From assembly GCA_947259045.1 (NCBI GenBank), contig CAMYKZ010000025.1, forward strand, positions 1 to 64,000: 64,000 nucleotides of DNA. Reading direction: 5' to 3'. Positions 1 through 64,000 of the stretch are shown here, piece by piece. Position 1 is the first letter of the stretch. Every line of letters begins with the position of its first letter. The position numbers were made by a program, and so were the translations under genes. Source of the stretch: an uncultured Afifella sp. GTDB taxonomy: Bacteria; Pseudomonadota; Alphaproteobacteria; Rhizobiales; Afifellaceae. The notes under the pieces are model-generated. The model was not told the DNA's origin. It saw only the letters and a program-made list of their open reading frames with translations, and made no database searches.

Positions 1-207
1 GACAAGTGCCGCCATGGCGTCATATCGCACATCCGAATCCTCGTCGAGAAGCGCGCCGACAAGAACAGGCGCGGCAGTTTCGTCGCTGAAGGTTCCAATG
101 GCCCGCGCTGCAGCACAGCGGACAATATCATCACCCTCGCTCAGATGACGGGCTATGGCTCCGACAGGATCGAACGGACAGGTTGGCAGGCTTTCGGCGC
201 TTGGCAT
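1..207 (-). CDS. HEAT-repeat protein, cut by the window edge
   Basis: The minus strand is open from an ATG at 207 to the window start (69 residues visible). The peptide reads as HEAT/PBS-lyase-like helical repeats: an R-C-A-A-A-R-A-I-G stretch is followed about 30 residues later by D-V-R-Y-D-A-M-A-A-L. Such repeats usually scaffold protein contacts, and some family members are partners of metalloenzymes. It lies 138 bp downstream of idrA in the same orientation, so it could belong to the same transcript. An upstream ATG at 238 is in another frame and soon hits a stop. The function is unknown. Confidence 0.6.
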   Translation of the reverse strand, partial: MPSAESLPTCPFDPVGAIARHLSEGDDIVRCAAARAIGTFSDETAAPVLVGALLDEDSDVRYDAMAALV

Positions 208-279
208 GTTGATGATCTTCCGGTCTTGTTCCAGTCATGAGAGCCGCCGGAATACAATCGGCCCAGCCCTGTCCCAATA

Positions 280-355
280 GCTCAAATCAGGCCCAAAAGT
301 TCCAGTCAGGCCCAGCCAGTTTTAGTCAGGCCCAGCCAGTTCCAGTCAGGCAATG
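280..355. repeat. 20-bp short tandem repeat at the idrA 3' end
   Basis: About three and a half direct copies of a 20-bp unit with core AGTCAGGCCCAGCCAG are seen at 300-319, 320-339 and 340-355 (last copy partial), with a degraded copy at about 280-299. The idrA stop codon (346-348) lies inside the last partial unit, so the array is a duplication of the gene end including its stop. No hairpin or T-tract typical of a terminator is present. Confidence 0.65.
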
Positions 356-3021
356 TCGCGGCGGGCAAATGACATGGAGCGGTATTGATGTTTGTAGGGA
401 CTCTCACCAAGCCGCTGCACGCTGCCCACGCCCATCTTGTAATTGTAGTTTCCGCTGATCCAGTCGACGACCCGTCCAGACAGAGCATTGGCTGGCTGGC
501 TGGTATGGAGGAAATCCATGAAACCGACTCCCTTCTTCACCGCAGGCGTCACGATGGCGACTGCTGTAATTGCGGCGCGGGTCAACTCGATATGCCCGTT
601 CTTCAGCAGCGCGGCAAAATCGAAATCATTGCCTTCAATACCGACAATCGTGTCCTTTTGCACCGGGATGCGATCAGAATAGATCATCACATAATCGCCC
701 GACTCCACACCCATGCCTGCGGCGTCGTCGGGGTGCAGTTCGACCCAGTTTTCCGGCCATCGCTGTACGATATAGGGGCGGCGTCGGTCGTCATATCCCG
801 ATTGCCAGCGCTCGTTTATCCGGCCCGACGTGATCCAGATCTCGCCCTCCCGCGGCTGCAGCCATTCCCAATAACTGGAAAACAGGCTCCACGGTGCCTT
901 CTGCAGGTTGCACTTTCCGGTCTGAGTATTGAAATGCGTCAGCTTCTTGTTGAACACGGTACCTCCGGCTGGCCCATTCTCAGGCAAGACCCGGTTCACA
1001 TCATGAAGCCGCTTGGTTTCCTCCAATGTACCGTCAGCAAGCATCAGGACCGGGCCCTGTATGCCGTTGGTGCCGAACTCGCCAAGTTTCTCGTGCAGCG
1101 TCTTGCCTTCCCGGTGCGCCACGACCTTGACCATATGGAAATCCTTCCGGGAGCCGCGTGAGAAACGCGAGCCCTCCTCCAGAACTTCGTTGGAATTCTT
1201 CCAATCGAATCCCTCAAAGCCCATTTTTCTGGCCAGTTGCGCAACAATCCACCAGTCCGGTTTTGCATCACCCGGCGCATCGTAGAACTTCGGATAAAGC
1301 CTGATCCGCCGCTCGCCGTTTGCGCGGGTAAAGGTGTCCTCGCCCCAGCCGGAGGCGGGGAAAACAATATCGGCGTAGCGCGCACCGATGGGATCGACGA
1401 GGTAGATGTCCTGATCCCAAACCACCATGCCCCCGGAATCGGCGCGCTTCTTGAGTGTGTCGATGATATCGGCCTTGTCGAAACTCTGCACCTGGTGGGG
1501 ATTACGCGTCGTCAGTTCGTCGAACTTGGCCTGCAGCGACTGAGAGCCGCACATGGCCTGCACCCAGGTGGTGCCGATGACGTGCGCAAGCCGGGTATGG
1601 CCCGACATCAGATAACGGTCGGTATCGAGCGCGCGCCGTCGGCGTCCCGGCAGCTTCTCGGGGCTTTTGTTGCGGGGATACGATCCCCCGCGCAGACCAC
1701 CGCGCTGATGTCCGCCGGCACGGCCGATGACCTGTCCGGGCCGGCCGCCGCAACCGCAAATGATACCAAGCGAGGAAATCGCGTTCGTATTGCCGGTATT
1801 GTTGGACCAGTAAAAGCCTTTCTCTATCATGATCGAGGTTTTCGGCCGGGTCCCGTCTTCTTTCGGCTTCGCCATCCATTCAGCGGCTGTGTAGATTTTC
1901 TGGACATCGATCTGGGCGATTTCAGCGGCCTTCTCTGGCACGGAATATTCCTGCGCGAATAGCCATTTCTTCCAGTCCTCAAAACCGTCGGTCTGGAACA
2001 TTCCCCAGGTCGTCCGCCATTGCCATGGCGTGTTCCGCGTGCCCTGGCCGAAACCCGACGAACTCTCCCATTTCGAGTTGACCCAATTCCGGATCCATTC
2101 CGCATCTTCCCAGCCGTTCTCGACGATGACACGGGCGATCGCGAGCACGACGGGCAGGTCAGTGCCTGGCTGGATATCAATCAGCATGCCGCCATTCTTT
2201 TCTGCGTAAGCAACACCAGCGGTGCGCCTCGGCAGCAGGAAGATCGCCTTCTGTCCGTTCTGAATTCCCGGCATGATCCAGTCGGTGAACAGGATGGTCT
2301 TGGATTCATACGGATCTGTGCCGCAAATCAGCAATGTTTCAGCATCACGCCAGTCTTCGTAAGAGGGCCCGAAATTGTCGAATCCCGCATCGCGGAAGCC
2401 CGGCGTTGAAGTGACATCCGACGGCGTGTCATGGAAGGTAAAATTTGCCGTCGCGACATTGCCGAGGGCGTATTTGGTGATGGCGTATGTATTCTCCATA
2501 TAGCCGTAGGAGAATGTCTTCACGCCATAGGCGTTCGTCCCGTGACGGTCGAGAACATGGCGACCGACTTCAGCGGCAATATCGAGTGCGAAATCCCAGG
2601 TCACCGGCATCAACACACCGAACATCCGCACCATCGGCGATTTCAGCCGGTCACGGGTCGGGCTTTGCGGATTATAAACCTTCTGGGCAATAGCGCCGCC
2701 GCGGATGGAGGAATTGCCGGCCGGATTGACGAACTCGGCATCCTTATCGGGAATAATCACGACATGGTGCGGCTCACCGTTGTGCAGAACGATATTATGC
2801 TGGTTTGGCGCAATCCATGCTCCAAGCGGACTGACCGGGAAATCTTCGCCAAAAGCATTTTCATCGGCAAGCGGACCGCCGACCTTGCCGCCGGCGACGG
2901 GCCAGCGATAGACCTTATAACCACAGGCGACGATGCAATAATCGCAGGCTGTCGAGATGACATCGGCGTCCGGCGGCGGCAGTGGAACGCTTTCTTCGGG
3001 GATATAATACGGGGTGGACAT
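346..3021 (-). CDS. idrA: Iodate reductase catalytic subunit (arsenite-oxidase-family molybdoenzyme)
   Basis: This 891-residue molybdopterin-guanine-dinucleotide oxidoreductase belongs to the AioA/IdrA branch of the DMSO reductase family. An N-terminal [3Fe-4S] site is visible as C26-x2-C29-x3-C33, with Ser104 71 residues later, as in arsenite oxidase. Family blocks include P-Y-E-S at 237-240, R-A-G-G-H at 434-438, N-G-E-R-R-I-R-L and a C-terminal R-S-M-S-F. It has no signal peptide and should be exported with the Tat-bearing Rieske subunit. It is longer than typical AioA (about 825-845 aa), and the segment around the AioA arsenite-binding His/Glu is not conserved. With two di-heme peroxidase genes upstream, iodate reductase fits better than arsenite oxidase. 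A GAGGAGG ribosome-binding site precedes the ATG, 12 bp after idrB. Confidence 0.78.
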   Translation of the reverse strand: MSTPYYIPEESVPLPPPDADVISTACDYCIVACGYKVYRWPVAGGKVGGPLADENAFGEDFPVSPLGAWIAPNQHNIVLHNGEPHHVVIIPDKDAEFVNPAGNSSIRGGAIAQKVYNPQSPTRDRLKSPMVRMFGVLMPVTWDFALDIAAEVGRHVLDRHGTNAYGVKTFSYGYMENTYAITKYALGNVATANFTFHDTPSDVTSTPGFRDAGFDNFGPSYEDWRDAETLLICGTDPYESKTILFTDWIMPGIQNGQKAIFLLPRRTAGVAYAEKNGGMLIDIQPGTDLPVVLAIARVIVENGWEDAEWIRNWVNSKWESSSGFGQGTRNTPWQWRTTWGMFQTDGFEDWKKWLFAQEYSVPEKAAEIAQIDVQKIYTAAEWMAKPKEDGTRPKTSIMIEKGFYWSNNTGNTNAISSLGIICGCGGRPGQVIGRAGGHQRGGLRGGSYPRNKSPEKLPGRRRRALDTDRYLMSGHTRLAHVIGTTWVQAMCGSQSLQAKFDELTTRNPHQVQSFDKADIIDTLKKRADSGGMVVWDQDIYLVDPIGARYADIVFPASGWGEDTFTRANGERRIRLYPKFYDAPGDAKPDWWIVAQLARKMGFEGFDWKNSNEVLEEGSRFSRGSRKDFHMVKVVAHREGKTLHEKLGEFGTNGIQGPVLMLADGTLEETKRLHDVNRVLPENGPAGGTVFNKKLTHFNTQTGKCNLQKAPWSLFSSYWEWLQPREGEIWITSGRINERWQSGYDDRRRPYIVQRWPENWVELHPDDAAGMGVESGDYVMIYSDRIPVQKDTIVGIEGNDFDFAALLKNGHIELTRAAITAVAIVTPAVKKGVGFMDFLHTSQPANALSGRVVDWISGNYNYKMGVGSVQRLGESPYKHQYRSMSFARRDIA

Positions 3022-3033
3022 GGCTTTTCCTCC

Positions 3034-3618
3034 TCAGCCCTGAAGATTGTAAAAACGGCCGTAGATCAGGCCGAACATTCCAACGGCGTAGATGTCGTCG
3101 CCCTCGACTTCCAAAAGCACCTGCGGCAGCGACTGGTAGGCCTGACCGGAAATGAAGATCCCGTGCCGGGTCAGATCAAAGGTCGTCAGGTGGAGCGGAC
3201 AGGGCCCCAGCGCTTTGTCGGCTGCCTGGTAAGTACCCTGAAGCGGCCCGCCCTGGTGTGTGCAGGTATAGTTGAAGGCAACAACGTCGCTTTTCGGCCC
3301 AACGCCGCCACCGGCTTCGCGGCCGAGCTTCACCAATATCGATTCCGCATATTGGCCCTCGTCGGGATATTCGAAATCGAAGGGTTCATCGTCCTTGAGA
3401 GACGACAGTTTGGTAATGAGCTTGCGCGGATAGGTCGCCACAACCGCGGGTGTCTGGGCCTCGGGTAGACCGGGTATACCGATCATGACGACCGCGGTCG
3501 TCACGCCGCCGGTCAACAGAAAGGTGCGCCGGTTCATCAGACAGGGGCGGGTTCCGGCCTTGGCGGCTTCATCGTTCTCGCCGTTAACGGCAGCAGCGAT
3601 ACGGGGGTCGATTGTCAT
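3034..3618 (-). CDS. idrB: Iodate reductase Rieske [2Fe-2S] subunit
   Basis: This 194-residue periplasmic Rieske protein is the electron-transfer partner of the molybdenum subunit. A Tat-type signal (N-R-R-T-F-L-L followed by a hydrophobic stretch, residues 29-50) sits behind a 27-residue leader. Cluster ligands are C119-x-H121 and C140-x2-H143. The two cysteines that form the disulfide in many Rieske proteins are replaced by Gly124 and Leu142, as reported for some arsenite-oxidase small subunits. The gene starts 14 bp after idrP1, with an AAAGGA-type ribosome-binding site, and ends 12 bp before idrA. The second Met at 3537 is a less likely start because it would leave almost no n-region for the signal. 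Confidence 0.78.
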   Translation of the reverse strand: MTIDPRIAAAVNGENDEAAKAGTRPCLMNRRTFLLTGGVTTAVVMIGIPGLPEAQTPAVVATYPRKLITKLSSLKDDEPFDFEYPDEGQYAESILVKLGREAGGGVGPKSDVVAFNYTCTHQGGPLQGTYQAADKALGPCPLHLTTFDLTRHGIFISGQAYQSLPQVLLEVEGDDIYAVGMFGLIYGRFYNLQG

Positions 3619-3632
3619 GTCTTCCGGTCCTT

Positions 3633-4763
3633 TCAGTTCCGCAGCGCTGTCGGCAGCGGCTCCATTGCCGGAAGATCCGGCTCATCGATCAGGATCTCCT
3701 CTCCGGAAAGGCTTTCCAGAAAGGCGACGAGATCATCAATTTCCGTTTCGGTCAGCTCCAGCGGCTGCATCAGCGGGCTTTTGGTTTCGGCAAACTCGTT
3801 CGCGCCGCCGCCGTCATTGTAAAACTCCACGACATCGCGCAGCGTTTCCAGCATTCCGTTGTGCATGTAGGGGAAGGTATATTTCGTGTACCGCAGGCTG
3901 GGCGTGCGGAACTTTCCACTATGGCGCTTGTCCTTGCTGCGAAAATACAGGCCGGGATCATCCTTTGTCTTGCGGTAGAGATCCTGGGTCGACCCCTTCG
4001 CATAGAGCTCGAAACGGAACGTGATCTGAGCAAGCTCATCTTCCGTCCATCCCGAATAGGCAGGCACGCCAAGATTATGATATTGCTCGTCGGACAGCAG
4101 TGGGCCGGTGTGGCAAGCGATACAGTTCGCCTTGCCTGCAAACAGTTCCAATCCGCGCTTTTGCTGTTCGTTCAGCGCATCGTCATCGCCGCGCATGTAA
4201 TTGTCGAACGGGGTATCAGTCTGAACGATCGTCCGCTCGAAAGCCGCGATCGCCATATAGGCGTGGCGAACATTCGGCCAGTCGTCGCCGAAAATCTCGG
4301 CAAAACGCTGGCGGTATTCGGGCACAAAGGCCAGGCGCGCCTCCATCATGTCGTCTTCGCCATTGCCGGCAACACCGCCACGGGCTGCGGAGCGGGCCTG
4401 CGATTCGAGCGATTTGGAGGAGCCCGCCCAGAAGAGTTTGGAATAATAGGCCGAGTTCACAATGGTCTGGCTGTTGCGCCAGTGAGTCGTACCGGGGTAT
4501 CCGAAGCTGATCCGGTCCTGAACGGCCCAGCCTGCTTCCGGTAAATGACAGGCGGAACAGGGCATGCCGTAATTGCCGGACAGAATGGGATCGAAAAACA
4601 GCATCTTGCCGAGTTCGGTTTTAGCCTCAGACATCGGATTGTCATCCGGAATCGGCGGTGCCCCGAGCGCTTCAAGGCCCGCAGGACGCGGATTGTCAGC
4701 CATTGCGGGCGCTGCCAGAAAGGCGGCTGCAAAGACTGCACTGATGGTTCTGAACGGGATCAT
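3633..4763 (-). CDS. idrP1: Di-heme cytochrome c peroxidase/MauG-family protein
   Basis: This 376-residue exported protein has a Sec signal peptide (residues 1-22, ending A-M-A) and two haem c sites, C69-S-A-C-H73 and C214-I-A-C-H218, with the F-R-T-P-S-L-R and Y-M-H-N-G blocks of bacterial cytochrome c peroxidases. In iodate-reducing bacteria two such proteins are encoded with idrAB and are thought to remove peroxide formed during iodate reduction. I chose the ATG at 4763 because AAGGAGG precedes it; the open frame extends to a TTG at 4778 that contains this ribosome-binding site. It follows idrP2 by 11 bp. Confidence 0.78.
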   Translation of the reverse strand: MIPFRTISAVFAAAFLAAPAMADNPRPAGLEALGAPPIPDDNPMSEAKTELGKMLFFDPILSGNYGMPCSACHLPEAGWAVQDRISFGYPGTTHWRNSQTIVNSAYYSKLFWAGSSKSLESQARSAARGGVAGNGEDDMMEARLAFVPEYRQRFAEIFGDDWPNVRHAYMAIAAFERTIVQTDTPFDNYMRGDDDALNEQQKRGLELFAGKANCIACHTGPLLSDEQYHNLGVPAYSGWTEDELAQITFRFELYAKGSTQDLYRKTKDDPGLYFRSKDKRHSGKFRTPSLRYTKYTFPYMHNGMLETLRDVVEFYNDGGGANEFAETKSPLMQPLELTETEIDDLVAFLESLSGEEILIDEPDLPAMEPLPTALRN

Positions 4764-4774
4764 TGCCGCCTCCT

Positions 4775-5848
4775 TCAATTGGTGGTTTCGCGCCAGTTTT
4801 CGATCACCTGATAGCCGTAATCATCGTCGCGCCAGACATAAGCATCGATATCGAAGCTTTCTCCGCTCAAGGATTTCAGATAGGCGATCAGGTCGGTTTT
4901 TTCGCTCGGCACAAGACCCAATGGCCGCAGCCGGGGATCCTTCAGCGGATCATCGCCGCCGCCGGCGTCGTAGAAATCGACAACCGACTCAAGCGTGGCA
5001 AAGACGCCGTTATGCATGTAGGGCGCAGTCCTGGTCAGTTCACGCAATGTGGGCGTCAGGAAATTGCGTTTCGCTTCCGGCTTGTGGGTGCGGATATAGG
5101 CGCCCAGATCTTCACGCAGGTTCATATAGTCTTCAACGCCCATGAACTTGGCATAGGTTACAAAGGCGGAATGCCGCTCGGGATCGGACCAGATTTCCGG
5201 ATTGCCGGGGACACCGGTATTGTGAGGCCGGTCATCGGAGAAGCGCGCGCCGGAATGGCAGGCCGCGCAGCCGGCCTTGCCTTCAAATAGCCCCTGCCCC
5301 CTCTGCGCCGCGGGCGAGAGCGCTCCTTCGTCGATCGGCGCCCCGCGCGAGACGATGGTTTGCAGGAAAGCCTGCAGCGCGTTGCGTGCACCGCCGTTTG
5401 AGGGTTCGCCCATCCCGGCGGCCTTGAACATGTCCACATAGACCGGATCCTGCTTCATGCGTTCCTGCATGATGCGCATGTCCATATTCATCAGATAGGT
5501 CTCGGTTATCATCTCCCGCGTAACGTCGTTGAGGTTGGTGCCCAACCGGCCGTCATGCAACCACGCATCGCGGTAACCGACATTGGCCAGTGTGGGCGTG
5601 TTGCGGAAATGCGCAGCGCCCGTATAAGCCGCAGACAGCGCCTCGCCGTCGGTAAACGCCTTGTCGGGCTGGTGGCAACTGGCGCAGGCGAGTGACGTGT
5701 CGCCGGACAGCCGCATGTCATAGAACATCCGCTTGCCAAGTTCGGCCAGTGCGGGTTTCACATCCATCGGCTTGATAGGCCCCGCGTCCTGGGCCAGCGC
5801 GGCAGAGCCAGCAAGAACAGTGATGGCTATGGCGAGTATCAGTCTCAT
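4775..5848 (-). CDS. idrP2: Di-heme cytochrome c peroxidase/MauG-family protein, first gene of operon
   Basis: This is a 357-residue exported di-heme peroxidase homologue. The signal peptide spans residues 1-19, and the haem c sites are C55-A-S-C-H59 and C194-A-A-C-H198. Peroxidase-family blocks F-R-N-T-P-T-L and Y-M-H-N-G are present. It resembles but clearly differs from the downstream peroxidase, so the pair is not a recent duplicate. I chose the ATG at 5848 because GGGAGA lies at good spacing; the ATG at 5854 is too close to it, and the extension to 5932 would run into the putative operator at 5923. As the promoter-proximal gene it opens the four-gene operon. Assigning P1 and P2 individually is tentative. 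Confidence 0.72.
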   Translation of the reverse strand: MRLILAIAITVLAGSAALAQDAGPIKPMDVKPALAELGKRMFYDMRLSGDTSLACASCHQPDKAFTDGEALSAAYTGAAHFRNTPTLANVGYRDAWLHDGRLGTNLNDVTREMITETYLMNMDMRIMQERMKQDPVYVDMFKAAGMGEPSNGGARNALQAFLQTIVSRGAPIDEGALSPAAQRGQGLFEGKAGCAACHSGARFSDDRPHNTGVPGNPEIWSDPERHSAFVTYAKFMGVEDYMNLREDLGAYIRTHKPEAKRNFLTPTLRELTRTAPYMHNGVFATLESVVDFYDAGGGDDPLKDPRLRPLGLVPSEKTDLIAYLKSLSGESFDIDAYVWRDDDYGYQVIENWRETTN

Positions 5849-5895
5849 GGGCATTCTCCCGTCAGGCAGCCGCGCAACCGGCACGACACTGCGCC

Positions 5896-5936
5896 ATTGT
5901 TTCGAACCACACCGGACAGTCATTGATTGCAATCAG
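5896..5936 (-). promoter_or_regulatory. FNR/FixK-like box and putative -10 for the idr operon
   Basis: TTGAT-TGCA-ATCAG at 5923-5936 matches the TTGAT-N4-ATCAA consensus of FNR/FixK-type regulators except for the last base. Reading towards idrP2, an AACAAT hexamer at 5901-5896 (4 of 6 matches to TATAAT) would put transcription start near 5889 and the box centre close to -41, the usual class II activation position. The start itself is inferred. Confidence 0.6.
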
Positions 5937-5958
5937 GCGGGCGGCGCAATATCGGCAG

Positions 5959-5972
5959 TTGACGCAGATCAA
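5959..5972. promoter_or_regulatory. Second FNR/FixK-like box in the divergent promoter region
   Basis: TTGAC-GCAG-ATCAA differs from TTGAT-N4-ATCAA at one base. Its centre is 36 bp from that of the box at 5923-5936 and about 63 bp upstream of the regulator's start codon. It could serve the divergent crp/fnr-type gene (autoregulation) or act as an upstream site for the idr operon. Confidence 0.5.
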
Positions 5973-6028
5973 CAAGCCGACAGCCGCCAGCCCCTATGCA
6001 AGTGCCTGACTGAACCGGGGGCAGCGAT

Positions 6029-6751
6029 ATGGGTGAAATCAGAAGGATTTACTGCGGCCCTGAGACGGCTGTACTTGGTCACCACCCCTGGAACAGTCTT
6101 ACCGAGCCCAGCGCAATCAATCTGATGAACCACGCAACGGTGAAGGACCTGACACGGGGCGATACTGTCGACGCAGACTTTGGTATCGTGACGTCCGGAG
6201 TGTTGGCGGTCGAGCGTATGCTGTCAGATGGACGTCGCACTCTCTGCGCGCTTTTTCACGAAGGCGATCTGGTCGATCTTCGCCGGACGATGCGCGACAA
6301 CCAGGGGCGGCTTGTTGCCCTGAACCCCTCACGATTGCTGGCCCTCAACGAACAATGGATCAGCAATTGCGCCGCCCCGCACCCCGATATCGCGCTCGCA
6401 TTCGTCATTCAGTTGCGGGATTATCTGGCCCGCATGCGTGACCACGCGATGGACCTGGTGTCGAAGACACCGCTTGAAAAACTCGCATCGGTATTGTTTG
6501 AATTCAGGCACTGGCCCGAGACGATGCCTGAAGAAGGCCATCACAACATGGTTCGCATACCGATCCAGAGGACGGACATTGCGGATTATATCGGCGTTAA
6601 ACCGGAAACCGTAAGCAGGGCGCTCCGGCAGCTGGAGCGCGAAAGCCTCATCGACATACCACAGCATGACAGGATATTTCTCAACGATATCCCGTCGATG
6701 CGCCGCATTGCGAACGGAGGTCGCCCGCGGCGGTCAACCCGGCCAGCTTAG
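6029..6751 (+). CDS. Crp/Fnr-family transcriptional regulator
   Basis: This 240-residue regulator has an N-terminal cyclic-nucleotide-binding-like sensor domain (about 35-125), a dimerisation helix and a C-terminal winged helix. The recognition helix contains E193-T-V-S196-R197, the E-x2-S-R pattern of FNR/FixK proteins that contact TTGAT half-sites; such boxes occur in its own upstream region. The three cysteines (9, 73, 114) are scattered, so there is no FNR-type iron-sulfur cluster motif; the signal sensed is unknown. It is divergent from the idr operon and is the obvious candidate regulator of it. The ribosome-binding site is weak, so a later start cannot be excluded. Confidence 0.8.
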   Translation: MGEIRRIYCGPETAVLGHHPWNSLTEPSAINLMNHATVKDLTRGDTVDADFGIVTSGVLAVERMLSDGRRTLCALFHEGDLVDLRRTMRDNQGRLVALNPSRLLALNEQWISNCAAPHPDIALAFVIQLRDYLARMRDHAMDLVSKTPLEKLASVLFEFRHWPETMPEEGHHNMVRIPIQRTDIADYIGVKPETVSRALRQLERESLIDIPQHDRIFLNDIPSMRRIANGGRPRRSTRPA

Positions 6752-6934
6752 TTCCACGGCCCCTGCCAGGTCAAACAGCAGAAGATTATCCTTTTCATCC
6801 ATCCGCGTTTCATCGATATCCGCCCTTCCACCCAATTCTTGTGTGCATCAGTCACACCATGGTCTATGCAGGCAATTGCACTCGGCCTTTGGCTGACGAT
6901 AGTACTCCCTGAACCCACCTGATGATTCGCCACA

Positions 6935-9157
6935 ATGCTGAAAAACGATATCCCGATCACCCCCGAACTCGTCGCCGATCACGGCCTCAAGCCGGATGAA
7001 TATCAGCGCATTCTGGATCTGATCGGCCGCGAGCCGACGCTGACGGAACTCGGCATATTTTCCGCCATGTGGAATGAGCATTGTTCCTACAAGAGCTCCA
7101 AGAAATGGCTGCGGACTTTGCCGACCGAAGGCCCACAGGTCGTCTGCGGCCCGGGCGAGAACGCCGGCATCGTCGATATCGGCGACAATCAGGTCGCCGT
7201 CTTCAAGATGGAAAGCCACAACCACCCCTCCTACATCGAACCCTATCAGGGTGCGGCCACCGGCGTTGGCGGCATATTGCGTGACGTCTTCACCATGGGC
7301 GCCCGGCCGATCGCCGCCCTCAACGCCTTGCGTTTCGGCGAGCCGGATCATCCGCGCACCCGCCATATCGTCGCCGGCGTCGTTGCCGGTATCGGCGGAT
7401 ACGGCAATTCCTTCGGTGTGCCGACGGTCGGCGGCGAGGTCAATTTCCATCGCCGATACAATGGCAATTGCCTGGTCAACGCCTTTGCGCTGGGCATCGC
7501 CGACGCCGACAAGATCTTTTATTCCGAAGCCAAGGGCGTCGGGCTGCCGGTCATCTATCTGGGCGCCAAGACGGGCCGTGATGGCGTTGGCGGCGCGACC
7601 ATGGCTTCCGCCGAGTTCGACGAAGGCATCGACGAAAAACGGCCGACCGTCCAGGTCGGCGACCCGTTTACCGAAAAACGGCTGCTTGAAGCCTGTCTGG
7701 AGCTGATGGCCACCGGCGCGGTGATTGCCATCCAGGATATGGGCGCCGCCGGCCTGACCTGTTCGGCCGTGGAAATGGGCGCCAAGGGCGGCCTGGGATT
7801 TTCGCTTGATCTTGACGCCGTGCCGACGCGCGAAACCGAAATGAGCGCCTACGAGATGATGCTGTCGGAAAGCCAGGAGCGCATGCTCATGGTGCTCGAT
7901 CCGAAAAAGCGCAAGGAGGCGGAAGCCGTCTTTGTCAAATGGGGTCTGGATTTCGCTGAAGTCGGCGTGACGACCGATGATCTGCGTTTCAAGGTGAGCC
8001 GCTATGGCGACCTTGTCGCCGACCTGCCGATCCGGGAGTTGGGCGATGAAGCACCGGAATATGACCGGCCGTGGGTCGCGCCCGACATTCCTGCGCCGCT
8101 TGATCTTGCCGGTATCTCCGAACCTGCCGATCTTGGCGATTGCCTCAACCGGCTGATCGGATCGCCGGATATGGCTTCGCGGCGCTGGATCTGGGAACAG
8201 TATGATCATCTGGTCCAGGGCAATACGGTGCAGAAGCCCGGCGGCGACGCTGCCGTCGTGCGCATTGACGGCAAGGACAAGGCGCTGGCGCTGACTTCCG
8301 ATGTGACGCCGCGCTATGTGGAAGCCAATCCGTTTGAAGGCGGCAAGCAGGCTGTCGCCGAATGCTGGCGCAATATAACCGCGGTCGGCGCGCTGCCGCT
8401 TGCGGTGACCGACAATCTGAATTTCGGCAATCCGGAACGGCCGGAAATCATGGGCCGGTTCGTGCGCGCCATCGAGGGCATCGGCGAAGCGTGCCGCGCC
8501 CTCGACTTTCCCGTCGTCTCCGGCAATGTCTCGCTATACAACGAGACAAATGGCGAGGGTATTCTGCCGACCCCGACGATTGCCGGCATCGGCCTGATCG
8601 ACGATTGGCGAAAGTCGGCAACGATTGCATTCAAGACTGAGGGCGAAACAATCGTTTTGATTGGCGCAACAGGATCCGCCGAAGCGCCATGGGGGTCGCA
8701 TCTGGGCCAGTCGGTCTATCTGCGCGAGATCGAAGGCCGTGAAGATGGCGATGCGCCGGCCGTCGATCTGGCGGCGGAAAAACGCCATGGCGATTTTGTC
8801 CGCGGCCTGATCCTGGCCGGCCACGTCAGCGCCGTGCATGATCTGTCAGATGGCGGACTGGCGATTGCGATTGCCGAAATGGCGATCGCCTCCGGGCTCG
8901 GCGCGAAAATTGAGACACCCGACGGACCGCAGCACGCGGCCTTTTTCGGCGAGGATCAGGCGCGTTATGTGATCACGGCTGCAAGGTCCGAAATTGCAGC
9001 GATCCTGCAGAATGCGGAAGCTGCCGGCATCCCGGCTGAGATCATCGGTGCAGTTGGCGGTGAGGCAATTCAACTCGGCAGAGCGCCGGCGATCGATGTC
9101 AAAACCCTGCGCGACAGCCACGAAGGCTGGTTTCCCGCCTATATGGGCGAAAACTGA
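6935..9157 (+). CDS. purL: Phosphoribosylformylglycinamidine synthase subunit PurL
   Basis: This 740-residue short-type FGAM synthase catalyses the ATP-dependent amidation of FGAR in de novo purine synthesis, working with PurS and PurQ. Diagnostic blocks include [10 protein letters not shown] near residue 50, the E-S-H-N-H-P-S-Y substrate loop, and tandem AIRS-like domains with V-H-D-L-S-D-G-G in the second half. The 183 bp upstream hold no recognisable gene. purS and purQ, often close by in related genomes, are not in the window; a regulator gene sits there instead. It is followed by bolA and grxD, a conserved alphaproteobacterial order. Confidence 0.96.
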
Positions 9158-9255
9158 TCTTCATCATTCGACTGCCGCGTTGACGTTTGGCATGCGATAA
9201 CCCACATTCAGGGCATATTCGCAAACGCCTATCGAATCGCGGAGATCAGACACCA

Positions 9256-9489
9256 ATGCCGATGAACGCCAACGAAATTGAAAGCCTGATCAAGGAAGCC
9301 CTGCCCGATGCGGTCGTCACGATCCGCGATCTGGCCGGCGATGGCGATCATTATGCCGCCGAGGTGGTTTCGGAGACGTTTCGCGGCAAGAGCCGCGTGC
9401 AGCAGCACCAACTGGTTTATGAGGCTCTGAAGGGCAATATGGGCGGCGCCCTGCATGCGCTTGCGTTGCAGACCGCCGCACCGGAGTGA
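9256..9489 (+). CDS. bolA: BolA family protein
   Basis: This 77-residue BolA-fold protein contains the F-x-G-K-S-R-V-Q-Q-H-Q-x-V-Y signature. BolA proteins bind monothiol glutaredoxins through a shared [2Fe-2S] cluster and act in iron-sulfur trafficking and iron sensing; the grxD gene 270 bp downstream is the expected partner. The ATG at 9256 follows GGAGA at suitable spacing. The frame is open from a Met at 9187, but those 23 residues do not look like family sequence. Confidence 0.88.
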   Translation: MPMNANEIESLIKEALPDAVVTIRDLAGDGDHYAAEVVSETFRGKSRVQQHQLVYEALKGNMGGALHALALQTAAPE

Positions 9490-9495
9490 TCAAAC

Positions 9496-9711
9496 ATGTC
9501 GATCCCGACGTTTATCGGCTTAATGGTTGTGGCCTCGACTACCGCCCTGATTTGCCAGACCTGTCGCTGGATTTCGCCATCACTTCGCAATATCGATCCA
9601 CGTAAAGGTGGCGTTGAGACTGATCATGATCTACATGCCATGACCACTCAGGCCGGGAGCAACGGTACCGGATGCCATTCCGCCGTCTGGCTGAGCCCGA
9701 AACAGAAGTAA
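9496..9711 (+). CDS. Possible small membrane-anchored protein
   Basis: A 71-codon frame starts 7 bp after the bolA stop, and the GGAG at the bolA stop codon is spaced correctly for its ATG. Residues 3-20 are hydrophobic, suggesting one membrane segment; the remainder is polar and matches no family I recognise. It fills the gap between bolA and grxD. The low complexity of the C-terminal half and the absence of a known homologue leave it uncertain. Confidence 0.35.
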   Translation: MSIPTFIGLMVVASTTALICQTCRWISPSLRNIDPRKGGVETDHDLHAMTTQAGSNGTGCHSAVWLSPKQK

Positions 9712-9756
9712 GCGATATCCGGACCTTGACCCCGGACAATCAAAGGATGAAGACAA

Positions 9757-10107
9757 ATGACTGCAATCAATGAATGGATCGACAGCCAGGTCAAAGGCAG
9801 CGATGTTGTGCTTTTCATGAAAGGCACACCGGCGTTCCCGCAATGCGGTTTCTCCGGCCAGGTCGTGCAGATCCTCGATTATCTCGGCGTCGGATATAAC
9901 GGCGTCAACGTTCTGGAATCCGACGATCTGCGCAACGGCATCAAGGAATTTTCCAACTGGCCGACAATCCCGCAGCTCTACGTCAAGGGCGAATTTGTCG
10001 GCGGCGCCGACATTATCCGGGAAATGTTCCAGGCCGGCGAATTGCAGACACACCTTACAGAAAAAGGCGTTGCCGTGACGGCCGAGGCGGATGCCGGGCA
10101 GGCGTAA
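9757..10107 (+). CDS. grxD: Monothiol glutaredoxin, Grx4 type
   Basis: This 116-residue CGFS glutaredoxin has the K-G-T-P-x-F-P-Q-C-G-F-S active-site loop at about 22-33, the W-P-T-I-P-Q-L-Y cis-proline block and a G-G-A-D glutathione-binding motif. It carries and transfers [2Fe-2S] clusters with BolA. AAGGATG precedes the ATG. The C-terminal tail after residue 105 is short, Ala-rich and variable. Confidence 0.94.
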
Positions 10108-10162
10108 CAGCCGCGCTTCGCTTTAAGCGGCGGCGGTCAACACAGCGGCCGCCGGGACATCG

Positions 10163-11116
10163 TCACCCTGCGATATAGCGATATTGTCCAGCCTTTGTTG
10201 CTTCGACGCGGCCAACGCCGGGCCATGGCAGATGATAGCCGACAATCCCGACCCGGTCGGCGGCCAGCATGCCCAGCAGACGCTTGCGTGTTTCGACCGC
10301 CTGCTCAGGGATCTGGTCGAACCCAAAATGCCAGTCCGGCCGTTCAAATGAGACGACCTGATGGGTCAGTGCATCGCCGGTGATCAGCAGTTGCGATCCG
10401 CCGCTTTCAACCAGAACAGACATGTGCCCCGGCGTGTGTCCGGGTGTCGCCATCATCGTCACGCCGGGCATGACCGCAAACCCATCGCTGACCCGCTCGG
10501 TTTTTTCAGCAACCGGATTGATGTTGCGCTGTGCGCCCAGCGCAAACGGCGCCATTGTGTCAGGCACTTTTGTCAGAATATCGGGGTCCATCCAGAAATC
10601 CCATTCCGTGGATCCGATGACATAATCTGCATTGGGAAACCGTTCGCTTTCCTCAAAATCGTCGATGATGCCCCAGACATGATCCGGATGCGCATGGGTC
10701 AGAACCACTTTCGTTACCGCGTCCGGATCGACACCAGCCAATTCCAGGCTGTCTGTCAGGCGCCCGGCACTGTCCATGAAATTCATGCCGCCGCCGGTAT
10801 CGATCAGCACCAGGTCTTCGCCATGTTTGAGAAGCGTTACATTGACGGCACCAACCCGCCGGTCGGTCGGCAATCCGGCTGCCTCGAGAAGCGTCTTCAG
10901 CGCCTCCGGATCAACTTTCGGCGCCAGGGTCGAAACAGGCAGAACGATTTCGCCGTCCGACAGGACGGTGATCTCAAAATCGCCGAATGAAAATTCGTGT
11001 ACCGACGGTTCCTGGGCGAATACCGGCAGGCCGTTTGAAAGCGTGATACCGGCAAACCCGGCACCGCCCGCCAGTTTGAGCAACCGTCGCCGGTCCAGTT
11101 GACAGAAATCAGCCAT
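10163..11116 (-). CDS. Exported metallo-beta-lactamase-fold hydrolase
   Basis: This 317-residue protein has an N-terminal Tat signal (D-R-R-R-L-L-K-L-A-G-G, then a hydrophobic stretch ending F-A-Q). The MBL zinc-site motif T-H-A-H-P-D-H is followed by T-P-G-H-T-P-G-H and T-G-D-A-L. It should be a periplasmic di-metal hydrolase; related proteins include lactonases and organophosphate-degrading enzymes, but the substrate cannot be read here. The ATG at 11116 follows GGAGG; the longer frame from the TTG at 11128 contains that ribosome-binding site. It is convergent with grxD, and I saw no clear terminator between them. Confidence 0.8.
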   Translation of the reverse strand: MADFCQLDRRRLLKLAGGAGFAGITLSNGLPVFAQEPSVHEFSFGDFEITVLSDGEIVLPVSTLAPKVDPEALKTLLEAAGLPTDRRVGAVNVTLLKHGEDLVLIDTGGGMNFMDSAGRLTDSLELAGVDPDAVTKVVLTHAHPDHVWGIIDDFEESERFPNADYVIGSTEWDFWMDPDILTKVPDTMAPFALGAQRNINPVAEKTERVSDGFAVMPGVTMMATPGHTPGHMSVLVESGGSQLLITGDALTHQVVSFERPDWHFGFDQIPEQAVETRKRLLGMLAADRVGIVGYHLPWPGVGRVEATKAGQYRYIAG

Positions 11117-11173
11117 CGCGTCCTCCAATACACATTCAATTAATCGAATACGTCAGGCCGGACGGATTTGCAA

Positions 11174-11209
11174 ATAAAAAGGCCGCCCCCTTTGCGGGGG
11201 GCGGCCCTT
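11174..11209 (-). terminator. Rho-independent terminator of rpsD
   Basis: A perfect 10-bp G+C stem (GGCCGCCCCC at 11181-11190 pairing with 11197-11206) is followed, reading on the minus strand, by a TTTTTATTT tract at 11180-11172. It lies 27 bp beyond the rpsD stop codon. Confidence 0.88.
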
Positions 11210-11236
11210 GAAAATCAGCAACCTGAACCGACAGGA

Positions 11237-11854
11237 TCAGCGCGAATAGAATTCGACGACCAGGTTGGGTTCCATCACCACCGGATAAGGCACGTCGGCA
11301 AAGGCCGGCACCCTCGCGTAAGTGGCTTTCAGCTTGGAATGATCGGCATCGACATAATCGGGAACGTCACGTTCAGCAAGATCGACCGCTTCCATGACGA
11401 TGGACAGCTGCCGGGATTTCTCACGCACTTCGACCACGTCGCCGACCTTGCAGCGATAGCTGCCGATATTGACACGTTTGCCGTTCACCAGAACATGACC
11501 GTGATTGATGAACTGCCGTGCTGCGAAGACTGTCGGAACGAATTTCGCGCGATAGACAATGCAATCGAGCCGCGATTCCAGCAGGCTGATCAGGTTTTCC
11601 GACGTATCGCCGCGCATCCTGTTGGCTTCGCTATAGATGCGGCGGAACTGTTTTTCTGAAATGCTGCCGTAATAACCCTTCAGCTTTTGCTTGGCGCGCA
11701 GCTGAACGCCAAAATCGGACAATTTGCTCTTGCGCCGCTGGCCGTGCTGGCCGGGACCATATTCACGCTTGTTGACAGGGCTTTTCGGCCGGCCCCAGAT
11801 ATTTTCGCCCATGCGGCGATCAATTTTGTATTTCGTCGAATGACGCTTGCTCAT
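11237..11854 (-). CDS. rpsD: 30S ribosomal protein S4
   Basis: This 205-residue S4 protein begins M-S-K-R-H and contains the S4 RNA-binding domain (about 94-155, with [13 protein letters not shown]). It nucleates 30S assembly by binding the 5' domain of 16S rRNA. It stands alone rather than in a ribosomal operon, the usual alphaproteobacterial arrangement. The 254 bp upstream, before the murI stop, probably contain its promoter. Confidence 0.97.
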
Positions 11855-12108
11855 CTGTCTTTCCTTACCGTTTCGATCGAACCCGGCCCATACTTCTCCT
11901 GTCGGAGAGGCAAACTGCCGTTTTCAGCATGTTTCGAAACGCGCCCTCCTCTTCCGATCTGGAATCAGATCGAACGACAGGGGTCGGCAAGAGCTTGCCA
12001 GAATCCGGATATTTTTCGGAAAAACCCCACGGGTGCGTTTGGTTGTGCATTGCAAAACCAGCCGGTGATCTAGTCGCAACATCGGTGCTTGTCAACTGCG
12101 CCGACCAG

Positions 12109-12903
12109 TCATTCTGCAATTGCTGCAAATCCAAAGCCGGCAAACAGCCGGACGATTGCTCCGTCGATAAGCCGGCCGCTCGTGAAGCTGATCCTGTCCG
12201 GCGATTTCCTGTCCGTCTTCCTGACGCCGACGACATCAGCCAGACGGTGTGCGATGGCCGGTGCCGGATCGAGCCATTCAACCGGCCAGGGCGCAGCATT
12301 TCTCATCATGTCGATCAGAAACGGATAGTGGGTACAGGCCAGCACGACGATATCGGTCCGGCGGCCATCGATCTCCTGAAAACAGGGGCTGATCTGATCG
12401 CGGATCAAATCGGGATCCACGGTGACATGATGGAGATGGTCTTCCGCCAGTTTTGCCAGTGTCGGGGCACCGACCAGCCGGACGTGGCAATCAGCGGCAA
12501 ACCGGGCAATAAGGTCGCGGGTATAGTCGCGTTCGATCGTGCCAGGTGTGGCCAGAACTGAAATCACGCCGGACCGGGTTTGTTCGGCCGCGGGCTTGAT
12601 CGCCGGGACGGTGCCCACGAACGGCAACGCATGGCGTGACCGCAGCGGTTCAAGCACAAGCGTCGATGCCGTGTTGCAGGCAATCACGACCGCAGACGGT
12701 TCGAATTCGGCAATGGCGCGGTCAATGGCAGAGACGACATGGGCCGTCAGGTCACCAGCCGCCATATCGCCATAGGGGAAGCCGGCATCGTCAGCGACAT
12801 AGACAAGCGGCAGGTCAGGCATCAGCCCACGAATCGCCCTGACAACTGAGAGACCGCCGAGACCGGAATCAAACACCAGTACAGGACTGCCGGGCGCATT
12901 CAT
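12109..12903 (-). CDS. murI: Glutamate racemase
   Basis: This 264-residue racemase supplies D-glutamate for peptidoglycan. The two catalytic cysteines are seen in A-C-N-T-A-S-T and L-A-C-T-H-Y-P, and the N-terminal block F-D-S-G-L-G-G-L-S-V matches the family. It starts 11 bp after the stop of the upstream RNA methyltransferase, so the two are probably co-transcribed. Confidence 0.95.
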   Translation of the reverse strand: MNAPGSPVLVFDSGLGGLSVVRAIRGLMPDLPLVYVADDAGFPYGDMAAGDLTAHVVSAIDRAIAEFEPSAVVIACNTASTLVLEPLRSRHALPFVGTVPAIKPAAEQTRSGVISVLATPGTIERDYTRDLIARFAADCHVRLVGAPTLAKLAEDHLHHVTVDPDLIRDQISPCFQEIDGRRTDIVVLACTHYPFLIDMMRNAAPWPVEWLDPAPAIAHRLADVVGVRKTDRKSPDRISFTSGRLIDGAIVRLFAGFGFAAIAE

Positions 12904-12914
12904 CGCAGCGGGTC

Positions 12915-13715
12915 TCAGTCTTTTTGTCCAGGCGTTTCCGCCTGGCGTTCATATCTGCGCTCCAGCGCCGAGACGACACCGCGCAGGGCATCGACTTCAT
13001 GCCGCGTCAGCCCGGCGCGCTGAAACAAAGCCCGCAATTTTTCCCGCTTGCTGGTTCGAAGCTCCCGCTCCTTGAAATATCCGGCTTCATCCAGTGCTGT
13101 TTCAAGATGCTCAAAAAACCCGATCAGGTGCGCCTTCTCTGACGGCTGGTTGTCCAACGGCTGGATCGGGTTGCGCGTCGACAGCCTGCCCTCGGCCATG
13201 CCGCTCGACATCCACTCATAAGCCATCAGCAGAACAGCCTGGGCAATATTCAGCGAGGCAAACGCCGGATTGACCGGAAACGTCACCAGTTCGTCAGCCA
13301 GATTGATCTCTTCATTGACCAGCCCCCAGCGCTCACGGCCGAACAGCAGTCCCGTTTTCTGGCCCGCGTCAAAGCGTTTGCGCAGATGCCGGGCGGCGAA
13401 CTGCGGGCCGCGCACCGCCTTGGGGATATCCCGGTTGCGCGCCGTTGTCGCATAGACAAAAACCAGATCGGCCACCGCCTGCTCAGCCGTATCAAAGACC
13501 TGAGCGCCGCTGATGACGTGATCGGCACGGCTCGCCGACGCGATCGCCCGCTCATTCGGCCAGCCGTCACGCGGCGCAACAAGGCGCAGATCGGTCAACC
13601 CGAAATTTGCCATCGCCCGCGCCGCCGCGCCGATATTCTCACCCATTTGCGGTTCCACCAGAATAATTGCCGGGGAATAATCTTCCGCAACCGTCACGGA
13701 TGTTTCATCAATCAT
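12915..13715 (-). CDS. trmJ: tRNA (cytidine/uridine-2'-O-)-methyltransferase, TrmJ type
   Basis: This SPOUT-class methyltransferase has about 266 residues. The N-terminal block I-I-L-V-E-P-Q-M-G-E-N-I-G-A-A-A-R and the later G-R-E-R-W-G-L and P-V-N-P-x-F-x-S-L-N-I-A-Q-A-V motifs are those of TrmJ, which methylates tRNA position 32. The frame is open up to a Met at 13802, but the first 29 residues are Lys/Ser-rich and unlike the family, so I prefer the ATG at 13715. It is coupled to murI downstream and divergent from icd. Confidence 0.88.
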   Translation of the reverse strand: MIDETSVTVAEDYSPAIILVEPQMGENIGAAARAMANFGLTDLRLVAPRDGWPNERAIASASRADHVISGAQVFDTAEQAVADLVFVYATTARNRDIPKAVRGPQFAARHLRKRFDAGQKTGLLFGRERWGLVNEEINLADELVTFPVNPAFASLNIAQAVLLMAYEWMSSGMAEGRLSTRNPIQPLDNQPSEKAHLIGFFEHLETALDEAGYFKERELRTSKREKLRALFQRAGLTRHEVDALRGVVSALERRYERQAETPGQKD

Positions 13716-13870
13716 ACCGTCCCGTTTCTTCGATCCGTATTTGCTTGTGCCTGACCGTTTGCTATAGGAACCGGGAAATATCCAGCCCGTTTTCGGCGTC
13801 ACGGATTCGCAGCGCTTAAAACGGCCGCTGAATCCGAGCCGTTTGATCCAACAAAGGAAACCAGCAAACC

Positions 13871-15085
13871 ATGAGCAAAATCAAGGTCGCCAACCCGGTC
13901 GTTGAACTTGACGGCGATGAAATGACCCGCATTATCTGGCAGTTCATCAAAGACAAACTGATCCATCCCTATCTCGATGTGGATCTGCACTATTATGATC
14001 TCGGAATCGAGCATCGCGACGCCACCGACGATCAGGTCACCATCGACGCGGCCGAAGCGATCAAGGCCCATGGCGTCGGCGTGAAGTGCGCCACCATTAC
14101 GCCCGATGAAGACCGGGTGGAGGAATTCGGCCTGAAGAAGATGTGGCGGTCCCCCAACGGCACGATCCGCAACATTCTCGGCGGCGTCGTGTTCCGCGAA
14201 CCGATCATCTGCAAAAACGTGCCGCGGCTTGTGCCGGGCTGGACAAAACCGATCGTCATCGGTCGCCACGCGTTTGGCGACCAGTACCGGGCGACGGATT
14301 TCGTGGTGCCCGGGCCCGGCAAGCTGAAATTGAGCTGGACAGCGAAAGACGGCAGCGAGACGAAGGAGTTTGACGTCTATGATTTCCCCAGCGGCGGCGT
14401 TGCCATGGGCATGTATAATCTGGACGATTCCATCCGCGATTTTGCCCGCGCCTCATTGAATTACGGGCTGCTGCGTGAATATTCGGTCTACCTGTCAACC
14501 AAGAACACCATCCTGAAAGCCTATGACGGGCGCTTCAAGGACCTGTTCCAGGAAATCTACGAGGCGGAGTTCCAGGCGCAGTTTGAAGAAAAGAACATCA
14601 CCTACGAGCATCGCCTGATCGACGATATGGTGGCGGCCGCGATGAAATGGTCCGGCGGTTTCGTCTGGGCCTGCAAGAACTACGATGGCGACGTCCAGTC
14701 CGATACGGTGGCCCAGGGATTCGGGTCACTCGGCCTGATGAAATCGATCCTGATGACGCCTGACGGCAAGACAGTGGAATCGGAAGCCGCCCACGGTACG
14801 GTCACCCGGCACTACCGCCTGCACCAGGAAGGCAAGGAAACCTCAACCAATTCCACCGCATCGATTTTCGCCTGGTCCGGCGGTCTGGCGCACCGCGCCA
14901 AGCTCGACGAAAACGCCGATCTCAAACGCTTTGTTGCCACGCTGGAAAAGGTTGTCGTCGACACGATCGAGTCCGGCCACATGACCAAAGACCTTGCCTT
15001 GCTGGTTGGCCCCGACCAGCCATGGCTTTCAACGATCGGGTTCCTCGACAAGATCGACGAAAATCTCCAGAAGGCGATGAGCTGA
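13871..15085 (+). CDS. icd: NADP-dependent isocitrate dehydrogenase
   Basis: This 404-residue TCA-cycle enzyme is of the homodimeric type related to eukaryotic IDH. Visible blocks are [12 protein letters not shown] at the N-terminus, [10 protein letters not shown] (substrate loop), [13 protein letters not shown] and [15 protein letters not shown] lies upstream of the ATG. A strong terminator follows. Confidence 0.96.
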
Positions 15086-15116
15086 CGCCTTTGGGACCGA
15101 TCCGGTAGAGACAAAG

Positions 15117-15142
15117 ACGGGCCGCGCTGCGGCCCGTTTTTT
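15117..15142 (+). terminator. Rho-independent terminator of icd
   Basis: A perfect 9-bp stem, ACGGGCCGC with GCGGCCCGT around a GCT loop, is followed by five more T residues. It lies 31 bp after the icd stop codon. Confidence 0.92.
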
Positions 15143-15160
15143 ATCGAGGATTTGCCGGTA

Positions 15161-15403
15161 TCAACCGCGATTATTCGTCATCGCATACAGATTGGCGATG
15201 ATCCGGCTTGCGGTCTTCTCAAAACAGAACGGCAGAACGGCGTGCACCAGGGCGCAGAAAGCAGCCACCGACAAATATCCGGCAAAGCGCAAGGCAAAAG
15301 CCATATGGCCGAAATAGCTTTCGCCGACCGAACTTGGATGGCTGGTCATCAGGCGGATCAGGGAAGACATGGCAAATGGTCCAATCGGTTGAGTTATACG
15401 CAT
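15161..15403 (-). CDS. Small membrane protein, DUF6356-like
   Basis: This 80-residue protein has the H-P-x-S-V-G-E-S-Y-x-x-H-M-x-F-A block followed by one hydrophobic segment (about 39-60, ending V-H-A-V-L-P-F). That pattern resembles the DUF6356 family of short alphaproteobacterial membrane proteins of unknown role. The start is uncertain: ATG at 15403 or, removing 11 residues, ATG at 15370; neither has a strong ribosome-binding site. It is divergent from the Lrp-type gene. Confidence 0.6.
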   Translation of the reverse strand: MRITQPIGPFAMSSLIRLMTSHPSSVGESYFGHMAFALRFAGYLSVAAFCALVHAVLPFCFEKTASRIIANLYAMTNNRG

Positions 15404-15422
15404 ATAATCACCACTTTCGCTT

Positions 15423-15476
15423 GAGAATTATTCCCATTTATCAACCATTTCTGATTAATAATGGGAATTATTCCCA
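15423..15476. promoter_or_regulatory. Candidate Lrp/AsnC operator
   Basis: TGGGAATTATTCCCA at 15462-15476 is an almost perfect palindrome. The same GRGAATTATTCCCA sequence recurs at 15423-15436, exactly 40 bp away. The pair fills the short intergenic region directly upstream of the Lrp-type regulator, as expected for autoregulation with sites on one face of the helix. Confidence 0.55.
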
Positions 15477-15491
15477 CTCTTGGTAAAAATT

Positions 15492-15950
15492 ATGGACAAT
15501 TTTGACCGCAAGATTCTCGACATTCTGCAACATGACGCCTCACTGCCGATCGAAACGATTGCAGAACGGGTCGCGCTTTCGCGCAATGCCTGCTGGCGGC
15601 GCATCAAGGCGCTGGAAAAAGCCGGAATTATCACCCGGCGCATCGCACTGGTTGACCCGGCTGCCGTCGGCGCCGGATTGAGCGCGTTTATCATGATCCG
15701 GACAAACCGGCATGAACCGGACTGGATCGACGCCTTCAACCGCGCCGTTCAGGATATTCCCGAGATCGTCGGCGTCTACCGCACAAGCGGTGATATCGAC
15801 TATATCGTCCGCGTGCGCATGGCCGACATGGCGGCCTATGACCGGATCTACCAGCGGCTGATCCGCAAGGTCTCCCTTTCCGACGTGTCGGCGACATTCG
15901 TCATGGAGGACATCAAGGAGAGTTTTGCCGTTCCCCTGGATCTGGTTTGA
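15492..15950 (+). CDS. Lrp/AsnC-family transcriptional regulator
   Basis: This 152-residue protein has an N-terminal helix-turn-helix (about 18-45, L-P-I-E-T-I-A-E-R-V-A-L-S-R-N-A-C-W-R-R-I) and a C-terminal RAM/AsnC effector domain with G-D-I-D-Y-I-V-R-V. It probably responds to an amino acid; the ligand and targets are unknown. The ATG at 15492 is the typical family start (M-D-x-F-D-R-K-I-L). Repeats in the upstream region suggest autoregulation. Confidence 0.88.
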   Translation: MDNFDRKILDILQHDASLPIETIAERVALSRNACWRRIKALEKAGIITRRIALVDPAAVGAGLSAFIMIRTNRHEPDWIDAFNRAVQDIPEIVGVYRTSGDIDYIVRVRMADMAAYDRIYQRLIRKVSLSDVSATFVMEDIKESFAVPLDLV

Positions 15951-15978
15951 AGGTCCGTTCTGATCTGATCAGGGCGCT

Positions 15979-17286
15979 TCAATTCTGATCAGGTTTTTTG
16001 TCTTCGACCGGAATTGTCCACTCGCTGCTCTCTGGATCTGCCGGATCGCCCTCTTTCCATTCGCCGGTTTTTCTCAGCTCGCTGATCTTTTTCATATGTT
16101 CGGAGACATGCGCATGGGTGGTCAGCAGATACTCGAAATCCTGACCGTCCAGCTGTAACAGAAGGCAATCCGTCTGGGCGACAACCGCGACCTTGCGGCG
16201 CCGCTTCTCCAGCAACGCCATTTCGCCGAAATGATCGCCTTCGTGCAAAAATACAATCTCGCCGCCGCGGGCCTCGACACGCACCTCGCCTTCGGAAATG
16301 AAATACATGCTGTCCGCCCGGTCGCCCGGACGCAGGATGATCGAACCCGCCGAATGCCGGTGCGACTGAAGCAGCTTCATGATGTCCGCCACTTCGTTGG
16401 CCTCAAGCCTTGCAAACAGCGGCACCTTTGCCACCATATTCCAGGTGATGACAAACTCGTTGCGGGCAATCTCGCGGGCGAACCCGCTTGAAAGAATGCC
16501 GATCGGCAGGGCGTACATGGCCAGGCCGAACACCATGAACATGCCGCCGAAGACTTTGCCCAATGCGGTAACCGGGACAACATCGCCGTAACCGACCGTC
16601 GTCAGTGTCGCCAGCGACCACCACATGGCGGCCGGCAGCGAACCGAACTGTTCCGGCTGCGCCTCGCGTTCAATGAAATAAAGCAGCGAGGCGGAAAGGA
16701 TTATCAGGCTGGTCATGATGATCAGCGCCCCGAACAGCGCCCATAATTCAGATTTGACAACCCTGAGAAGGATCTGAAGCGCCGGCGAATACCGCGCGAT
16801 CTTCAGGAAACGCATCAGCCTCAAAACCCGCAGAACCCTGAGATCGACGCCGAACAGATTGCCGAGATAAAATGGCAGGATCGCCAGCAGATCGATGATC
16901 AGCAGCGGTGTCATGGCGAATTTCAGCCGCGCTTTCCACGGCTGCAGATGCCGCAGCGGCGGCAGGTCGACGCACACCCATAACCTGGCGGCATATTCTG
17001 CGGTAAAGATCAGCACGGAGACAATATTGAAGAGCTCGAACCAGAACCCGTAGACCGCATCAAGATCGGCAACGGTCGAGGCTGCAAAAACAATCACATT
17101 GGCGATGATCAGGCAGACAATGAACGTGTCGAACAAAACACTTGTGCGATCGGACACGGATCCGACTTCAAGAACTTCATGCCAGCGCCAGCGGCGCTTC
17201 GCCAGCGCTCCCCGGTCTTCCGGGTGGACGAATGGCGTCTTCGGAATGTCTGTCGTTACCTTTGTCTTTGTCCGGGGTTCAGCCAT
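15979..17286 (-). CDS. Voltage/cyclic-nucleotide-gated potassium channel
   Basis: This 435-residue protein has six transmembrane segments. An S4-like helix (R-V-L-R-V-L-R-L-M-R-F) carries regularly spaced arginines, the selectivity filter T-V-G-Y-G-D lies in the pore loop, and a C-terminal cyclic-nucleotide-binding domain (about 290-405) contains G-D-H-F-G-E-M-A-L-L. It is longer than the MloK1 channel and has more S4 charges. It lies 11 bp downstream of alaS, so it is likely co-transcribed, though functionally unrelated. Confidence 0.88.
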   Translation of the reverse strand: MAEPRTKTKVTTDIPKTPFVHPEDRGALAKRRWRWHEVLEVGSVSDRTSVLFDTFIVCLIIANVIVFAASTVADLDAVYGFWFELFNIVSVLIFTAEYAARLWVCVDLPPLRHLQPWKARLKFAMTPLLIIDLLAILPFYLGNLFGVDLRVLRVLRLMRFLKIARYSPALQILLRVVKSELWALFGALIIMTSLIILSASLLYFIEREAQPEQFGSLPAAMWWSLATLTTVGYGDVVPVTALGKVFGGMFMVFGLAMYALPIGILSSGFAREIARNEFVITWNMVAKVPLFARLEANEVADIMKLLQSHRHSAGSIILRPGDRADSMYFISEGEVRVEARGGEIVFLHEGDHFGEMALLEKRRRKVAVVAQTDCLLLQLDGQDFEYLLTTHAHVSEHMKKISELRKTGEWKEGDPADPESSEWTIPVEDKKPDQN

Positions 17287-17297
17287 CGCGCCGGCCC

Positions 17298-19964
17298 TCA
17301 GGCCGCCAGTTCTTCCACGCGGCTCGTCACGACCCGCAAAGCGTCTTCGGCTGCATCCGCATTCGGCCCGCCGGCCTGTGCCAGATCCGGCCTGCCGCCG
17401 CCGCCGCGCCCGCCCAGCGCTTCCGAACCGAGCTTTACCAGATCAACGGCGCTGATCCTGTCCGTCAGGTCGTCGGTCACGCCAATCACGATCCCGGCCT
17501 TGCCGTCATTGATGCCGACAATGGCAACCACGCCGGAGCCCACGGCCTGCTTGCCCTGATCGACCAGCCCCTTCAGGTCCTTCGGGGCAACCCCCTCCAC
17601 CGCCCGCACCATCAGTTTGATCGAACCGACCTGACGGATCGCCGGCTCCGCTTCGCCGCCGCCGCCCATTGCCAGTTTCTTGTTGGCCTCCGCGAGTTGC
17701 CGTTCCAGCCGCTTGCGCTCCTCCAGCAGCGAATCAAACCGCTCGACGACATCGTCCGGACGCACCTTCAGACGGCTGGCAATTTCGCGCACCCGCTGAT
17801 CCTGAAGCGACAGATAGTGCCGCGCCGCATCTCCGGTCAGCGCCTCGATCCGGCGGACGCCGGCGGCAACGGCCGATTCGGAGACGACATTGATCAATCC
17901 GATTTCGCCCGTGCGTTCGACATGGGTTCCACCGCACAATTCCAGCGAGTAGGTTTTCCCGGTCCGTTCGCCGTCCGGCCAGATGCCCATTGAGACCACA
18001 CGCACCTCGTCTCCATACTTTTCGCCGAACAGGGCCATGGCGCCGGCATTCACCGCCGCGTCCCTGTCCATCAGCCGCGTCGACACGGCTGCGTCCTGCA
18101 GAACGATCTGGTTCGACCGGTCGGCGATCGTGGAAATTTCGTCATCGGTGACCGGTTTGGGATGGGAGAAATCGAAGCGCAGGCGATCCGGCGCAACAAG
18201 AGAGCCCTTCTGCGCCACATGGGATCCAAGGGTTTCGCGCAGCGCCTCGTGCAGCAGGTGTGTGGCTGAATGGTTGGCCCGGATCATCCGACGCCGACCA
18301 GCGTCGGCAGCCAGCCGGACCGCTTCACCAACCTGTATTGTCCCGCTTTCAACCCGGCCCTGGTGAATGAACAAACCGTCCGCCTTCTTCTGTGTGTCAC
18401 TGACCTGAAACCGCGCACCGGATTCCGTTTCAATCATACCGGTATCGCCGATCTGGCCGCCGGATTCACCGTAAAACGGCGTCTGATTGGTGACCAGCGA
18501 ACCTTCATCTTCCGCTTTCAGCGCATCGGTTTCCGCACCGTCGCGGACAAGTACCTGCACAACACCTTCGGCATTGACGGTTTCATATCCAAGGAACTCC
18601 GTCGCGCCGACCCGATCGCGAATGCTCAGCCAGATCGTGTCCGTCGCCGCATCTCCGGAGCCGGACCAGCTGGCACGGGCTTCCGCCTTCTGGCGCTGCA
18701 TCGCATCATTGAAGCCCGTCAGATCGACGCCGATATTGCGGGCTTTCAGCGCATCCTGGGTCAGGTCCAGCGGAAAGCCGTATGTGTCGTAGAGCTTGAA
18801 CGCCGTTTCACCGTCGAGAATGTCGCTTTCGCCGAGATTCTCCGTCGCCGTTTCAAGCAGCGACAGACCGCGTGCAAGGGTCTTCTGGAAACGCGCTTCT
18901 TCCAGCTTCAAGGTTTCTGAGATAAGCGCCTCGGCCCGGCCGAGTTCCGGAAATGCCTGGCCCATTTCCCGCACCAGAAGAGGTACGAGCCTGAAAATCG
19001 CCGGTTCCGTGATCCCGAGCAGATGCGCATGACGCATGCCGCGCCGCATGATCCTTCTCAGCACATATCCGCGGCCTTCATTGGACGGCAAGACGCCATC
19101 GGCAATCAGGAAGCTGGTTGCGCGCAAATGATCGGCAATCACCCGGTAGCTCGCGATCTCACTTTCGCCGGCACTTTTGCCGGCAATATCGCTCACCCCG
19201 GCAATCAGCGCCCTGAACAGATCGATATCGTAGTTATTGTGCACGCCCTGCATCACGGCGGCGATGCGTTCAAGGCCCATCCCGGTGTCGATCGACGGCC
19301 GCGGCAGATCGATCCGCTGGTCTGTGGCGACCTGTTCAAACTGCATGAAGACAAGATTCCAGATCTCCACGAAACGGTCACCATCTTCTTCCGGTGTTCC
19401 CGGTGGTCCGCCCCAGATATGGTCGCCATGATCATAGAAAATTTCAGAGCACGGACCGCACGGACCGGTATCGCCCATGGCCCAGAAATTGTCATGGGTC
19501 GGGATCCGGATGATCCGGTCGTCGGCAAGGCCGGCCACTTTCTTCCACAGAGCATGGGCGTCATCGTCCTCGGCGTAGACCGTCACAAGAAGCCGCTCTT
19601 TCGGCAGGCCGAATTCCCTGGTGATCAGCGTCCAGGCCAGTTCAATGGCCCGCTCCTTGAAATAGTCGCCGAATGAAAAATTGCCGAGCATCTCAAAAAA
19701 TGTGTGGTGGCGCGCGGTATAACCGACATTGTCCAGGTCATTGTGCTTGCCGCCCGCGCGCACGCATTTCTGTGACGTGACGGCGCGCGGATAGGGCGGC
19801 TGCGCCTTGCCGGTGAAATAATCCTTGAACTGAACCATTCCGGCATTGGTGAACATCAGGGTCGGGTCATTGCGCGGAACCAGTGGTCCCGATTCAACTG
19901 TTTCGTGGCCCTCAGCCGCAAAATAGTTCAGAAATGCGGTCCTGATATCGTTGACGCTGCTCAT
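17298..19964 (-). CDS. alaS: Alanyl-tRNA synthetase
   Basis: This 888-residue class II synthetase has the N-terminal catalytic core ([10 protein letters not shown]), the editing domain zinc motifs H-S-A-T-H and C-G-G-T-H, and a C-terminal DHHA1/C-Ala domain with G[13 protein letters not shown]. It charges tRNA-Ala. GAGGATC precedes the ATG. It is downstream of recA on the same strand, a common alphaproteobacterial order. Confidence 0.97.
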
Positions 19965-20125
19965 AAATCACTGATCCTCGACGGATGTCGCCATAGCCGG
20001 CGTATCATCCGCCGCCGGGCCTGTTCCGTCTGTTCGGGCTTTCGCCTGTTTCGGCGTCATTTAGACGCCATCACCGGGTCCTGTCCAGCAGCAGGATCAA
20101 GCGATCGGATAGCTTGCAGACAAGC

Positions 20126-20153
20126 AAGGCCCGCGGAGCGATCCGCGGGCCTT
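20126..20153 (-). terminator. Hairpin after recA, probable terminator
   Basis: A perfect 12-bp inverted repeat, AAGGCCCGCGGA with TCCGCGGGCCTT around a four-base loop, lies between recA and alaS. The trailing sequence on the minus strand (GCTTGTC) is only weakly T-rich, so termination may be partial. Confidence 0.62.
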
Positions 20154-20201
20154 CTATTCAATCGATGCTACAATTCAGTTGATATACCGCAGACGACGCG
20201 A

Positions 20202-21293
<1,092 letters not shown>

Positions 21294-21352
21294 GCACTAT
21301 CCCCTATTCAGGCAAAAGAAACCAGCCTTGGCGGCACCGTTATGGTGACGAA

Positions 21353-21381
21353 TATGTACCTCATTTGTTCTGTTTTGTAAA
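21353..21381 (-). promoter_or_regulatory. recA promoter with LexA-type SOS box in the spacer
   Basis: Reading towards recA, TTTACA (21381-21376) and TACATA (21358-21353) are separated by exactly 17 bp. Between and overlapping them, GAAC-N7-GTAC (21370-21356) matches the alphaproteobacterial LexA consensus GAAC-N7-GAAC (equivalently GTTC-N7-GTTC) with one mismatch. A second one-mismatch copy, GAAC-N7-GAAA, is at 21425-21411. Confidence 0.6.
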
Positions 21382-21439
21382 GAGTGTATAACTTGTTGGT
21401 TTTGCTCGTTTTTCGTAATTTGTTCTATTTCTGTCCGGC

Positions 21440-23950
21440 CTAGCCGTCCAAGGTCTGCTTGACCGCCGTCGCCAGGTCTTTCAGCGAAAACGGCTTGGGC
21501 AGAAACTGAAAACTCTCATCTTCCGGCAAATGTTTTGCAAACGCCTCTTCCGCATAACCGGATACGAAAATGATCTTCAGATCCGGTTGCGTCTTGCGCA
21601 GTTCGCGCAGCAGCGACGGCCCGTCCATTTCCGGCATCACGACATCGGAAACGACAAGATCGACTGTTTCGTCGATCGAGCCGATGACTTCCAGGGCTTC
21701 AGTGCCGGACGCGGCCTCGTATACCGTGTAGCCGCGCGCGGTCAGCGCGCGGGCGGCAAATGCCCGCACCGCCTCTTCATCTTCTACCAGCAGGATCCGG
21801 GCGCTGCCGGTGAGATCGGATGGCACGGCAGCTGCCGGTTTCGCCTCTTCAACCGTATCCTTTTCTTCCGGGATATGCCGCGGCATCAGAATACGGAACG
21901 TCGAACCCTCGCCGAGCGTGCTGTCGACATAGATAAACCCGCCGGTCTGCTTGATGATGCCGTAGACGGTCGATAATCCCAGGCCGGTGCCCTTGCCGAC
22001 ATCCTTGGTGGAATAGAACGGCTCGAAAATCTTGTCCTGCACATCGGGCGGCATTCCGGTGCCGGTGTCGGCGACTTCAATCAGCACATAATCGCCCGGC
22101 CGGAACCCCTGCCCCCTGAAACGCATGCTCTCCGCCTCGGCGACATTGGCGGTGCGGATCGTCAGCACACCGCCATCGGGCATGGCGTCGCGTGCGTTGA
22201 CGGCCAGATTGACGATCACCTGCTCCAGTTGGTTGAGATCGGCCTTGATAGGCCACAGATCCCGGCCGTGGTCGACATGCAGACTGATCCGTTCGCTGAT
22301 CAGCCGGTCAAGCAGCACCGACAGATCGGACAGAATGTCCGGCAGGTTGATGACTTTCGGTCTCAGCGTCTGGCGTCTGGAGAATGCAAGCAACTGGCGC
22401 ACGAGCCCGGCAGCGCGGTTCGCATTCTGCTTGATGTTCATAATATCCTGGAACGAAGGATCGCTCGGCCGGTGATTGGTCAGAAGCAGATCGGAAAAAC
22501 CGATGATTGCAGTCAGCACATTGTTGAAGTCATGCGCGATTCCGCCCGCCAGCTGGCCGACCGCCTGCATTTTCTGGCTCTGGGCAAACTGCTCTTCCAG
22601 TTCCCGCTGCTCGGTTGTCTCAAGCGCATAGACGATTGCCGCGTCTTCGCCGTCGTCACCTTCAAGAATCGGGCTGACGAAGAAACGCGCACTGTGGCCA
22701 TCGTCCTTGCCAAACCCGGCATCAACGGCCGGAACGTCGTCCTGGCCGGCAACGGCCGCGTCGATCGCAGCGCCGAGGCTGGCTCTGTCAGAGGGCTTGA
22801 CGACATCGACAAGCTTGAGCTTCTCGCTGTCTGAACCGGAAGCTCCGAACAACATCACAAACCGGGCATTGGTCAGGCCCAGAATGCCGTTACGGTCAAC
22901 GGATGCAATGGCCATGGGCGTGTTGTTGAAGAACCGCGTGAACCGCATTTCCGCCTTGTGGCCGGTGCCGGCATCATCGCCCTGGCGCATATCCAGCACC
23001 ATAGTCCGCGAAGCCCCGACCGTGCCGTCGGCGGCAACAGGGACCCGGTGCAGCAGCCTGACGGGGATGCGTGTCCCGTCAATATGGACAAGGTCGACAT
23101 TGAACCGCTCGGCGGCGCCATCGCTGCGCCCTGCTGCCTGCAGCATCGGCACGCCCTCGACACTGATGATCTCGCTGACATTGATACTGCCCGGCTCAAA
23201 CTCCGCCAGGTCAATGCCGATCCATTCGGCAAGCGTTGCGTTGATATAGCGGATGCGGCCATCCGGCTCCAGCGAGAAGAAACCGGCCGGCGCGTGATCG
23301 AGATAATCGATCGCGTTCTGCAGCTCCTGGAAAATATTCTCCTGGTGCTCACGTTCCCGGGTTATGTCGGACACCATCCAGCCGAACTGGCCGGCGCCGG
23401 ACGGATTGACCTTGACATGATACCAGCGTGCGCCGTCCGACCGGCCGCCGATACCGCCTGGCATGCGAATCTCTTCGGCTGCGCGCCGGCCCTTCTCCGC
23501 CGATGCCGTCAGCCGGTAAACCGCTTCAGATGCATCCGGATTTTCTGCAAACAGGCGCTCGATTGTCCTCAGATCGTCCGGGCCTTCCGAACCTGAAAGT
23601 TTGTGGTAGGCCATATTGGCTGCAACCGGCGTACCGTCGGCACGGGTCACCAGCGCGCCGTCGGCCAGCGAATCAAAAAATGTTTCCTCAAAACTGCTTT
23701 TGCGCTCTTCGACAACATGAACATTGCCGAATGCAATCAATCCGACGGCAAGCGCAAACAGCACGGCCACGCCGACCGCGGCGAGAATACCGAGGCTCAC
23801 CAGCGCAACCAGATTGGCCATTTCGCGCGGAAGATAGACATAACTTCCCGCAATTCCGATCAGGCACAGCACCAGCAATACGACAACCATCTGGCTGGAT
23901 CGGCCGGCGGTTGACGATTGGATTTCTTGATCGGTTTCGACGTTCGACAT
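21440..23950 (-). CDS. cckA: Cell-cycle hybrid histidine kinase CckA
   Basis: This 836-residue hybrid kinase controls the CtrA phosphorelay through ChpT. Two membrane helices (about 21-39 and 46-74) are followed by PAS domains, a HisKA domain with the phospho-His block G-G-I-A-H-D-F-N-N, a HATPase domain ([14 protein letters not shown]) and a C-terminal receiver domain (L-V-E-D-E-E, V-S-D-V-V-M-P). It is upstream of recA on the same strand with a 146-bp gap that holds the recA promoter. Confidence 0.95.
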
Positions 23951-24390
23951 GGACCCCGTTCCTTTGGATCCGAATTCTATCAGATCAGACCAGACTGCGT
24001 GACTGTTCCCGTCACGAAAAGAAATAACTCAACAATTCAAGTGGCTTGCGCAATTTTTCATCATCGTGAAATATTCACTCAGCATCCGCTCGACGAAAGC
24101 TTTTCCGTTTGTTTCACATGACGCCGAACGCTTGCGGCGTTTGATGATGATTAAGCGCGCCGGCAAAAACGCAGCCTTTGAAGTCCTTCCTGACCCGCCC
24201 TCGACAGCGACAGACTTAGCCGATTCGTGGTCAGGAAACTGCATTACTTCAACGCGATTGCGAAGCCGATTATGGCGAAAGGTTTTCCACCGCTCAAAAG
24301 GATCGTTGGAAACATTTGAAATATCGAGACAATCCGTCTAACGTCTAACCTCCGCAATGGTCCAATAGACTGCGTACAGAGGAGGTGTCC
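23951..24390. other. Intergenic region between cckA and the FliO-like gene
   Basis: These 440 bp separate two divergent genes and must carry both promoters. Short open frames on either strand have no family resemblance or good ribosome-binding site. A direct repeat, CGTCTAACGTCTAACC, lies about 45 bp before the plus-strand gene. I recognise no RNA gene. Confidence 0.5.
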
Positions 24391-26928
24391 ATGCGGGACT
24401 GGTTTGAGACGATGTTTGGCGGCAATGCGTTGGCGGCGCAATTGGTTGTCGCTCTTGTATTAAGCGTCCTATTGATAGCGGGACTGGCTGTGCTTTTCGG
24501 CCGGCGATCCGGTGGCAGGGTGTCCAAGGGCCCCGCCCGCGGGCGCCAGCCGAGGCTATCAGTCATGGAGGCCGCCCATGTTGACGGCACCCGCAGGCTG
24601 GTGCTGGTCCGGCGTGATCAGATTGAACATCTGGTGATGATCGGCGGACCGACTGATATCGTTGTGGAAACGAATATCATCAGAGGCCGGCCTTCAGGAC
24701 AGGTCCAGCCGGGCCGCAGGCCAGCGGCCGGTCAGCGGCCTCATGCGGCTGCTGCCGGACAGGCTACAGCCGGCAAACCTGCACGATCCGGCCGCCAGAT
24801 GCCTGCAGCTGCAGTTGCAGCGACGTCTGCGGCAGCAGCTGCGGCTGCCGTCATGGCGCGTCAGGGTGACCCTTCAGGAGAACACGGCGCCGACGTCGCC
24901 GGCAGCGAATTGCGCGCCGGTCTTGCCACACCGGCAATGGATCCCGGTTTTGCGCCGAGACCGGTTGTTGAAAGCCGATCAGCTGAAAGCCGGTCAAACG
25001 GACGCGACACAGGCGAAATGCCGCCCGCCCGCTCCGAGCCGCCGTCGCTTGTCGAGCCGGCATCTCAAGAACCGGCATCGGAACAAACCGCCGTCGGATC
25101 GCCGGTCGCAGCTACATCAGCTGAAGCTGAGCCACCGGCTTCAATGCCGGCTGCAGAATCCGATGTTGTGGAAGACGTTGCAGATGTCCCGGTCGCCGAT
25201 GAACCCGTCGACGAACCTGTTTCCGCTGTTACAGAAGATTTTGCAGCGGAACATGAAGCGCCGGATGAACCGGCGTCCGATGATGACGTCATGGCCAGTT
25301 CAATGTCTGCGGCGGGCCTTGCTGCCGGGTTCGCGGCCCTGGCTGCGGGCGCAGCGTCGTCCGAGCAAGACGATCCTGCTATGGCAGTTTCCGACGATCT
25401 GCCTGCAGAACCGGCCATTGAACCGGCAAACGTTGCACCCTTGAAGGCGGTTGCAACAAATGCTGCGCACGAAGATCCCTTTGGCGACCTGGAAACAGAG
25501 TTCAAGAAGGCGTTTGAATCATCGCTGCAGGATCTCAAGTCCAAGGTTCATGGTGGAGCGGACGAATCGGCCGCCGAACCACAGCGGGAATCTGTGGCCG
25601 ATGCTGAACCTCGGCAAGACACCGACATGTCGTCTGGTGAGCCTGTTGACACGCCGGAACTCCGGACCGCCGCATTGGAGACGGACGACGATGGCGAACC
25701 TCAATCGGAGGACAGGTCTGCTGCGGCATCTGCTGAAGATATGTCGGAGGCAGCGAACGTCTTCGCTGCAGACACGGTGGACGAAGAGCGAGATCCGTTT
25801 GATGCTCCCGAGCTGAACGAGTTCCTGCCTGAGCCTGAAACACAGGAACAACACGCTGAGGCTGAAGTGCCGGCAGCTGACGAGCAGCCCGCCATGTCGA
25901 TCGATCTCGGCACTGAGGTTATTGCCCTGCCGGACGCGGAGGCATCGGAGTCTCTCGAACCGGTGGCAGTACAGGCAGAACCTGTCGCGGAGACAGCCGA
26001 TCCGGATGACAATGAACCGGTTCTGACCGACGCTGACATACCCGAATCGGTCATTGATGAACCGGTCATGGCTGAACCGGTTCTGCCAGAACCAGACCTG
26101 CCTGAACCGGACCTGCCTGAGCCGGACCTGCGCGAGCCGGACCTGCGCGAGCCGGAAGCCGTTGACGTCGCAATGGACGAAGAACGGTCCCCCGGCGGCT
26201 TGCCGGCGGAATTGGCGTTCCTGGACACACCTGCGTTTGAAGAAGCGGAGACGGATTCTGCGGATGAGATGGATCTGCCGGATGAGTTTGCTGCTGCAGC
26301 CGAATTACCGGATGACGATCATTCGGCCGATCCTGACGATACGGATCAGCCCGATCACTTGCCATTGCCGGAAGCCGCCGCTGCGCCTGCGCCCTCGATC
26401 AATCCGTTTCCGACAATACCGGAAAACATCCGCCAATCGGTGCTGGCGGCAGCAAATCGGCCGGTTCCGCCGGAATTGGCTGCCAGCCTTGCCGAAGGCA
26501 CCAACAAGGACGTTGCCGCCACCACTCTTGGCGATTTGGCACACCGGTTGGAAAAAGCATTGTCGGACAAATCCCGACCCGACATTGGCGATCAGACAGT
26601 TACCGACTTGCAGGCGGCACCGGAAACCGGCGGCGAGGACATCGTGACCGACGATCTCATGGACGAAATTTCATCTGAGCAACCGGTCGCTGAGGTCGTT
26701 GCTGACAGTGAAAGCGACAGTTTTGACGGCGAAATTGATGACAGCCCGATTGATGACAGCCCGATTGATGACGGGGCAGTTGATGACGGGGCAGTTGACG
26801 ACAGGGCCGTCATAGACTTTGCGGCGCGTCGGCGCGAAGAACCGGAAGAACCGGCCGATCCGCTGGAAGACGAAATGGCAAAGCTCCTCAATGATCTGAC
26901 GAGTGATACCAGCAACCGGACCGGGTAG
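24391..26928 (+). CDS. FliO-like membrane protein with a long acidic repetitive tail
   Basis: This 845-residue protein has one transmembrane helix (about 14-37), then a FliO-like module in which R-R-L-V-L-V-R-R-D-x-I-E-H-L-x-M-I-G-G-P-T-D-I-V-V-E (about 70-90) stands out. The remaining 750 residues are low-complexity, Ala/Pro/Glu/Asp-rich and probably disordered, with two pentapeptide arrays. FliO helps assemble the flagellar export gate, but no flagellar genes are nearby, so the role is open. GAGGAG precedes the ATG at 24391. Confidence 0.75.
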   Translation: MRDWFETMFGGNALAAQLVVALVLSVLLIAGLAVLFGRRSGGRVSKGPARGRQPRLSVMEAAHVDGTRRLVLVRRDQIEHLVMIGGPTDIVVETNIIRGRPSGQVQPGRRPAAGQRPHAAAAGQATAGKPARSGRQMPAAAVAATSAAAAAAAVMARQGDPSGEHGADVAGSELRAGLATPAMDPGFAPRPVVESRSAESRSNGRDTGEMPPARSEPPSLVEPASQEPASEQTAVGSPVAATSAEAEPPASMPAAESDVVEDVADVPVADEPVDEPVSAVTEDFAAEHEAPDEPASDDDVMASSMSAAGLAAGFAALAAGAASSEQDDPAMAVSDDLPAEPAIEPANVAPLKAVATNAAHEDPFGDLETEFKKAFESSLQDLKSKVHGGADESAAEPQRESVADAEPRQDTDMSSGEPVDTPELRTAALETDDDGEPQSEDRSAAASAEDMSEAANVFAADTVDEERDPFDAPELNEFLPEPETQEQHAEAEVPAADEQPAMSIDLGTEVIALPDAEASESLEPVAVQAEPVAETADPDDNEPVLTDADIPESVIDEPVMAEPVLPEPDLPEPDLPEPDLREPDLREPEAVDVAMDEERSPGGLPAELAFLDTPAFEEAETDSADEMDLPDEFAAAAELPDDDHSADPDDTDQPDHLPLPEAAAAPAPSINPFPTIPENIRQSVLAAANRPVPPELAASLAEGTNKDVAATTLGDLAHRLEKALSDKSRPDIGDQTVTDLQAAPETGGEDIVTDDLMDEISSEQPVAEVVADSESDSFDGEIDDSPIDDSPIDDGAVDDGAVDDRAVIDFAARRREEPEEPADPLEDEMAKLLNDLTSDTSNRTG
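26083..26157 (+). repeat. Five 15-bp in-frame repeats encoding P-E-P-D-L
   Basis: Five consecutive 15-bp units (such as CTGCCTGAACCGGAC) with few substitutions encode L-P/R-E-P-D repeats in the acidic tail of the FliO-like protein. Confidence 0.85.
26734..26808 (+). repeat. Five 15-bp in-frame repeats encoding I-D-D-S-P / V-D-D-G-A
   Basis: Five consecutive 15-bp units (ATTGATGACAGCCCG twice, then GTTGATGACGGGGCA-like copies) encode acidic pentapeptides near the C-terminus of the FliO-like protein. Confidence 0.85.
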
Positions 26929-26942
26929 TTGCCGGCAGGCAT

Positions 26943-26976
26943 AAAAACGCCCGGTCAATTCAAACTGGCCGGGCGT
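26943..26976 (-). terminator. Rho-independent terminator of dksA
   Basis: An 11-bp stem with one G-T pair (26947-26957 with 26966-26976) encloses an 8-base loop and is followed on the minus strand by five T residues. It lies between the convergent FliO-like and dksA genes and may also slow transcription from the plus strand. Confidence 0.78.
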
Positions 26977-27008
26977 CTTCGGAATTTCAATTGATCTGAA
27001 AAATCTGG

Positions 27009-27425
27009 TCAGTCGTCCCGGTAAACGCGCTCACGCCGTTCGTGCCGCTCCTGTGCCTCTATCGACAGCGTCGCTATCGGCCTGGCATCAAGCCGGCTCA
27101 GACTGATCGGCTCACCTGTTTCTTCACAATAACCGTATGTCCCTTCATGGATGCGAAGCAATGCCGCATCGATCTTGGAAATCAGTTTTCTCTGACGGTC
27201 CCGCGCTCGAAGCTCAATGGAACGATCGGTTTCTGAAGAGGCCCGGTCGGCAAGATCGGGATGATTATTGCTCTCAGCCTGAAGCGAATCGAGCGTTTCC
27301 CGGCTTTCCGCCAGAATGTCCTGTTTCCAGTCCAGCAATTTTTGCCGAAAATAGTCCCGCTGGCGCTCGTTCATGAACGTTTCACTACCATCGAGGACGT
27401 AGGATTTGTCTTTTTCCAGCAGCAT
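27009..27425 (-). CDS. dksA: RNA polymerase-binding transcription factor DksA
   Basis: This 138-residue protein has the DksA coiled coil (about 20-95, with D-L-A-D-R-A-S at the tip region) and C-terminal zinc-finger fold ending R-R-E-R-V-Y-R-D-D. DksA enters the RNA polymerase secondary channel and acts with ppGpp. Only the first of the four zinc-binding cysteines of E. coli DksA remains (Y-G-Y-C-E-E-T-G); the others are Thr, Ser and Ala. Confidence 0.92.
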   Translation of the reverse strand: MLLEKDKSYVLDGSETFMNERQRDYFRQKLLDWKQDILAESRETLDSLQAESNNHPDLADRASSETDRSIELRARDRQRKLISKIDAALLRIHEGTYGYCEETGEPISLSRLDARPIATLSIEAQERHERRERVYRDD

Positions 27426-27603
27426 TACATCACCCTGTTACTCGATCACAAACTTGCGTCGGATATACGGAGATACCGGTCGCGGCGCAAGCGAATACGC
27501 ATGACCATTTTGTGAAAAAGGTATTCAGCTAAGAGGCTTAGCGCAAACTTAGGGATAACTCTGTATTAACGTTCATAGTGAATAATGCGAAATAGTCGAA
27601 TTA

Positions 27604-27981
27604 ATGCTCGTGATGGCTGTTATGCATAAAAATACTCAACTTCTGGTTCATAGTTTTATTCGCGCAATGGATTCTGCCGAAGCCAACATTGTTGGCCTTA
27701 TGGCGCGTGAACGCGAAGCGTTGCGGGCAGGAAATCGAAATGTTGCAAAACAGATTCACGCCAGGCTGGGCAAGGCCGCACGATATTATCTGGGAACCGT
27801 GTGCAGCGCCCGCAACCGGCTGACGGGAATGAGCGATCTGTTTTCACCGGCGGAAGTGTCTGAGTTTCTTGAACAGCGGCGCATTACATTTGCCAGCCTT
27901 CTGCGCATTGAAATGGCTGCTCTGACCGCAGCGCGGCTCCTTGCAAACGAGCAGAGATCTGCCGCCAGACACGTCGCCTGA
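27604..27981 (+). CDS. Hypothetical helical protein
   Basis: This 125-residue protein is predicted to be mostly alpha-helical, with an N-terminal R-A-M-D-S-A-E-A-N-I-V-G-L-M-A-R-E-R-E-A-L segment that could form a coiled coil, and no membrane or signal segment. The general shape is like small chaperones such as FlgN, but no diagnostic motif is present. No ribosome-binding site is obvious, and ATG at 27604, 27613 or 27622 could be the start. Confidence 0.5.
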   Translation: MLVMAVMHKNTQLLVHSFIRAMDSAEANIVGLMAREREALRAGNRNVAKQIHARLGKAARYYLGTVCSARNRLTGMSDLFSPAEVSEFLEQRRITFASLLRIEMAALTAARLLANEQRSAARHVA

Positions 27982-28102
27982 ACCACGACGATCATCAACC
28001 CGCAAAAACTGTCGGCGCAGCGATATCACTCTTGCAGCCGCAACGGCTGCTGCCTACCGTGCCTGCTGAAACCCGAAATTTCTCTTCAGTCAGGCCCCAA
28101 TA

Positions 28103-28945
28103 ATGCAGTTTACTTCAACAGATAATTATATCGCCACAGAAGATCTGGCAATTGCAGTCAATGCGTCCGTCACGCTTGAACGCCCGTTGCTGGTGAAGGG
28201 TGAGCCGGGCACCGGCAAGACGGAACTGGCCCGAGAAGTCGCAGCAAGCCTGAACGTGCCGATGATCGAATGGCATATCAAATCCACTACGAAGGCGGCC
28301 CAGGGCCTCTATGAGTATGACGCCGTGTCCCGGCTGCGTGACAGTCAGCTTGGCGACGAACGTGTTTCGGAAATTTCAAACTATATCAGGCGCGGCAAAT
28401 TGTGGGATGCGTTCACAAGTGCCGGGCGTCCGGTATTGCTGATCGATGAAATCGACAAGGCCGACATCGAATTTCCCAACGACCTGCTTCAGGAACTCGA
28501 TCATATGGAGTTCCACGTTTACGAAACCGGCGAAACCATCCGGGCGGAACGCCGGCCGATTGTCATCATAACGTCAAACAACGAGAAAGACCTGCCGGAT
28601 GCATTTCTGCGCCGCTGTTTTTTCCATTATATTTCATTTCCCGACCGCGCGACGATGGAAGCCATCGTTGACGTCCATTTTCCCGGCCTGAAGTCCAGGC
28701 TGTTGCGTGAAGCATTGTCGGCATTTTACGAGATTCGCGACGTGCCAGGCCTGAAGAAAAAACCATCGACTTCGGAGTTGCTCGACTGGATCAAACTTCT
28801 GGTCAATGACGATATCGACCCAGAGGCAATCCGCGAGAAAAATTCCGCCAAGGCGATCCCGCCGCTCTATGGCGCGCTGCTGAAAAATGAACAGGATGTG
28901 CAATTGTTTGAAAAGCTGGCGTTCATGGCCCGGCGCGGACAATAG
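28103..28945 (+). CDS. MoxR-family AAA+ ATPase
   Basis: This 280-residue AAA+ ATPase has Walker A G-E-P-G-T-G-K-T, Walker B L-L-I-D-E-I-D-K-A and sensor I T-S-N-N-E. The short length and F-P-N-D-L-L-Q-E-L-D block place it in the MoxR/CoxD-like group, chaperones that act with VWA-domain partners in metalloenzyme or complex maturation. The expected VWA (CoxE-like) partner is not adjacent but lies about 11 kb away at 39861. Confidence 0.87.
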   Translation: MQFTSTDNYIATEDLAIAVNASVTLERPLLVKGEPGTGKTELAREVAASLNVPMIEWHIKSTTKAAQGLYEYDAVSRLRDSQLGDERVSEISNYIRRGKLWDAFTSAGRPVLLIDEIDKADIEFPNDLLQELDHMEFHVYETGETIRAERRPIVIITSNNEKDLPDAFLRRCFFHYISFPDRATMEAIVDVHFPGLKSRLLREALSAFYEIRDVPGLKKKPSTSELLDWIKLLVNDDIDPEAIREKNSAKAIPPLYGALLKNEQDVQLFEKLAFMARRGQ

Positions 28946-29013
28946 AAATCACGCCGGCAGCCCGTTGCAAAAAGGCCCGGCCGGGTCGCCGTCTACGGAT
29001 TGCTGATGCAATG

Positions 29014-29799
29014 TCAGATCGCCAGGTAATCGTGCCGCAGCTGTTCATTGTCGAGAACGTCTTTGGCGGTACCGGTGAATGCCACCTCGCCGGTATCGAG
29101 GATAATCGCCCGGTCCGCCAGTTTCAGCGCCGCGACGGCATTCTGTTCGACAATGATTGTCGTGATGCCGGCATTGCGAACCTCAATCAGCGCATTCTCG
29201 ATATCGTGGCGAACAACCGGCGCCAAACCCTCATAAGGTTCGTCCAGCAAAAGCAGTTTCAGCTCCCGCGCCAATGCACGGCCGATGGCAAGCATCTGCT
29301 GTTCACCGCCCGAAAGCGTCGTGCCTTCCTGCTTGCGCCGCTCCTTCAGGCGCGGGAACAGGCTGTAAATCCGCTCATATTCCCAGCCAAGATTTCCAGC
29401 TATGCAGGCAAGGTCCAGATTCTCCTCCACCGTCAGCCCAGGAATGATCCGACGGTCTTCCGGAACCAGCTGAATTCCGGCCAGCGCAGCTTCATAAGCG
29501 GCCTTGTCGTGCATGGATTGGCCCTTGAGCCAGATCTCGCCGGTTCTCAGTTCCGGCGACTCCGCACGGGCAATAGCCCTCAGCGTTGACGTTTTGCCGG
29601 CGCCGTTGCGCCCGAGCAAAGCGACGATTTCACCTTCGTTCACATCGAAGGAGACGTTCTGAACGATATAGGAGTCACCGTAATACGCTCTGAGATTGCT
29701 GACAGAAAAATAACCGGCTTTGGCAGCAGCGGCCTCGGCAGCGACAGCAATATCCGGACTTTCGTTGTTGGCGCCGACATGCGCCCCGGCGGCACTCAT
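29014..29799 (-). CDS. livF: ABC transporter ATPase, branched-chain/amide family (LivF type)
   Basis: This 261-residue ATPase has Walker A G-R-N-G-A-G-K-T, signature L-S-G-G-E-Q-Q-M and Walker B L-L-L-L-D-E-P-Y-E-G-L-A-P. It is the last gene of the importer operon and overlaps the livG-type gene by 4 bp. It powers uptake with the LivG-type ATPase. The first 35 residues before the ATPase fold are Ala-rich and unusual for LivF. Confidence 0.9.
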   Translation of the reverse strand: MSAAGAHVGANNESPDIAVAAEAAAAKAGYFSVSNLRAYYGDSYIVQNVSFDVNEGEIVALLGRNGAGKTSTLRAIARAESPELRTGEIWLKGQSMHDKAAYEAALAGIQLVPEDRRIIPGLTVEENLDLACIAGNLGWEYERIYSLFPRLKERRKQEGTTLSGGEQQMLAIGRALARELKLLLLDEPYEGLAPVVRHDIENALIEVRNAGITTIIVEQNAVAALKLADRAIILDTGEVAFTGTAKDVLDNEQLRHDYLAI

Positions 29800-30626
29800 A
29801 CCTGCTCCTCCCCAAGATAGGCTTCCTTCACCTTGGGATTGTTTTTCACCTCATCGGGCGTTCCCTGCGCGATGATGCGCCCGCCGGCGAGCACACTGAT
29901 CCGGTCAGCCAGCGAAAAAACAACGTGCATGTCATGCTCGATGATCACCTTGGTCATGCCGCCTTCCTTGATCTTCTTGAGAAGATCGATCGTGGCATTG
30001 GTATCATGGCGCGCCATGCCGGCCGTCGGCTCGTCGAGCAACAGCAGACGCGGGTGCTGGATCAGCCCCATCGCCAGTTCCAGGCGCCGCTTGTCGCCAC
30101 GCGACATGCTGGACGCATGGGCGGAGAGTTGCGCCTGAAGACCAACACTCTCAAGCACATGTTCCGCTTCTTCGCGAATCTCGTTTTCGCCTGAGAACCT
30201 TTTGAACGGGTTCATCCGGAAATGTCCGTCACGTTTGGACAGTGCCGGGACCATGACATTTTCCAGCACTGAAAGATCCGGGAAGACTTCCGGCGTCTGA
30301 AACACCCGGGCGACGCCAAGCTGGTTGATTTCGTGCGGCGATTTTCCGGTCAGCACTTCGCCATCAAAAACGACAGCGCCGCGATCCGGCTTCAACCGCC
30401 CTACGCAAACATTGAGAAGCGTCGACTTGCCTGCGCCATTCGGCCCGATGATCGCATGGGTTTCTCCCTCACGAACATCAAGATCGACATCGCTGAGCGC
30501 ATGCAATCCGGCAAAACTCTTGTGCACGTCATCGATATGCAGAACGGTGTTTGCCGTTCCCCGCTTGAACTCACGTGAACCTTCTGCCGGTGATTCGTCC
30601 AACGGGTTCTCTTCAGCTAAAGACAT
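29796..30626 (-). CDS. livG: ABC transporter ATPase, branched-chain/amide family (LivG type)
   Basis: This 276-residue ATPase has Walker A G-P-N-G-A-G-K-S-T, a signature M-S-R-G-D-K-R-R-L-E that departs from the common L-S-G-G-Q but occurs in LivG/UrtD-like proteins, and Walker B L-L-L-L-D-E-P-T-A-G-M. An N-terminal extension of about 28 residues precedes the fold. It lies 9 bp after the LivM-type permease. Confidence 0.9.
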   Translation of the reverse strand: MSLAEENPLDESPAEGSREFKRGTANTVLHIDDVHKSFAGLHALSDVDLDVREGETHAIIGPNGAGKSTLLNVCVGRLKPDRGAVVFDGEVLTGKSPHEINQLGVARVFQTPEVFPDLSVLENVMVPALSKRDGHFRMNPFKRFSGENEIREEAEHVLESVGLQAQLSAHASSMSRGDKRRLELAMGLIQHPRLLLLDEPTAGMARHDTNATIDLLKKIKEGGMTKVIIEHDMHVVFSLADRISVLAGGRIIAQGTPDEVKNNPKVKEAYLGEEQV

Positions 30627-30635
30627 GAAGCATCC

Positions 30636-31832
30636 TCATTCAGCCGGCTGCGGCAAGGATTTGTTTGCCGTTTCCGGGATATTTTCAGCATCCTGGCCGC
30701 CGTCCGATTTTCCAAACAGCCTGGCTATGCGCCGGAAACCCTCCATAAGCCCTCCTGGCAGGAATATCACGATTACCATAAACAACAGGCCAAGCGTAAG
30801 CTGCCAGCCTTCGCCGACGAACAGCGCCGAAAAGCCGACCATCACATCCTGGAGCGGCTCAGGAAGGAAGGAATAGAAATTGCTCAATATTCCCTCATTC
30901 CAGGATGATACTTTCTGCTCGGCATATTTGATGAGACCGGCGCCAAGCACCGGGCCGACCAGCGTGCCGGCGCCGCCGAGGATCGTCATCAGAACAACTT
31001 CGCCGGAGGCCGTCCATTGCATCCGCTCCGCACCGGCAATCGGATCTGTTACCGCCAGCAACGAGCCGGCCAGTCCCGCATACATGCCCGATATGACAAA
31101 TGCCGTGATCAGATAGGGCCTTGTATGAATGCCGGTGTAGTTCAGGCGGTTCTGATTGGACTTGATCGCTTTCAGCATCATTCCGAAATTCGACCGTGTG
31201 ATCAACTGGGCGATCAGAAAACCGATGATCAGCAACACAGCGCAGAAATAAAAGCCCGTATAGCCGCTCATCTTCATGCCGAACAGATTGGTAATCGGTA
31301 CGCCGATTTCCTGAATGCCCAGCGCCTGGTCGATCACCCGCACATCACCATCGCGCAGCGAGGTTTCGGCGCTTTCGCGGATTGAGCGCAGCTGCAGGCC
31401 GGTTTCGCCATTGGTAATCGGCGTCAGGACGGAATAGGCCAGATTGTAGGACATCTGCGCGAAGGCAAGAGTGAGGATTGAAAAATAGATACCGGACCGG
31501 CGAAGCGATATAAATCCGATCACCAGCGCAAACAGACCGGCCATCACAACGGAGAACATTACGGCCGGGACAATGTTCATCGTCAGCAGTTTGAAGCTCC
31601 AGAGCGACACATACGAGCCGACGCCGATAAAGACAGCGTGCCCGAACGACAGATATCCGGTCAGGCCGAACAGGATGTTGAAGCCGATTGCGAATATGCC
31701 GTATATGGCGAACTTCTGCAGCAGGTCAGGATAATTGGCGCCGATCGGATTGAGCCATATCGGCGCCGACAGCACTGCAGCTGCGAAAACGAGCAGCAGG
31801 ACAAGGTCTTTGGTAACGCTGTTGTTTGTCAT
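30636..31832 (-). CDS. livM: ABC transporter permease, branched-chain/amide family (LivM type)
   Basis: This 398-residue inner-membrane permease has about ten hydrophobic segments and the LivM block [15 protein letters not shown]. An extra hydrophilic loop (about 125-170) is larger than in standard LivM. It starts 4 bp after the LivH-type gene. Confidence 0.9.
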
Positions 31833-31836
31833 TTCG

Positions 31837-32862
31837 TCAATCCTCCATCACGCCTTTGCGGCCAAGCAGGCCACGCGGCAAAGTGAGCAGAATGACAACC
31901 GCCACCAGATAGATAATGATCTGGTCGATACCGGGGAGAATCGCCTTGACCTGGTTCATCGATGCAAAACTCTGCAGAATACCGAGCATGAAGCCGGCCA
32001 GAACGGCGCCGCCAAGCGAGCCCATGCCGCCCACCACGACAACCACAAAGGACAGGACCAGAAAATCCATGCCCATGTGATAATCCGGCGGCAGGATCGG
32101 CGTATACATCGCCCCCGCCATGCCGGCGACAACCGCGGCAAGCCCGAACACGATGGTAAATCGGCGCTCGATATTGATGCCAAGCAGGCCGACTGTCTCC
32201 CGGTCCTGCATCCCGGCACGAACCACCATGCCGAATGTGGTGAATTGCAGAAAAGCGAACACAGCAAAGATAATGATTGCTGAGAACAGGAAATAGACCA
32301 GCCGCCACCAGGGATAGATGACATTTTTGCCAAGCCCGACCCAGGCCCCGACATCTGCAGCGCCCGCAACCGCATCGGGTGCCGATTGCGGGATCGGATT
32401 GGCGCCGAAATAATGCCGCACGACTTCCTGCAAAACGATTGCAAGTCCGAACGTCACCAGGATCTGGTCGGCGTGGGGACGTTTGTAGAAATGCTTGATC
32501 AGACCGCGCTCCATCGCGATGCCGATCACCGCCATGACGAAAATCGCAAGAATGATCGACAGCGGAACCGAATAATCCAGTATCGCCTCACCCGTCGTTT
32601 CGCCGAACCAGAGTTTGACGTAGGGAATCACTTCCGGCGGCGGCGTGAATCCCAGACCGGTATCCTCGGCGGCAACCTCCTTGCCAAGGCGCAAAATCTT
32701 GTTCATCGACACGGCGCAGAATGATCCGAGCATGAACAGCGCGCCATGGGCGAAATTGACAACGCCGAGCGTTCCGAAAACAAGCGTCAGACCAAGAGCG
32801 ATCAGCGCATAGGCGCCACCCTTGTCGAGCCCGTTGAGAATTTGAAGAAATATTGCGTCCAT
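31837..32862 (-). CDS. livH: ABC transporter permease, branched-chain/amide family (LivH type)
   Basis: This 341-residue permease begins [12 protein letters not shown] and has the LivH block [14 protein letters not shown]. The ATG at 32862 is the family-typical start; the frame also extends 10 residues to a TTG. A hydrophilic stretch at about 58-85 interrupts the first helices. It pairs with the LivM-type permease. Confidence 0.9.
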
Positions 32863-32960
32863 TACATCCGCCTGCCCCGTCTGTTCCGGCAAGCACCTCC
32901 TTGCGTGAAAACGGTCAGCCCCCGCTGCCCCGTCTGCGTGTGTAAAGGTTCAGCATAGAA

Positions 32961-32984
32961 CCGGCCGCCCCGCAGGGCGACCGG
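32961..32984 (-). promoter_or_regulatory. Stem-loop between binding-protein and permease genes
   Basis: A 10-bp stem with one G-T pair closes a 4-base loop in the 133 bp between the binding-protein and LivH-type genes. No T-tract follows. Such hairpins often protect the 5' part of the message, giving more binding protein than permease. Confidence 0.5.
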
Positions 32985-32995
32985 CAATTTCGGTT

Positions 32996-34339
32996 TTAAC
33001 CGTTATTGTAGGGGCCAAGCTCGCCACCGAGCAATTCCGGGGGATATTCCACCTTCGCGCGCGGCGTCACCTCGACCACTTCCAGAACGTCAAACTTGGA
33101 GGACGGGTTTTCCTTACCCTTCACCACCAGCACGTCCTTGAAGCACTGATGGTCGGCGGCGCGGTATTCGGTCGGGCCATTGCCAAGTCCGTCGAACGTG
33201 AAGCCTTCAAGTGCCTTGCCGACTTCGCTCGGCATGAATGTGCCGGCACGCTGACAGGCATCAGCATACAGGATTGCCTGACAATAGGTCGTATGCGCGG
33301 CCTGGGACGGCGGGAAGCCGTAGGCGGTTCCGAACGATTTGACGAATGTCTTGGAACCTTCGTCCTGCAGTGACCAGTGCCAGTTGGTGGATCCGAAGAT
33401 GCCCTTGACGTTTTCACCGGCACCCTGGGCCATGAGACGCGAATAGAGCGGCACGACAATCGCGAAATCCTTGCCGTTCACCTGCTTGTCACGCAGACCG
33501 AACTGAACGGCCTGGGTCAGCGAATTGACCATGTCCTTGCCGTAATGGTTCAGCACCAGCACGTCGGCGCCTGAATTGAGAACCGGCGTGATGTACTGCG
33601 AGAAGTCACCGGCGCCAAGCGGCGTACGGACCGCAGCAGCGGTTTTCCACCCAAGGCCTTCGGTATATTTCTTGATCGAGCCTTCCTGCGACCAGCCCCA
33701 GGTATAATCCGCCGTCAGGTGATAGGCCGTCCGCTCGGAACCGAAAGCGTTCTGCAGCACCGGAGCGAGTGCGGCGCCGGTCATTTCGGTGTTGAAGAAA
33801 TGACGGAAACCGTTCGCGCGCTTGTCCTTGCCGGTCGTGTCATTGGAGTGGGTCAGACCGGCCATAAAGATAACGCCGGCTTCCTGGCAAAGGCCCTGCA
33901 CGGCGATCGCAACACCAGACGACGAGCCCCCGGTGATCATGATGGCGCCGTCGTTCTCAATCATGCGCTTGGCAGATGCGCGGGCGGCATCCGATTTTGT
34001 CTGCGTGTCGCCGGTGACGAACGTGACCTTCTTGCCGTTGATGCCATCCCCGCCGAGAGCCTTCGACGAGAACGTGCTCAGCATGCCGCCGTCGCCTTCA
34101 CCGTTGATGTGCTTGACCGCAAGCTCGTACGCCCGAAGCTCATCGGCGCCTTCGTCAGCATAAGCGCCGGTCTGCGGTACATTGAAACCGAATGTGACGG
34201 TGCTGCCTGTTGGTGCATTGCGGTATTCGGCGGCGGCTGCGCCGCGGGTGAAGAAATAAGGCGCTGCGCCAAAGGCCGCAGCAGCCGTCAGGCCGGATTT
34301 CAGCATCCGGCGGCGTGTGAAATTGTTACTGTCGCTCAT
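32996..34339 (-). CDS. ABC transporter substrate-binding protein, branched-chain/amide family
   Basis: This 447-residue periplasmic binding protein has a Tat signal (T-R-R-R-M-L-K-S-G followed by an Ala-rich segment) and a type I periplasmic-binding fold (V-T-F-G-F-N-V-P-Q-T-G-A-Y-A-D-E-G). It is longer than standard LivJ/LivK and closer in size to amide/urea-type members, so the ligand is uncertain. AGGGAGA precedes the ATG. It feeds the LivHMGF genes downstream. Confidence 0.88.
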   Translation of the reverse strand: MSDSNNFTRRRMLKSGLTAAAAFGAAPYFFTRGAAAAEYRNAPTGSTVTFGFNVPQTGAYADEGADELRAYELAVKHINGEGDGGMLSTFSSKALGGDGINGKKVTFVTGDTQTKSDAARASAKRMIENDGAIMITGGSSSGVAIAVQGLCQEAGVIFMAGLTHSNDTTGKDKRANGFRHFFNTEMTGAALAPVLQNAFGSERTAYHLTADYTWGWSQEGSIKKYTEGLGWKTAAAVRTPLGAGDFSQYITPVLNSGADVLVLNHYGKDMVNSLTQAVQFGLRDKQVNGKDFAIVVPLYSRLMAQGAGENVKGIFGSTNWHWSLQDEGSKTFVKSFGTAYGFPPSQAAHTTYCQAILYADACQRAGTFMPSEVGKALEGFTFDGLGNGPTEYRAADHQCFKDVLVVKGKENPSSKFDVLEVVEVTPRAKVEYPPELLGGELGPYNNG

Positions 34340-34514
34340 ATATTTTCTCCCTGGAATTTTATCGATTATCAGCGCGTAACGGACATTCCGCCCGTTATCT
34401 CCTATAGGATTAAGCCCTAGGGGCTATTCGCCGCAATTCGCCTTTCGGCTAACCCGATTGACCGCGCTGATGTTCATGCTGGCATGCTGGGAAGCCAGAT
34501 GCCGCCACCCACAA

Positions 34515-35885
34515 CTATTGCGCCTGCCGCTCTTCCCACCAGTCGCGTGCCTGCATGCTCCAATAGGCCGCCTGGGTTGCAACCCGTCCAACCGGCGAAT
34601 TGCCGCCGGCCATACGGTCGATCGTGCCTGGATGGAAGCGCTTGAAAAGTGTCCACTGTTCATCGCCGTGCACAATCGCATCAGCAACAAGCTGAGCCGC
34701 CATGGCGCTGGTATTGAGCCCGTGTCCGCCGAAGGCTGTTGCGGCCCAGATACCTGGCTCCAATTCCCCGATCACCGGCATTTTCCGGCGCGTATATCCC
34801 ATCAGTCCGGACCAGGCATAGTCGATCTTGAAATCGCCCAGCTGCGGGTAGATCTCCAGAATATCGGCTTTCAGCATGTCTGCCAGCCGAAACGGTTCCG
34901 ACCGCCGCGTTGTAATCCGGCCGCCCCACAACAGACGCCGCTCGTCGCCCTTGCCCACCACCCGGTAATAATCGCCGGCGCGGCGGGTATCGGCAATACA
35001 ACCGGGGAAGCGGATCACCTCATCCAGCCGCGATCCGAGCGGTTCTGAGGTTACGACATAGGTCGCCACCGGCAGGATGGCCTGATCCAGCGGGGCATAA
35101 AGATCCGCCAGATGGATCGATCCGTAAGCACTCGTCGCCAGCACGACATGGTCCGCCTTGATGACCGCCGTTTCACCGGTTTCAAGACAGAGCGTGTCAA
35201 GCTGCCAGCGGCCTTCGCGCCGGTGCAGCCATTCCGCATGTGTCTGTTCAAACAGCGCCGCACCGGCCTTTTCCGCATCGGCGGCCAGCGCCTCCGCATA
35301 ACCGAGCGGATCGATGTGAAACGGTTCCGGATCGTGCAGGGCACCGTGATAGTGCTCGCTGGCAAGGGTCTGGCGCAATATGTCGGCCGGCCACAGCGTG
35401 TAGTCGGTACCATAGTCGCGCGCCATACGCGCCGCCCGGCTCTTCAGCATATCCATATCGGAATGACGGATAACCTTGAGCCAGCCCTGGCCGCCCACGA
35501 GACCTTCAAGCCCGAGTTCGCCGATGCGCGCTTCGACGAATCCCACACCGCCGCGTGACATGTCGAACAGGGTTCTGGCGTCGGAACGGCCAACGCGCTT
35601 CTCGATTTCGAACACGCCTTCAGCAAATCCCGGCGAAACAAAACCGCCATTGCGGCCGGACGCACCCCATCCGATCCTGTGCGCCTCCACCAGAACGACC
35701 TCAATCCCGGCCCGGGCCAGCAGCCATGCGGTGCTGACGCCGGCAAGGCCGCCACCAACCACAACGCATTGGACCTGGCGGGCGCCGGACAGCGAGGGCC
35801 GCAATTCGCGCGCTTGCGATTGAGCAGCATACCAGCTGCCGGCATGGTCATGCCGTTTAACGGAAATATCTGAAGCGGATGACAT
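34515..35885 (-). CDS. FAD-dependent amine/amino-acid oxidoreductase (DAO family, PuuB-like)
   Basis: This 456-residue flavoenzyme has an N-terminal dinucleotide-binding motif V-V-V-G-G-G-L-A-G-V-S at about 42-52, G-W-G-A-S-G-R-N-G-G-F-V and a C-terminal F-G-G-H-G-L-N-T-S block typical of gamma-glutamylputrescine oxidase-like enzymes. It should oxidise an amine or N-alkyl amino acid. GGGGGAGG precedes the ATG. It lies 175 bp upstream of the binding-protein gene on the same strand, suggesting that the importer brings in its substrate. Confidence 0.85.
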   Translation of the reverse strand: MSSASDISVKRHDHAGSWYAAQSQARELRPSLSGARQVQCVVVGGGLAGVSTAWLLARAGIEVVLVEAHRIGWGASGRNGGFVSPGFAEGVFEIEKRVGRSDARTLFDMSRGGVGFVEARIGELGLEGLVGGQGWLKVIRHSDMDMLKSRAARMARDYGTDYTLWPADILRQTLASEHYHGALHDPEPFHIDPLGYAEALAADAEKAGAALFEQTHAEWLHRREGRWQLDTLCLETGETAVIKADHVVLATSAYGSIHLADLYAPLDQAILPVATYVVTSEPLGSRLDEVIRFPGCIADTRRAGDYYRVVGKGDERRLLWGGRITTRRSEPFRLADMLKADILEIYPQLGDFKIDYAWSGLMGYTRRKMPVIGELEPGIWAATAFGGHGLNTSAMAAQLVADAIVHGDEQWTLFKRFHPGTIDRMAGGNSPVGRVATQAAYWSMQARDWWEERQAQ

Positions 35886-35999
35886 TTCGCCTCCCCCTGG
35901 AATCGTACCTTATCACGACCGGTATTCTGGCACGATCGCCCGCCCGGCAACAACACACCGGCTTGCCTATCCAGGCCGCGGCAGATACCGGTATTGACC

Positions 36000-36521
36000 A
36001 TGCCCAGCTTGATTCTCATGCGCCATGCCAAGTCGGACTGGTCCGACGGAACAGCCGATATCGATCGCCCGTTGAACAAACGCGGCAAATCATCGGCCAA
36101 ACGGGTCGGCCAGCATCTGGCGAAAACGGCTAACCAGCCCGAACGCATCCTGTGTTCGCCAGCCCGCAGAACACGCGAATCACTGGCCCGGCTCCTGCCC
36201 CACTTCAATGCGCTGCGCGAAATCCTGTTTATCCCGAGCCTCTATGAAAGCATGGGCTCAGATTATCTGGCCATTATCCGGGCCTATGGCGCCGATGCCG
36301 ACAGGCTGATGGTGATCGGCCACAATTCAGCCGTTCACGAAACCGCCTTGACGCTTGCCGCCGGCAATCCCGGACCGGAATTCCCATCGCTGGCGACGGC
36401 GTTTCCGACTGCCGCCACGGCCATATTCGCAACCGACAGCTACTGGTCGGAAGTGGCACCGGATAATATGACGCTGGAATCCTACGTATTGCCGCGGGAT
36501 CTGGACTTTGAAGACCCGTGA
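36000..36521 (+). CDS. sixA: SixA-type phosphohistidine phosphatase
   Basis: This 173-residue histidine-phosphatase-fold protein has the catalytic L-M-R-H-A-K-S-D-W motif at the N-terminus and the second catalytic His in V-I-G-H-N. SixA homologues remove phosphate from phosphohistidine proteins such as Hpt domains or NPr. The ATG at 36000 is used in preference to a TTG two codons upstream. Confidence 0.87.
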   Translation: MPSLILMRHAKSDWSDGTADIDRPLNKRGKSSAKRVGQHLAKTANQPERILCSPARRTRESLARLLPHFNALREILFIPSLYESMGSDYLAIIRAYGADADRLMVIGHNSAVHETALTLAAGNPGPEFPSLATAFPTAATAIFATDSYWSEVAPDNMTLESYVLPRDLDFEDP

Positions 36522-36593
36522 CCGGCCTTCGATTTGAACTGCGGCACCGCAACCTCCATATAGGCCCGGTCTCAAACCGCATGGAATTCTCCC

Positions 36594-38060
36594 TTGGCCG
36601 GTACCACCCGTTTAACTGACGAAGCCCGGATCGTGTTCGACAATCTCGTCGATACGCTTGGCGGCAGCATGACGCCCGCCTTGCGGCTTGGCGTGACCGG
36701 TCTGTCGCGGGCCGGAAAAACCGTCTTCATCACCGCGCTGGTACACAATCTGATGCATGGCGGCCGCCTGCCTTTGTTCAAAGCCTATTCGGAAGGCCGC
36801 GTCAGCCATGCCCGCCTGCAACCCCAGCCGGACGACGATGTGCCCCGTTTTGCCTACGAGGATCATATCCGCGATCTGGTTGAAAACCGGATCTGGCCGC
36901 AATCCACCAACCGGATCAGCGAATTGCGGCTGACGATCAACTTCGAATCAGCCAGTCTCTATCAGCGCACATTCGGCGCCGGTGCATTGCATCTTGATAT
37001 TGTCGACTATCCCGGCGAATGGCTGCTCGACCTGGCCCTGCTTTCAAAGGATTTTGCGGCCTGGTCTGCTGAAGCGCTGGCCATGGCCGATGAACCGCAC
37101 CGTGCGCCGCTCGCCGCGGATTGGCGCGCAGCGCTTGCAGATGTCGACCCGTCGTCGCCGGCTGACGAGGACACGGCCAGAGATCTGGCGGCACGATTTA
37201 CCGCCTATCTGCGCGACGCGCGAAGCGATCGCCATGCCCTGTCGATGCTGCCGCCGGGGCGCTTTCTGATGCCGGGAGATCTGGAAGGCTCGCCGGCGCT
37301 GACATTCTCGCCCCTGGCGCTGGATACCGGCCGTCGCAATGACAGGGAATCGCTGGCCGCCATGATGGACCGGCGTTACGAGGCCTATCGCAATCACGTC
37401 GTCCGGCCTTTTTTCCGCAATCATTTTGCACGGCTCGACCGGCAGATTGTGCTTGTCGACATGTTGGCGGCTCTTAACGCCGGACCTGCGGCCCTGCACG
37501 ATCTGGAGAAAGCGCTGGCTGATGTTCTGGCCTGTTTTCGCACCGGATCGCGGAGTTGGCTGCCGAGCGTTTTTTCTCGCCGCATCGATCGTATCCTGTT
37601 TGCCGCCACCAAGGCCGATCATGTTCACCAGGCCGACCATGACAAGATGTCGGCTCTGCTCGGGCGTCTGGTCGACAGTGCAGCTGAACGCGCTGAATAT
37701 TCCGGAGCCGGCGTCCGGGTGATGCCGATTGCAGCGGTCAGGGCGACCCGCGAAGTCGAAATCAGCCGCAGGGGCACACCGTTGCCGGCGATCGCCGGAA
37801 TCCCGGAAAGCGGCCAGGCGGTCGCCGGAGAAATTTATGACGGTGAAACCGAAATTGCCCTGTTTCCCGGAGATCTGCCGGATAATCCCGGTTCGATCTT
37901 TGAAGACCGTCAGGCCGTTGATCCCGACCGGCTTGCGCTGCGTTACCTTCGCTTTCGCCCCCCGGCGCTGGAACGGACCGCCGCCGGCATGACCCTGTCT
38001 CTGCCGCATATCCGGCTTGATCAGGCGCTGGAATATCTGATTGGAGATCGCCTCGCATGA
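36594..38060 (+). CDS. ycjX: YcjX-family P-loop protein
   Basis: This 488-residue YcjX/DUF463 protein has the P-loop G-L-S-R-A-G-K-T at about 36-43 and the family block D-Y-P-G-E-W-L-L-D-L. It is a GTPase-like protein of unknown role associated with envelope stress. The only sensible start is a TTG at 36594 with no clear ribosome-binding site; the ATG at 36581 is in another frame. Its stop overlaps the start of the YcjF-like gene (ATGA). Confidence 0.88.
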   Translation: MAGTTRLTDEARIVFDNLVDTLGGSMTPALRLGVTGLSRAGKTVFITALVHNLMHGGRLPLFKAYSEGRVSHARLQPQPDDDVPRFAYEDHIRDLVENRIWPQSTNRISELRLTINFESASLYQRTFGAGALHLDIVDYPGEWLLDLALLSKDFAAWSAEALAMADEPHRAPLAADWRAALADVDPSSPADEDTARDLAARFTAYLRDARSDRHALSMLPPGRFLMPGDLEGSPALTFSPLALDTGRRNDRESLAAMMDRRYEAYRNHVVRPFFRNHFARLDRQIVLVDMLAALNAGPAALHDLEKALADVLACFRTGSRSWLPSVFSRRIDRILFAATKADHVHQADHDKMSALLGRLVDSAAERAEYSGAGVRVMPIAAVRATREVEISRRGTPLPAIAGIPESGQAVAGEIYDGETEIALFPGDLPDNPGSIFEDRQAVDPDRLALRYLRFRPPALERTAAGMTLSLPHIRLDQALEYLIGDRLA

Positions 38061-39079
38061 ATACCGGCCCGAAAACCGCCAAACGCAGCCCGGCCGCCTA
38101 CCGGCTCGACGATCCAGCGGTGAAAATGACCGATATGCCGGAAATCGACGATCTTGATCCTGGACAGGACAGCGCCCATAAGGCTGTTGAGAATCTGGCG
38201 AACCCCGCACGGAAGTTTCGTCTCGGCAGACTGTTCGTCTGGTCCGGCGGCCTGCTGGTGTCGCTGGCCATCGGCCTTTGGCTTGATAACCTGATCCGCG
38301 ATCTGTTCGCCCGCGCGGACTGGCTTGGATGGACCGGGTTTGGCCTGCTTGCTCTGTTCGCCGCTGCATTCGTCGGCATTATCGGCCGCGAGCTATTCTC
38401 ACTGTTCCGGCTGCGCAAGGTTGCCCATTTGCGGCTGCGCGCTGATGACGCGATCGAGCGCAATGACGGCAAAGCGGCGCGCGGCCTGGCCCGCAACCTG
38501 ATCAGCCTCTATTCCAGCCGCGCGGACACCGCCCGGGGCCGCGCGCAACTTGCCGGCCATCTGCCGGAAATCATTGATGGGCGCGATCTGCTGATGCTGG
38601 CAGAGCGCGACCTTCTGATACCCATTGACGAGCAGGCCCGGCAGCTCATCATGCAGGCCGCCAAGCGGGTATCCGTCGTCACCGCTGTCAGTCCGCGCGC
38701 CTTCGTCGATGTCGGCTTCGTGTTATGGGAAAGTGTCCGTCTGGTACGGCGGCTCGCGTCACTTTATGGCGGACGGCCGGGCTTTATCGGCCTGATCCGG
38801 ATGATGCGGGCAGTCGTCGCCCATCTTGCCGTTACCGGTACCATCGCCGTCGGCGAGACGCTGGTTCAGCAAATTGTCGGCCAGGGCCTGGCTGCAAGGC
38901 TTTCCGCCCGCCTCGGCGAAGGCGTGGTCAACGGTCTGATGACGGCACGCATTGGACTGTCGGCGATGGATGTCAGCCGCCCGTTGCCTTTTTTGGCCGG
39001 CGAACGGCCGAAACTGACCGACCTGACGGCTGATCTGGTATCCTGGAAAAGCAGCCGCTCCGAAACCGGCGATCGTTGA
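38057..39079 (+). CDS. ycjF: YcjF-like inner membrane protein (TIGR01620/DUF697)
   Basis: This 340-residue protein has two N-terminal transmembrane helices (about 58-77 and 90-110) and a C-terminal DUF697-like domain. YcjF homologues regularly accompany YcjX; the 4-bp overlap implies translational coupling and a shared membrane-associated function that is not established. Confidence 0.88.
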   Translation: MNTGPKTAKRSPAAYRLDDPAVKMTDMPEIDDLDPGQDSAHKAVENLANPARKFRLGRLFVWSGGLLVSLAIGLWLDNLIRDLFARADWLGWTGFGLLALFAAAFVGIIGRELFSLFRLRKVAHLRLRADDAIERNDGKAARGLARNLISLYSSRADTARGRAQLAGHLPEIIDGRDLLMLAERDLLIPIDEQARQLIMQAAKRVSVVTAVSPRAFVDVGFVLWESVRLVRRLASLYGGRPGFIGLIRMMRAVVAHLAVTGTIAVGETLVQQIVGQGLAARLSARLGEGVVNGLMTARIGLSAMDVSRPLPFLAGERPKLTDLTADLVSWKSSRSETGDR

Positions 39080-39217
39080 AGCAACAAAACGGCGACCGGA
39101 AATTCGCCATAAAGAAAGCGTTAGGGTTAACCATCTCTTGGCAATTGCCCCATAAGATCGCATAATTCGTTTGCTGCCTGCCCCAGGCCGGGCATAATCA
39201 ATAAAATGGAGAATGCC

Positions 39218-39808
39218 ATGCACCGCTTACCGGCCATTTGCCTGTCACTTGCCATCGGAATTGCCAGCGCCTTGAGTGCGACAATTGCCGACAAGGCTCA
39301 TGCCGGCGACGATGCAGCCCGTTTCATTGAACGGTTTTCCGGCGAATGGCGCGGCAGCGGCAAATTGCTGATCGGCCCGGACACCGGAATGAAATTTCAC
39401 TGCGCGCTGAACGGCGACCCGAGCCGCAGCCAGATGACGTTCGGCATGAAAGGCAAATGCTGGGCCGGCCGCCTGAGCGCTCCGGTTTTTGCCCGGCTGC
39501 GCTACAATCATGACAACAACAAATTTTACGGCGATTTCATGGACGGCGCCGAGGGTGACGGTGTTGACATCGTGGCAGAAAGTGCCGGCCAGGGCTTTTC
39601 CATGTGGTTGTCGCGCGACCAATTGCAGGGTGAACTGGTGGCAAGTCCTGCAGGCGACAGCAAGATGACAATCCTGATCTCCCTGATCGACCACAAGAAC
39701 GACCGGAAAATTCCGGTTGCCGCCATGGGATTTGCCCGCAAGGGCGCTGACAGCCTGCCGCTTTACGATCCGGTGGTCACAGGCTCACTGAAGAAAAAAC
39801 GCAAATAA
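39218..39808 (+). CDS. Exported hypothetical protein
   Basis: This 196-residue protein has a signal peptide (cleavage near A-H-A-G, about residue 30). The mature part contains F-S-G-E-W-R-G-S-G-K-L-L-I-G-P and C-A-L-N-G-D-P, suggesting a small beta-rich lipocalin-like domain, with a Lys-rich C-terminus. I do not recognise the family with confidence. GGAG precedes the ATG at 39218; the open frame begins 12 bp earlier. Confidence 0.7.
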   Translation: MHRLPAICLSLAIGIASALSATIADKAHAGDDAARFIERFSGEWRGSGKLLIGPDTGMKFHCALNGDPSRSQMTFGMKGKCWAGRLSAPVFARLRYNHDNNKFYGDFMDGAEGDGVDIVAESAGQGFSMWLSRDQLQGELVASPAGDSKMTILISLIDHKNDRKIPVAAMGFARKGADSLPLYDPVVTGSLKKKRK

Positions 39809-39860
39809 ACGGCATTTTCTTTGTTGCTGCTCTCCGCTAGTTATCTGGCGGAGGCGTTTG

Positions 39861-41041
39861 ATGTTTCTCAATTTTTTTGCCGAATTGCGGTCCGCAGGCG
39901 TGCCGGTATCGATCAGGGAATACCTCACCCTGATGGAAGCCATGGAAGCCGATTGCGCATCCGGCAAAGTTGAAAATTTCTACTATCTGTCCCGCGCCGC
40001 GCTGGTGAAGGACGAATCCCATCTCGACCGCTTCGACCAGGTGTTCGGCCATGTCTTCAAGGGCCTGGAGGCGATTGAAGGCGATCTGCCGGCCGATATT
40101 CCCGAAGACTGGATCCGCAAGCTGGCAGAACGCTTTCTCAGCGATGAGGAGAAGGCGGGGATCGAGGCGCTCGGCGGTTTCGAAAAGCTCATGGAAACGC
40201 TGAAAAAGCGGCTTGAAGAACAACAAAAACGCCATCAGGGCGGATCCAAATGGATCGGCACCGCCGGTACATCCCCGTTCGGCGCCTATGGCTACAACCC
40301 GGAAGGCATCCGCATCGGCCAGTCCGAAAGCCGGCATCAGCGGGCCGTCAAGGTCTGGGACGAGCGCCGCTTCCGGGATCTGGACGGCGACAGGGAACTC
40401 GGCACCCGCAACATCAAGGTAGCGCTCCGGCGGCTGCGCCGTTTCGCCCGCACGGGTTCCGCCGACGAACTGGATCTGGACGGGACGATCCGTTCCACCG
40501 CCCATCGCGGCTGGCTTGACCTGCAGATGCGCCCGGAACGCCGCAACGCAGTCAAGGTGCTGCTGTTTTTCGATGTCGGCGGGTCGATGGACTGGCATGT
40601 CCGGACGTCGGAGGATCTGTTTTCAGCCGCCCGCAGCGAGTTCAAGACAATGGAATATTTCTACTTCCACAATTGTCTCTATGAGAGTGTCTGGCAGGAC
40701 AACAAGCGCCGCCGCAACGAGCGCATCGATACCGAACACATATTGCGCACCTACCCGTCCGACTACCGCATCATCTTCATCGGCGATGCGTCCATGAGCC
40801 CGTACGAAATCACCCATTCCGGCGGCTCGGTGGAACACTGGAACGAAGAGGCCGGCGCAACCTGGCTGCAGCGCATGCTGGCGACCTATGACAGAGCCGT
40901 CTGGCTGAACCCGGTGCCGCAGGCCAGGCGCACTGGGATTATACCTGGTCGATCCAGGCGATCGGCCAGATCTTCGAGCAGCGCATGTTTCCGCTCACAT
41001 TGGACGGACTGGAAGACGCCATGCGGGCGCTGGCGCGGTAA
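39861..41041 (+). CDS. CoxE-like VWA-domain protein with an apparent frameshift near the C-terminus
   Basis: The family (about 390 aa) has an N-terminal helical domain, then a VWA domain with a D-V-G-G-S-M metal site and F-I-G-D-A-S-M-S-P. The reading frame is normal up to V-W-L-N-P-V-P-Q (40922). The conserved ending H-W-x-Y-T-x-S-I, M-F-P-L-T-L-D-G-L and A-M-R-A-L-A then continues in another frame from 40931 to a stop at 41041, so one base appears lost between 40923 and 40931. Unshifted translation runs to 41069 with a nonsense tail. The ATG at 39861 follows GGAGG. It is the likely partner of the MoxR ATPase at 28103. Confidence 0.85.
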
Positions 41042-41187
41042 GCTCACGTTTACATGCCGGCCGATCTGAGGGAATCAGCGACAAATTTCTTCGGATTTCG
41101 AACCGCCTCGTTAGGCAGATGTTTAACACTGGTCGTTTATGAATCGGGCCGGGAGCGCCTCAAATCGGCGCATGTTGGAGAGTTGTC

Positions 41188-41619
41188 TTGGTCGCACGTG
41201 TTCTCGTCAAACATTTGATCGCCCATATTACGCGGGATTTCGGTCTGGCGGAGAAGCCGAAACTGTTTCGCGGCATTGAGATCGAATGTGTCTCGACCGG
41301 GCCCTATGCCTGGTACGACGATCTGTCCATGGAAGCCGACGATGACGGTTTTCGCCGCCATTATATCCTGAAGCTTGGGCGCAAATCGGTGACTTTGGAT
41401 TGGGGCGATTCAACCAAACTCAATGTACCGGGACGGCCGGAACATCATTTTTTCCAGATTGACGACATGCGCATTGAACTGCCGGAAGCCTGGAATTGTC
41501 CGCCAAGTCATCCGAAGGTGCATGCCGCCTACCACCAATTGTTCGCCGAGGTGATGGAGCGGCTCGGCCGCCCGGTCACCCGCTGGAACGAGACGCTGAT
41601 CCCGGAATATCCGTTCTAG
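41188..41619 (+). CDS. Hypothetical protein
   Basis: This 143-residue cytoplasmic protein shows no signal or membrane segment. Aromatic and acidic residues cluster in the first half, and W-N-C-P-P-S-H-P-K-V-H occurs near residue 103. The start appears to be a TTG at 41188, supported by GGAG seven bases upstream; no in-frame ATG lies nearby. I do not recognise the family. Confidence 0.6.
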   Translation: MVARVLVKHLIAHITRDFGLAEKPKLFRGIEIECVSTGPYAWYDDLSMEADDDGFRRHYILKLGRKSVTLDWGDSTKLNVPGRPEHHFFQIDDMRIELPEAWNCPPSHPKVHAAYHQLFAEVMERLGRPVTRWNETLIPEYPF

Positions 41620-41640
41620 ACATCCGCTGAACCATCGGCA

Positions 41641-41740
41641 GAACTATTCAAAAACGGCTGCCGAAATCATCAAACCGGATGCCCACCGGCCAAGCCGGTC
41701 AAGCGGTTTTGACCTGTATTTCGATGTCTGCCCGATTTCC
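41641..41740 (-). pseudogene. Gutted copy of the DUF4328 gene
   Basis: The minus strand encodes I-G-Q-T-S-K-Y-R-S-K-P-L-D-R-L-G, almost identical to residues 7-22 of the intact DUF4328 protein at 46846-47526, then jumps to V-F-E-stop, the same last residues and stop as the intact protein. About 600 bp of the middle are missing and the start codon is not preserved. DNA similarity covers roughly 75 bp (41663-41740 with 47441-47512) plus the gene end. Confidence 0.75.
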
Positions 41741-42043
41741 GGATTGTCACTCAAATCATTTGACCCTCGATCATCGCCGATAATCATCGAATTGGTGCAT
41801 ATTGCCCGCACGCGATGCAGGTCCGGCATTGCGTAAATCAACTTCTGATTTTGCATTCCGATTTCACAACCGAATACTTCGAATCGTCCCATCAGAGTAT
41901 CGCGCTTTTCAGTGACATGGAAGCAACCCGCTCTCTGCGTGAACTTCGTTTCAAAACGCGCGAGATTGTGATGCGGATTGTCCGGATGTTAGCCTTTTGA
42001 ACTATTGTTATTTAACTTTTACATGGGCAAAATCGGTAACTGA
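41741..42043. other. Intergenic region upstream of the kor operon
   Basis: These 303 bp hold no convincing gene. The region is A+T-richer than its surroundings towards 42000 (TATTGTTATTTAACTTTTACAT) and probably carries the kor operon promoter. Confidence 0.45.
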
Positions 42044-43867
42044 ATGAATGAATTAGGCTGGTTGGGCAAGCGCATGAGGCCAACAGACCTTGGCGACCCG
42101 GAGTACTTTCATAAGGTCGTGGACTGCCAGTGGGCATGTCCCGCTCATACCCCGGTGCCGGAATATATCCGGCTGATTGCCCAGCGCCGCTACACGGACG
42201 CCTTCATGATCAATTGGGAATCGAATGTGTTCCCGGGCATTCTCGGGCGGACATGCGACCGCCCCTGCGAACCGGCCTGCCGCCGCACCCGTGTCGAGGA
42301 CAAGCCGGTCGCCATCTGCCGCCTGAAGCGCGTCGCAGCCGATTATTGTGGTGATATTTCCGACCGGCTGCCAAAGATCCCGGAAATCAAAAACGGCAAA
42401 CGCATTGCGCTGATCGGCGCCGGGCCGGCATCATTGACTGTCGCCCGCGATCTGCTGCCGCTCGGCTACCAGTGTACCCTGTTTGAAAAAGACCCTGCCG
42501 GCGGCGGTCTGATGCGCACCAACATTCCCACATTCCGCCTTCCCGTCGCCGTGCTTGACGAGGAAGTGGACCGCATCCTGCAGATGGGCGTCGAAACCAT
42601 GTTCGGCCGGGAAATCAGCAGCCTGAAGGCGGTTCTCGACGATGATTTTGACGCCGTTTTCATCGGCACCGGCGCACCGCGCGGCAAGGATCTCTCAATA
42701 CCGGGCCGCGCCGAGGCGGCGGAAAACGTCCACATTGGAACCGATTTCCTGAAATCCGTCGCCTTCAGACACACCGAGGCGATCGGCAAGCGGGTGATCG
42801 TCATTGGCGGCGGCAACACGGCGATGGATTGTTGCCGCACCGCCCTGCGGCTTGGCGGCGGCGATGTGCGCATTACCGTGCGCAGCCCGCGCGCCGACAT
42901 GAAAGCGTCGGCCTGGGAAATCGAGGACGCCGAGCGTGAAGGCGTGCCAATCTTCGACAATCATGCGCCAAAGGAATTTGTTGTCGAGAATGGCAGATTG
43001 CAGGCCGTGATCTTTGAAAAGATGATCGCCGAATATGACGCCGATGGCCGCCGCACTTTGACACCGGCCGGCGAGCCGCCGGTGGTGATGCCCTGCGACG
43101 ACGTGCTGATGGCGATCGGCCAGGACAATGCCTTTCCCTGGATCGAACGCGACATCGGACTTGAGTTCGACGCCCACGGCATGCCGGTGGTCGATGCCCA
43201 GACCTTTCAATCGACCCTGCCGCAAGTGTTCTTCGGCGGCGACGCGGCCTGGGGGCCGGAAAACATTATCTGGGCCGTCGCCCATGGCCACCAGGCGGCC
43301 ATCTCCATCGATCTGCATTGCAAGGGCGAGCGCCTGACCGACCGCCCCTCGCCGCTGGTCAATCTGGTCAGCCAGAAAATGGGTATCCATGAATGGTCGT
43401 ACGATCAGAATATCTCGGTCGATCGCCGTTTTCCGGTTCCCCACGCAGATCAGGCAGCGGCCCTGGCGAGCATGGAAATCGAGGTTGAGCTCGGTTACGA
43501 CGAGCGGCTGGCGCTGAACGAAGCCATGCGCTGCCTGAACTGCGATATTCAGACCGTTTTCACCAACTCGCTTTGCATCGAATGCGATGCCTGCATGGAC
43601 ATCTGCCCGGTCGACTGCATTAATTTTACCGACAATGGCGAAGAGACCGATCTGCGCCAGCGGCTGCGTGTCCCCGCCGCCAATCTGGAGCAGGCCCTTT
43701 ATGTCTCCGACGACCTGAAAACCGGTCGCGTGATGGTAAAGGACGAGGATATGTGCCTGCATTGCGGCCTGTGCGCGGAACGCTGCCCGACGAGCGCCTG
43801 GGACATGCAGAAATTCACCTATATTGACGCGCAAGCGCAGGACGAGCCGGAACCCGCCCATGCATGA
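42044..43867 (+). CDS. GltD-like Fe-S flavoprotein with C-terminal 2[4Fe-4S] domain
   Basis: This 607-residue protein resembles the small subunit of glutamate synthase: N-terminal Fe-S region (C-x3-C in Q-W-A-C-P-A-H, then C-D-R-P-C-E-P-A-C), FAD motif L-I-G-A-G-P-A-S and NADPH-type motif V-I-G-G-G-N-T-A-M-D. It also carries a bacterial-ferredoxin domain with C-I-E-C-D-A-C-M-D-I-C-P and C-L-H-C-G-L-C-A-E-R-C-P. It overlaps the korA start by 8 bp, so it probably passes electrons between 2-oxoacid oxidation and NAD(P) or a quinone/ferredoxin pool. Confidence 0.85.
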   Translation: MNELGWLGKRMRPTDLGDPEYFHKVVDCQWACPAHTPVPEYIRLIAQRRYTDAFMINWESNVFPGILGRTCDRPCEPACRRTRVEDKPVAICRLKRVAADYCGDISDRLPKIPEIKNGKRIALIGAGPASLTVARDLLPLGYQCTLFEKDPAGGGLMRTNIPTFRLPVAVLDEEVDRILQMGVETMFGREISSLKAVLDDDFDAVFIGTGAPRGKDLSIPGRAEAAENVHIGTDFLKSVAFRHTEAIGKRVIVIGGGNTAMDCCRTALRLGGGDVRITVRSPRADMKASAWEIEDAEREGVPIFDNHAPKEFVVENGRLQAVIFEKMIAEYDADGRRTLTPAGEPPVVMPCDDVLMAIGQDNAFPWIERDIGLEFDAHGMPVVDAQTFQSTLPQVFFGGDAAWGPENIIWAVAHGHQAAISIDLHCKGERLTDRPSPLVNLVSQKMGIHEWSYDQNISVDRRFPVPHADQAAALASMEIEVELGYDERLALNEAMRCLNCDIQTVFTNSLCIECDACMDICPVDCINFTDNGEETDLRQRLRVPAANLEQALYVSDDLKTGRVMVKDEDMCLHCGLCAERCPTSAWDMQKFTYIDAQAQDEPEPAHA

Positions 43868-45704
43868 TGATGAGCCGATCTACAATGAATTTGTCCTGAA
43901 ATTTGCCAATGTGAACGGGTCCGGGTCGGCAAGCGCCAACCTGCTATGCGCCAAATCCCTGTTTCGCATGGGATTGCCGGTCAGCCCGAAAAACATCTTC
44001 CCGTCGAACATTCAGGGCCTGCCGACCTGGTACGAAATCCGCATCAGCGAAGCCGGAAACCTGGCCCGGCGCGACGGCGTCGACGTCATGGTGGCAATGA
44101 ACCCGCAGACCTATGAACAAGACCGCGACAGCGTCGTATCAGGCGGTACGCTGATCTACGATTCCACCTGGGAGCGCGATTTCGAACGGCCTGACATCCA
44201 TGTCGTCGGCATCCCGATCGCCCGCCTTGTCGCGGCTGAATTTTCCGACCCCCGGCAGCGGCAATTGTTCAAGAACGTCGTTTATCTGGGCGCCCTGTCG
44301 CAACTGATCGATATTGATATCGCGGTAATAGAACAATTGATCGGCGAACAGTTCAAGTCCAAGCCCAAGCTGATCGAACCCAACCTGAAGGCCCTGGCCA
44401 TCGGCCGTGATTATGTCAGTGAACATCTCGAATATCCGTTGCGAACGCGGCTGCGCCGGGCCGAAAAGAATACCGGCAAGATCCTTATTTCCGGCAATGA
44501 TGCCGCAGCACTCGGCGCAATCTACGCCGGCGCGACAATCGCGTCCTGGTATCCGATCACGCCCTCGACATCGGTCGCCGAAGGGTTCGAACGTTATGCC
44601 AATAAATTCCGCCGCGATGAAAACGGCAATCTGCGCGCCGCCATCATCCAGGCGGAAGACGAACTTGCCGCCATCGGCATGGCGGTGGGCGCGAACTGGA
44701 ACGGCGCCCGCGCCTTTACCGCAACCTCCGGCCCGGGCATTTCGCTGATGAGCGAGTTTATCGGCCTTGCTTATTTCGCCGAAATCCCGCTGGTGATTTT
44801 CGACATTCAGCGCGGCGGACCATCAACGGGCATGCCCACACGCTCCCAGCAGTCCGATATTATGACCTGCGCCTATGCTTCGCACGGCGACACCCGCCAT
44901 GTGCTCCTGATCCCGTCGGAGCCCGGCGAATGTTTCACCTTCGGCGCAGATGCATTCGATCTGGCCGACCGGCTTCAGACCCCGGTCTTCGTGATGAGCG
45001 ATCTCGATATCGGCATGAACGACTGGATCACCGATGAACTTGTCTGGGACGACAAGCGGGCCGCCGATCGCGGCAAGTTGCTCAGTGCAGACGATCTCGA
45101 TGAGATCAAGGATTTCGCCCGCTACCGTGACATTGACGGCGACGGTATTCCCTACCGCACCCTGCCCGGCTCGCATCCCTCCAAGGGTGCCTATTTTACC
45201 CGCGGCACGTCGCACACCGATACCGGCGGATATACCGAGGACGGCGTTCTCAACGCGGCCAATCTGGCGCGCATCGACACGAAATTCAAAATCGCGGCGG
45301 AGCTTGTGCCGAAGCCCGTGGTGAAAAATTTCAGCGCCTCCTCCAGGCTCGGCATCATCAATTACGGATCGACCGACCCGGCCGTGCACGACGCTCTCAA
45401 CCTGCTCGCCCAGGGCGGTTATGGCATCAATCACATGCGCCTTCGCGCCTTCCCGTTTTCCGACGAAGTCCACGAGTTCATAGACCGCCATGATTATCTC
45501 TTCGTGGTGGAACAAAACCGTGACGCACAGATGCGCCACCTCTTGATCGCCGAGGCCGATATCCCGTCGCACAAGCTGGTTCCGGTCACCAATTTCGACG
45601 GCATGCCGCTGACCGCGGACTTTGTCCAGAATTCCGTACTTGAGGTTCTGATGCGCGATGAGCGTATCGCAAAGGCCGTCGCACCGCCGATAACCGCAGC
45701 TTGA
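43860..45704 (+). CDS. korA: 2-oxoacid:ferredoxin oxidoreductase, fused gamma-alpha subunit (KorA type)
   Basis: This 614-residue protein fuses a gamma domain (about 1-190, with V-N-G-S-G-S-A-S-A-N) to the alpha pyrimidine-binding domain (Y-P-I-T-P-S-T-S, then A-T-S-G-P-G-I-S-L-M-S-E). This layout and motif point to 2-oxoglutarate as substrate, giving succinyl-CoA, CO2 and reduced acceptor. The ATG at 43860 fits the domain start and overlaps the preceding gene. Confidence 0.88.
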   Translation: MHDDEPIYNEFVLKFANVNGSGSASANLLCAKSLFRMGLPVSPKNIFPSNIQGLPTWYEIRISEAGNLARRDGVDVMVAMNPQTYEQDRDSVVSGGTLIYDSTWERDFERPDIHVVGIPIARLVAAEFSDPRQRQLFKNVVYLGALSQLIDIDIAVIEQLIGEQFKSKPKLIEPNLKALAIGRDYVSEHLEYPLRTRLRRAEKNTGKILISGNDAAALGAIYAGATIASWYPITPSTSVAEGFERYANKFRRDENGNLRAAIIQAEDELAAIGMAVGANWNGARAFTATSGPGISLMSEFIGLAYFAEIPLVIFDIQRGGPSTGMPTRSQQSDIMTCAYASHGDTRHVLLIPSEPGECFTFGADAFDLADRLQTPVFVMSDLDIGMNDWITDELVWDDKRAADRGKLLSADDLDEIKDFARYRDIDGDGIPYRTLPGSHPSKGAYFTRGTSHTDTGGYTEDGVLNAANLARIDTKFKIAAELVPKPVVKNFSASSRLGIINYGSTDPAVHDALNLLAQGGYGINHMRLRAFPFSDEVHEFIDRHDYLFVVEQNRDAQMRHLLIAEADIPSHKLVPVTNFDGMPLTADFVQNSVLEVLMRDERIAKAVAPPITAA

Positions 45705-45715
45705 TCGGGCAAACC

Positions 45716-46771
45716 ATGACCCATATCGCCAAACCCGCCTTTCACCACCCCAACCTGCCGGTCAACCGGCTCGGACTGACCCATCGCGACTATGAAGGCG
45801 TGGTGTCCACTCTGTGCGCCGGTTGCGGCCATGATTCCGTCTCCGCCGCGATCGTCGAGGCTTGTTTCCAGCTCGATATCGAAGCGCACCGGGTCGCCAA
45901 AGTGTCCGGCATCGGCTGTTCGTCGAAGACCACGAATTATTTCCTCAACACCGCGCACGGTTTCAATTCCGTACACGGGCGCATGCCGTCGGTGGCAACC
46001 GGCGCCAATGCGGCCAATTCCGAATTGCTTTATATCGGCGTGTCCGGCGACGGCGATACCGCATCGATTGGGCTCGGACAGTTCTGCCATGCCATCCGCC
46101 GCCGGTTGAACATGATCTATATCGTTGAAAACAATGGCACCTACGGCCTCACCAAGGGCCAGTTTTCCGCCACCAACGACAAGACCTCGAAAAACCGCAA
46201 GGGCGCCGACAATCTGTTTGAATCGATTGACCTTTGCACCATGGCCGTCAATCTCGGCGCGGGTTTCGTGGCGCGCAGTTTTTCCGGCGACAAACAACAG
46301 CTTGTGCCGCTCATCAAAGCGGCCATGCGTTATCGCGGTTTTGCACTGATCGATATCGTCTCGCCCTGTGTGACCTTCAACAATCACGCGGCTTCAACCA
46401 AAAGCTACGATTTTGTCCGCGACCACAATGCCGTGCTTGACCGGCTGGACATGGTGCCCGAGCGCGACGAAATCCGCGCCAGTTACGACGAGGGAACGTC
46501 GGCGGATATCACCCTGCACGACGGCTCGGTAATGCAATTGCACAAGCTCGCCGCAGATTATGATCCGACCGACAAACAGGCGGTTCTACCGGTTCTGGAA
46601 AGGCACAGGCAAAGCGGAGAAGTGGCGACCGGGTTGATCTATCTGGATCCGGACGAATGCGATTTCCACGATCTGATCGGCACGGCAAATAAACCGCTGA
46701 ACAGCTTTACCGACAAGGATCTGTGTCCCGGCAATGATGCCCTGCAGGCGATCAACGCATCGTTGCGGTAG
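45716..46771 (+). CDS. korB: 2-oxoacid:ferredoxin oxidoreductase beta subunit (KorB type)
   Basis: This 351-residue thiamine-diphosphate-binding subunit has C-A-G-C-G-H, G-I-G-C-S-S-K-T and the ThDP motif G-D-G-D-x24-N-N-G-T-Y-G-L-T-K-G-Q. The conserved cysteines include those that hold the proximal [4Fe-4S] cluster in this family. The ATG at 45716 is 11 bp after the korA stop; a TTG at 45701 would overlap korA. Confidence 0.9.
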   Translation: MTHIAKPAFHHPNLPVNRLGLTHRDYEGVVSTLCAGCGHDSVSAAIVEACFQLDIEAHRVAKVSGIGCSSKTTNYFLNTAHGFNSVHGRMPSVATGANAANSELLYIGVSGDGDTASIGLGQFCHAIRRRLNMIYIVENNGTYGLTKGQFSATNDKTSKNRKGADNLFESIDLCTMAVNLGAGFVARSFSGDKQQLVPLIKAAMRYRGFALIDIVSPCVTFNNHAASTKSYDFVRDHNAVLDRLDMVPERDEIRASYDEGTSADITLHDGSVMQLHKLAADYDPTDKQAVLPVLERHRQSGEVATGLIYLDPDECDFHDLIGTANKPLNSFTDKDLCPGNDALQAINASLR

Positions 46772-46845
46772 ATCGCGCCTGACATATTTGCCGGATTTCG
46801 GATAATTGGTCCGCCGCGCCGAAACCGAGAATCCCTGACGCCGCC

Positions 46846-47526
46846 CTATTCGAAAACGTGCGCCGTGCTGGACGCCATCGTTTTTTGTGCCCGCGTGATA
46901 TCGCAAACGATCCGGTAAAAGAAATAACACGCCATCATAAACAGAGCGATTTCAACAATCGTCAGAACAAGCGCCATCTGCATTTTATCGATGTCGCCAT
47001 TTTCGGTCGCCCGGTCGAGCATCCGCCCTGACCCATTACTGATCAGGTTGAACCCGACCCAGCCGAACCACCACTTGGCAAACATATCAGGAACCGGATC
47101 CGGCGAAACACTTGCCTGCCAAATCTGCTTCATCGCCTGGTACGGTTTCCAAAGTGACCAGATCGGAACAAAATTCCAGCCCACAGCCCAGCCTGGCCGA
47201 ATCTCCATCGCACCGGGATGCACAGCATGCACGTTGGCAGCCGCACGGTAGGTCCAGAACAGAACCGTCAGCCCGGAACACAGGAAACCGAGAGCAAGAA
47301 GTCCATATCCGCCAGCCACCAGGAGATCGGAAAGATCCGCTGCTTCCGGATCAGCCAGTCCACCCTGTATTTGGCCCAGCACATGGATCTGGAACCCCAA
47401 AGGAAGTATCACGAAAATACCGGCAAAGCCGTTCAGAGCGATCAACCTGGAAGCCCACCACCCAAGCCGATCAAGAGGCTTCGATCTGTATTTCGATGTC
47501 GGTCCGATATCCGTCGCGATACTCAT
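46846..47526 (-). CDS. DUF4328-domain membrane protein
   Basis: This 226-residue protein has four hydrophobic segments and the DUF4328 signature T-Y-R-A-A-A-N-V-H-A with P-G-W-A-V-G-W-N-F-V-P-I and K-P-Y-Q-A-M. Its function is unknown. The ATG at 47526 gives a sensible N-terminus; the frame continues to 47595. A deleted copy of the same gene lies on the other side of the kor operon at 41641. Confidence 0.78.
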   Translation of the reverse strand: MSIATDIGPTSKYRSKPLDRLGWWASRLIALNGFAGIFVILPLGFQIHVLGQIQGGLADPEAADLSDLLVAGGYGLLALGFLCSGLTVLFWTYRAAANVHAVHPGAMEIRPGWAVGWNFVPIWSLWKPYQAMKQIWQASVSPDPVPDMFAKWWFGWVGFNLISNGSGRMLDRATENGDIDKMQMALVLTIVEIALFMMACYFFYRIVCDITRAQKTMASSTAHVFE

Positions 47527-47591
47527 TGCCACCCCGCTGCCAGACCTGGCGATAGTGCATGGCACCTGTCGAACTGGCAACCATAGTGACC

Positions 47592-50500
47592 TCACGCACT
47601 CACGGTATCACCACCAACAAGATCCGCCTCCCGCTCCTCCAGCGTACTGAACCCGAAATCGTCCAGGATCGTGTAAAACGCCGGGATCACCAGAATAACA
47701 AGAACCGTCGAGGCCATCAGCCCGAACACAAGGCTGGTCACCAACGGGATCAGAACCTGCGCCTGCAGGCTGGTTTCCGACAGGATCGGCAACAGGCCGA
47801 CGAGTGTTGTCGTAGTCGTCAGGAAAATCGCCCTGAAGCGCGACCGGCTGGCCTGTTCCGCGGCCGTGATGACGCTCTCGCCCGCCTCATGCCGCGCCTT
47901 GATGAAGTTCACCAGCAGGATCGAATTGTTCACCACCACGCCGGCCAGCGACACGAATCCCAGCATGGAGGGCATCGACAGGCTGATGCCCATCACCACA
48001 TGGCCAACCAGGACGCCGACCAGGGCCAGCGGGATCGCCATCATGACGACCAGAGGCTCGACATAGGAACGGAACAGGAAGCTGAGCAGGAGATAGACGC
48101 CGATCAGGCCGATAATAAAGCCGCGCACCATGGAACCGGCGGTATCTGCTGCCTCCTTGTTCTGGCCCTCAAGCGCCAGCCGTACATCGGGATGACGCGC
48201 CAGAAGCTCCGGCATGAAACGCGACAGCGTATCGCCGACGATTGCCGAGGCGTTGGCGACTCTCGTGTCGATATCGCCCTGGATGGTGATCGCAAGTTGC
48301 CCGTCGACACGGTTGATGCGGGCATAACCGCGGCCCGGTTGAATATCGGCAATCGCCGTCAGCGGTATCCGGCCGCCGTCAGCGGCAACGATCCTGAAAT
48401 CCTCCAGGCTGGCGATCGTGTTCCGGTCGCCCTCCGCCAGCCGGACATCGATCTCGACGACTTCCGTGCCGACCTGTACTTCGCTGATCGTATTGCCGAA
48501 GAACGCAGTGCGCAGCTGATCGGCCAGCATACGGCCGTCAAGGCCCAAGGTCGCCGCGCCGTCCTTCAGCCGCACACCGATTTCCGGTTTGCCCGGCCGC
48601 AGATCGTCGGTAAGATCATGCACGCCGCGATATTGTCCAAGCCAGCCCTGCAATTCCAGCGACGCCGCCTTAAGGGTTTTCAGATTCGTGCCCTTCAGGC
48701 GAATGTCGATCGGCAAGCCACCCGGCCCGAGCTGTGTTTCGGCAAATTTGAGATTGAGCACATCGGGAACCGATCCGGTTTCCTCGCGCCAGGCTGAGAG
48801 AATTTCGTCCGATGTCGATGCCCTGATTTCCGCGCTCAACAGATCGGCTGTCACTGTGGCGACATGGGCGCCGGTCTCGAACGCGTCCTGGTTCTTGTTG
48901 AACTGCAATGTCACATTGCGCACCAGTGCCTGCCCGTCGGGCTGCTCCGGTGTCAGGCGTTCATTGACCCGGCCGATTGCAGCTTCGACTGTCGCCACCA
49001 CCTTTTCCGTACGCCACAACGGGGTTCCCTGCGGCAACAGGATCCGTGCTTCCACAGTATCGCCGTCCAGTTCCGGGAAGACAACGAACTTCAACAGGCC
49101 GCTGGCCGGCAGCAGAAGGGAGAATATGAAAACGGCAACAGCACAACCCATCGTCAGATAGCGCCAGGCGATCGCCGCCCGTACCGCACCTGCCACAGGT
49201 CCGTCGCGCAGGGCGGCAAGCCGGCCTTCGACCCAGACCTGCACCCGCCCCTCGCCGATGCCGCCCTTGTGCAGCGCATGGTTGAGATGATTGGGCAGGA
49301 TCAGAAAGGCTTCGACAAGGCTGACACTGAGGACGACCAGCAGGACCACCGGAACGACGCCGAGAATCTGGCCGATATCGCCTTTCAGGAAAATCAGCGA
49401 ACCGAAGATCAGGGCTGTCGTGGAAAATGACGCGGCGACGCTTGGCATCACCTGCCGTACACCGTCAACAGCCGCCTGCAGTGCGGCCTTGCCCTGCTGA
49501 CGGTGGGCGGCAATGTTTTCGGAAATGACAATCGCGTCGTCCATCAGAAGACCGATGGCGATCAAAAGCCCGACCATCGTCAGCATGTTGATGGAATAGC
49601 CGATCATCACCATCACCGCGAAGGCGCCGGCAAACGAAACCGGAAGCCCCATTGCCACCCAGAACGAATAGCGGAGACCAAAGAACAGCCACATGGTCAG
49701 AACGACCAGGGCCAGCCCCTGCATACCGTTGCTGCTTAAAAGGTCCAGCCGGTCGCGAACGATCGACGATGCGTCATTGGTGATCGTCAGGGTAGCGCCG
49801 GGCACCTGCTGCCGCTCGTTTTCCAGAAACGCGTTCAACGCATCGATGGAATCCAGTGCATCTTCCTGCGCAGTCTTGAGTATCCGCAGGATCGCCGCCG
49901 GTTTGCCGTTGAACAGGACACGCTCTTCATCCAGTTCGAACCGATCGATGATGTCTGCGATTTCACCCAGCCGGATCTGACCGCCGGTCGCCGACGCGGC
50001 AACGACCATATCCTCGAACTCCTGCGGCCGTTTGCGCTCGTCGGCAAAGCGGATCAGGATATCGGACTGTGAGGTTTTCAAACTGCCGGCCGGCAAATCG
50101 ACACTCTGCCGGTCGATGGCGTTTGCGATATCCAGCGTTGAAAGGCCAAACTGCCTGAGCGCGGTTTCATCAAGATCAATGCGAATCTGATGATCTGAAA
50201 AACCGCTGATCTCTACCTTGGTGATGCCGCCCCAAAGCAGCATGCGATCTTTCACATTCTCCGCATAGGCTTTCAGGTCGGCGGGATTTTCCGGTCCGAC
50301 AACCGCCACCGACGCGACAAAATCGGTCAGGCCGAGTTGGGTCACCACCGGGTCTTCCGTATTCTCCGGAAAATCGGTAATGGCGTCGATTTCGCTTTTG
50401 ACCTCGGCTGTCACCCTGTCCAGGCTGGCGCTTTCGGCTTTGGTCACCGTCGCGCGCGCCAGGCTCTCGCGCGCTTCGCATTCGACACTGACCAGATTGT

Positions 50501-50717
50501 TGACGGCATCCATCGCGTCCTCGATGCGGCGGCAGACTGCCTGTTCGACATCTTCTGCGCGTGCACCGGGATAGGCGACCGAAATTTCGATCTCGCTCGG
50601 TTCAAGCCGCGGAAACGTTGCCCGCTGCAGACTGGGGATCGAGAAGGCCCCAAGCACCAGAAACCCGATCATCAGCAGGTTGGCGGCTGTCGGATGTCCG
50701 GCCAGGAACCGGATCAT
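47592..50717 (-). CDS. RND efflux transporter, inner membrane pump
   Basis: This 1041-residue AcrB/MexB-superfamily protein begins M-I-R-F-L-A-G-H-P-T-A-A-N-L-L with 12 expected transmembrane segments and two large periplasmic domains. The proton-relay helix shows G-L-L-M-D-D-A-I-V, with both aspartates present, and E-N-I-A-A-H follows. It starts within the end of the fusion-protein gene (ATGA). No outer-membrane channel gene is in the window. The substrate is unknown. Confidence 0.92.
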   Translation of the reverse strand: MIRFLAGHPTAANLLMIGFLVLGAFSIPSLQRATFPRLEPSEIEISVAYPGARAEDVEQAVCRRIEDAMDAVNNLVSVECEARESLARATVTKAESASLDRVTAEVKSEIDAITDFPENTEDPVVTQLGLTDFVASVAVVGPENPADLKAYAENVKDRMLLWGGITKVEISGFSDHQIRIDLDETALRQFGLSTLDIANAIDRQSVDLPAGSLKTSQSDILIRFADERKRPQEFEDMVVAASATGGQIRLGEIADIIDRFELDEERVLFNGKPAAILRILKTAQEDALDSIDALNAFLENERQQVPGATLTITNDASSIVRDRLDLLSSNGMQGLALVVLTMWLFFGLRYSFWVAMGLPVSFAGAFAVMVMIGYSINMLTMVGLLIAIGLLMDDAIVISENIAAHRQQGKAALQAAVDGVRQVMPSVAASFSTTALIFGSLIFLKGDIGQILGVVPVVLLVVLSVSLVEAFLILPNHLNHALHKGGIGEGRVQVWVEGRLAALRDGPVAGAVRAAIAWRYLTMGCAVAVFIFSLLLPASGLLKFVVFPELDGDTVEARILLPQGTPLWRTEKVVATVEAAIGRVNERLTPEQPDGQALVRNVTLQFNKNQDAFETGAHVATVTADLLSAEIRASTSDEILSAWREETGSVPDVLNLKFAETQLGPGGLPIDIRLKGTNLKTLKAASLELQGWLGQYRGVHDLTDDLRPGKPEIGVRLKDGAATLGLDGRMLADQLRTAFFGNTISEVQVGTEVVEIDVRLAEGDRNTIASLEDFRIVAADGGRIPLTAIADIQPGRGYARINRVDGQLAITIQGDIDTRVANASAIVGDTLSRFMPELLARHPDVRLALEGQNKEAADTAGSMVRGFIIGLIGVYLLLSFLFRSYVEPLVVMMAIPLALVGVLVGHVVMGISLSMPSMLGFVSLAGVVVNNSILLVNFIKARHEAGESVITAAEQASRSRFRAIFLTTTTTLVGLLPILSETSLQAQVLIPLVTSLVFGLMASTVLVILVIPAFYTILDDFGFSTLEEREADLVGGDTVSA

Positions 50718-52105
50718 TGTCCAGCCTCCGCCACTTCACCGCCAGCCTCTGCTGCCAGTTGTTTCGCCAGCACCCTGTCCTCCACAAGGTTCAGCAGCAT
50801 GCCCGGTATCGCCGGGCTGAGATCGGAGACGACAAGCATTTCACCGGCGACAAGCCCCTCTTCCACAACGATCGCATCACCCTGAACCAGCCCGGTCTTG
50901 ACGGATCTGATTTCCAGCCGGCTGTCCGCATCGGCGATATAGACCTGCTCGCCATGCAAGGCCGAACGCGGGATGGTGACCTGATCGGCAATCGCCGGGC
51001 CGCGCAATTCCATTTCCACGAACATACCCTTTGTCAGCGGCGGCCGTTTGCCCGGAATCGCCTGGTCATAACTTCCCTCAACCGCTGCGATGAGCCCGAT
51101 TGTCCGGGTCTTTTCCGCAACCTCGTCGCTGGCGCGCACGACACGGCCTTTCCATTCCACAGGCAGGACGGACGATGTCAGCCGGATGATCGCATGCAGG
51201 CCCGATTGTTCGGCGAGCCGGCGAAAATTCTGTTCCGTGAAAGCCTCGCTGCTGCGCCCGTTTGTGATCGATCTGCCAAACTGCGAGATCCTTGCAATCG
51301 AAAACTGGGCTTCCACTTCAGACACCGCAATGTCGTCAGCGGCGCCAAGCGTCGAACCGGTCTGGACATATTGCGTGGCTTCGACATTCACCTGCGATAT
51401 GCGCGCGCGGTAGGGCAGCTTGATCACCGTCCGGCTGAGGTTGAGTTCCGCCGTGGCAAGCCGCGACCGGTTGACGGCGATCTGCTGTTGCTGAACCTCG
51501 ATCTGCGTCGGCAGCAGCCGCAAATTGTTCTCTACTTCCTTGACCCGGGTGCGCTGAGCGATGGTATCGCGCTGTTCCACATCGACGCTCGATTGGGAGA
51601 CGGTGCCACGCTGCAGGAGATCCTCGGTCCGTTTCAGCTGTGCGTCCTTCAGTTCAAGCGAACGGGTCTCAAGCGCAAGAAGCTCTCTGGAATTCTGCTC
51701 ATTGACCTTCAGTTCGGCCAGACTGGCTTCAGCAGAGCGGATATTGGCCTCAGCCTCGGCGATTGCCAGCTCGTAATCGGCCGGATCGATGCGCAGGATT
51801 TCCGTCCCCTTGTCGATGATTTCACCGCGCTTGAAATCCGGATGCACGTAAACCACCTGGCCGCTTACCTGCGCCACCGCATTCCAGACATTGGCCGGGC
51901 GGACTGTTCCAAAGCCGGTGATGCGCGGAATTATGGTTATTTGCCGCGCTTCGATCACACGAACCGTCCGGGCGATTTCTTCGACGGGCTTTCGCTCCGG
52001 AGGCTGCTGGCGGGAAACAACGAACATCAGGATCAAAACAGCCACCAGAACCGGCGGTACAAACAACAACCGGCGAAACCATGATGTATGCCCTGACCCG
52101 GTCAT
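50714..52105 (-). CDS. RND efflux periplasmic adaptor (HlyD/MFP family)
   Basis: This 463-residue membrane-fusion protein has an N-terminal anchor helix (about 12-27), a biotinyl-lipoyl half-motif, a long hairpin coiled coil (about 130-210) and a beta-barrel region. GGGAGGG precedes the ATG. It is translationally coupled to the RND pump and joins it to an outer-membrane channel. Confidence 0.9.
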   Translation of the reverse strand: MTGSGHTSWFRRLLFVPPVLVAVLILMFVVSRQQPPERKPVEEIARTVRVIEARQITIIPRITGFGTVRPANVWNAVAQVSGQVVYVHPDFKRGEIIDKGTEILRIDPADYELAIAEAEANIRSAEASLAELKVNEQNSRELLALETRSLELKDAQLKRTEDLLQRGTVSQSSVDVEQRDTIAQRTRVKEVENNLRLLPTQIEVQQQQIAVNRSRLATAELNLSRTVIKLPYRARISQVNVEATQYVQTGSTLGAADDIAVSEVEAQFSIARISQFGRSITNGRSSEAFTEQNFRRLAEQSGLHAIIRLTSSVLPVEWKGRVVRASDEVAEKTRTIGLIAAVEGSYDQAIPGKRPPLTKGMFVEMELRGPAIADQVTIPRSALHGEQVYIADADSRLEIRSVKTGLVQGDAIVVEEGLVAGEMLVVSDLSPAIPGMLLNLVEDRVLAKQLAAEAGGEVAEAGQ

Positions 52106-52262
52106 TGAAACCCTCCCTCACAATCCACCGTCGCTCGGGCATTGTTTGCACCATCGGCAACGTCCGGTCGAGGTAAAATTCTGCAATCCGGCTCCGGCAA
52201 GGCGGGTGCCCGGCACTACCGATTTCCTTGCCCGCGAGGCCTGTCGCTGATAGGTCTCTGCG

Positions 52263-53480
52263 ATGTCCCGAAAATCCGTTTTTCCGTCGGCTGCCACCGG
52301 ATGGCGCTCTCCGATCGTCATGCTGATGGTCATGGCCGCAGCGATGCAATTGTCTTTCGCCGTGTGGTGGACGTTGGTCAAGAATTTCGCGGTCGAAGAT
52401 ATTTCGCTGACGGGCCTTGAGATCGGCTTCCAGGAATCGATCCGTGAAATTCCCGGCTTTCTGGCTTTCCTGGCCGTCTATATGCTGTTCGTCATGCGTG
52501 AGCAGACCCTGGCGCTTGTCTCATTGGTTCTGCTCGGCGCAGGCGTCGCCATGACGGGTTATTTTCCGACCGCCAACGGTCTCTATGCAACGACATTCCT
52601 GATGTCGATCGGATTTCACTATTATGAAACGATGGCGCAAAGCCTGGCGCTGCAATGGCTGCCCAAGGCGGATGCGCCACGCCTGATGGGACGCATCATG
52701 GCCGCAGCCGCCTTTGCGCAAATCATCGCTTTTGGCCTCGTCGCAATCACCTGGACCAGTTTCGACCTTGATTTCTCCACAGTGTTTCTGGTGGCCGGCG
52801 CCTTCACGATGACGCTGGCGGTATGTCTGTGGTTCGCATTTCCGCATTTTCGCGAAGAGACCCCGCAGCGCCGGGAACTTGTACTGCGTAAACGCTATGG
52901 GCTCTATTACGCTCTCACGTTCATGGGGGGCGCGCGCCGGCAGATCTTTACGGTGTTTGCCTCCTTCATGATGGTTGAGAAATTCGGCTACGAAGTTCAC
53001 CAGGTTGCAAGCCTTTTCCTCGTGAACTGCCTTTTCAATATGTTTTTCGCATCGCGTATCGGCGGTCTGATCGGCCGGTTTGGCGAACGCAATGCCCTGT
53101 GCGCGGAATATATCGGCCTGATTGCCGTTTTCACCGCTTATGCATTTGTCGAGAGCGCCCTGTTTGCGGCCGTGCTCTATGTGATTGACCATGCCTTTTT
53201 TGCTTTGTCGATCGCCATGAAAACCTATTTCCAGAAGATTGCCGATCCGGCCGACATCGCCCCGACCGCAGGCGTGGCTTTTACAATCAATCACATTGCG
53301 GCTGTCGGAATTCCGGCCGCATTCGGGTTCATATGGCTTGCATCACCGACGGTTGTATTCCTGATCGGCGCGGCGATGGCGCTGGTTTCGCTGTTGCTCG
53401 CCATGCTGGTTCCGCGCCACCCGGTACCCGGCAAGGAATTTGCATGGCGTAACCGTTCAGACACAGTTCCGGCCGAATAA
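52263..53480 (+). CDS. MFS transporter
   Basis: This 405-residue integral membrane protein has about twelve hydrophobic segments and the general pattern of major facilitator permeases, with R-I-G-G-L-I-G-R-F-G-E-R in the segment resembling the cytoplasmic loop motif. The substrate cannot be predicted. It is divergent from the RND operon with a 157-bp gap. Confidence 0.8.
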   Translation: MSRKSVFPSAATGWRSPIVMLMVMAAAMQLSFAVWWTLVKNFAVEDISLTGLEIGFQESIREIPGFLAFLAVYMLFVMREQTLALVSLVLLGAGVAMTGYFPTANGLYATTFLMSIGFHYYETMAQSLALQWLPKADAPRLMGRIMAAAAFAQIIAFGLVAITWTSFDLDFSTVFLVAGAFTMTLAVCLWFAFPHFREETPQRRELVLRKRYGLYYALTFMGGARRQIFTVFASFMMVEKFGYEVHQVASLFLVNCLFNMFFASRIGGLIGRFGERNALCAEYIGLIAVFTAYAFVESALFAAVLYVIDHAFFALSIAMKTYFQKIADPADIAPTAGVAFTINHIAAVGIPAAFGFIWLASPTVVFLIGAAMALVSLLLAMLVPRHPVPGKEFAWRNRSDTVPAE

Positions 53481-53593
53481 TCACAATCTGCGCACAAATG
53501 TCTGGATTTTTACAACCAATTGTTCATCAATGCAGGCGACCTTCCTCTCGGGTTTCAGGCTGGAAATCCAAACAACAAGCAGGTGTCTTGGTT

Positions 53594-55623
<2,030 letters not shown>

Positions 55624-55706
55624 CTATGCACACCGCGCAATCTGTCAAGCATTACGGGTGCGAATTGTCAGCAGCGCCGGTAATTTCGTTGCCGGAGCTT
55701 CATCGC

Positions 55707-55980
55707 TCAGAGCGGCTTGACGCCGCCGTCTTCGGTCTTGATATAGGCAACGACATTCTCCACCGCTGACCGGATAACCTGAATGTCCGCAGAATCGCCC
55801 TCTTCAAAATCGCTCAACCCGTTTCGCAGGGTTATCCGTCGCTTCAATCTGTCGCATCAACCGTTCAGCCTCGGTGATGAACAACGACAGGATCTCCACT
55901 TCAAGATCCGGATCGTTCATCGTCTGGCGTTTCAGATGATGTTCATCAAGTATTGGCAGGTCGTTTGCTGTCTCAACCAC
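55707..55980 (-). pseudogene. Decayed Hpt phosphotransfer protein gene
   Basis: From a GTG at 55980 (AGGAG upstream) the minus strand encodes L-K-R-Q-T-M-N-D-P-D-L-E-V-E-I-L-S-L-F and A-E-R-L-M-R-Q-I-E, the first helices of a small rhizobial Hpt protein, but stops at 55804. A different frame then gives I-R-S-A-V-E-N-V-V-A-Y-I to a stop at 55707, resembling the last Hpt helix. The central H-x-L-K-G-S block with the phospho-accepting His is absent, so this looks like an inactivated gene. Confidence 0.58.
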
Positions 55981-56326
55981 TGTTCAAGTTTCTCCTGTAA
56001 TGGTCCGCATGCCTGACATTAACGGCTGGCCCATTGCTAAAATACCACAGCGCACGAAAAAATCGAAAATTCTGGTGAGCGTTGCGGTTAAGGGCGCTTT
56101 TTTGCTTCCAACACAAAGAGGCCGCCTTTACACTATAAGCGGGCAATGGGGAGGCAGCTGGTCAGGCGATCGGTTGATGGTATGTCGAATCTCCGGTGGC
56201 GGGCCGGGTTGAAAACTATCCACAATCTCAATCTTTCGTTCTTGTCAGCAACGATGCGCCGGGCGCGCGGGGCCTTGTCTGGTGGCTCGGTTAGTGAATT
56301 GGAAAACAGCTCGCCGTGAATGATAG
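55981..56326. other. Intergenic region upstream of the giant pole protein
   Basis: These 346 bp lie between the Hpt remnant and the divergent giant gene. I see no gene, RNA or clear operator in them; they must contain the giant gene's promoter. Confidence 0.4.
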
Positions 56327-59300
56327 ATGCGTATGGGCATCGGAACGAGTACAATGGGTAAAATGCCAAAATCAGATGCAACCGAAGCTGCCTTGTCAGC
56401 CGTAGAAGAAGCATTGCGGATCGATTTCGGAACCCCCGATCTTTCTGCTGAAACCGAAACAGTTCCGAGCGAGAGCGTCTCAGACGCCCAGAACGATGAG
56501 ACCGGAATACCGGACCAGCCGGAAGAACAGGCCCGTTCGAAGGCCGAAACGGCAAGCGAACGCCGGGCTGAACGCCGGGCGGCACGCGCGGAAAAGGCAG
56601 CTTCAAAATCCGCTGAAGCTTCAACCGACAGATCCCGTTCCCGCAAAGCGGCCAATGACGATGTGCGTTCGATCGGCAATCTGCTTTACGGGCTGCAGAA
56701 GCGCCCTTCGGCAGCGCCATTCTGGACTGCATTCATTCTGTCAATCGTCTGGGTAGGCCTTGGCCTTGCTTTCGGCGCAAGCCTCTGGGCCGATGACGTG
56801 GCGGCAATCTCGTCCGCTGATCAGTTACGCGACGCCCCGCACCTGATTGCACTTGCCATCTCAATCTGTGTTCCCGTTGTCCTGTTCTGGGTGATGGCGC
56901 TTCTGATCTGGCGCAGCCAGGAAATGCGGATTGTCTCACGCACGATGACCGAAGTGGCCATGCGCCTGGCCGAGCCGGAGAATATCGCCAAGGAATCGGT
57001 TGTGACGGTCGGACAGGCGATCCGCCGCGAAGTCGCTGCAATGGGAGATGGCATCGAACGGGCCCTGGCCCGCGCCAGCGAACTCGAGGTTCTGGTGCAC
57101 AACGAGGTCACATCGCTTGAGCGCTCCTATACCGACAATGAGCACAGGGTCCGCCGGTTGCTGGACGAACTGGTGAATGAGCGTGAATCCATCATCAATA
57201 ATGCAGATCGCGTTCGCCAGGCAATTCAGGGCAGCCACTCCAATCTCGTCGGCGACCTGAGCCAGACATCCGAGCAGATCAGCGAAACTGCGCAGAAGGC
57301 CGCACAGAAACTTGCCGAGGCCCTGAAGGAGCATGGCGATACGATCACGATTTCCATGCGCGACACCGGTGAACAGATTGCCGGGGCGGTTGCCACACAG
57401 ACAAGCGGCCTGTTCACGCAGCTGAACGAAATCAATGCTGAACTCGCCGAGACCATTGCCACCCGTGGCGATGATCTGGTTGAGCGTCTTTCAACCACCA
57501 ATACGAATATCGGCGATACGCTGGCTGAACATGGCGAGGGTCTGATCGGCCGCATTACCGAGACCGGCGAGAAGCTGACCGGGGAAATCGCCAACAGAAG
57601 CGAAAACGCTCTCGCTCACCTATCGCAGGCGAGCGAGGAAATCGGTTCGATGCTGGGCAGCACGAGCTCCCAGATCACCAGCGAACTTGACGCGGCGCAG
57701 GCGCGACTCGGGCAAACGCTGGGCGAAAAATCGGCATCGCTTCTGAAAGGTTTGCACAGCGCAGGCGAACGGATCGAAGCCGCTGTTTCCGTAGACGGAA
57801 ATGATCTGCTGGAACGCCTGAACGAACAGGGCGGCGCATTTATCGGCAAACTGGACGAAAGGTCGGAAGGGCTGCTCAACCGGCTGAACCAGCAGTCTGA
57901 GGGACTGATTGGAAATCTGAATGAGAAATCTGAAGATCTGATCGGCAAATTGTCGGAGTCCGGGGCGCAGATTGTCGGACGCCTGTCCGATGACAGCAGC
58001 GATCTGGTCAGCCAGCTCGACAGTCGTGGCAACAGCCTGGTCGACAGGCTTGCAAACCAGGCATCGAACTATGTCGAGCAGCTCAATCTGCATGGTGAAG
58101 AACTGACCGCAAGGCTTGACAGCAAGACCGGCGATGTTGCCGAACGCCTGATCGGCAAGGCCGATGATGCGACCGCCCGCATCGAGCGGGCGACCGACAT
58201 TGTCAATCAGACGCTTGCAGAGCGGACAAAGGGCGTCATCGAACAGCTCAGCGAGACCGGCCAGAGCGTGTCGCGTTCCATGCTGGAAGGGTTGGAAGAC
58301 GCCAGGCTCGGCATCACGTCGGCTGGAGACAGTCTGACTGCAGATCTTTCCGCTGCTACAGAAAAGGTCCAGTCAACCGGGCTGAGCACAGCAGAGCTTC
58401 TGAGTGAAACCGGCGACAATATCACCCGCAAGATCAGCGAAGAAGCCGCATCCGTCCAGTCGGCGATGGCGAATGCCGGTGATATCATGCAGTCCGCCGG
58501 ACAAAACGTATCTTCGCTTCTGGGCAAGGAACTGTCCGACATCGAAGCCGTTCTGGGCAAGGCCGGTGAAGACGCCAGCCTGCGTCTGGCGGATCAGGGC
58601 GAGACGATCCGTGCCAATATCGAAACCGGCCTGGCGCAGATGTCCAGCCTGATCTCCACAGAGGGCGGGCAGCTTGCAGCAAGCCTTGGTGAACGCAACG
58701 AAGCTCTCGGCAGCCTGATTGATACCCGGATTTCGCAGATGGGTGAAACGATCGATACGCATCTTGGCGGCTTCGACACCCGTATCATGCGCAGCGCGGA
58801 AGATGTTGCCGTTCGTCTCGCCTCTTCGGCAGATGCGGTGGAAACGGCTGTTGCCGGCCGGCTGGCCGGTTTCGAGGATCGGTTCACCTCGCGGATATCG
58901 GAGGTTGGCGAAAACTTCACCACCAAAGCGGACGGGCTCAGCGAAACGCTGGAAGACAGACTGTCGCGGATCAATACGGCTCTTGACACACGCGCCCGTC
59001 AGATCAGCGAAACCCTTGTCGCCCGCACGCGCGACATTGCAACGGCGTTTCAGGACGGCCAGGGCGACATGACATCTGCCCTTGACGAACGTCTGCTTCA
59101 GCTGGGCGATACCATGACGAACCGGACGACGGAACTGACGGAATCGATCGCCAACCGGATGATCGAGATCAACCATGGCTTTGGCGAACGCCTGATCACT
59201 GTCGAACGGTCCTTCGCAGACCGGGCGAATTCGCTTGAAGCGGTTCTCAATGTCACCAACAGCACACTGAGCGAGCGCACCGAAACATTGAACACGATGC

Positions 59301-61375
59301 TGACTGCGCGCCAGTCCGAGCTGGCCGGCCTGCTGGATACCACCAGCAGCACACTCGTCAACACAATCCAGGCGCGCGGCAGCGCGGTTATTGCCGGCAT
59401 CGAGGAACAGGGACAGGCATTCATCAGCAGTGTCGAAGGCCGCGGCAATGCGCTGGTTGAAGCGATCAGCAATGAGAGCCAGACAGCCAGCCAGCAGCTT
59501 GATGAAAGCGGACGCAAGCTCGTGACTGTCCTGAACGAACGCACCAGCGGAATCGTCGAGCAGGTTTCTGCAACAAATGACAAGGTCCGTGACGAGATCC
59601 AGACCATGCTCAGCAGGCTCGACGGCACGAACGAGCAGGTTCAGACGATCCTGATATCGGCCGGCGAACAGCTGGGATCTATCGAAGCGAGATTGTCCGA
59701 CCAGTCGCAGACCCTGCGCGAAGCTCTCGATGCTGCGGCTCGCGATACCGGGACGTCGACGACAATCCTGACGGACCAGATCAAAACCCTGCGCGACGTA
59801 TCCACACATGTGCTTCGCGACATCAGTTCTATTGCCGGCCAGTTCGAAAGCCAGACAGCGTCTCTTTCCGGCGCCAATGCGAACCTTGTGGAAACCAATC
59901 TGGTTGTCGAACAAAACCTCTCCGACCGCCAGGAGGCGCTTGGGTCGATCGCAGAAGGACTGGCAACCAACGCCCAGGCGGTTGAAGAACGCCTGAGCAG
60001 CCTGACCATGATTTTGTCGGAGACGTTGAACACTGCCGAGCAGCGGGTCGCGTCGCTCAGCGAGGCGCTGGCGCAGCGCACCGAGGATTCCACCCGGTCA
60101 GCGACCAATATGCTGGAATCGACAATCACATCAGCCGATGAACGGGTCGGAGCAATCAGCGAAGCGCTTGGCCGTCGCGCGGAAGATGCCGCCCGATCGG
60201 CAATCGGTCAGTTTGAAACCATGCGGCTTGCCGCCGCCGCAGAGGGCAAACGCGCAGTGGAAAGTGTTGAAGCCGCCCGCGCCGAGCTGGAAGAACAGCT
60301 GAATAACGCCAGCAGCCGGACCGACGAGACAGTCCGCACAACGGCACACAGACTGGTGGAAGAGATTACCAGAGCCGTTGGCGAAGCCACCACGCGATTT
60401 GGCGAAACCGCCGAAGACATGCGCAAGGCAGCCTGGGATCTGCAGAAAGAACTCGACGATACAAGAGGCGAATTGCGCCGCGGGGTCCTCGACATGCCAG
60501 AAGAGGCTCGCGAAACCACCTCCGCAATGCGCAGGGCTATTGCAGAACAGATCGAAGCCATCAATGAATTGTCCGGCCTCGTCGCCCGCTACGCGCCTGA
60601 TTTTGATACCATGCCCTCTATCACGCAAAATGCACCGGAAACACGCAAGCTTGCAGCCGTTGCGCCGCCTGAACCGGTTCGGGAGATCGCCAAGCCGCCG
60701 GCGGAACCGGACCTGAGAAACATGGAAAACGAAACACCTGTTCGCCTCGCCAGTTCGGCAGGACGTCCGGCGCGCAGCGAGCGGGTTGTGCCGGAGCCGG
60801 AGGCATCCGTGCCGGCGCGTGCCCCGCGCCGTGCTGCGGTTGCCGAAGCAGTTGAATTCGATCGGCAGAAACCGGCGCCAGCGCCGCGTTCCGGCTCGGG
60901 CGAAGCCCGTGGCTGGGTTGCCGACCTTTTGCGCCGGGCATCGACCGACGACGAAGAGGGTGAACAGTTGAAGGGCGCCAACAATGCGGCGGCTGAGCCG
61001 GCTCCAACCGGCGATCGCCGGTCGCCTTCCCAGGTCGTCGATTCGCTGAATTCACTTTCCGTCGACATTGCCCGGGCTATCGATCACGAGGCCTCTGTCG
61101 AACTTTGGGACCGTTACAAGAAGGGTGAGCGCAATGTCTTTACCCGCCGGCTCTACACTCTTCAGGGACAAAAGACATTCGATGAAATCCGCCGCAAATA
61201 TGAGCGCGACAACGATTTCCAGAACGCCGTCGACCAGTATATTGACGATTTCGAACGTCTGCTCAAACAGGTCTCCCTGAATGACGACGACCAGATGATG
61301 TCGCAGATGTACCTGACGTCGGACACCGGCAAGGTCTATACGATGCTCGCTCACGCAGCCGGACGACTGAGTTAA
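56327..61375 (+). CDS. Giant coiled-coil membrane protein resembling the growth pole ring protein (GPR/RgsE)
   Basis: This 1682-residue protein has an acidic and Arg/Ala-rich N-terminus, two transmembrane helices (about 131-154 and 172-195), then about 1250 residues of nearly uninterrupted amphipathic helix rich in E-R-x-x-x-L and S-E-T repeats, like apolipoprotein-type domains. A Pro/Ala-rich linker leads to a compact C-terminal domain (W-D-R-Y-K-K-G-E-R-N, T-L-Q-G-Q-K-T-F-D-E-I). This layout matches the growth-pole-ring proteins that organise unipolar growth in Agrobacterium and Sinorhizobium. Several ATGs (56327, 56333, 56354, 56363) could start it; none has a strong ribosome-binding site. 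Confidence 0.8.
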   Translation: MRMGIGTSTMGKMPKSDATEAALSAVEEALRIDFGTPDLSAETETVPSESVSDAQNDETGIPDQPEEQARSKAETASERRAERRAARAEKAASKSAEASTDRSRSRKAANDDVRSIGNLLYGLQKRPSAAPFWTAFILSIVWVGLGLAFGASLWADDVAAISSADQLRDAPHLIALAISICVPVVLFWVMALLIWRSQEMRIVSRTMTEVAMRLAEPENIAKESVVTVGQAIRREVAAMGDGIERALARASELEVLVHNEVTSLERSYTDNEHRVRRLLDELVNERESIINNADRVRQAIQGSHSNLVGDLSQTSEQISETAQKAAQKLAEALKEHGDTITISMRDTGEQIAGAVATQTSGLFTQLNEINAELAETIATRGDDLVERLSTTNTNIGDTLAEHGEGLIGRITETGEKLTGEIANRSENALAHLSQASEEIGSMLGSTSSQITSELDAAQARLGQTLGEKSASLLKGLHSAGERIEAAVSVDGNDLLERLNEQGGAFIGKLDERSEGLLNRLNQQSEGLIGNLNEKSEDLIGKLSESGAQIVGRLSDDSSDLVSQLDSRGNSLVDRLANQASNYVEQLNLHGEELTARLDSKTGDVAERLIGKADDATARIERATDIVNQTLAERTKGVIEQLSETGQSVSRSMLEGLEDARLGITSAGDSLTADLSAATEKVQSTGLSTAELLSETGDNITRKISEEAASVQSAMANAGDIMQSAGQNVSSLLGKELSDIEAVLGKAGEDASLRLADQGETIRANIETGLAQMSSLISTEGGQLAASLGERNEALGSLIDTRISQMGETIDTHLGGFDTRIMRSAEDVAVRLASSADAVETAVAGRLAGFEDRFTSRISEVGENFTTKADGLSETLEDRLSRINTALDTRARQISETLVARTRDIATAFQDGQGDMTSALDERLLQLGDTMTNRTTELTESIANRMIEINHGFGERLITVERSFADRANSLEAVLNVTNSTLSERTETLNTMLTARQSELAGLLDTTSSTLVNTIQARGSAVIAGIEEQGQAFISSVEGRGNALVEAISNESQTASQQLDESGRKLVTVLNERTSGIVEQVSATNDKVRDEIQTMLSRLDGTNEQVQTILISAGEQLGSIEARLSDQSQTLREALDAAARDTGTSTTILTDQIKTLRDVSTHVLRDISSIAGQFESQTASLSGANANLVETNLVVEQNLSDRQEALGSIAEGLATNAQAVEERLSSLTMILSETLNTAEQRVASLSEALAQRTEDSTRSATNMLESTITSADERVGAISEALGRRAEDAARSAIGQFETMRLAAAAEGKRAVESVEAARAELEEQLNNASSRTDETVRTTAHRLVEEITRAVGEATTRFGETAEDMRKAAWDLQKELDDTRGELRRGVLDMPEEARETTSAMRRAIAEQIEAINELSGLVARYAPDFDTMPSITQNAPETRKLAAVAPPEPVREIAKPPAEPDLRNMENETPVRLASSAGRPARSERVVPEPEASVPARAPRRAAVAEAVEFDRQKPAPAPRSGSGEARGWVADLLRRASTDDEEGEQLKGANNAAAEPAPTGDRRSPSQVVDSLNSLSVDIARAIDHEASVELWDRYKKGERNVFTRRLYTLQGQKTFDEIRRKYERDNDFQNAVDQYIDDFERLLKQVSLNDDDQMMSQMYLTSDTGKVYTMLAHAAGRLS

Positions 61376-61392
61376 ACCTTCCAAATCTTCCA

Positions 61393-61433
61393 GACACAAA
61401 AAGGGCAGCCACGCGGGCTGCCCTTTTTGTGTC
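61393..61433. terminator. Bidirectional rho-independent terminator
   Basis: An 18-bp perfect stem (61393-61410 with 61416-61433) around a 5-base loop contains A5 and T5 runs flanking the G+C core GGGCAGCC, so it can terminate both the giant plus-strand gene and the convergent Mla-type operon. Confidence 0.93.
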
Positions 61434-61454
61434 TTTGCCATTGAACGAAGGTTT

Positions 61455-62075
61455 TCAGATCCGGCTCAGCACCCAGCGGGTAATCTCGCCAAAAGCCTCG
61501 TCCATCGCTGCATCCAGCGCTGCGACGTAATCATTGTTGCTGCTGCCCGATACCGGCGCCCGCGTGTTGACGATATTGGTTGCCCGCACCTGCCCGTTAC
61601 GGTCATTCATCAATTTCACGCTGAACGAGACGACGGCCTCGCCATTGGATATTTCGAAAGACCGGACATCGATCACAATCTGATAGTCGATCAGCAGCCC
61701 CTGCCCCGGAATGCCGACCGCCTTGACCCGTCCGGTATTCTGCAAAGTCTCCATCAATCGGGCCTGCAGCAATCGTGGCAACCGGTCGCTCCAGACCGCG
61801 CCGCCAAGATAGGCATATTCAATGTCCGATGGCCGCGCAGCAATCCTGTCCGTGTCGAGCGATTTCAGTGCACCGGGCTCCGGCACAAGGATCTGCAGCC
61901 GTGTCGCGGATCGCGTGTTCACAGTCAGCGGCGCAGACAGGTCATAAATGGCATCCGGCGTCTTCGGAATAATCGACGCGCAGCCGCTGACCCCCAGCGC
62001 CATAATCCCGATACAGCAAACCCTGGCTGCATCCCGATACGCCGCTCTCCGACGTTTGTTCATTCCTTTGCGCAC
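61455..62075 (-). CDS. ABC-type transport auxiliary lipoprotein (PqiC-like)
   Basis: This 206-residue lipoprotein has an Arg-rich n-region and lipobox G-V-S-G-C, followed by a DUF330/ABC-type auxiliary domain with Y-D-L-S-A-P and a long C-terminal helix (A-L-D-A-A-M-D-E-A-F-G-E-I). Such lipoproteins accompany MCE proteins in outer-membrane lipid transport. The start is a GTG at 62075 with GGGGG upstream, or an ATG at 62063. It follows the MlaD gene by 11 bp. Confidence 0.85.
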   Translation of the reverse strand: MRKGMNKRRRAAYRDAARVCCIGIMALGVSGCASIIPKTPDAIYDLSAPLTVNTRSATRLQILVPEPGALKSLDTDRIAARPSDIEYAYLGGAVWSDRLPRLLQARLMETLQNTGRVKAVGIPGQGLLIDYQIVIDVRSFEISNGEAVVSFSVKLMNDRNGQVRATNIVNTRAPVSGSSNNDYVAALDAAMDEAFGEITRWVLSRI

Positions 62076-62086
62076 CCGGTCGCCCC

Positions 62087-63955
62087 CTATCGCCTTTGAC
62101 CGCCACGATATTGCGGAACTCTGTCAGCCCCGAACAGCACCTGACTTGGATTGCGGTCCAGGTTCGAAATCAGCCGGTCAAGCCGTGAAACGGCCTGACG
62201 CCCCTGTTGAACGAAAGCCTGCAGGTCGCGCAATCCCTGATTGGTAAACCTGTTGACACCGCCGCCAATGGAATCCGCCTGGCGGCTGAACGTATCGGCC
62301 GCCACCTTGATGGATTTCAGCGTCGCCCTTGCATCAGCAACCAGCCCTTCCCCGTCCTCGCCGCCAGCCATTCCATCAATCTTGGCAAGCAGGCTGTTGG
62401 CCTGCTCCGACACGCTTTTGATGTTCGCTACAATGGCGTCGATGTCCTTGCTGGAATTCCCCAGTGCGGTGGTGAACTGATGGACATTGTCGATCGACTG
62501 ATTGATCTTCGCGACATCAACCGACGTCAGGATTTCTTCGGTTTTCTTGCCGATCTCAGGAAGCCTTGCGGTAAACTCCGTGGCATTTTCCAGGTTCGTG
62601 GACAGTGAGGTGATGACGCTGTCGATTTCCGCGCGCCGCGCCGTCAGCGTGTTGGACAGGCTGGTGATCCCGTCAACCGTCTGGCTGACCTTCTCCGGGT
62701 CGATGGCGGCCAGGATTGTTTCGCCCTGTTTCGCCAGTTCTTCCACATTGCCGGATGCACGCGAAATTGAATCCAGCGTCTGTGACACTTTCTCCGGGTC
62801 GACGGCTGCTAATATTCCGTCGAGTTTTTTCGAGGCTTTTGCGACATCCTCGCTAGTCTGCTTGACGACCGCGGGGTCAACTGCCGCCAGAAGCGTTTCG
62901 CCACGCTCCATCAGTCCGTCAAACCGTCCGGACGCGCTTGCGACATTGTCCACCGTCTGGCCGACCTTCTTCGGATCAACCTCGGCCAGGATTGCTTCGC
63001 CCTGTTTTACAAAGCGTTCTATTTCACCGGCAACCTTGCTCACCGCATCGACGGTATTGCGTACTTTTTCCGGGTCCACAGCTGCGAGGATCTCCTCGCC
63101 ACGGCCTACCAGCCCGTCGACACGCCCAGCGGCGCTGGAGATTTTTTCCACCGTTTCCTTCAACAATGACGGCTCAACGGCAGCCAGAATTGTCTCGCTG
63201 CGTTCCATAAGAGCGTCCAGGCGCGCAGACGCACTGGCGATATTGTTGATGGTTTCCTTCACTTTCGCCGAATCGACATCGCCCAGCAGGGTCTCTGCCC
63301 GGGCGACAACGCCCTTCAACTGTCCGGAAATATCGGCAATCGCATCGGCAGCACCGGAAATCGATTTGAGGAACGTCGAGATCTCGTCGGAATTCTGCGC
63401 CAATGCATCGGTGAACTGCTCCACATTGCCGAGTGTCTTGGCAACTGCCGGCGAATTTTCCGTCACCAGCTCTTCGATGGTTTTGAGTGTCGTATCGGCG
63501 CGGCCCAAAATCTGACGCGCGCCGGCCATGAGATCCTCAAATGCCGACTTCTTGGCTTCCATCCAGGCTTTGCCGGAACCGTCCAAAAGCCGCTCCGACG
63601 CCAGGGTTCCGCCGGAAATATCAACATAGGCGATGCCGGTGATGCCCTGATACCCCAGTGACACCGTCGAGTCTCTTTTGATCGGCGTGTCGCTGTTTAC
63701 CGACAGGGTTGCCAGCACCTGGCTGGGGTTGTTTGAATTGAACTGAAGCTTGCGGACGTCACCGACCGGAATTCCGTTGAAAAATACCGAGCTGCCAACG
63801 TCCAGTCCGGCGACGGGACCGGAAAAGATGACGACGAGCTTCTCTTTCGCGACGCCCCGGCCGTCACTTGCCAGCCAGAATATGAACCCGAATGCGAAGA
63901 CCAGAACCGCCAGGGTGAATATGCCGATGATGGCTGTATTCGATTTTGTTTCCAT
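62087..63955 (-). CDS. MlaD/MCE-domain phospholipid transport protein with internal repeats
   Basis: This 622-residue protein is anchored by an N-terminal helix (about 8-29), with one MCE domain (about 38-118, containing G-L-x-V-G-S-S-V-F-F-N-G-I-P-V-G-D-V) and a long helical tail. The tail includes about seven 33-residue repeats ending E-T-I-L-A-A-V-D-P-E-K-V. MCE proteins form hexameric lipid tunnels driven by an ABC ATPase. The ATG at 63955 is preceded by an in-frame GTG; its A overlaps or abuts the end of the upstream gene. Rhizobial homologues are usually shorter. Confidence 0.9.
   Translation of the reverse strand: METKSNTAIIGIFTLAVLVFAFGFIFWLASDGRGVAKEKLVVIFSGPVAGLDVGSSVFFNGIPVGDVRKLQFNSNNPSQVLATLSVNSDTPIKRDSTVSLGYQGITGIAYVDISGGTLASERLLDGSGKAWMEAKKSAFEDLMAGARQILGRADTTLKTIEELVTENSPAVAKTLGNVEQFTDALAQNSDEISTFLKSISGAADAIADISGQLKGVVARAETLLGDVDSAKVKETINNIASASARLDALMERSETILAAVEPSLLKETVEKISSAAGRVDGLVGRGEEILAAVDPEKVRNTVDAVSKVAGEIERFVKQGEAILAEVDPKKVGQTVDNVASASGRFDGLMERGETLLAAVDPAVVKQTSEDVAKASKKLDGILAAVDPEKVSQTLDSISRASGNVEELAKQGETILAAIDPEKVSQTVDGITSLSNTLTARRAEIDSVITSLSTNLENATEFTARLPEIGKKTEEILTSVDVAKINQSIDNVHQFTTALGNSSKDIDAIVANIKSVSEQANSLLAKIDGMAGGEDGEGLVADARATLKSIKVAADTFSRQADSIGGGVNRFTNQGLRDLQAFVQQGRQAVSRLDRLISNLDRNPSQVLFGADRVPQYRGGQRR
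62606..63277 (-). repeat. 33-residue repeat array in the MlaD-type protein
   Basis: Residues 227 to about 450 fall into units of 33 residues (227-259, 260-292, 293-325, 326-358, 385-417 and a diverged last unit), with one 26-residue unit (359-384) missing exactly seven residues. The consensus is V-D-P-E-K-V-x2-T-V-D-x2-S-x-A-S-G-R-x-D-G-L-x2-R-G-E-x-I-L-A-A. Confidence 0.8.
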
Positions 63956-63959
63956 CACA

Positions 63960-64000
63960 TCACCCGTGCACTGAGCTCGAAGCAGCGCGGGAACGCTCGC
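63960..64000 (-). CDS. 3' end of the gene upstream of mlaD, probably the ABC ATPase
   Basis: Only 41 bp remain. One minus frame gives E-R-S-R-A-A-S-S-S-V-H-G and a stop at 63960-63962, like the end of an MlaF-type ATPase; another frame reads to a TGA at 63955-63957 overlapping the mlaD ATG. The choice between them cannot be settled here. The MCE operon context predicts an ABC ATPase. Confidence 0.3.
   Translation of the reverse strand, partial: ERSRAASSSVHG

Follow-up and report, generated by a model that had tools for sequence, protein, structure and literature searches.

A predicted iodate reductase operon of the alphaproteobacterial type in an uncultured Afifella sp., and the conserved HEAT-repeat gene that follows it

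Introduction

Iodide produced from iodate contributes to ozone loss at the sea surface and to atmospheric iodine (PMC11445184), and which bacteria make this iodide, and when, is the question touched by the locus described here. The window analysed is a stretch of 64,000 nucleotides from an uncultured Afifella sp., taken from the start of contig C25. Near its beginning lie genes for a molybdopterin enzyme, a Rieske protein and two di-haem proteins, originally predicted to form a complete operon for iodate reduction. Is this an iodate reductase and not an arsenite oxidase, is the set complete, and would it support respiration?

Results and discussion

Four genes, all with intact open reading frames (4/4), occupy 346-5854 on the minus strand in the order idrP2-idrP1-idrB-idrA. 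The genes idrP2 (4775-5854, 359 aa) and idrP1 (3633-4763, 376 aa) each encode a di-haem CCP_MauG-family protein with two CxxCH motifs, idrB (3034-3618, 194 aa) encodes the Rieske [2Fe-2S] subunit, and idrA (346-3021, 891 aa) the molybdopterin catalytic subunit. The intergenic gaps are 12 bp (idrA/idrB), 14 bp (idrB/idrP1) and 11 bp (idrP1/idrP2), in agreement with the predicted range of 11-14 bp. Of the predicted span, 346-5848, the idrA end stands, and the idrP2 limit moves to 5854; position 5848 is the next in-frame methionine. In the available excerpts of the literature, idrABP1P2 is defined by two di-haem CCP/MauG genes ahead of the Rieske and Mo subunits (PMC8692401; PMC10989891), transcribed in the order P2-P1-B-A (PMC10989891), with CX2CX3CX70S as the [3Fe-4S] motif of IdrA (PMC10149662). 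The window genes have this synteny and the window IdrA has this motif. IdrP1 and IdrP2 both match CCP_MauG, and their best NCBIfam neighbours, MbnH and MauG, score under their own cut-offs. IdrB carries a Tat-like motif (NRRTFLLT) and the Rieske motifs CTHQG...CPLH, and reaches 20.0 bits against Pfam TAT_signal, just below the cut-off of 22.7. Read by eye, without a signal-peptide program, the N-termini of IdrP1 and IdrP2 are Sec-like, and IdrA has no such N-terminus. The predicted idrP2-P1-B-A identity is thus borne out by families, gene order and motifs.

One scan found 513 stretches that encode a relative, 80 of which were inspected as named loci. All four genes are present in the same order on one strand in 73 of these 80, and in the remaining seven the contig begins at most 1.9 kb from idrA; conservation of the order across the named loci excludes a chance arrangement. 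The window gave no hits in Rfam or tRNA scans.

Among the close known systems is the arsenite oxidase AioBA of NT-26 and Alcaligenes faecalis, a homologous subunit pair with like cofactor motifs. The window proteins score above the cut-offs of the NCBIfam arsenite oxidase models (IdrA, 422.6 bits against TIGR02693 for AioA, cut-off 359.05; IdrB, 117.2 bits against TIGR02694 for AioB, cut-off 95.65), and of the AioA second-sphere residues named for NT-26 in the available part of PMC3758308, H199, R447 and H451 (NT-26 numbering) are retained in 48/48 aligned Idr and Aio proteins. These likenesses would suit a divergent aioBA standing beside two peroxidase genes by chance, a reading that we find barely credible. 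In a maximum-likelihood tree of 44 rows, built without ArxA and without the named Denitromonas, SCT and DN11 proteins, and with two distant host enzymes left out, the 34 Idr and 10 Aio rows split with support 100/100 and the window protein falls outside AioA. The residues N200, R201 and E207, all three of which are kept in 10/10 Aio proteins, are replaced in IdrA, where none is kept in any of 38 (0/38): the first position is D in 38/38, the second T, K or H (31, 6 and 1), and the third S, D or A (31, 6 and 1), with D198, T199 and S205 in the window protein. NT-26 K385, which could not be placed in the alignment because the numbering did not put it on a Lys, was dropped from this count. The peroxidase pair is conserved with the IdrA type, and, as had been predicted for arsenite oxidase operons, no peroxidase genes are annotated within 3 kb of aio in 8/8 AioA plasmid loci, the gene table for these being incomplete. 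Evidently TIGR02693 and TIGR02694 also catch IdrA and IdrB. Arsenite oxidase was accordingly rejected on tree, second sphere and flanks; the combination of a place inside AioA with arsenite-pocket residues, which would have spoken against the original prediction, was not what the sequences gave. By its sequence, the locus belongs to the known iodate reductase family, not to the arsenite oxidases. A search of the host genome at E <= 1e-50 returned no second IdrA/AioA-type enzyme.

Within the iodate reductases, the window IdrA is nearest to those of Pelagibius, Kiloniellaceae and Sulfitobacter algicola (92-94% identical; closest 94%, Pelagibius), and it is about 50% identical to a branch from Azonexus and Thiothrix. 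Homology supports well the predicted capacity to reduce iodate, and in Denitromonas deletion of idrA abolishes growth by iodate respiration (PMC8692401); a role for iodate as respiratory electron acceptor, also suggested originally, found no such support. That the operon sustains true anaerobic growth on iodate we consider unlikely, even though the idrABP1P2 core is common to the reported iodate respirers Denitromonas sp. IR-12, Pseudomonas sp. SCT and Azoarcus sp. DN11 (excerpts of PMC8692401 and PMC10149662), and washed cells of Roseovarius azorensis, after growth with iodate, reduced it under anaerobic conditions (PMC11445184). The locus shares with these respirers the four genes in the order P2-P1-B-A, the [3Fe-4S] motif, a Rieske subunit with a Tat-like motif, two di-haem proteins and an island-like distribution. 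Its neighbours differ: the available part of PMC10149662 places a kinase and a sigma-54 regulator beside the genes in DN11, and cytochrome c and molybdenum cofactor genes in SCT, where the window has a Crp/Fnr-type gene and a HEAT-repeat gene. The Azonexus/Thiothrix flanks (cytochrome c, moaA, kinase and sigma-54 regulator) resemble those of the confirmed respirers, unlike the window's, and it is on this branch, which shares such neighbours, and not on the named proteins, that the identity of about 50% was measured. Likewise, the neighbours reported for confirmed respirers, as far as excerpted, resemble those at two of our loci (L118 and L119), where IdrA and the window protein share about 50% identity; the genetically proven Denitromonas IdrA presumably belongs to this branch. 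The excerpted part of a 2022 paper assigns all iodate respirers experimentally confirmed at that date to a small clade comprising ten genomes (PMC8801600). The marine aerobic Alphaproteobacteria R. azorensis, Notoacmeibacter marinus and Aliiroseovarius sediminilitoris, likened to the window from their published description and not from sequences, carry an alphaproteobacterial idrABP1P2; iodate reduction was shown in all three, in static culture at low oxygen, and under N2 the same three neither grew nor reduced iodate (PMC11445184). With confirmed respirers confined to a small clade and the tested alphaproteobacteria failing to grow under N2, a respiratory role is unsupported. Another alternative is that the main substrate is a different oxyanion, or more than one (e.g. 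bromate, chlorate), with iodate incidental. The second sphere is mostly of the type HDTS in the window lineage and HDKD in the Azonexus/Thiothrix branch, so that specificity could differ; however, idrA of R. azorensis is induced by as little as 0.1 uM iodate, and IdrA was the dominant protein in the band from the iodate-reducing gel zone (PMC11445184), and we regard this alternative as quite improbable. When that active band was excised, IdrA had the top coverage among 24 proteins; iodate and static growth induce the idr genes of this species, whose crude extract showed no significant Idr activity (PMC11445184).

The idr block sits between purQ-lipoprotein and purL, and ten family-mates are without idrA. 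At 0.57-0.61 per kb, its GC content falls inside the range of the remainder of the first 16 kb (0.54-0.62), so composition carries no sign of transfer; the sign that the set was horizontally acquired comes from synteny. Estimated contamination of the genome is 5.33%, though the purL of contig C25 has its closest likeness in family-mates. The prediction of a Hyphomicrobiales-type host is upheld. Viral contigs gave no match to six IdrA peptide patterns.

Upstream of the operon, a divergent gene of the Crp/Fnr (FixK-like) family (6029-6751, plus strand) is, from its family match and locus comparison, a candidate regulator. Between them lie two FNR/FixK-like boxes, TTGATTGCAATCAG (5923-5936) and TTGACGCAGATCAA (5959-5972), given without strand and each with one mismatch to TTGAT-N4-ATCAA. 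A box with at most one mismatch was found at 18/21 Crp-linked, 6/32 kinase-linked and 7/18 other loci. At the seven box-bearing "other" loci neither a Crp nor a kinase regulator was recognised. The Crp-linked loci are related to one another. The [4Fe-4S] oxygen sensor FNR requires an N-terminal cysteine cluster, which is missing in the window protein and its nearest relatives (loci L037, from Pelagibius litoralis DSM 21314, L039 and L041); Cys-rich N-termini are seen in aligned Crp/Fnr homologues of Roseibium/Labrenzia and Pseudovibrio. The window regulator is only FixK-like.

Since the window begins at the start of C25, the locus runs on past it. The 5´ end (69 codons) of a conserved HEAT-repeat gene lies at 1-207 on the minus strand, cut by the contig start, with the rest at 1-2016 of contig C50; a 20-bp tandem repeat (3.3 copies, 287-351, no strand) lies mostly between idrA and this gene and overlaps the last idrA bases. 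Although it crosses the contig break, the gene is presumably intact in this genome. Downstream of idrA, 78/80 named loci have a HEAT-repeat gene of about 750 codons; contig ends cut the other two. The claim of a complete operon is therefore right for the four-gene core and too narrow for the lineage, where a fifth gene normally follows. Among 101 related genomes, the HEAT gene was found in 13, exactly the 13 with alphaproteobacterial-type IdrA (Fisher p 1.3e-14, valid if the genomes were independent), and distances between HEAT proteins track those between IdrA proteins (Spearman 0.69; Mantel null maximum 0.095; 62 loci). The solenoid is fast-evolving and part of the same transferred module as the idr genes. 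A DCC1-like gene and a saccharopine-dehydrogenase/DUF4166 gene past it on C50 were not counted in the module, as a comparison with the other idr loci at E <= 1e-8 gave no match for either. The 50 Foldseek matches listed against the PDB are generic HEAT-type solenoids only, such as CAND1, the PP2A A subunit, karyopherins and SF3b, with TM no higher than about 0.45 and large rmsd; the fold therefore names no function. The iodate-reductase literature searched gave no description of a HEAT-repeat gene as an idr component, and in the main text of PMC11445184 the terms "iodate" and "HEAT repeat" are not both present.

Taken as a whole, the locus is very probably best explained as an iodate reductase operon, intact and of the alphaproteobacterial lineage, that acts as a low-oxygen auxiliary electron sink, with the HEAT protein in the same module. 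This explanation builds directly on gene content, phylogeny, residues, linkage and synteny. IdrAB would reach the periplasm via the Tat signal of IdrB, and there take electrons from a c-type cytochrome and reduce iodate at the Mo site, localisation and reaction being those of the literature. Hypoiodous acid so formed would pass to iodide by disproportionation or other conversion, and the di-haem proteins IdrP1 and IdrP2 would be exported by Sec and may clear a peroxide by-product, as the published model has it. We infer that the divergent Crp/Fnr-type protein probably activates the operon at low oxygen via the FNR-like boxes, that iodate most likely serves as an auxiliary electron sink in hypoxia rather than for anaerobic growth, and that the HEAT solenoid, apparently cytoplasmic, is at best guess a scaffold on which IdrAB is assembled or exported.

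Conclusion

In conclusion, the locus is of a known kind, with a conserved HEAT component for which the papers searched gave no description. Since a complete set of the alphaproteobacterial type is present, the bacterium probably turns iodate into iodide at low oxygen. The regulator types predict low-oxygen control, and the window extends a common alphaproteobacterial Idr lineage by one genome. The residue signature separates the examined IdrA from AioA proteins and is useful in metagenome annotation, where curated models label IdrA/IdrB-type proteins arsenite oxidase. A bolder proposal, to which we give somewhat less than an even chance, is that the alphaproteobacterial system of iodate reduction has five genes, and that IdrAB depends on a dedicated HEAT solenoid for its assembly, export or control. 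The gene would have been gained with the lineage, be missing in the branch similar to the anaerobic respirers, and mark a separate low-oxygen, non-growth mode under Crp/Fnr-type or two-component control. A conserved, testable fifth gene is thus among the things to which the locus points.

Results

Four intact genes on the minus strand, in transcription order idrP2 (4775-5854), idrP1 (3633-4763), idrB (3034-3618) and idrA (346-3021), are separated by gaps of 11, 14 and 12 bp. They encode two di-haem CCP_MauG-family proteins, a Rieske protein and a molybdopterin protein with a Rieske_3 3Fe-4S domain (Pfam, NCBIfam), all with complete cofactor motifs. Gene order, families, motifs and phylogeny agree with the original prediction of a four-gene idr set and with its gene names, idrP2-P1-B-A. 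Arsenite oxidase models also pass cut-off for the Rieske and molybdopterin proteins in the NCBIfam/Pfam scan, and arsenite oxidase is the reading to be weighed against iodate reductase. In a maximum-likelihood tree, the kind of check proposed with that prediction (IQ-TREE, unrooted; 34 Idr-type and 10 AioA proteins, 44 in all), the two groups split with 100/100 support and the window's protein lies outside AioA, adjoining IdrA of Pelagibius (94%), Kiloniellaceae and Sulfitobacter algicola (92%); IQ-TREE issued a long-branch warning, notably for locus L034 and Cytobacillus AioA.

The second coordination sphere of molybdenum in NT-26 Aio, as listed in PMC3758308, comprises H199, N200, R201, E207, K385, R447 and H451. 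Our count covers six of these positions, since K385 could not be placed in the alignment of 38 Idr and 10 AioA proteins. H199, R447 and H451 are present in 48/48. N200, R201 and E207 occur in 10/10 AioA but 0/38 Idr proteins. The Idr proteins have D (38/38) at N200, T (31), K (6) or H (1) at R201, and S (31), D (6) or A (1) at E207. Most of the window's lineage is of the HDTS type; HDKD is found in six proteins (Azonexus, Thiothrix and genomes G094, G047, G326 and G120), and L031 (HDHS) and Vibrio (HDTA) match neither exactly. No mention of the N200/R201/E207 signature was found in the literature searched, less extensively than for the HEAT-repeat gene below. The statement that arsenite oxidase operons lack two peroxidases fits 8/8 AioA plasmid loci, where the plasmid gene table, itself incomplete, annotates no di-haem peroxidase within 3 kb. 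No second IdrA/AioA-type protein was found in the host genome at E <= 1e-50.

The four-gene set is of a known and common kind, as follows from synteny, a species-genome scan and a phylum sample. The scan gave 513 stretches that encode a relative, of which the best 80 (L037-L116) were inspected; these are the nearest and hence biased to Alphaproteobacteria. Among them idrP2-P1-B-A is complete, in the same order and on one strand in 73, and in the other seven the contig begins within 1.9 kb of idrA. Matches at E <= 1e-200 occur in 5/398 sampled genomes of the phylum, the window's own included. One idr locus with a HEAT gene (L092:10001-14876; IdrA 78% identical) lies on a contig labelled Anaerolineae (Chloroflexota), by either recent transfer or misbinning. 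In genome G047 (L034:7085-16752) an IdrAB-like pair, its IdrA 43% identical to the window's and forming a long basal branch of the Idr clade (IQ-TREE), stands beside di-haem cytochrome and FixO/cbb3-like genes; no idrP1 or idrP2 homologues were found in 18 kb.

The element that we did not find described in the literature searched is a conserved fifth gene, encoding a HEAT-repeat protein. It is found downstream of idrA, in the same orientation, in 78 of the best 80 of 513 loci; in the remaining two, L073 and L095, the contig stops before that point. The window holds its first 69 codons (207-1, minus strand; 67% identity with that of Pelagibius across 70 alignment columns), a 20-bp tandem repeat of about three copies (287-351) lies between it and idrA, and contig C50 starts with the remainder. 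A profile built from 41 HEAT proteins, scored on no more than 10 candidates in each of 101 related genomes, matched at E <= 1e-25 in 13, the same 13 that have an alphaproteobacterial-type IdrA, and neither in G094 and G047, with more distant Idr-type proteins, nor in the other 86. At E <= 1e-10 there was still no match in G094, and in G047 a single short one, interrupted by a stop and located where a contig ends. The gene or its start lies beside idrA on the same contig in 12/13; in G034 both are at contig ends that could not be joined. Among four further phylum-sample genomes, the gene is adjacent to idrA in G428, and nothing matched in G326, G112 or G120. A search around idrA in Vibrio THAF190c (L117), Azonexus (L118) and Thiothrix (L119) did not turn it up.

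The HEAT protein has a median length of 752.5 aa (70 uncut copies, starts chosen mechanically), with a short copy of 479 aa at L072. Its sequence is fast-evolving: across 62 loci median identity is 25%, against 79% for IdrA. Its distances correlate with those of IdrA (Spearman 0.69; Mantel null maximum 0.095), compared with 0.76-0.87 for IdrB, P1 and P2. The Pelagibius protein is predicted (pLDDT 87) to fold into an alpha-solenoid whose two blocks are connected by a linker of low confidence, at about 429-528; inspection by eye revealed no signal peptide, and Foldseek returned only generic matches. A full-text search of the main text of open papers found, among the papers listed, none linking a HEAT-repeat gene to idrABP1P2, and two unrelated papers that mention both iodate and HEAT repeats; genes flanking idrABP1P2 are said to be poorly conserved (PMC8692401). 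In one idr sub-branch (L024:58-5371; families from L024 only, L025-L028 and L114 by similarity) the HEAT gene is followed by genes for a carboxypeptidase-regulatory-like domain protein, a Usp/PCP_red protein, a radical SAM (NirJ2/AhbD-like)/PCP_red protein and a protoporphyrinogen-oxidase-like protein. These genes may be a module for making or modifying haem, set next to the di-haem peroxidases.

Because the window starts at base 1 of C25, one of 275 contigs, idrA is only 345 bp from a contig end; the HEAT gene split across C25 and C50 implies that these adjoin. Beyond it and two further genes, C50 carries purC, purS, purQ and a small lipoprotein-like gene (52% identical to that of family-mate G004 over 109 residues), and purL lies on C25 behind the crp gene. 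In G004 purC, purS, purQ, the small gene and purL are unbroken. If the contigs adjoin, an idr block of about 11 kb, including the two extra genes, is thus inserted at the pur site. IdrA was found in 0/10 other genomes of the host family, and an AioA-type protein in two; the nearest IdrA proteins come from Rhodovibrionaceae, Kiloniellaceae and Roseobacteraceae (IQ-TREE, 44 proteins), outside the host's own family. The purL is closest to family-mates (up to 80%), which argues against C25 being a foreign contig. Elsewhere on C25 are a metallo-beta-lactamase-fold protein (10163-11113; best curated neighbour AidB lactonase, below cut-off; N-terminus Tat-signal-like by eye) and a 1682-aa ORF with apolipoprotein-like amphipathic repeats (56327-61375).

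A divergent Crp/Fnr-family gene (6029-6751) lies upstream of the operon, as at 21 of the best 80 of 513 loci; at many of the others, genes for a histidine kinase and an OmpR-type regulator are present. In local alignments its product is 57-62% identical to same-place copies in Pelagibius, two Kiloniellaceae and Denitrobaculum, and 35-40% to those of Sulfitobacter algicola, Roseibium/Labrenzia and Pseudovibrio. Lacking an FNR-type cysteine cluster, it is FixK-like. The 174-bp spacer contains two FNR-like boxes with one mismatch each, where 0.02 are expected from the window rate (7 in 64 kb). Boxes with at most one mismatch occur at 18/21 Crp-linked, 6/32 kinase-linked and 7/18 other loci (71 loci with uncut idrP2, counting from 300 bp upstream to 90 bp downstream of its start as called). 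These counts include some boxes inside coding sequence and loci related to one another, so the associated p value is indicative only. A less extensive literature search than that for the HEAT gene found no mention of Crp/Fnr linkage to idr.

Discussion

IdrAB is described as reducing iodate in the periplasm, with peroxide probably removed by the peroxidases and hypoiodous acid disproportionating (PMC8692401); in the SCT model, as recounted in PMC8692401 and PMC10149662, a chlorite-dismutase-like protein converts the hypoiodous acid. PMC8801600 (2022) places the confirmed iodate respirers in a single small clade, in which the genes close by often include a two-component system, cytochrome c551 and moaA. 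The flanks of the Azonexus and Thiothrix loci resemble these, and we infer from such neighbour genes that both are tied to the confirmed respirers. Three Alphaproteobacteria reduced iodate in static culture and neither grew nor reduced it when cultivated under N2 (PMC11445184). Washed cells of Roseovarius azorensis pre-grown statically with iodate reduced it anaerobically (PMC11445184). For the window's operon, the suggestion that iodate serves as a respiratory electron acceptor is not established: the culture data of PMC11445184 together with the FNR-like boxes speak for an electron-sink role at low oxygen rather than for anaerobic respiration, a view likewise suggested by PMC11445184.
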